This document shows, piece after piece, positions 1 through 12,423 of a DNA stretch of 12,423 nt; the stretch's first letter is position 1; every line of letters starts with the position of its first letter. Both the position numbers and the translations under genes were made by a program. The notes under the pieces are model-generated. The model worked only from the letters and a program-made list of their open reading frames with translations. It ran no database searches and was not told where the DNA came from. Source of the DNA: an uncultured Emergencia sp. (GTDB taxonomy: Bacteria > Bacillota > Clostridia > Peptostreptococcales > Anaerovoracaceae); assembly GCA_902476665.1 (NCBI GenBank), contig CABSEO010000020.1, forward strand, positions 1-12,423. Reading direction: 5' to 3'.

Positions 1-708
1 CCGTTTTGTACTAAGTGCAGCAACAGCCACGGCCATTTTTTCCATAGCTGTACTGCTATGCTTCATAGAGCCGTGTCCGCCTTCCCCTCTGGCTGTAATC
101 TTGATTTCAGCCACCTGTTTTTCGGCAATCTGAATAGGATAAAACTTTTTTCCTGCGACATTGATAGAAAAACCTCCGATTTCTCCAATGGCATAATGGA
201 ACTCAGAAAACAGCTCCGCATGATTCTCCACGAGATATTTCATTCCGAAATCTGAAGAGCCTTCTTCATCACTGACTGCCAGATAGCATACATCAAAGGG
301 CAGTCTGACCTTTTCTTCTGCAAGGTGAAGTAAGGCGGAAAGAAACATTCCATGTTCACCCTTCATATCAATGGCCCCCCGTCCAAACAGATAGCCATCT
401 TCAATCATACCTGAAAAAGGATCTTTTTCCCACTTCTGCTCCTTTACCGAAACCACATCCACGTGTCCATACATTAAAAAAGGTGGGATTTCTATTCCAT
501 CTGACTGCAGCTTTGCCGGATATCTTGCAAACAGATTGGGCCGTCTCTCATCGCGCCAGATGAGTTGCGTCTCAATTCCTGCTCTGTCCAGTAAGTCTTT
601 TATAAACAGAATACATGACCGCTCCTGATCTTCTCCGTTGACAGTGTGAAAGCGAATCAGCTGCTGTGCAATAGAAACCGCATCATGTTCTAAATTCTCT
701 ATCCTCAT
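1..708 (-). CDS. M20-family metallopeptidase / N-acyl amino acid hydrolase-like protein, partial (C-terminus off window)
   Basis: The frame is open from an ATG at 708-706 to the left edge, giving the first 236 residues of a protein whose family is usually 400-500 residues long. The start has an AGGAGG site 8 nt upstream. Visible M20 di-zinc signatures are YGHVDVV (His82 and Asp84), GRGAIDMKG with Asp114 as the bridging metal ligand, DEEG with Glu148/Glu149 as catalytic base and ligand, and GEGGHGS (His212) opening the dimerisation lid domain. The W-x-x-DPFSG-x-I-x-DGY-x-FGRGA spacing is typical of the ArgE/DapE/CPG2/carboxypeptidase-S/PM20D1 branch, whose members cut peptides or N-acyl amino acids in the cytoplasm. 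No signal peptide is visible. It lies downstream of hpdA, but a terminator (780-826) and a possible own promoter separate them, so a shared role with the decarboxylase is only conjecture. The exact substrate cannot be read from this part. Confidence 0.88.
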   Translation of the reverse strand, partial: MRIENLEHDAVSIAQQLIRFHTVNGEDQERSCILFIKDLLDRAGIETQLIWRDERRPNLFARYPAKLQSDGIEIPPFLMYGHVDVVSVKEQKWEKDPFSGMIEDGYLFGRGAIDMKGEHGMFLSALLHLAEEKVRLPFDVCYLAVSDEEGSSDFGMKYLVENHAELFSEFHYAIGEIGGFSINVAGKKFYPIQIAEKQVAEIKITARGEGGHGSMKHSSTAMEKMAVAVAALSTKR

Positions 709-732
709 ATTTTAAGCCTCCTGTTTCGGATT

Positions 733-762
733 ATCATAAAACGCGGAATCTCCTGCTGTCCC
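733..762 (-). promoter_or_regulatory. Possible sigma-70 promoter for the M20 peptidase gene
   Basis: On the minus strand a -35-like GGGACA (762-757) and a -10 TATGAT (738-733, five of six consensus bases) are 18 bp apart. The site lies between the hpd terminator and the M20 start at 708. The -35 match is only four of six, so this is a weak prediction. It fits the idea that the peptidase gene is its own transcription unit. Confidence 0.35.
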
Positions 763-779
763 TTTTTCATTGTTAATAT

Positions 780-826
780 AAAACAGCCTCTTATGATAAT
801 TTTATTTTACCATAAAAGACTGTTTT
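780..826 (-). terminator. Intrinsic terminator of the hpdBCA operon
   Basis: A 16 bp stem (780-795 with 811-826) surrounds a 15 nt A/T-rich loop. Read on the minus strand it is fully paired, with two G-U pairs that become C-A mismatches on the plus strand, so it is built for minus-strand RNA. The U-run lies in the descending arm and continues into a UAUAUU tail. It lies 81 nt beyond the hpdA stop. Another small hairpin (TGCAGC 853-858 with GCTGCA 869-874) lies between them but has no U-tract in this orientation. Confidence 0.7.
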
Positions 827-907
827 TCGTTTAATGATTTACTTATTTTTTTTGCAGCCTGTTATACTGCTGCAGACATCAGCCATATACCGTCTCATCA
901 TCCTCTT

Positions 908-1846
908 CTAAAAAGATGTACGGTGACCTACATAGCAGGCAATTCCCGCATCCAGGTATAAAGCCTGAAGAGATTCCATGGCTTCATCTGTCATCTCGCC
1001 GCCTGTAGCATAGGCATATTCTTTGCCAAGCTGCTCCCACTTGGTTTGCCCCAGACGATGGAATTTTAACAGGTTAATCTCATAAAGCCCGTTTTTCTCC
1101 ATAAAGGCGATCACCTCTTTTGCGTTCTGCTCACTGTCATTGTAGCCGCTGATTGTTGGCTGACGCAGCACAAGACGGCCACTCCATCCGCTTTCTTTCA
1201 GCGCCCGTATATTTTCCAGAATCTGTTCGTTTCCTACGCCGGTTCCAGCTTTATGAGCATCTGTATTCATGTGCTTAATATCAACAAAAGCAAAATCGAT
1301 ATACCGCATCACATTGAGAAATCTTTCCGTAGAGAAACAGGCACTGGTTTCAATTGCGGTATGAATTCCCATTCTGCGGCAGCCCCTCAAGACCTCCTTC
1401 AAAAAATCATCCTGCATAATGGGATCTCCACCACTGAAAGTAACGCCGCCGTTTTTGCCCCAGTTGCTGAAATCCCTTTTCAGAATCTGCAGCAGTTCTT
1501 CAGCAGTATATTCTTTTACGCACTGCTTCAGAGCACGATTAGGGCAGATTGATACGCAAGAAAATTCTATACAGTTTCCGCATTTTTCAAAATCCACCCG
1601 AGGTGGCTGATTTTCCTCAATAATAATAGCACGGTCAGGACATACGTCTGCACAGACATTGCATCCCTTTTCCCATTTGCAGGACGCCTTGGCAAACATG
1701 ATATGCTTGCCAGGGATCCAGCTTTCCGGATTGGCACACCAGACACACTTTAGCGGACATCCTGATAAAAATACTGTGGTTCGGCATCCAGGACCATCAT
1801 GTACGGAAAACGACTGAATATCAAAGATTTTTCCGGTTGCAGTCAT
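908..1846 (-). CDS. hpdA: 4-hydroxyphenylacetate decarboxylase activating enzyme (radical SAM)
   Basis: This 312-residue protein is a glycyl radical enzyme activase. It uses S-adenosylmethionine and a [4Fe-4S] cluster to take a hydrogen atom from the radical glycine of HpdB. The radical-SAM motif CPLKCVWC gives Cys30, Cys34 and Cys37. An inserted ferredoxin-like domain follows with two four-cysteine sets (Cys56/62/65/69 and Cys89/92/97/101), as in activases of HPAD, glycerol dehydratase and benzylsuccinate synthase. The SGGD stretch near 138-141 is the GGE-like SAM-binding element, here with Asp instead of Glu. The length matches the clostridial HpdA proteins (about 316). Its ATG lies 5 nt after the hpdC stop and the ribosome site GAAAGG overlaps the end of hpdC, so the two are translationally close. 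It is the last gene of the operon. Assignment to HPAD rests on operon position and partner genes, because activases alone do not reveal their target. Confidence 0.92.
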   Translation of the reverse strand: MTATGKIFDIQSFSVHDGPGCRTTVFLSGCPLKCVWCANPESWIPGKHIMFAKASCKWEKGCNVCADVCPDRAIIIEENQPPRVDFEKCGNCIEFSCVSICPNRALKQCVKEYTAEELLQILKRDFSNWGKNGGVTFSGGDPIMQDDFLKEVLRGCRRMGIHTAIETSACFSTERFLNVMRYIDFAFVDIKHMNTDAHKAGTGVGNEQILENIRALKESGWSGRLVLRQPTISGYNDSEQNAKEVIAFMEKNGLYEINLLKFHRLGQTKWEQLGKEYAYATGGEMTDEAMESLQALYLDAGIACYVGHRTSF

Positions 1847-1851
1847 AATCG

Positions 1852-2118
1852 TTACCTTTCGATCGCCTTATAATGCTCACAGCAGAAAGCGCCGCAGTTG
1901 GCATAAGACCAGTTCTCTTTCTCAAAACCGGTACAGGTACCTATACCATAAGAATCTGCACCGGAAAAGCAGGCACAGTTGCCGCAGACCGGAGACGCTT
2001 TAAACTGACTGCATGCTTCACTTCCACTGCCGTCAATTGGAACAACCTGCTTGGACAAAGCACACATTCCTTTTTCACAGTCTAAACTGATATAGTTTAT
2101 GCATTCTACATGTCTCAT
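1852..2118 (-). CDS. hpdC: 4-hydroxyphenylacetate decarboxylase small (gamma) subunit, two Fe-S clusters
   Basis: This 88-residue cysteine-rich protein is the small subunit found with 4-hydroxyphenylacetate decarboxylase (85 residues in Clostridioides difficile, from memory). The residues I recall as ligands in the Clostridium scatologenes structure are all present at the same numbers: His3/Cys6/Cys19/Cys36 for one [4Fe-4S] cluster and Cys45/Cys48/Cys62/Cys80 for the other. The conserved stretch GIGTCTGFEKENW (58-70) matches the clostridial GIGKCVGLEKEDW. The family is related to HiPIP-like folds and is needed for the hetero-octameric active enzyme and its regulation. Three further cysteines (14, 50, 75) and Cys79 are not in the ligand set. 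A GGAGG site lies 10 nt before the ATG, and the gene starts 18 nt after the hpdB stop. Its presence separates this system from indoleacetate and phenylacetate decarboxylases, which are described without such a subunit. Confidence 0.95.
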   Translation of the reverse strand: MRHVECINYISLDCEKGMCALSKQVVPIDGSGSEACSQFKASPVCGNCACFSGADSYGIGTCTGFEKENWSYANCGAFCCEHYKAIER

Positions 2119-2136
2119 TGTTTTTATACCTCCAAC

Positions 2137-4842
2137 TTATGCTTCGTCATATTCTGTACGATAGATAACTTCATCCTGAATCGGCTTGCCGATCTCACAC
2201 CAGTACTGCGTAAATCCGGCTACACGCACCATCAGATCACGGTACCGATCAGGAGACTTCTGTGCGTCTTTCAATGTATCAGAGCTGACCACGTTAAACT
2301 GAACGTGGAATCCTCCCTTGCGCATATAAGTACGGACAAGCTCCAGAAGTTTCTTTGTACCCTGTACCCCCTGTACTGCAGAAGGATGCAGTTTCAGGTT
2401 CATCTGGGCATTCTGATTCTGAGAGTGATCATAAACCGTTGCAGATTCAAAGAGTGCGTAAACGCCGTTTTTATCCGTGCCGGCCGCAGCTGAAACTGAT
2501 CCGTCAGAGTAAGTCGTACCCGCTAAACGTCCATCTGCAGTTGCCAGTGTAATAAAGCCCTGCGGTCCATGAGTAGACACAGAAATCTGACACAGATATT
2601 CCGGTTTGCCAAAGAAAGACTCAATCGTAGGCAGATAATGGAGCAGATACATATGGTAATCACGTAACAGGCTGTCCGCATAGGGATCTGCGTTGCCGTA
2701 CTTAGGCGCATTGACACAGTCAGCAAAAATAGCCGCATATTTCTGTGCTTCATCAGTGCTCTCACGATAATCCGGTGAATATACTCCTGTGTCATATGCA
2801 GTACGGAACCCGAAGTTGTGCAGCATAGCATCTGTCATTTCCTCCAGAGAGTATTTTCCTGTATCATACACATTTTTCTTGATTGAAGCCAGAGAATTGA
2901 TAAAAGTGATGGTGCCGCAGGACTCAAAGTTGATACAGCCGTTATAACGGGAACCGCAGTTGCCGATATGCTGTCCTTTTTTGAAGCAGTCCGGCTTAAG
3001 CAGGGAGTTGACTGCCGGCATGTTATACTTACGCCATACATCCATCTGAATATTATTGACCTTGTTAACAATACGGTTGCTGATATCCAGATACTTCTTC
3101 CACTGATCAAGAAGTTCATCAAAGGTGTCAAGTGTCCGGTTGTGAGGTGGGAATACCTGCTTGCCGGTACGCTTATCCAGACCGTTGGTCAATACAAGTT
3201 CCAGCACCTTAGGCAATCCTGTGAAATGAATACCAGTACCACAGGTCGGAGAAGCACCGCCTGGAATCATGGTTACCTTGCCGTTATATTCCAAAGGCAG
3301 GAAACAACCCGGTGCAGACTCAAGACATCCGCCCAGACACCATGCCCGTGCATCATAAAGATCCATTCCTTCCGGACCATACTGGCGAAGCATGAAATTC
3401 ATGCCGACCTGATTATTCATCCATGCCGGATAACCCATGCCCAGTTTTGTACAGGCAGCAGCTTTCATTAAAAAGTCTTCCGGCATTTTTTCATCATATA
3501 GAACAGACAAGGTCGGCTGCGGTGTCTGCGCGCGCATACCCGCTTCCACAATCAGATACTCCAGAGGAGTTACTGCAGAAAGGCCATCATAATTCTGACC
3601 ACCCAAAGACAGATTGTTGAATGTGTTACCCGACAGAACCCCACCGGAAACGCCAGCTGAAGCAAAACACTCAATACAGGTGATTTTAATACGATACAGT
3701 TCCAGCAGTTCGATCACTTCCTCCTCGGTTGTGGTTCCATCTTCGATATCTTTTTCATAGAACGGCTGCAGCCCCTGCCCCAGACGGCCAATAGACTGAC
3801 CGGATTGAGGATCCTCGTTAACCACACCAAGATGCAGACATAAAGTCAGCTGCAGTGCCTCACGGAATGTGGAAGGCCGTTTGTGAGCAATATTATGCAT
3901 AACCTGGGCGATTTCCAGATAATTTTTTTTGTACTTCTCATCACTTTCACGTGAAGCCAGATCTTCTGCTTTACGCGCATAGTTTTCACACCACTGACTT
4001 AAACCTTTTACAATTTCCTTCATTGCAACATAGTAATAACCACGGCTCATACCCAGTACACCGTCACCACCTGCTTCACCCATAGTCTCTGCGATTTTCT
4101 GATCACATAGCTTCAAAATACCATCGAATCCGTACTGCAGAGGCATATAGTAATTCATAACTTCACGGCCCTGTGGGATAGCAAAAGAGTCGAACATAAC
4201 CAGCACACTGTCCATGACATTTTTAAACTGTTCATAGTCAGGAAGTGTTTTGGCATATTTAGTAGAAATGTCTTCAACGGAAATACCGTCCCAGTACTTG
4301 GAAACCTTCACCAGTACCGGAATATCTTCTTTTCTCATGCCGAATTTTTTTGCAATAGAAATAATTTCGCCATAGCTTTCAGTGACATTTCCACCGCCTG
4401 CACCTACTACAGAAACTGAATCCGCCTCATTTTCAGCTGGAGCATCTACCTCTTCCATAAGAGATTCTGCCAGTGAGTTAAAAAAGCTTGCACATACCCA
4501 TGGGAATGGGAAAGCACCTCGAAGATGCTTTGTCTTATTCATGACCAGCTTTTCATAGGGAAGAATTGTAGGAGTGCTGTGTGCCAGAGAAGCCGCTACA
4601 GCCTTAGCCCTGCGAACCTCCAGCAAATCTCCGTCATTTTCCCACCATACCTGGTTATACCAATACGCACTTTCCATATCGGCAGTAACCTTCAAAATAT
4701 AATAAATATCCATGATACGCCGGAAACTTTCAGCAGCTTCCGGAATATCCTGCTCCTGAACTTCTTTCATCTGCTCATCTGTAATTCCTCTCTGTGTGAG
4801 GATTTCCTGCAATTTTTGCTCATTCGTCTGCAAGTGATTCAA
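2137..4842 (-). CDS. hpdB: 4-hydroxyphenylacetate decarboxylase catalytic subunit (glycyl radical enzyme, forms p-cresol)
   Basis: This 901-residue protein decarboxylates 4-hydroxyphenylacetate to p-cresol and CO2 in the last step of a tyrosine fermentation branch. The PFL-like barrel spans most of the protein and the glycyl radical loop is near the C-terminus (RVAGF, Gly876). Thiyl Cys506 lies in GGCLESAPG, with Glu508 two residues on. Relative to the C. scatologenes enzyme (Cys503, Glu505, His536, Glu637, Gly873, from memory) every residue is found shifted by exactly three: Cys506, Glu508, His539, Glu640, Gly876. Glu637 contacts the substrate phenol group, so its retention favours the hydroxylated substrate over phenylacetate or indoleacetate. 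Family length is 897-902. The chosen start is TTG (4842-4840), preceded by AGAAAGG with a short 4 nt spacer; the next Met is residue 25 and the family N-terminus supports TTG. First gene of hpdBCA, divergent from a CRP-like regulator. Confidence 0.96.
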   Translation of the reverse strand: MNHLQTNEQKLQEILTQRGITDEQMKEVQEQDIPEAAESFRRIMDIYYILKVTADMESAYWYNQVWWENDGDLLEVRRAKAVAASLAHSTPTILPYEKLVMNKTKHLRGAFPFPWVCASFFNSLAESLMEEVDAPAENEADSVSVVGAGGGNVTESYGEIISIAKKFGMRKEDIPVLVKVSKYWDGISVEDISTKYAKTLPDYEQFKNVMDSVLVMFDSFAIPQGREVMNYYMPLQYGFDGILKLCDQKIAETMGEAGGDGVLGMSRGYYYVAMKEIVKGLSQWCENYARKAEDLASRESDEKYKKNYLEIAQVMHNIAHKRPSTFREALQLTLCLHLGVVNEDPQSGQSIGRLGQGLQPFYEKDIEDGTTTEEEVIELLELYRIKITCIECFASAGVSGGVLSGNTFNNLSLGGQNYDGLSAVTPLEYLIVEAGMRAQTPQPTLSVLYDEKMPEDFLMKAAACTKLGMGYPAWMNNQVGMNFMLRQYGPEGMDLYDARAWCLGGCLESAPGCFLPLEYNGKVTMIPGGASPTCGTGIHFTGLPKVLELVLTNGLDKRTGKQVFPPHNRTLDTFDELLDQWKKYLDISNRIVNKVNNIQMDVWRKYNMPAVNSLLKPDCFKKGQHIGNCGSRYNGCINFESCGTITFINSLASIKKNVYDTGKYSLEEMTDAMLHNFGFRTAYDTGVYSPDYRESTDEAQKYAAIFADCVNAPKYGNADPYADSLLRDYHMYLLHYLPTIESFFGKPEYLCQISVSTHGPQGFITLATADGRLAGTTYSDGSVSAAAGTDKNGVYALFESATVYDHSQNQNAQMNLKLHPSAVQGVQGTKKLLELVRTYMRKGGFHVQFNVVSSDTLKDAQKSPDRYRDLMVRVAGFTQYWCEIGKPIQDEVIYRTEYDEA

Positions 4843-4869
4843 CCTACCTTTCTATTAGATTCTTGCACA

Positions 4870-4898
4870 ATTGTAGCAAACACGCAGCACAAACAGAA
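4870..4898 (-). promoter_or_regulatory. Possible hpdBCA promoter with weak -35
   Basis: On the minus strand TACAAT (4875-4870) is a five-of-six -10 box. The region 17 bp upstream reads TTCTGT (4898-4893), a poor -35 that lies inside the palindrome. A start site would fall near 4863, leaving a leader of about 20 nt before the TTG codon. The palindrome centre (4905) would then lie about 42 bp upstream of the start, the usual position for a class II CRP/FNR-type activator. A poor -35 plus such a site suggests an activator-dependent promoter. Confidence 0.4.
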
Positions 4899-4925
4899 GT
4901 GCAAGTTGCACTTCTGTTTGTGCTG
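4885..4925. repeat. Perfect 41-bp palindrome (20 bp arms, 1 nt centre), candidate operator
   Basis: The left arm CAGCACAAACAGAAGTGCAA (4885-4904) is the exact reverse complement of the right arm (4906-4925) around a single G at 4905. It lies between the divergent hpdB and CRP/FNR-like regulator genes, overlapping the likely -35 of both promoters. Its core GTGCAA-G-TTGCAC has the dyad form bound by CRP/FNR-type dimers. The arms are longer than one dimer needs, so two stacked sites or a cruciform/hairpin are also possible. It has no U-tract next to it, which argues against a terminator. Confidence 0.85.
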
Positions 4926-4934
4926 TGATATACT
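4906..4934 (+). promoter_or_regulatory. Promoter of the CRP/FNR-like regulator gene
   Basis: A -10 box TATACT (4929-4934) has an extended TG element (TG at 4926-4927). TTGCAC (4906-4911) stands 17 bp upstream as a modest -35. This -35 is the inner part of the right palindrome arm, so a protein bound at the palindrome should block this promoter while being well placed to activate hpdB. The start codon is about 30 bp beyond the expected transcription start. Confidence 0.55.
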
Positions 4935-4971
4935 CACTACATACTTTTTTCAAGAAGAAAGGAAAAGTGCT

Positions 4972-5652
4972 ATGGATACAACACAAAAGATACTGGATGC
5001 CTTTATGGCTGATTCAGAAATCTACCCACTAATCCGTCGTTTTTATGAAGAAAAACAGATCCCCGTCAGGCGTACTGAAGCTGAAATCTGCATTTCCGAT
5101 GCCGCTGATCACGGGTACCAGATCATTTATCTGCTACACGGCACAGTAAGAGCCGTTTGTCTCTCTCCTCGGGGACGTAGAATTCTGCTGGACGAAATCG
5201 GTGCCGGAGAATTCACCGGTCATATCAGCAGACTCAGGGGTTATAGTTTTAATTCCAGTCTGATTGCCAGAACAGACTGTGTTTATCTTTCTTTCCCTGA
5301 CAAAGTATTTCTTGAGCTGATGAAGGATCCTGACTTTGCGCTGCAGTTCTATCAAAGCACCAGCACCCGAACCTATTACATGTTCCAGAAATTTCTTTCC
5401 CTGACCCTGTTTTCCACCGAGGAAAATACCGCCATGTACTTTCTTGTTCATGAAAAATGCCTGCAGCAGAGTACACTGGATACCATCAGCGAAGAAGTAG
5501 GAATCAGTCGGCGCAGTCTCTACTATATCTTAAAAAAGTGGCAAAAAGAGGGGATTCTTACAAAGAAAGGACCATGTTATCTTCTGGCAGACAAGGATGC
5601 ACTTCTGTCCCTGACGGAGCATATTCGCTTATTCTATCATGAACCGTTTTAG
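4972..5652 (+). CDS. CRP/FNR-family transcriptional regulator, divergent from hpdBCA
   Basis: The protein is 226 residues from an ATG with a GAAAGGA site 8 nt upstream. The frame is open further upstream, but that part overlaps hpdB and has no start signal. Residues about 30-115 form a cyclic-nucleotide-binding-like beta barrel (GYQIIYLLHGTVRAV, then GRRILLDEIGAGEFTG). A dimerisation helix lies at about 118-145, and a C-terminal winged helix at about 165-205 has the recognition segment GISRRSLYYILKKW. The cAMP-contact R-S/T-A motif is not apparent and there is no N-terminal cysteine cluster of the FNR type, so the effector is probably neither cAMP nor an iron-sulfur cluster. Divergent placement over a shared palindrome suggests it controls hpdBCA and itself. 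By analogy with CprK, a CRP/FNR protein that senses chlorinated hydroxyphenylacetate, 4-hydroxyphenylacetate is a plausible effector, but that is inference. No clear plus-strand terminator was seen after the stop. Confidence 0.9.
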   Translation: MDTTQKILDAFMADSEIYPLIRRFYEEKQIPVRRTEAEICISDAADHGYQIIYLLHGTVRAVCLSPRGRRILLDEIGAGEFTGHISRLRGYSFNSSLIARTDCVYLSFPDKVFLELMKDPDFALQFYQSTSTRTYYMFQKFLSLTLFSTEENTAMYFLVHEKCLQQSTLDTISEEVGISRRSLYYILKKWQKEGILTKKGPCYLLADKDALLSLTEHIRLFYHEPF

Positions 5653-5735
5653 ACATTTGTGTTTTTCCGGGTGCCACTAAAATACAGTTGATCCTCCATA
5701 ATAACTGATATTTCCGCAGACACTGAATCAGCCAT

Positions 5736-5770
5736 AAAAAAGCATACACGCTGTGAAAAAACGTGTATGC
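5736..5770 (-). terminator. Intrinsic terminator of the second GRE operon
   Basis: On the minus strand a perfect 9 bp stem GCATACACG / CGTGTATGC (5770-5762 with 5750-5742) encloses an 11 nt loop and is followed directly by six T residues (5741-5736). It lies 55 nt past the end of the amidohydrolase gene. Read on the plus strand there is no T-run after the stem, so it does not serve the regulator gene coming from the other side. Confidence 0.85.
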
Positions 5771-5825
5771 CGGTGCAAAGGCTGCCAGAGTGCTGTCATG
5801 TATCATGCCTTCTGCTTCAAATGGA

Positions 5826-6977
5826 TCAGTTCCCTTTAAAATCAGCTTTCATATTTATAATTCTGATTTCATCACAGAATATTTTTACTGCAGTAAGACC
5901 AATCAGCCTTGCGCCCTCTGCAATTGCCTGATGTGCTCTGTCCGATTTCACGGCATCCGCAAACTCTCTTGTGTGTATCGGTGCCTCATCAACAATCTGC
6001 AGACAAGGATGAAGTACAGGGCAGACATAGCTTACATTACCGATATCTGAGGATCCAAACACCGCATCTTTTGGTGCGTTCTCACGAATTTCAAGTTCTT
6101 TGAAAACTTCACGAACTGCAGTTTCACAAGTATCGTTTCTTCTCAAGTCCACATAATACAGCTGTTCCCGTGGATATTTTGTATATTCTGTCTGTGTTGC
6201 GACTGCTGCACCTTCAGCACAGTGATCCACCATGCTCACTAATTCTTCCATATGTTTTTTGTTTTCAGCCCTGATGAACAGCTGGAGAACCGTTTTTTCA
6301 GCAGCCATGGAGCGAGAAAGTCCTCCGGCCTTTATAATATAGTGGAATTGAGCATCTTTCTTTGTATGCTGGCGAAGCATGTCAACTGCATGAATCATCA
6401 TTCTCACACCATCCAGTGCATACTGCTCGTGAGCAGATTCTCCATGAAACTCATAGAAAAATTCACCTAATGACTGAAACTTGGGCATTACCAGATTACG
6501 ATGATAATAATGTACCATAATCGCAAGATCATAACCATCAAAAACACCCTGCTCCGCCATCTGGCATTTGGCGCCATCATCTTCTTCATCCGGGGTTCCG
6601 ACAATATGAAAATCCACATCCATCTCGTCCTGAAAATCTTTCATTACAAGACCAGCCATAATACCGGCTGCAGCACTGAGACAATGCCCGCAGGCATGTC
6701 CCAGCTCCGGAAGCGCATCATACTCTGTCAATAATGCAACTTTATACTTATGATTATTTTTACCATACACAGCTCTAAATGCAGTTTCTCGTCCTGCAAA
6801 AGGATATTCAGTCTGATATCCTTTCGTCTTCAGAAAATCAACCAGTTTCTTTGAAGTTTCAAACTCTTGTCCGGAAAGCTCCGGGTGATCAGCAATATCA
6901 TCGCTAATCTCTGCAAGATCTGGAAGCAGACGTTCAGTTTCAGCAAAAATTCTATCTTTCAGCACTTCATAATTCAT
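5826..6977 (-). CDS. M20D amidohydrolase, AbgB-like
   Basis: This 383-residue protein is a cytoplasmic di-metal amidohydrolase of peptidase subfamily M20D, the group with p-aminobenzoyl-glutamate hydrolase subunit AbgB, hippurate hydrolase and plant IAA-amino acid hydrolases. The metal site is visible: Cys96 and His98 in GHACGH, Glu131/Glu132 in GTPDEED (base and ligand), His156, and a C-terminal His335 in APIHTREF. The lid domain lies at about 165-290. The segment SSDIGNVSYVCP (309-320) followed by PIHT closely resembles the AbgB pattern. Departures from the usual consensus are Cys99 after GHACGH (normally Asp or Asn) and Asp130 in place of Ala. It should cut an amide between an acyl group and an amino acid; the substrate is unknown. 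The ATG follows the transporter stop by 16 nt, with a GAGGA site. It is the last gene of the operon, which suggests it processes what the transporter brings in. Confidence 0.88.
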   Translation of the reverse strand: MNYEVLKDRIFAETERLLPDLAEISDDIADHPELSGQEFETSKKLVDFLKTKGYQTEYPFAGRETAFRAVYGKNNHKYKVALLTEYDALPELGHACGHCLSAAAGIMAGLVMKDFQDEMDVDFHIVGTPDEEDDGAKCQMAEQGVFDGYDLAIMVHYYHRNLVMPKFQSLGEFFYEFHGESAHEQYALDGVRMMIHAVDMLRQHTKKDAQFHYIIKAGGLSRSMAAEKTVLQLFIRAENKKHMEELVSMVDHCAEGAAVATQTEYTKYPREQLYYVDLRRNDTCETAVREVFKELEIRENAPKDAVFGSSDIGNVSYVCPVLHPCLQIVDEAPIHTREFADAVKSDRAHQAIAEGARLIGLTAVKIFCDEIRIINMKADFKGN

Positions 6978-6993
6978 ACTGTAATTCCTCAGA

Positions 6994-8400
6994 TTATGCT
7001 AGCATGAAACCCGCAATCACATAACCCACGAAAGAAATTGCCGTAACGATACCGATATACGGAAGCTGTGCAACTGCATAGTCTACATTATTGATACGGC
7101 AGGCTGAAGCGGACATCAGTGTTACATCAGAATAGAAACATGCCTGCGCACCAAAGCATGCGGCTGAAATAATGGCTCCCAGTGTAAGCGGAATATTAGC
7201 TCCTGTAGATGCAGCAAGCGGCAGAATAATCGGTGTACAAAGTGCCGGTACACTCCAGATATTGCCGGTGGCAAAACATACCAGTCCTATCAGAACAAAG
7301 GAAATCGCCGGAATCCATGCGGCACTCATGTAAGGTCCTGCTGCATCAATCAGGAAATCAGGCAGGCCGATTAGATTGATTGCTTCTCTGTAGAATAAGG
7401 AAGTCACCAGTACCACTGCAATAAACAGCATATCTTCAAGTCCTTTATAGCAGGCATCACAGAATTTCCCCAGACTCATAATTCTGGTTGGGATAAACAG
7501 AATAAAGCATACGAAGATACCAATACTTACTCCATAAAGAATATCGTCCAAAATCAAGGTTGCTGCAATCACTACAGCCATCGGCACAACGAAAGTCCAA
7601 AGATGAGGGGTAATTTCTCTTTCTTCTTCCTGACTTGCAACGGCCCCCATTACTTCCCCCAGTTCATTTCCCTGATTCTGTGCATTACTGGTCTCCGGCC
7701 AGAGCTGTCCGGTTTCCGCTACTCTCTGATACGCTTTTTTGATGCCTCCCATTTTAGGAACAACACCTAATATGACTAGCAGAACAAAGATTACACAGAG
7801 GAAAGGATAGAAGAAATACGGCATGATGTGATAGTAAATGTCCATTGCATTGTCTCCCACTACAGCGGTTTCAGGCTGCTGTTCAAAAACACCGGAGAAA
7901 AACACAACCCAAGCTGAAATAGGAATAATCAGACATACCGGTGCAGAAGTTGTGTTAATAATGTAACAGAGCATTTCTCTCGGTGTCTTATGCTCATCAG
8001 ACAGAGTCAGTACGCAGTTTGCTGTAACAAGAATGCTGAGATAATCGTCAATAAAGATGATAATTCCGCATAACCAGGTTAAAAACAGAACCTGCTTCTC
8101 AGACTTTACATACTTTCTTGCCAGATCGCCCACAGCTACCGCTCCTTTTGATTCTCTGAGCAGCTGTACAAAACATCCAAACAGTAGACAGATAATGACG
8201 ATGTAGTTATTATCGCTGTCACAGGACGCATCAAGTAATGCATCCATCATCGGCATAAAAAATCCAGCTTTATAATATAAAATATACCCTAATAATCCCG
8301 ATACCATAATACTTAAAATACACTTCTTTGTAAGAAAAGCCAGTGCAAAGAAACTCACCACGGGAATCAGGGTGAGAACTCCTAAATTAGTTCCATCCAT
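6994..8400 (-). CDS. NhaC-family membrane transporter
   Basis: This 468-residue polytopic membrane protein has about 11-12 hydrophobic segments and a hydrophilic cytoplasmic-type loop at about 217-265. Family marks are IFIDDYLSIL (115-124), the conserved Asp-Asp of NhaC antiporters, and a C-terminal SDVTLMS ... YAVAQLPY (424-448), matching the NhaC SDTTILS ... TQLPY pattern. The family includes Na+/H+ antiporters but also organic-solute carriers such as the malate/lactate antiporter MleN and a methionine transporter. In a catabolic operon, solute uptake is therefore the better guess. An AAGGAG site precedes two adjacent start codons, GTG at 8403 and ATG at 8400; the ATG has the better 8 nt spacing and was chosen. 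The gene lies 31 nt after the activase stop. Together with the amidohydrolase it suggests import of an amide-linked or amino-acid-like substrate, but no substrate can be read from the sequence. Confidence 0.88.
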   Translation of the reverse strand: MDGTNLGVLTLIPVVSFFALAFLTKKCILSIMVSGLLGYILYYKAGFFMPMMDALLDASCDSDNNYIVIICLLFGCFVQLLRESKGAVAVGDLARKYVKSEKQVLFLTWLCGIIIFIDDYLSILVTANCVLTLSDEHKTPREMLCYIINTTSAPVCLIIPISAWVVFFSGVFEQQPETAVVGDNAMDIYYHIMPYFFYPFLCVIFVLLVILGVVPKMGGIKKAYQRVAETGQLWPETSNAQNQGNELGEVMGAVASQEEEREITPHLWTFVVPMAVVIAATLILDDILYGVSIGIFVCFILFIPTRIMSLGKFCDACYKGLEDMLFIAVVLVTSLFYREAINLIGLPDFLIDAAGPYMSAAWIPAISFVLIGLVCFATGNIWSVPALCTPIILPLAASTGANIPLTLGAIISAACFGAQACFYSDVTLMSASACRINNVDYAVAQLPYIGIVTAISFVGYVIAGFMLA

Positions 8401-8431
8401 CACAATTTCTCCTTTTTAGTTCAACATTTTG

Positions 8432-9367
8432 CTATACTCTTCCCAAAATCCCTACCTCTAAACCTATTTCATCTCTAAAGTAACTTTCCAGTTCTGCCAG
8501 TCGTTCTTCTGTCGGCGGCTGAAATGCTTCCTGCACTCCGCCCACATTTCGTTTCTTACTGATTCCGAGATTGTGGTACGGCAGAAGATTTACCCTTTTG
8601 ATACCAATTTCACGATAGAATTGTCCGGTTCTCACAATAATGTCCTCAGTATCATTGACATTTCTTATCAATGGCATACGCATAGTTATTTTGTCAGCGA
8701 GGTTTTTGTCTGATATCAGCATTCTTAAGTTCTCAAGAATTTTCTGATTGCTGACGCCGGTATACTTTTTATGTATCTCATCATCGACAGATTTCATATC
8801 ATACAGAATATCCGTGACATTTTCTTTTTGTGCCAGCTTCTTCAGTGCTTTATCGTCACCATAACCGGAAGGGTCCAGACATACATTGATCTCCCGCCGG
8901 CCAGCCTCATCGATAAGACGGTTTACGAAGACGGCATGCATCAGTATTTCTCCTCCGCTAATTGTAATGCCGCCGGCGGTATGATCATAAAACCCTTTGT
9001 CCTGTTGTGCAGCACCAAGTATCTCTTCCACTGTCATCAGTTTCGCCACCGGCCTGAGGGCCCTGGCATAACATTCATCAGCGCATTTCAGACACACACT
9101 GCAAAGCTTTCGGTCAACACTGATTCCTTTCCCCTCAGTAACAGAGATAGCCCCATGTGGACATACTTCTAAACAGTGACCGCATCCGATGCAATTGTTC
9201 GGCGACTGAATCAGCTGCTGACGTGAATCAATCAGTTCCGGATTATGACACCATCTGCAGTTTAAAGGACAGCCCTTCAAAAATATGGTTGTACGGATAC
9301 CGGGGCCGTCCTCAACAGAAAATTTCTGAATGCTGCCGACCAGAACACGTTCAGATATATTACTCAT
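8432..9367 (-). CDS. Glycyl radical enzyme activating protein (radical SAM)
   Basis: This 311-residue activase should install the glycyl radical on the GRE encoded just upstream. The radical-SAM motif CPLNCRWC gives Cys33, Cys37 and Cys40. A ferredoxin-like insert carries two regular four-cysteine sets (Cys59/62/65/69 and Cys89/92/95/99). TISGGE (135-140) is the SAM amino-group binding element, and MRMPLIRNVND near 229-239 is the later barrel strand conserved among activases. It differs clearly from HpdA: the cluster spacing is more regular and SGGE replaces SGGD, as expected for a different partner. The ATG lies 12 nt after the GRE stop and is preceded by a G-rich site (GGGGGC) rather than a classic AGGAGG. 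Pairing with the 793-residue GRE rests on adjacency and shared strand. Confidence 0.93.
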   Translation of the reverse strand: MSNISERVLVGSIQKFSVEDGPGIRTTIFLKGCPLNCRWCHNPELIDSRQQLIQSPNNCIGCGHCLEVCPHGAISVTEGKGISVDRKLCSVCLKCADECYARALRPVAKLMTVEEILGAAQQDKGFYDHTAGGITISGGEILMHAVFVNRLIDEAGRREINVCLDPSGYGDDKALKKLAQKENVTDILYDMKSVDDEIHKKYTGVSNQKILENLRMLISDKNLADKITMRMPLIRNVNDTEDIIVRTGQFYREIGIKRVNLLPYHNLGISKKRNVGGVQEAFQPPTEERLAELESYFRDEIGLEVGILGRV

Positions 9368-9379
9368 CAGAAGCCCCCG

Positions 9380-11761
9380 TTACCTGTCCTGCGACAGATG
9401 TGCGGTACGATAAATAATGGTATCCTGTGCACTTTTGTCCAATTCAGTAAAATATGCCATATATCCTGCAACACGCACCATCAGCCCTTTATAATTTTCC
9501 GGCTGTTTCTGAGCCTTTTTCAGGGTTTCATTATCTACAACATTGATCTGAATATGCTGACCGCCATCTTCAAAGTATGTCTTAATCACACCCTCAAGAG
9601 TTTCCAGTCCTTTTTCACCCTGGATTCCTTTCGGATCAAAACGTAAATTATAAAGTGCCCCTTCGTGCAGTTTTTCGTCCACCATGCTGGCTACAGATTT
9701 GACTGTGGCAGTAGGTCCATGAACATCTCTGCCCATCATCGGAGAAGATGCATCACAGAATGGTTCGCCTGCCAGCCTTCCATCAGGAAGTGCACCAGTT
9801 ACAGCACCGTGAGGAATATTCATGGTCTGAGAATCAATTCCAAAAGCATAGTATCCGCCTCTGGCATCATGCCACTCCTGTACATTTTCAGCAATAAAAT
9901 CCATCATCTCTTTATAGACTGCGTCTACATGTGCCTGATTATTTCCGTATTTTTCAGGTTTGTTTAAAAGCAGCTGTCTCAGTCTCTCCTGTCCTTCAAA
10001 ATTTGAATCACAAGCCTTGATTAATTCGTCCATGGTTACATCTTTATCTTCGAAAACACACTTTTCCACAGCAACGATGGAGTCTGCCAGATTTGCAGGT
10101 CCTGTCACATAAAGACCACAAGTAGAATATTTTGCGCCGCCATGCTGAACAGATTTTCCGCTTTCCACACAGCCTTTTGTAACCATAGATGCAAAGATTA
10201 CCGGATACCGGTTCATATGAATGCTCTGCATCAGATTATAACCGGTTCTGATCAGGCTGTAATGATGCAGAATCTGTTTTTTTAAGGCATCCTTGAATTC
10301 TTCGATATTATTAAACTCTCTCGGGTCACCAGTCTGAAGTCCCATCAATTTCCCTGTAGCCGGGTCTATGCCATTATGCAGTACAAATTCAATCATCTTT
10401 CCCATATTGACATAACCTGCATCCGGAGAACCGTCTGCACCTCCGCCTCCCGGCGCCGGCTGGGTGCATCCCACGATTGCCCAGTCTCTTGCTTCTTCAA
10501 TGGTGCTGCCTCTGCCTTTCTCAAGACAAATTCCGATCGCTGCATCATCACTGAAGAATCCCGGATTTGCCTGACCTTCCTGAATCATTCTGCAGCCAAA
10601 TCGAATCAGCTTCTCAGGCGTGTTCTCCCAGACTCTGACTGCCATAACAGGCTGTTTTACCTGAAGCTCATCTGCTGCTTTCAATGCCAGATAGGACAAT
10701 TCATTTGTTGCATCTTTTCCATCTGGTGTCTGACCGCCCACCATCAGAATCTGCCACATAGGATATCCCGCAAAGGCCGTGGCGTACCAGTTGTCTCTTA
10801 CCTCATACACTTCACAGGTCTTCAGATACAGACACTCGATCAGTTCCAAAGCTTCCTGCTCTGTAATATTCTTTTCATCCAGCACATCCTTTTTATAAAA
10901 TGGCCACATATACTGGTCAAACCTGCCGAATCCACAGGCGGTAGTACATACTTCAATATAAAAATATACATGTACAAACCAGATTGCCTGCAGTGCCTGA
11001 TAGAAAGTCTGCGGCGGATTTTCCGGAACCACTCTGCAATTTTGCGCAATTAACAGAAGTTCCTGTTTTCTCTTTTCATCAGAGCAGTTCGCCGCCTGCC
11101 TTTCGGCCTCTTCAGCCATTCTATGTGCGTAAGTTATCAGTCCTTCACACTGAATGATGCAGGCTTTCCAGAAGTCCACCTTTGCCTGCTCCTCCATAGT
11201 CTGTGGAATCAGACTGTCAATATTTTTCTGGCATTCATCCATATAGCCTCTGAGACCGATGGTCAGAATCTTTTCATGATCGCAGGTAGTTTCTCCAGAA
11301 ACGCCATTTTCGAGACCGACGCAGATGATATCATCTTTTTCCAGTTCCTTGATCTTAGAAGGCATTGCAGTTTCTGAAATGTCCTCCATGGATTTTCCTT
11401 CCCAGTATTTCAGCGTCTCCAGAATTGTTTTCTTATCCTCAGGAGATATGTAATATGGGTCTTTACTTCTCGTGGAAAAATCATCAATATCACTGATATA
11501 CCATGAGCTTGACTGAAATTCCGGATGCAGATTTGCACCTCTGTACGCATTGGTGGCTGTACCTACAATGAGTTCATCATCCATGATCAATGTAGTCATA
11601 TGCTCCATAATATAATTCACTACTTTTGCTCTGAAAATAGGAATCGACTCACCTGCAAATTTCTGATATGCTTCTGTAGCGAGAACCAGTCTTTCAGCAG
11701 TAATCTGAGGAATCGTATCGAAATACTTTTCCTTCATCCTTTTCACTCTCGGTGTTAACAT
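9380..11761 (-). CDS. Glycyl radical enzyme of unassigned specificity (PFL-like superfamily)
   Basis: The protein is 793 residues from ATG 11761, which has AAGGAGG 5 nt upstream. An in-frame ATG ten codons earlier lacks such a site and was rejected. The PFL-like domain spans about 5-625 and the glycyl radical domain about 655-780, with radical Gly766 in MVRVAGY. Thiyl Cys432 lies in AIVGCTQPAPGGGG. Length and positions match the dehydratase-like branch (trans-4-hydroxyproline dehydratase HypD has Cys434 and Gly765, from memory). However, the Glu two residues after the Cys in diol dehydratases, CutC, HypD and HPAD is Gln434, and the GH segment that supplies a catalytic His in many of these reads GET (156-158). 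It is not pyruvate formate-lyase, which has CC. It keeps DGRLAGEP and the CVESGKSVQHGGAKY segment common to the superfamily. First gene of an operon with activase, NhaC-type carrier and AbgB-like hydrolase. The GRE family is certain; the reaction is unknown. Confidence 0.93.
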   Translation of the reverse strand: MLTPRVKRMKEKYFDTIPQITAERLVLATEAYQKFAGESIPIFRAKVVNYIMEHMTTLIMDDELIVGTATNAYRGANLHPEFQSSSWYISDIDDFSTRSKDPYYISPEDKKTILETLKYWEGKSMEDISETAMPSKIKELEKDDIICVGLENGVSGETTCDHEKILTIGLRGYMDECQKNIDSLIPQTMEEQAKVDFWKACIIQCEGLITYAHRMAEEAERQAANCSDEKRKQELLLIAQNCRVVPENPPQTFYQALQAIWFVHVYFYIEVCTTACGFGRFDQYMWPFYKKDVLDEKNITEQEALELIECLYLKTCEVYEVRDNWYATAFAGYPMWQILMVGGQTPDGKDATNELSYLALKAADELQVKQPVMAVRVWENTPEKLIRFGCRMIQEGQANPGFFSDDAAIGICLEKGRGSTIEEARDWAIVGCTQPAPGGGGADGSPDAGYVNMGKMIEFVLHNGIDPATGKLMGLQTGDPREFNNIEEFKDALKKQILHHYSLIRTGYNLMQSIHMNRYPVIFASMVTKGCVESGKSVQHGGAKYSTCGLYVTGPANLADSIVAVEKCVFEDKDVTMDELIKACDSNFEGQERLRQLLLNKPEKYGNNQAHVDAVYKEMMDFIAENVQEWHDARGGYYAFGIDSQTMNIPHGAVTGALPDGRLAGEPFCDASSPMMGRDVHGPTATVKSVASMVDEKLHEGALYNLRFDPKGIQGEKGLETLEGVIKTYFEDGGQHIQINVVDNETLKKAQKQPENYKGLMVRVAGYMAYFTELDKSAQDTIIYRTAHLSQDR

Positions 11762-11788
11762 AATATCCTCCTTCCGTGTATTTCTATA

Positions 11789-11817
11789 CATATAATGTTA
11801 ATCTTCTAACAAATCAA
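11789..11817 (-). promoter_or_regulatory. Possible promoter of the second GRE operon
   Basis: On the minus strand TTGATT (11817-11812) and TATATG (11794-11789) are separated by 17 bp, placing transcription start near 11782 and giving a leader of about 20 nt before the ATG at 11761. Both boxes are imperfect (four of six each), and the area is A/T-rich, so chance matches are likely. It would be consistent with a promoter helped by the divergent regulator. Confidence 0.35.
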
Positions 11818-11822
11818 AATCG

Positions 11823-11845
11823 AGCACCTCATTGCGGTGTTTTTT
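11823..11845 (+). other. Small hairpin with T-run in the divergent control region
   Basis: AGCACC (11823-11828) can pair with GGTGTT (11836-11841), including one G-U pair, around a TCATTGC loop. A run of six T residues (11840-11845) follows on the plus strand. This has the form of a weak terminator, but no plus-strand gene ends here. It may stop stray antisense transcription coming out of the GRE gene, or be chance in A/T-rich DNA. Confidence 0.3.
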
Positions 11846-11925
11846 AATTTAATGGCTGTTTTTTCTGATTTTTTTGGCATAATCTACCTGAAAATGAATT
11901 TTGTTGCTGTGTTTTATGATTGAAT

Positions 11926-12001
11926 TGCTGAAACAAATTGATGTACTGCTTTACCCTATACGCAATCCGTCATATAATATAAACAATACTGCTAAAACAA
12001 A
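11926..12001 (+). repeat. Pair of near-identical 12-bp direct repeats, possible regulator sites
   Basis: TGCTGAAACAAA (11926-11937) and TGCTAAAACAAA (11990-12001) differ at one base and lie 64 bp apart. They flank the likely promoter of the cupin/AraC-type regulator. AraC-family proteins often bind direct repeats, so these could be its half-sites, but two copies of an A-rich 12-mer are thin evidence. Confidence 0.3.
11950..11978 (+). promoter_or_regulatory. Sigma-70-type promoter of the divergent AraC-like regulator
   Basis: A consensus -10 TATAAT (11973-11978) stands 17 bp after TTTACC (11950-11955, four of six to the -35 consensus). Transcription would begin near 11985, giving a leader of about 68 nt before the ATG at 12053. 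No riboswitch-like fold was recognised in this leader. Confidence 0.55.
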
Positions 12002-12052
12002 CTTCGCATATATATGACCACAAATCCGTTTCGATGCAAGGAGGCGTACAGA

Positions 12053-12423
12053 ATGTTATTCGAAAAGACCACATACCTTGATGACTTTCCGATCAATATC
12101 AGAATAGCAACGATTACAGAATATCCTCTCCATTACCATAAGGACGTGGAGTTTGTCTATGTCCTGAAAGGCGAAGTTCGCTCAAAATGCGTTTGTTCAC
12201 ATTATTTGCTGAAAGAAGGAGATATATTTACTAATAACAGCCGTGAGGTGCACTCCTTAACTGCTACTGAGAAAGACAATGTCGTCGCAATCTTCCAAAT
12301 CAGCACACGTTTTTTTACCCAGTATCTCCCCACACTGCATAAAGCCTGTTTTATGACTTATATAGAAAATAATAAAGATCCAAAACTGGACACCCTTCGT
12401 AAGATGCTGCTTCATATTCTGCT
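12053..12423 (+). CDS. AraC-type transcriptional regulator, N-terminal cupin part only (cut by window edge)
   Basis: The ATG at 12053 has a perfect AAGGAGG site 8 nt upstream, and the frame stays open to the right edge (123 residues). Residues about 20-85 look like the small cupin/AraC-binding domain: EYPLHYHKDVEFVYVLKGEV (23-42) with the His-x-His and Glu pattern, then LLKEGDIFTNNSREVHSL (52-69), the usual second cupin stretch. In this family, a C-terminal pair of helix-turn-helix motifs would follow; that part lies outside the window, so AraC membership is inferred from the N-terminal half and from context. It is divergent from the second GRE operon with a shared 291 bp control region, making it the likely controller of that operon. 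The effector would be bound by the cupin domain and could be the operon's substrate. Confidence 0.82.
   Translation, partial: MLFEKTTYLDDFPINIRIATITEYPLHYHKDVEFVYVLKGEVRSKCVCSHYLLKEGDIFTNNSREVHSLTATEKDNVVAIFQISTRFFTQYLPTLHKACFMTYIENNKDPKLDTLRKMLLHIL

What the first reader, a model, noticed from the sequence alone, without database searches (positions are those of the whole stretch)
9380..11761. Glycyl radical enzyme with Gln in place of the usual Glu near the thiyl Cys, and no GH histidine
The enzyme has both radical residues (Cys432, Gly766), but the motif is GCTQP instead of GCVEP/GCVET/GCLE, and the region that reads GH in many dehydratase-type members reads GET. In diol dehydratases, CutC, HypD and HPAD the Glu acts in proton transfer. 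Its loss suggests a reaction that does not need that base, such as a different elimination, a C-C cleavage or an addition. The glycine-rich PAPGGGGADG stretch after the Cys (435-444) would also shape the pocket differently. I cannot match this to a characterised GRE class.
Basis: partly seen in the sequence, partly recalled or inferred. Interest (0 to 1): 0.8.

Follow-up and report, generated by a model that had tools for sequence, protein, structure and literature searches.

The report
Gut radical enzyme with swapped base
This gut-bacterial gene makes an oxygen-sensitive radical enzyme whose usual catalytic acid is replaced while another acid appears beside it in the pocket, so it may break down an amine or amino acid differently from its studied relatives.

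Summary
The minus-strand gene at 9380-11761 encodes a 793-residue glycyl radical enzyme (GRE) with Cys432, Gly766 and GCTQP. [quoted passage not shown] Q434 is present in 320 of 320 aligned sequences (the window's included), down to about 54% identity, and those placed in trees form one well-supported clade. The best solved match is HplG at 36% identity.

The inference that the base is lost is only partly right. The neighbouring pocket position that is His in HypD (His160, bonded to the CXE Glu) and glycerol dehydratase is Glu here (E157, 319 of 320). The Glu/His pair became Gln/Glu on one branch of the tree; the nearest outgroup row still has Glu/His. A carboxylate is therefore offered from a shifted position.

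Residue 643 splits the clade. D643 (the window's type) goes with a private NhaC-like transporter (13 of 13) and no reductase (0 of 9). H643 or L643 goes with a nearby reductase (31 of 39) and sometimes a LysP-like permease (11 of 44). Best reading: an eliminase for an amine or amino-acid substrate, positively charged for the window's type. 5-Hydroxylysine is a speculative lead. New variant of a known kind; function unproven.

The parts
9380..11761 (-). Glycyl radical enzyme, 793 aa, CXQ clade, type D643
10466..10468 (-). codon of C432 (thiyl cysteine)
   Evidence: 320/320
10460..10462 (-). codon of Q434, in place of the CXE Glu
   Evidence: 320/320
11291..11293 (-). codon of E157, at the position of HypD His160 / glycerol dehydratase GH His
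   Evidence: 319/320
10421..10423 (-). codon of D447, aligned with an Asp of glycerol dehydratase
   Evidence: 320/320
11309..11311 (-). codon of E151, subtype position
9833..9835 (-). codon of D643, subtype position that tracks gene context
9464..9466 (-). codon of G766 (glycyl radical)
11767..11773 (-). AAGGAGG ribosome-binding site
   Evidence: read from the sequence
8432..9367 (-). GRE-activating enzyme (radical SAM with ferredoxin-like 4Fe-4S part), 311 aa, 12 bases after the GRE stop
   Evidence: TIGR02494 286 bits, cut-off 174; an activating-enzyme match directly downstream in 61 of 68 evaluable loci
6994..8403 (-). NhaC-superfamily transporter, 469 aa, found with D643-type GREs
   Evidence: PF03553 68 bits; 13/13 D-type (window included), 0/34 H-type, 0/10 L-type loci
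5826..6977 (-). M20 peptidase/amidohydrolase, 383 aa; nearest solved relatives HmrA (160 bits) and Xaa-Arg dipeptidase (113 bits)
   Evidence: 63% identical partner in L073, none found beside the GRE of L001
12014..12421 (+). divergent regulator, N-terminal cupin/AraC-binding part, cut by the window end; by its first residues a relative of the ~620-aa AraC-type regulators beside other members
   Evidence: for the window piece; for the relatives; the likeness was read by eye against L010

Best explanation
The operon GRE, activating enzyme, NhaC-like transporter, M20 hydrolase encodes a degradation step for an amine-bearing substrate that the transporter imports and the M20 enzyme may release from a dipeptide or N-acyl form. 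The activating enzyme puts a radical on G766 and C432 becomes the thiyl that takes a hydrogen atom from the substrate (established for the family). The GRE then eliminates a heteroatom group (NH3 or water), leaving a carbonyl. In place of the usual CXE Glu (assisted by His), Q434 would hold the substrate's hydroxyl or leaving group by a hydrogen bond, and E157, at the position of the assisting His, would be the proton acceptor, perhaps with D447. Shown here: the swap, its conservation, its appearance on one branch of the tree, the operon, and the link of residue 643 to context. Inferred: that E157 is the base, that it is an eliminase, that the substrate is an amine or amino acid, and that the window's type takes a cationic one (E151 and D643 against T/R151 and H/L643 in the types with reductases). 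Candidate substrate, low confidence (about 0.1): 5-hydroxylysine or a related hydroxylated basic amino acid or diamine.
For: One clade, support 100/99, whose nearest outgroup row L184 is H157/E434. E157 319/320; Q434, D447, T274, Y450 320/320. The HypD row used for mapping has the paper's letters at the named sites: E436->Q434, H160->E157. E->Q inactive in HypD and IslA. Nearest solved structures are eliminases, HplG first (36% id, TM 0.96). Amino-acid hints: an amino-acid permease next to GRE-AE in deep members and others, scoring 503-560 bits to NCBIfam PRK10836 (that this is the LysP model is recalled; cut-off 735) against 417-456 for the next model, 5 proteins; best solved match of the one tested is a lysine-specific permease; window M20 nearest HmrA and Xaa-Arg dipeptidase; a NhaC/ArcD-like (367 and 324 bits, cut-offs 370 and 650) and a YfcC-like (281, cut-off 500) transporter near some members; outgroup L184 beside a peptide-type ABC ATPase and two M20s; sister-clade L182 beside a GlmL-family protein and a ProC-like one. 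D643 versus context.
Against: No biochemical data. L079's second GRE has Ala at 157 with Gln kept, and the sister clade L089/L099 has Q434 with His157, so Gln does not require E157. The amino-acid evidence comes mostly from the H643/L643/M643 types; the window's own transporter is an orphan NhaC relative with no PDB match, and M20 stands beside D-type GREs only in the window and L073 (1 of 9, where the window lacked flank; H-type 6 of 31, L-type 0 of 8). The permeases stay under the curated cut-off. SDRs and permeases are common genes and I ran no random-gene background; the D-type loci (0 of 9, 0 of 13) are the only contrast. The reductase partner is missing in the window's type.
Confidence: 0.42

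Rival explanations
1. Eliminase in which E157 is structural or binds the substrate cation, and the base is D447, the substrate's own amine, or water; Q434 only positions the hydroxyl.
For: D447 is 320/320 and aligned with an Asp of glycerol dehydratase. In CutC rows the 157 position is Asp, next to the trimethylammonium group (recalled). One member (L079 second GRE) lacks E157, and L089/L099 have Gln with His.
Against: E157 is otherwise invariant and appears on the same branch as Q434, from a Glu/His outgroup row.
Confidence: 0.25
2. A non-eliminase GRE reaction (decarboxylation, C-C cleavage, addition, or an aminomutase-like rearrangement) that needs no base at the Cys loop.
For: The 4 PFL rows lack the Glu (Ser); both members of the CXE/His pair are changed. 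The sister-clade locus L182 has a GlmL-family neighbour and a protein with a weak B12-binding match.
Against: Best matches are eliminases; scores to the two decarboxylase models are 335 and 461 against cut-offs 1150 and 1100. There is no room inside the operon for a small subunit of the HPAD or BSS kind (gaps of 12, 28 and 16 bases). 31 of 39 evaluable H/L-type loci have an SDR or AKR within 9 kb, fitting a carbonyl product.
Confidence: 0.17
3. A hydroxyproline-family enzyme (HypD- or HplG-like) with drifted motif.
For: HplG is the top structural match and HplG-like rows share the superclade; Y450, a HypD carboxylate ligand, is kept.
Against: 585 bits against the HypD cut-off 1100; HypD D278, S334, D339, F340 are T, F, M, W; 36% identity to HplG; E. 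timonensis holds both HplG-like (by motif) and CXQ GREs.
Confidence: 0.08
4. Inactive or regulatory paralogue.
For: E->Q mutants of HypD and IslA are inactive.
Against: Cys and Gly are kept down to about 54% identity and the activating enzyme stays beside it (61 of 68); tight operon; conserved subtypes.
Confidence: 0.04

Closest known systems
[quoted passage not shown]
   Same: Same fold, same superclade (by HplG-like rows), Tyr at 450 in two of the four such rows and Gln at 645 in all four, amino-acid substrate
   Different: 36% identity; HplG-like rows have Asn or Cys at 157 and Glu at 434; loop one residue shorter after the Cys
Glycerol / 1,2-propanediol dehydratases (1r8w, 5i2a, 9rco)
   Same: Fold, nearly equal bit scores, Asp aligned with D447
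   Different: 34-36% identity; GH His and CXE Glu, and His where this has T274
[quoted passage not shown]
   Same: Fold, Y450, amine-bearing substrate
   Different: E436->Q434, H160->E157, D278->T274, S334->F330, D339->M335, F340->W336, T645->Q645
CutC, choline TMA-lyase
   Same: An acidic residue (Asp) at the 157 position; C-N cleavage is a possible shared chemistry
   Different: Keeps CXE; 543 bits against cut-off 1050
GCVQP GREs of E. timonensis (L099/L182) and Bacilliculturomica (L089), no characterised match known to me
   Same: Gln at 434; same superclade
   Different: Keep the GH His; no GGGG loop; other gene partners

Membership tests
GRE superfamily (PF02901/PF01228) | both domains, thiyl Cys, RVAGY glycine, cognate radical-SAM activase | tested here: met
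GRE eliminases with CXE motif | Glu two residues after the thiyl Cys | tested here: not met
   Gln in 320/320
GRE eliminases with CXE motif | carbon-heteroatom elimination activity | not testable with these tools
   -
HypD (NF043068) | score over 1100 bits | tested here: not met
   585 bits
HypD (NF043068) | H160, D278, S334, D339, F340, E436, T645 | tested here: not met
   E, T, F, M, W, Q, Q
CutC (TIGR04394) | score over 1050 bits; Asp/Glu pair at 157/434 | tested here: not met
   543 bits; E/Q
HplG | groups with HplG-like rows in the tree | tested here: not met
   four HplG-like rows form their own clade, 100/100; called HplG-like by motif only (L110 and L107 close to 7vua, L108/L109 less so); 7vua itself was not in the tree
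Glycerol/propanediol dehydratase | GH His, CXE Glu, second His | tested here: not met
   E157, Q434, T274
HPAD / IAD decarboxylases | score over 1150 / 1100 bits | tested here: not met
   335 / 461 bits
LysP (NF008094/PRK10836; the LysP name is recalled), for the neighbour in other loci | score over 735 bits | tested here: not met
   503-560 bits in 5 proteins
Xaa-Arg dipeptidase (PM20D2 kind, recalled), for the window M20 | hydrolysis of dipeptides with a basic C-terminal residue | not testable with these tools
   only similarity: 113 bits, HmrA 160 bits

The most novel reading that the evidence does not exclude
A GRE class that has moved its acid-base machinery: the catalytic carboxylate sits at the position of the former helper His (E157) and the Cys loop offers only an amide. 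It would act on basic amino acids, diamines or similar amines, substrates for which I know of no GRE and saw none in my paper searches (open-licence papers, listings only), with at least two substrate types set by residues 151 and 641-643.
Probability: 0.25. Interest if true: 0.78.

Novelty: new variant of a known kind. Interest (0 to 1): 0.52.

Why it matters
The CXE Glu is described as the conserved base of most GRE eliminases (PMC7077986, passages), and E->Q kills HypD and IslA. A large natural clade that fixed Gln and gained a Glu where the helper His was gives a direct test of which part of the dyad is needed. It is common in gut bacteria: 22 of 119 sampled genomes of the E. timonensis family have a hit of 53% identity or more, so it may handle an abundant gut amine or amino acid not yet linked to this enzyme class.

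Tried and rejected
Basic amino acid for all types: weakened. The window's type has E151/D643, while the types found with LysP-like permeases have mostly R/T151 and H/L/M643, so the substrates probably differ in charge.

L013 as proof that a window-type GRE can use the LysP-like permease: rejected. It has E151 but NVH at 641-643 and its gene is split; it could be a recombinant or an assembly chimera.

Link to the neighbouring HPAD operon: no evidence beyond adjacency; HPAD has its own activase and small subunit.

LysP transporting hydroxylysine: PMC9288024 (passages) names LysP as a lysine importer; overexpressing it gave poor 3-hydroxylysine yield; no statement on hydroxylysine uptake was seen. 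Emergencia description PMC10213047 (term search): no occurrence of lysine, arginine, hydroxyproline or amino acid in the main text.

IslA alignment to place R189/Q193/R678: failed, IslA was not among the printed alignments. No coordinates of the AlphaFold model were found in /data, so no pocket distances.

Literature: ten searches, open-licence PMC only, several with more papers than listed (for example 30 of 70 and 40 of 168). No paper naming a CXQ GRE clade was seen in the listings. PMC11528403: passages and section 8. Subscription papers (for example the HplG paper, recalled) could not be checked. The trees kept the 157 and 434 columns in.

Full report
What is there. The window's minus strand holds a tight operon: GRE (11761-9380), activating enzyme (9367-8432), NhaC-family transporter (8403-6994) and an M20 hydrolase (6977-5826), with gaps of 12, 28 and 16 bases and a divergent cupin/AraC-type regulator starting at 12014. 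The GRE start has AAGGAGG five bases upstream.

How far the motif holds. A scan of one genome per species found 192 confirmed stretches, of which the best 80 were kept (55-97% identity; Emergencia, Hornefia, Aminicella, Anaerovorax, Bacilliculturomica, Oscillibacter, Slackia, Eubacterium minutum and many MAGs). The set is similarity-gathered and partly redundant. Of 46 other GRE rows, 37 have Glu, 4 Ser, 3 Val and 2 Gln at this position.

Where it sits. Two trees of rows that I picked (80 rows, quick; 36 rows, mixture model with bootstrap) put the PGGG-loop CXQ sequences in one clade (SH-aLRT 100; 100/99). Next come the GCVQP enzymes L089/L099 with His157 (92/92), then Glu/His enzymes and the HplG-like group, all in a 100/100 superclade. 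So, read from the tree, Q434 and E157 appeared on the same branch. Glu to Gln needs one base change, His to Glu at least two. Gln also occurs with His in L089/L099, so it arose twice or was reversed in L184. One outgroup row carries this argument.

What the swap means. In HypD, His160 lies 2.5 A from Glu436 of the CXE motif, and E436Q and H160Q both lacked activity (PMC7077986, passages). In IslA, E470Q still carried 11% glycyl radical but had no activity (PMC8473560, passages). CutC E491Q exists as a solved mutant (5fav); its inactivity is recalled. Mapping HypD numbering through a HypD row whose letters agree with the paper at the named sites puts E436 at Q434 and H160 at E157; the alignment to glycerol dehydratase gives the same pairing of His with E157. 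So the dyad Glu/His became Gln/Glu. The carboxylate is not lost but offered from the neighbouring position, and D447 is also invariant.

Function from neighbours. Position 643 separates the clade by context (denominators are loci with enough flank). D643 (19 loci with the window): the NhaC-like transporter in 13 of 13, an SDR or AKR in 0 of 9, LysP-like permease in 0 of 13. H643 (45): NhaC-like 0 of 34, SDR/AKR 24 of 31, LysP-like 8 of 34. L643 (12): NhaC-like 0 of 10, SDR/AKR 7 of 8, LysP-like 3 of 10. Five more of the 81 loci could not be used here: 3 with a gap at 643, frameshifted L076 (it has the NhaC-like gene), and the single M643 locus (L079, LysP-like beside it but too little flank). 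Reductases were counted within 9 kb; they lie directly upstream of the GRE in 24 of the 39 loci with a hit. No random-gene background was run. E. timonensis carries both a D643 and an H643 enzyme (L010, L029). The LysP-like permease scores 503-560 bits to NCBIfam PRK10836 (LysP by recall), under its cut-off of 735 but above the next amino-acid permease models (417-456), and the one tested has a lysine-specific permease as best solved match. It follows GRE-AE in deep members (L057, L059, L063, L079) and elsewhere. M20 genes follow GRE-AE in L028, L031, L032, L043 and the NhaC-like gene in the window and L073; the window's is nearest to HmrA and Xaa-Arg dipeptidase, 63% identical to L073's and 30-38% to the others in its cluster, and none was found beside the 97%-identical GRE of L001. 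Outgroup L184 lies beside a peptide-type ABC ATPase and two M20 peptidases. The sister-clade GRE of E. timonensis (L182) lies beside a GlmL-family protein (TIGR01319 353 bits, cut-off 204), a protein with a weak B12-binding match and a ProC-like protein (188 bits, cut-off 197). This points to amino acids or peptide-derived amines; none of it proves a substrate.

Reaction. Nearest solved enzymes are HplG, propanediol and glycerol dehydratases at 34-36% identity. That distance makes a separate function likely; PMC11528403 (section 8) treats 40-50% as below the level separating most functionally distinct GREs. I take an elimination giving a carbonyl as most likely, since most evaluable H/L-type loci add a reductase. 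For the window's type, the acid pair E151/D643 suggests a positively charged substrate and the product is not reduced by a neighbour. 5-Hydroxylysine is my best single guess at about 0.1.

Verdict. Real, conserved, not seen as characterised in the literature I could search (open-licence PMC, listings), and more informative than first stated because the partner residue changed with it. A new variant of a known kind.

Noticed in passing
window 908-4842: Complete 4-hydroxyphenylacetate decarboxylase operon (large subunit 1640 bits, small subunit, activase, all over NCBIfam cut-offs): predicted p-cresol formation.
   Followed up: partly
window 4975-5652 (+): CRP/FNR-family regulator (weakly YeiL-like, 50 bits of 180) between the two GRE operons, convergent with the M20 gene; an ORF of the same size stands in the same place in L001.
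   Followed up: no
window 1-708 (-): Second M20 peptidase (best NCBIfam PRK07906), cut by the window end.
   Followed up: no
Emergencia timonensis genome (G001): 15 PF02901 matches in one genome; six lie within about 60 kb (C8:1046942-1106013), of which two fetched ones are HplG-like by motif (L109, L110) and one is GCVQP (L099).
   Followed up: partly
L182:5660-13724 (G001:C8:1098000-1112000): GCVQP GRE with activase, a GlmL-family protein, a 583-aa protein with a weak C-terminal B12-binding match, an ORF that looks like a GntR regulator (by eye) and a ProC-like protein: possibly a GRE-plus-aminomutase amino-acid pathway.
   Followed up: partly
L069, L070, L071, L074: CXQ GRE and activase followed by a short ketol-acid-reductoisomerase-like protein (KARI_N plus KARI_C in L074) and, in three of the four, a relative of a DMSO-reductase-family molybdoenzyme (identified in L074).
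   Followed up: partly
L079:3395-8188: Two tandem CXQ GREs with one activase; the first has Ala at position 157, the only exception among 320.
   Followed up: partly
L013:9886-12255, L076:10001-12822, L178: CXQ GRE genes that are split, frameshifted or hold an in-frame stop; L013 mixes D-type and H-type features.
   Followed up: no
L100, L144, L145: A small GRE group with GCVVP in place of CXE and Glu at the GH position, near CutC in the tree.
   Followed up: no
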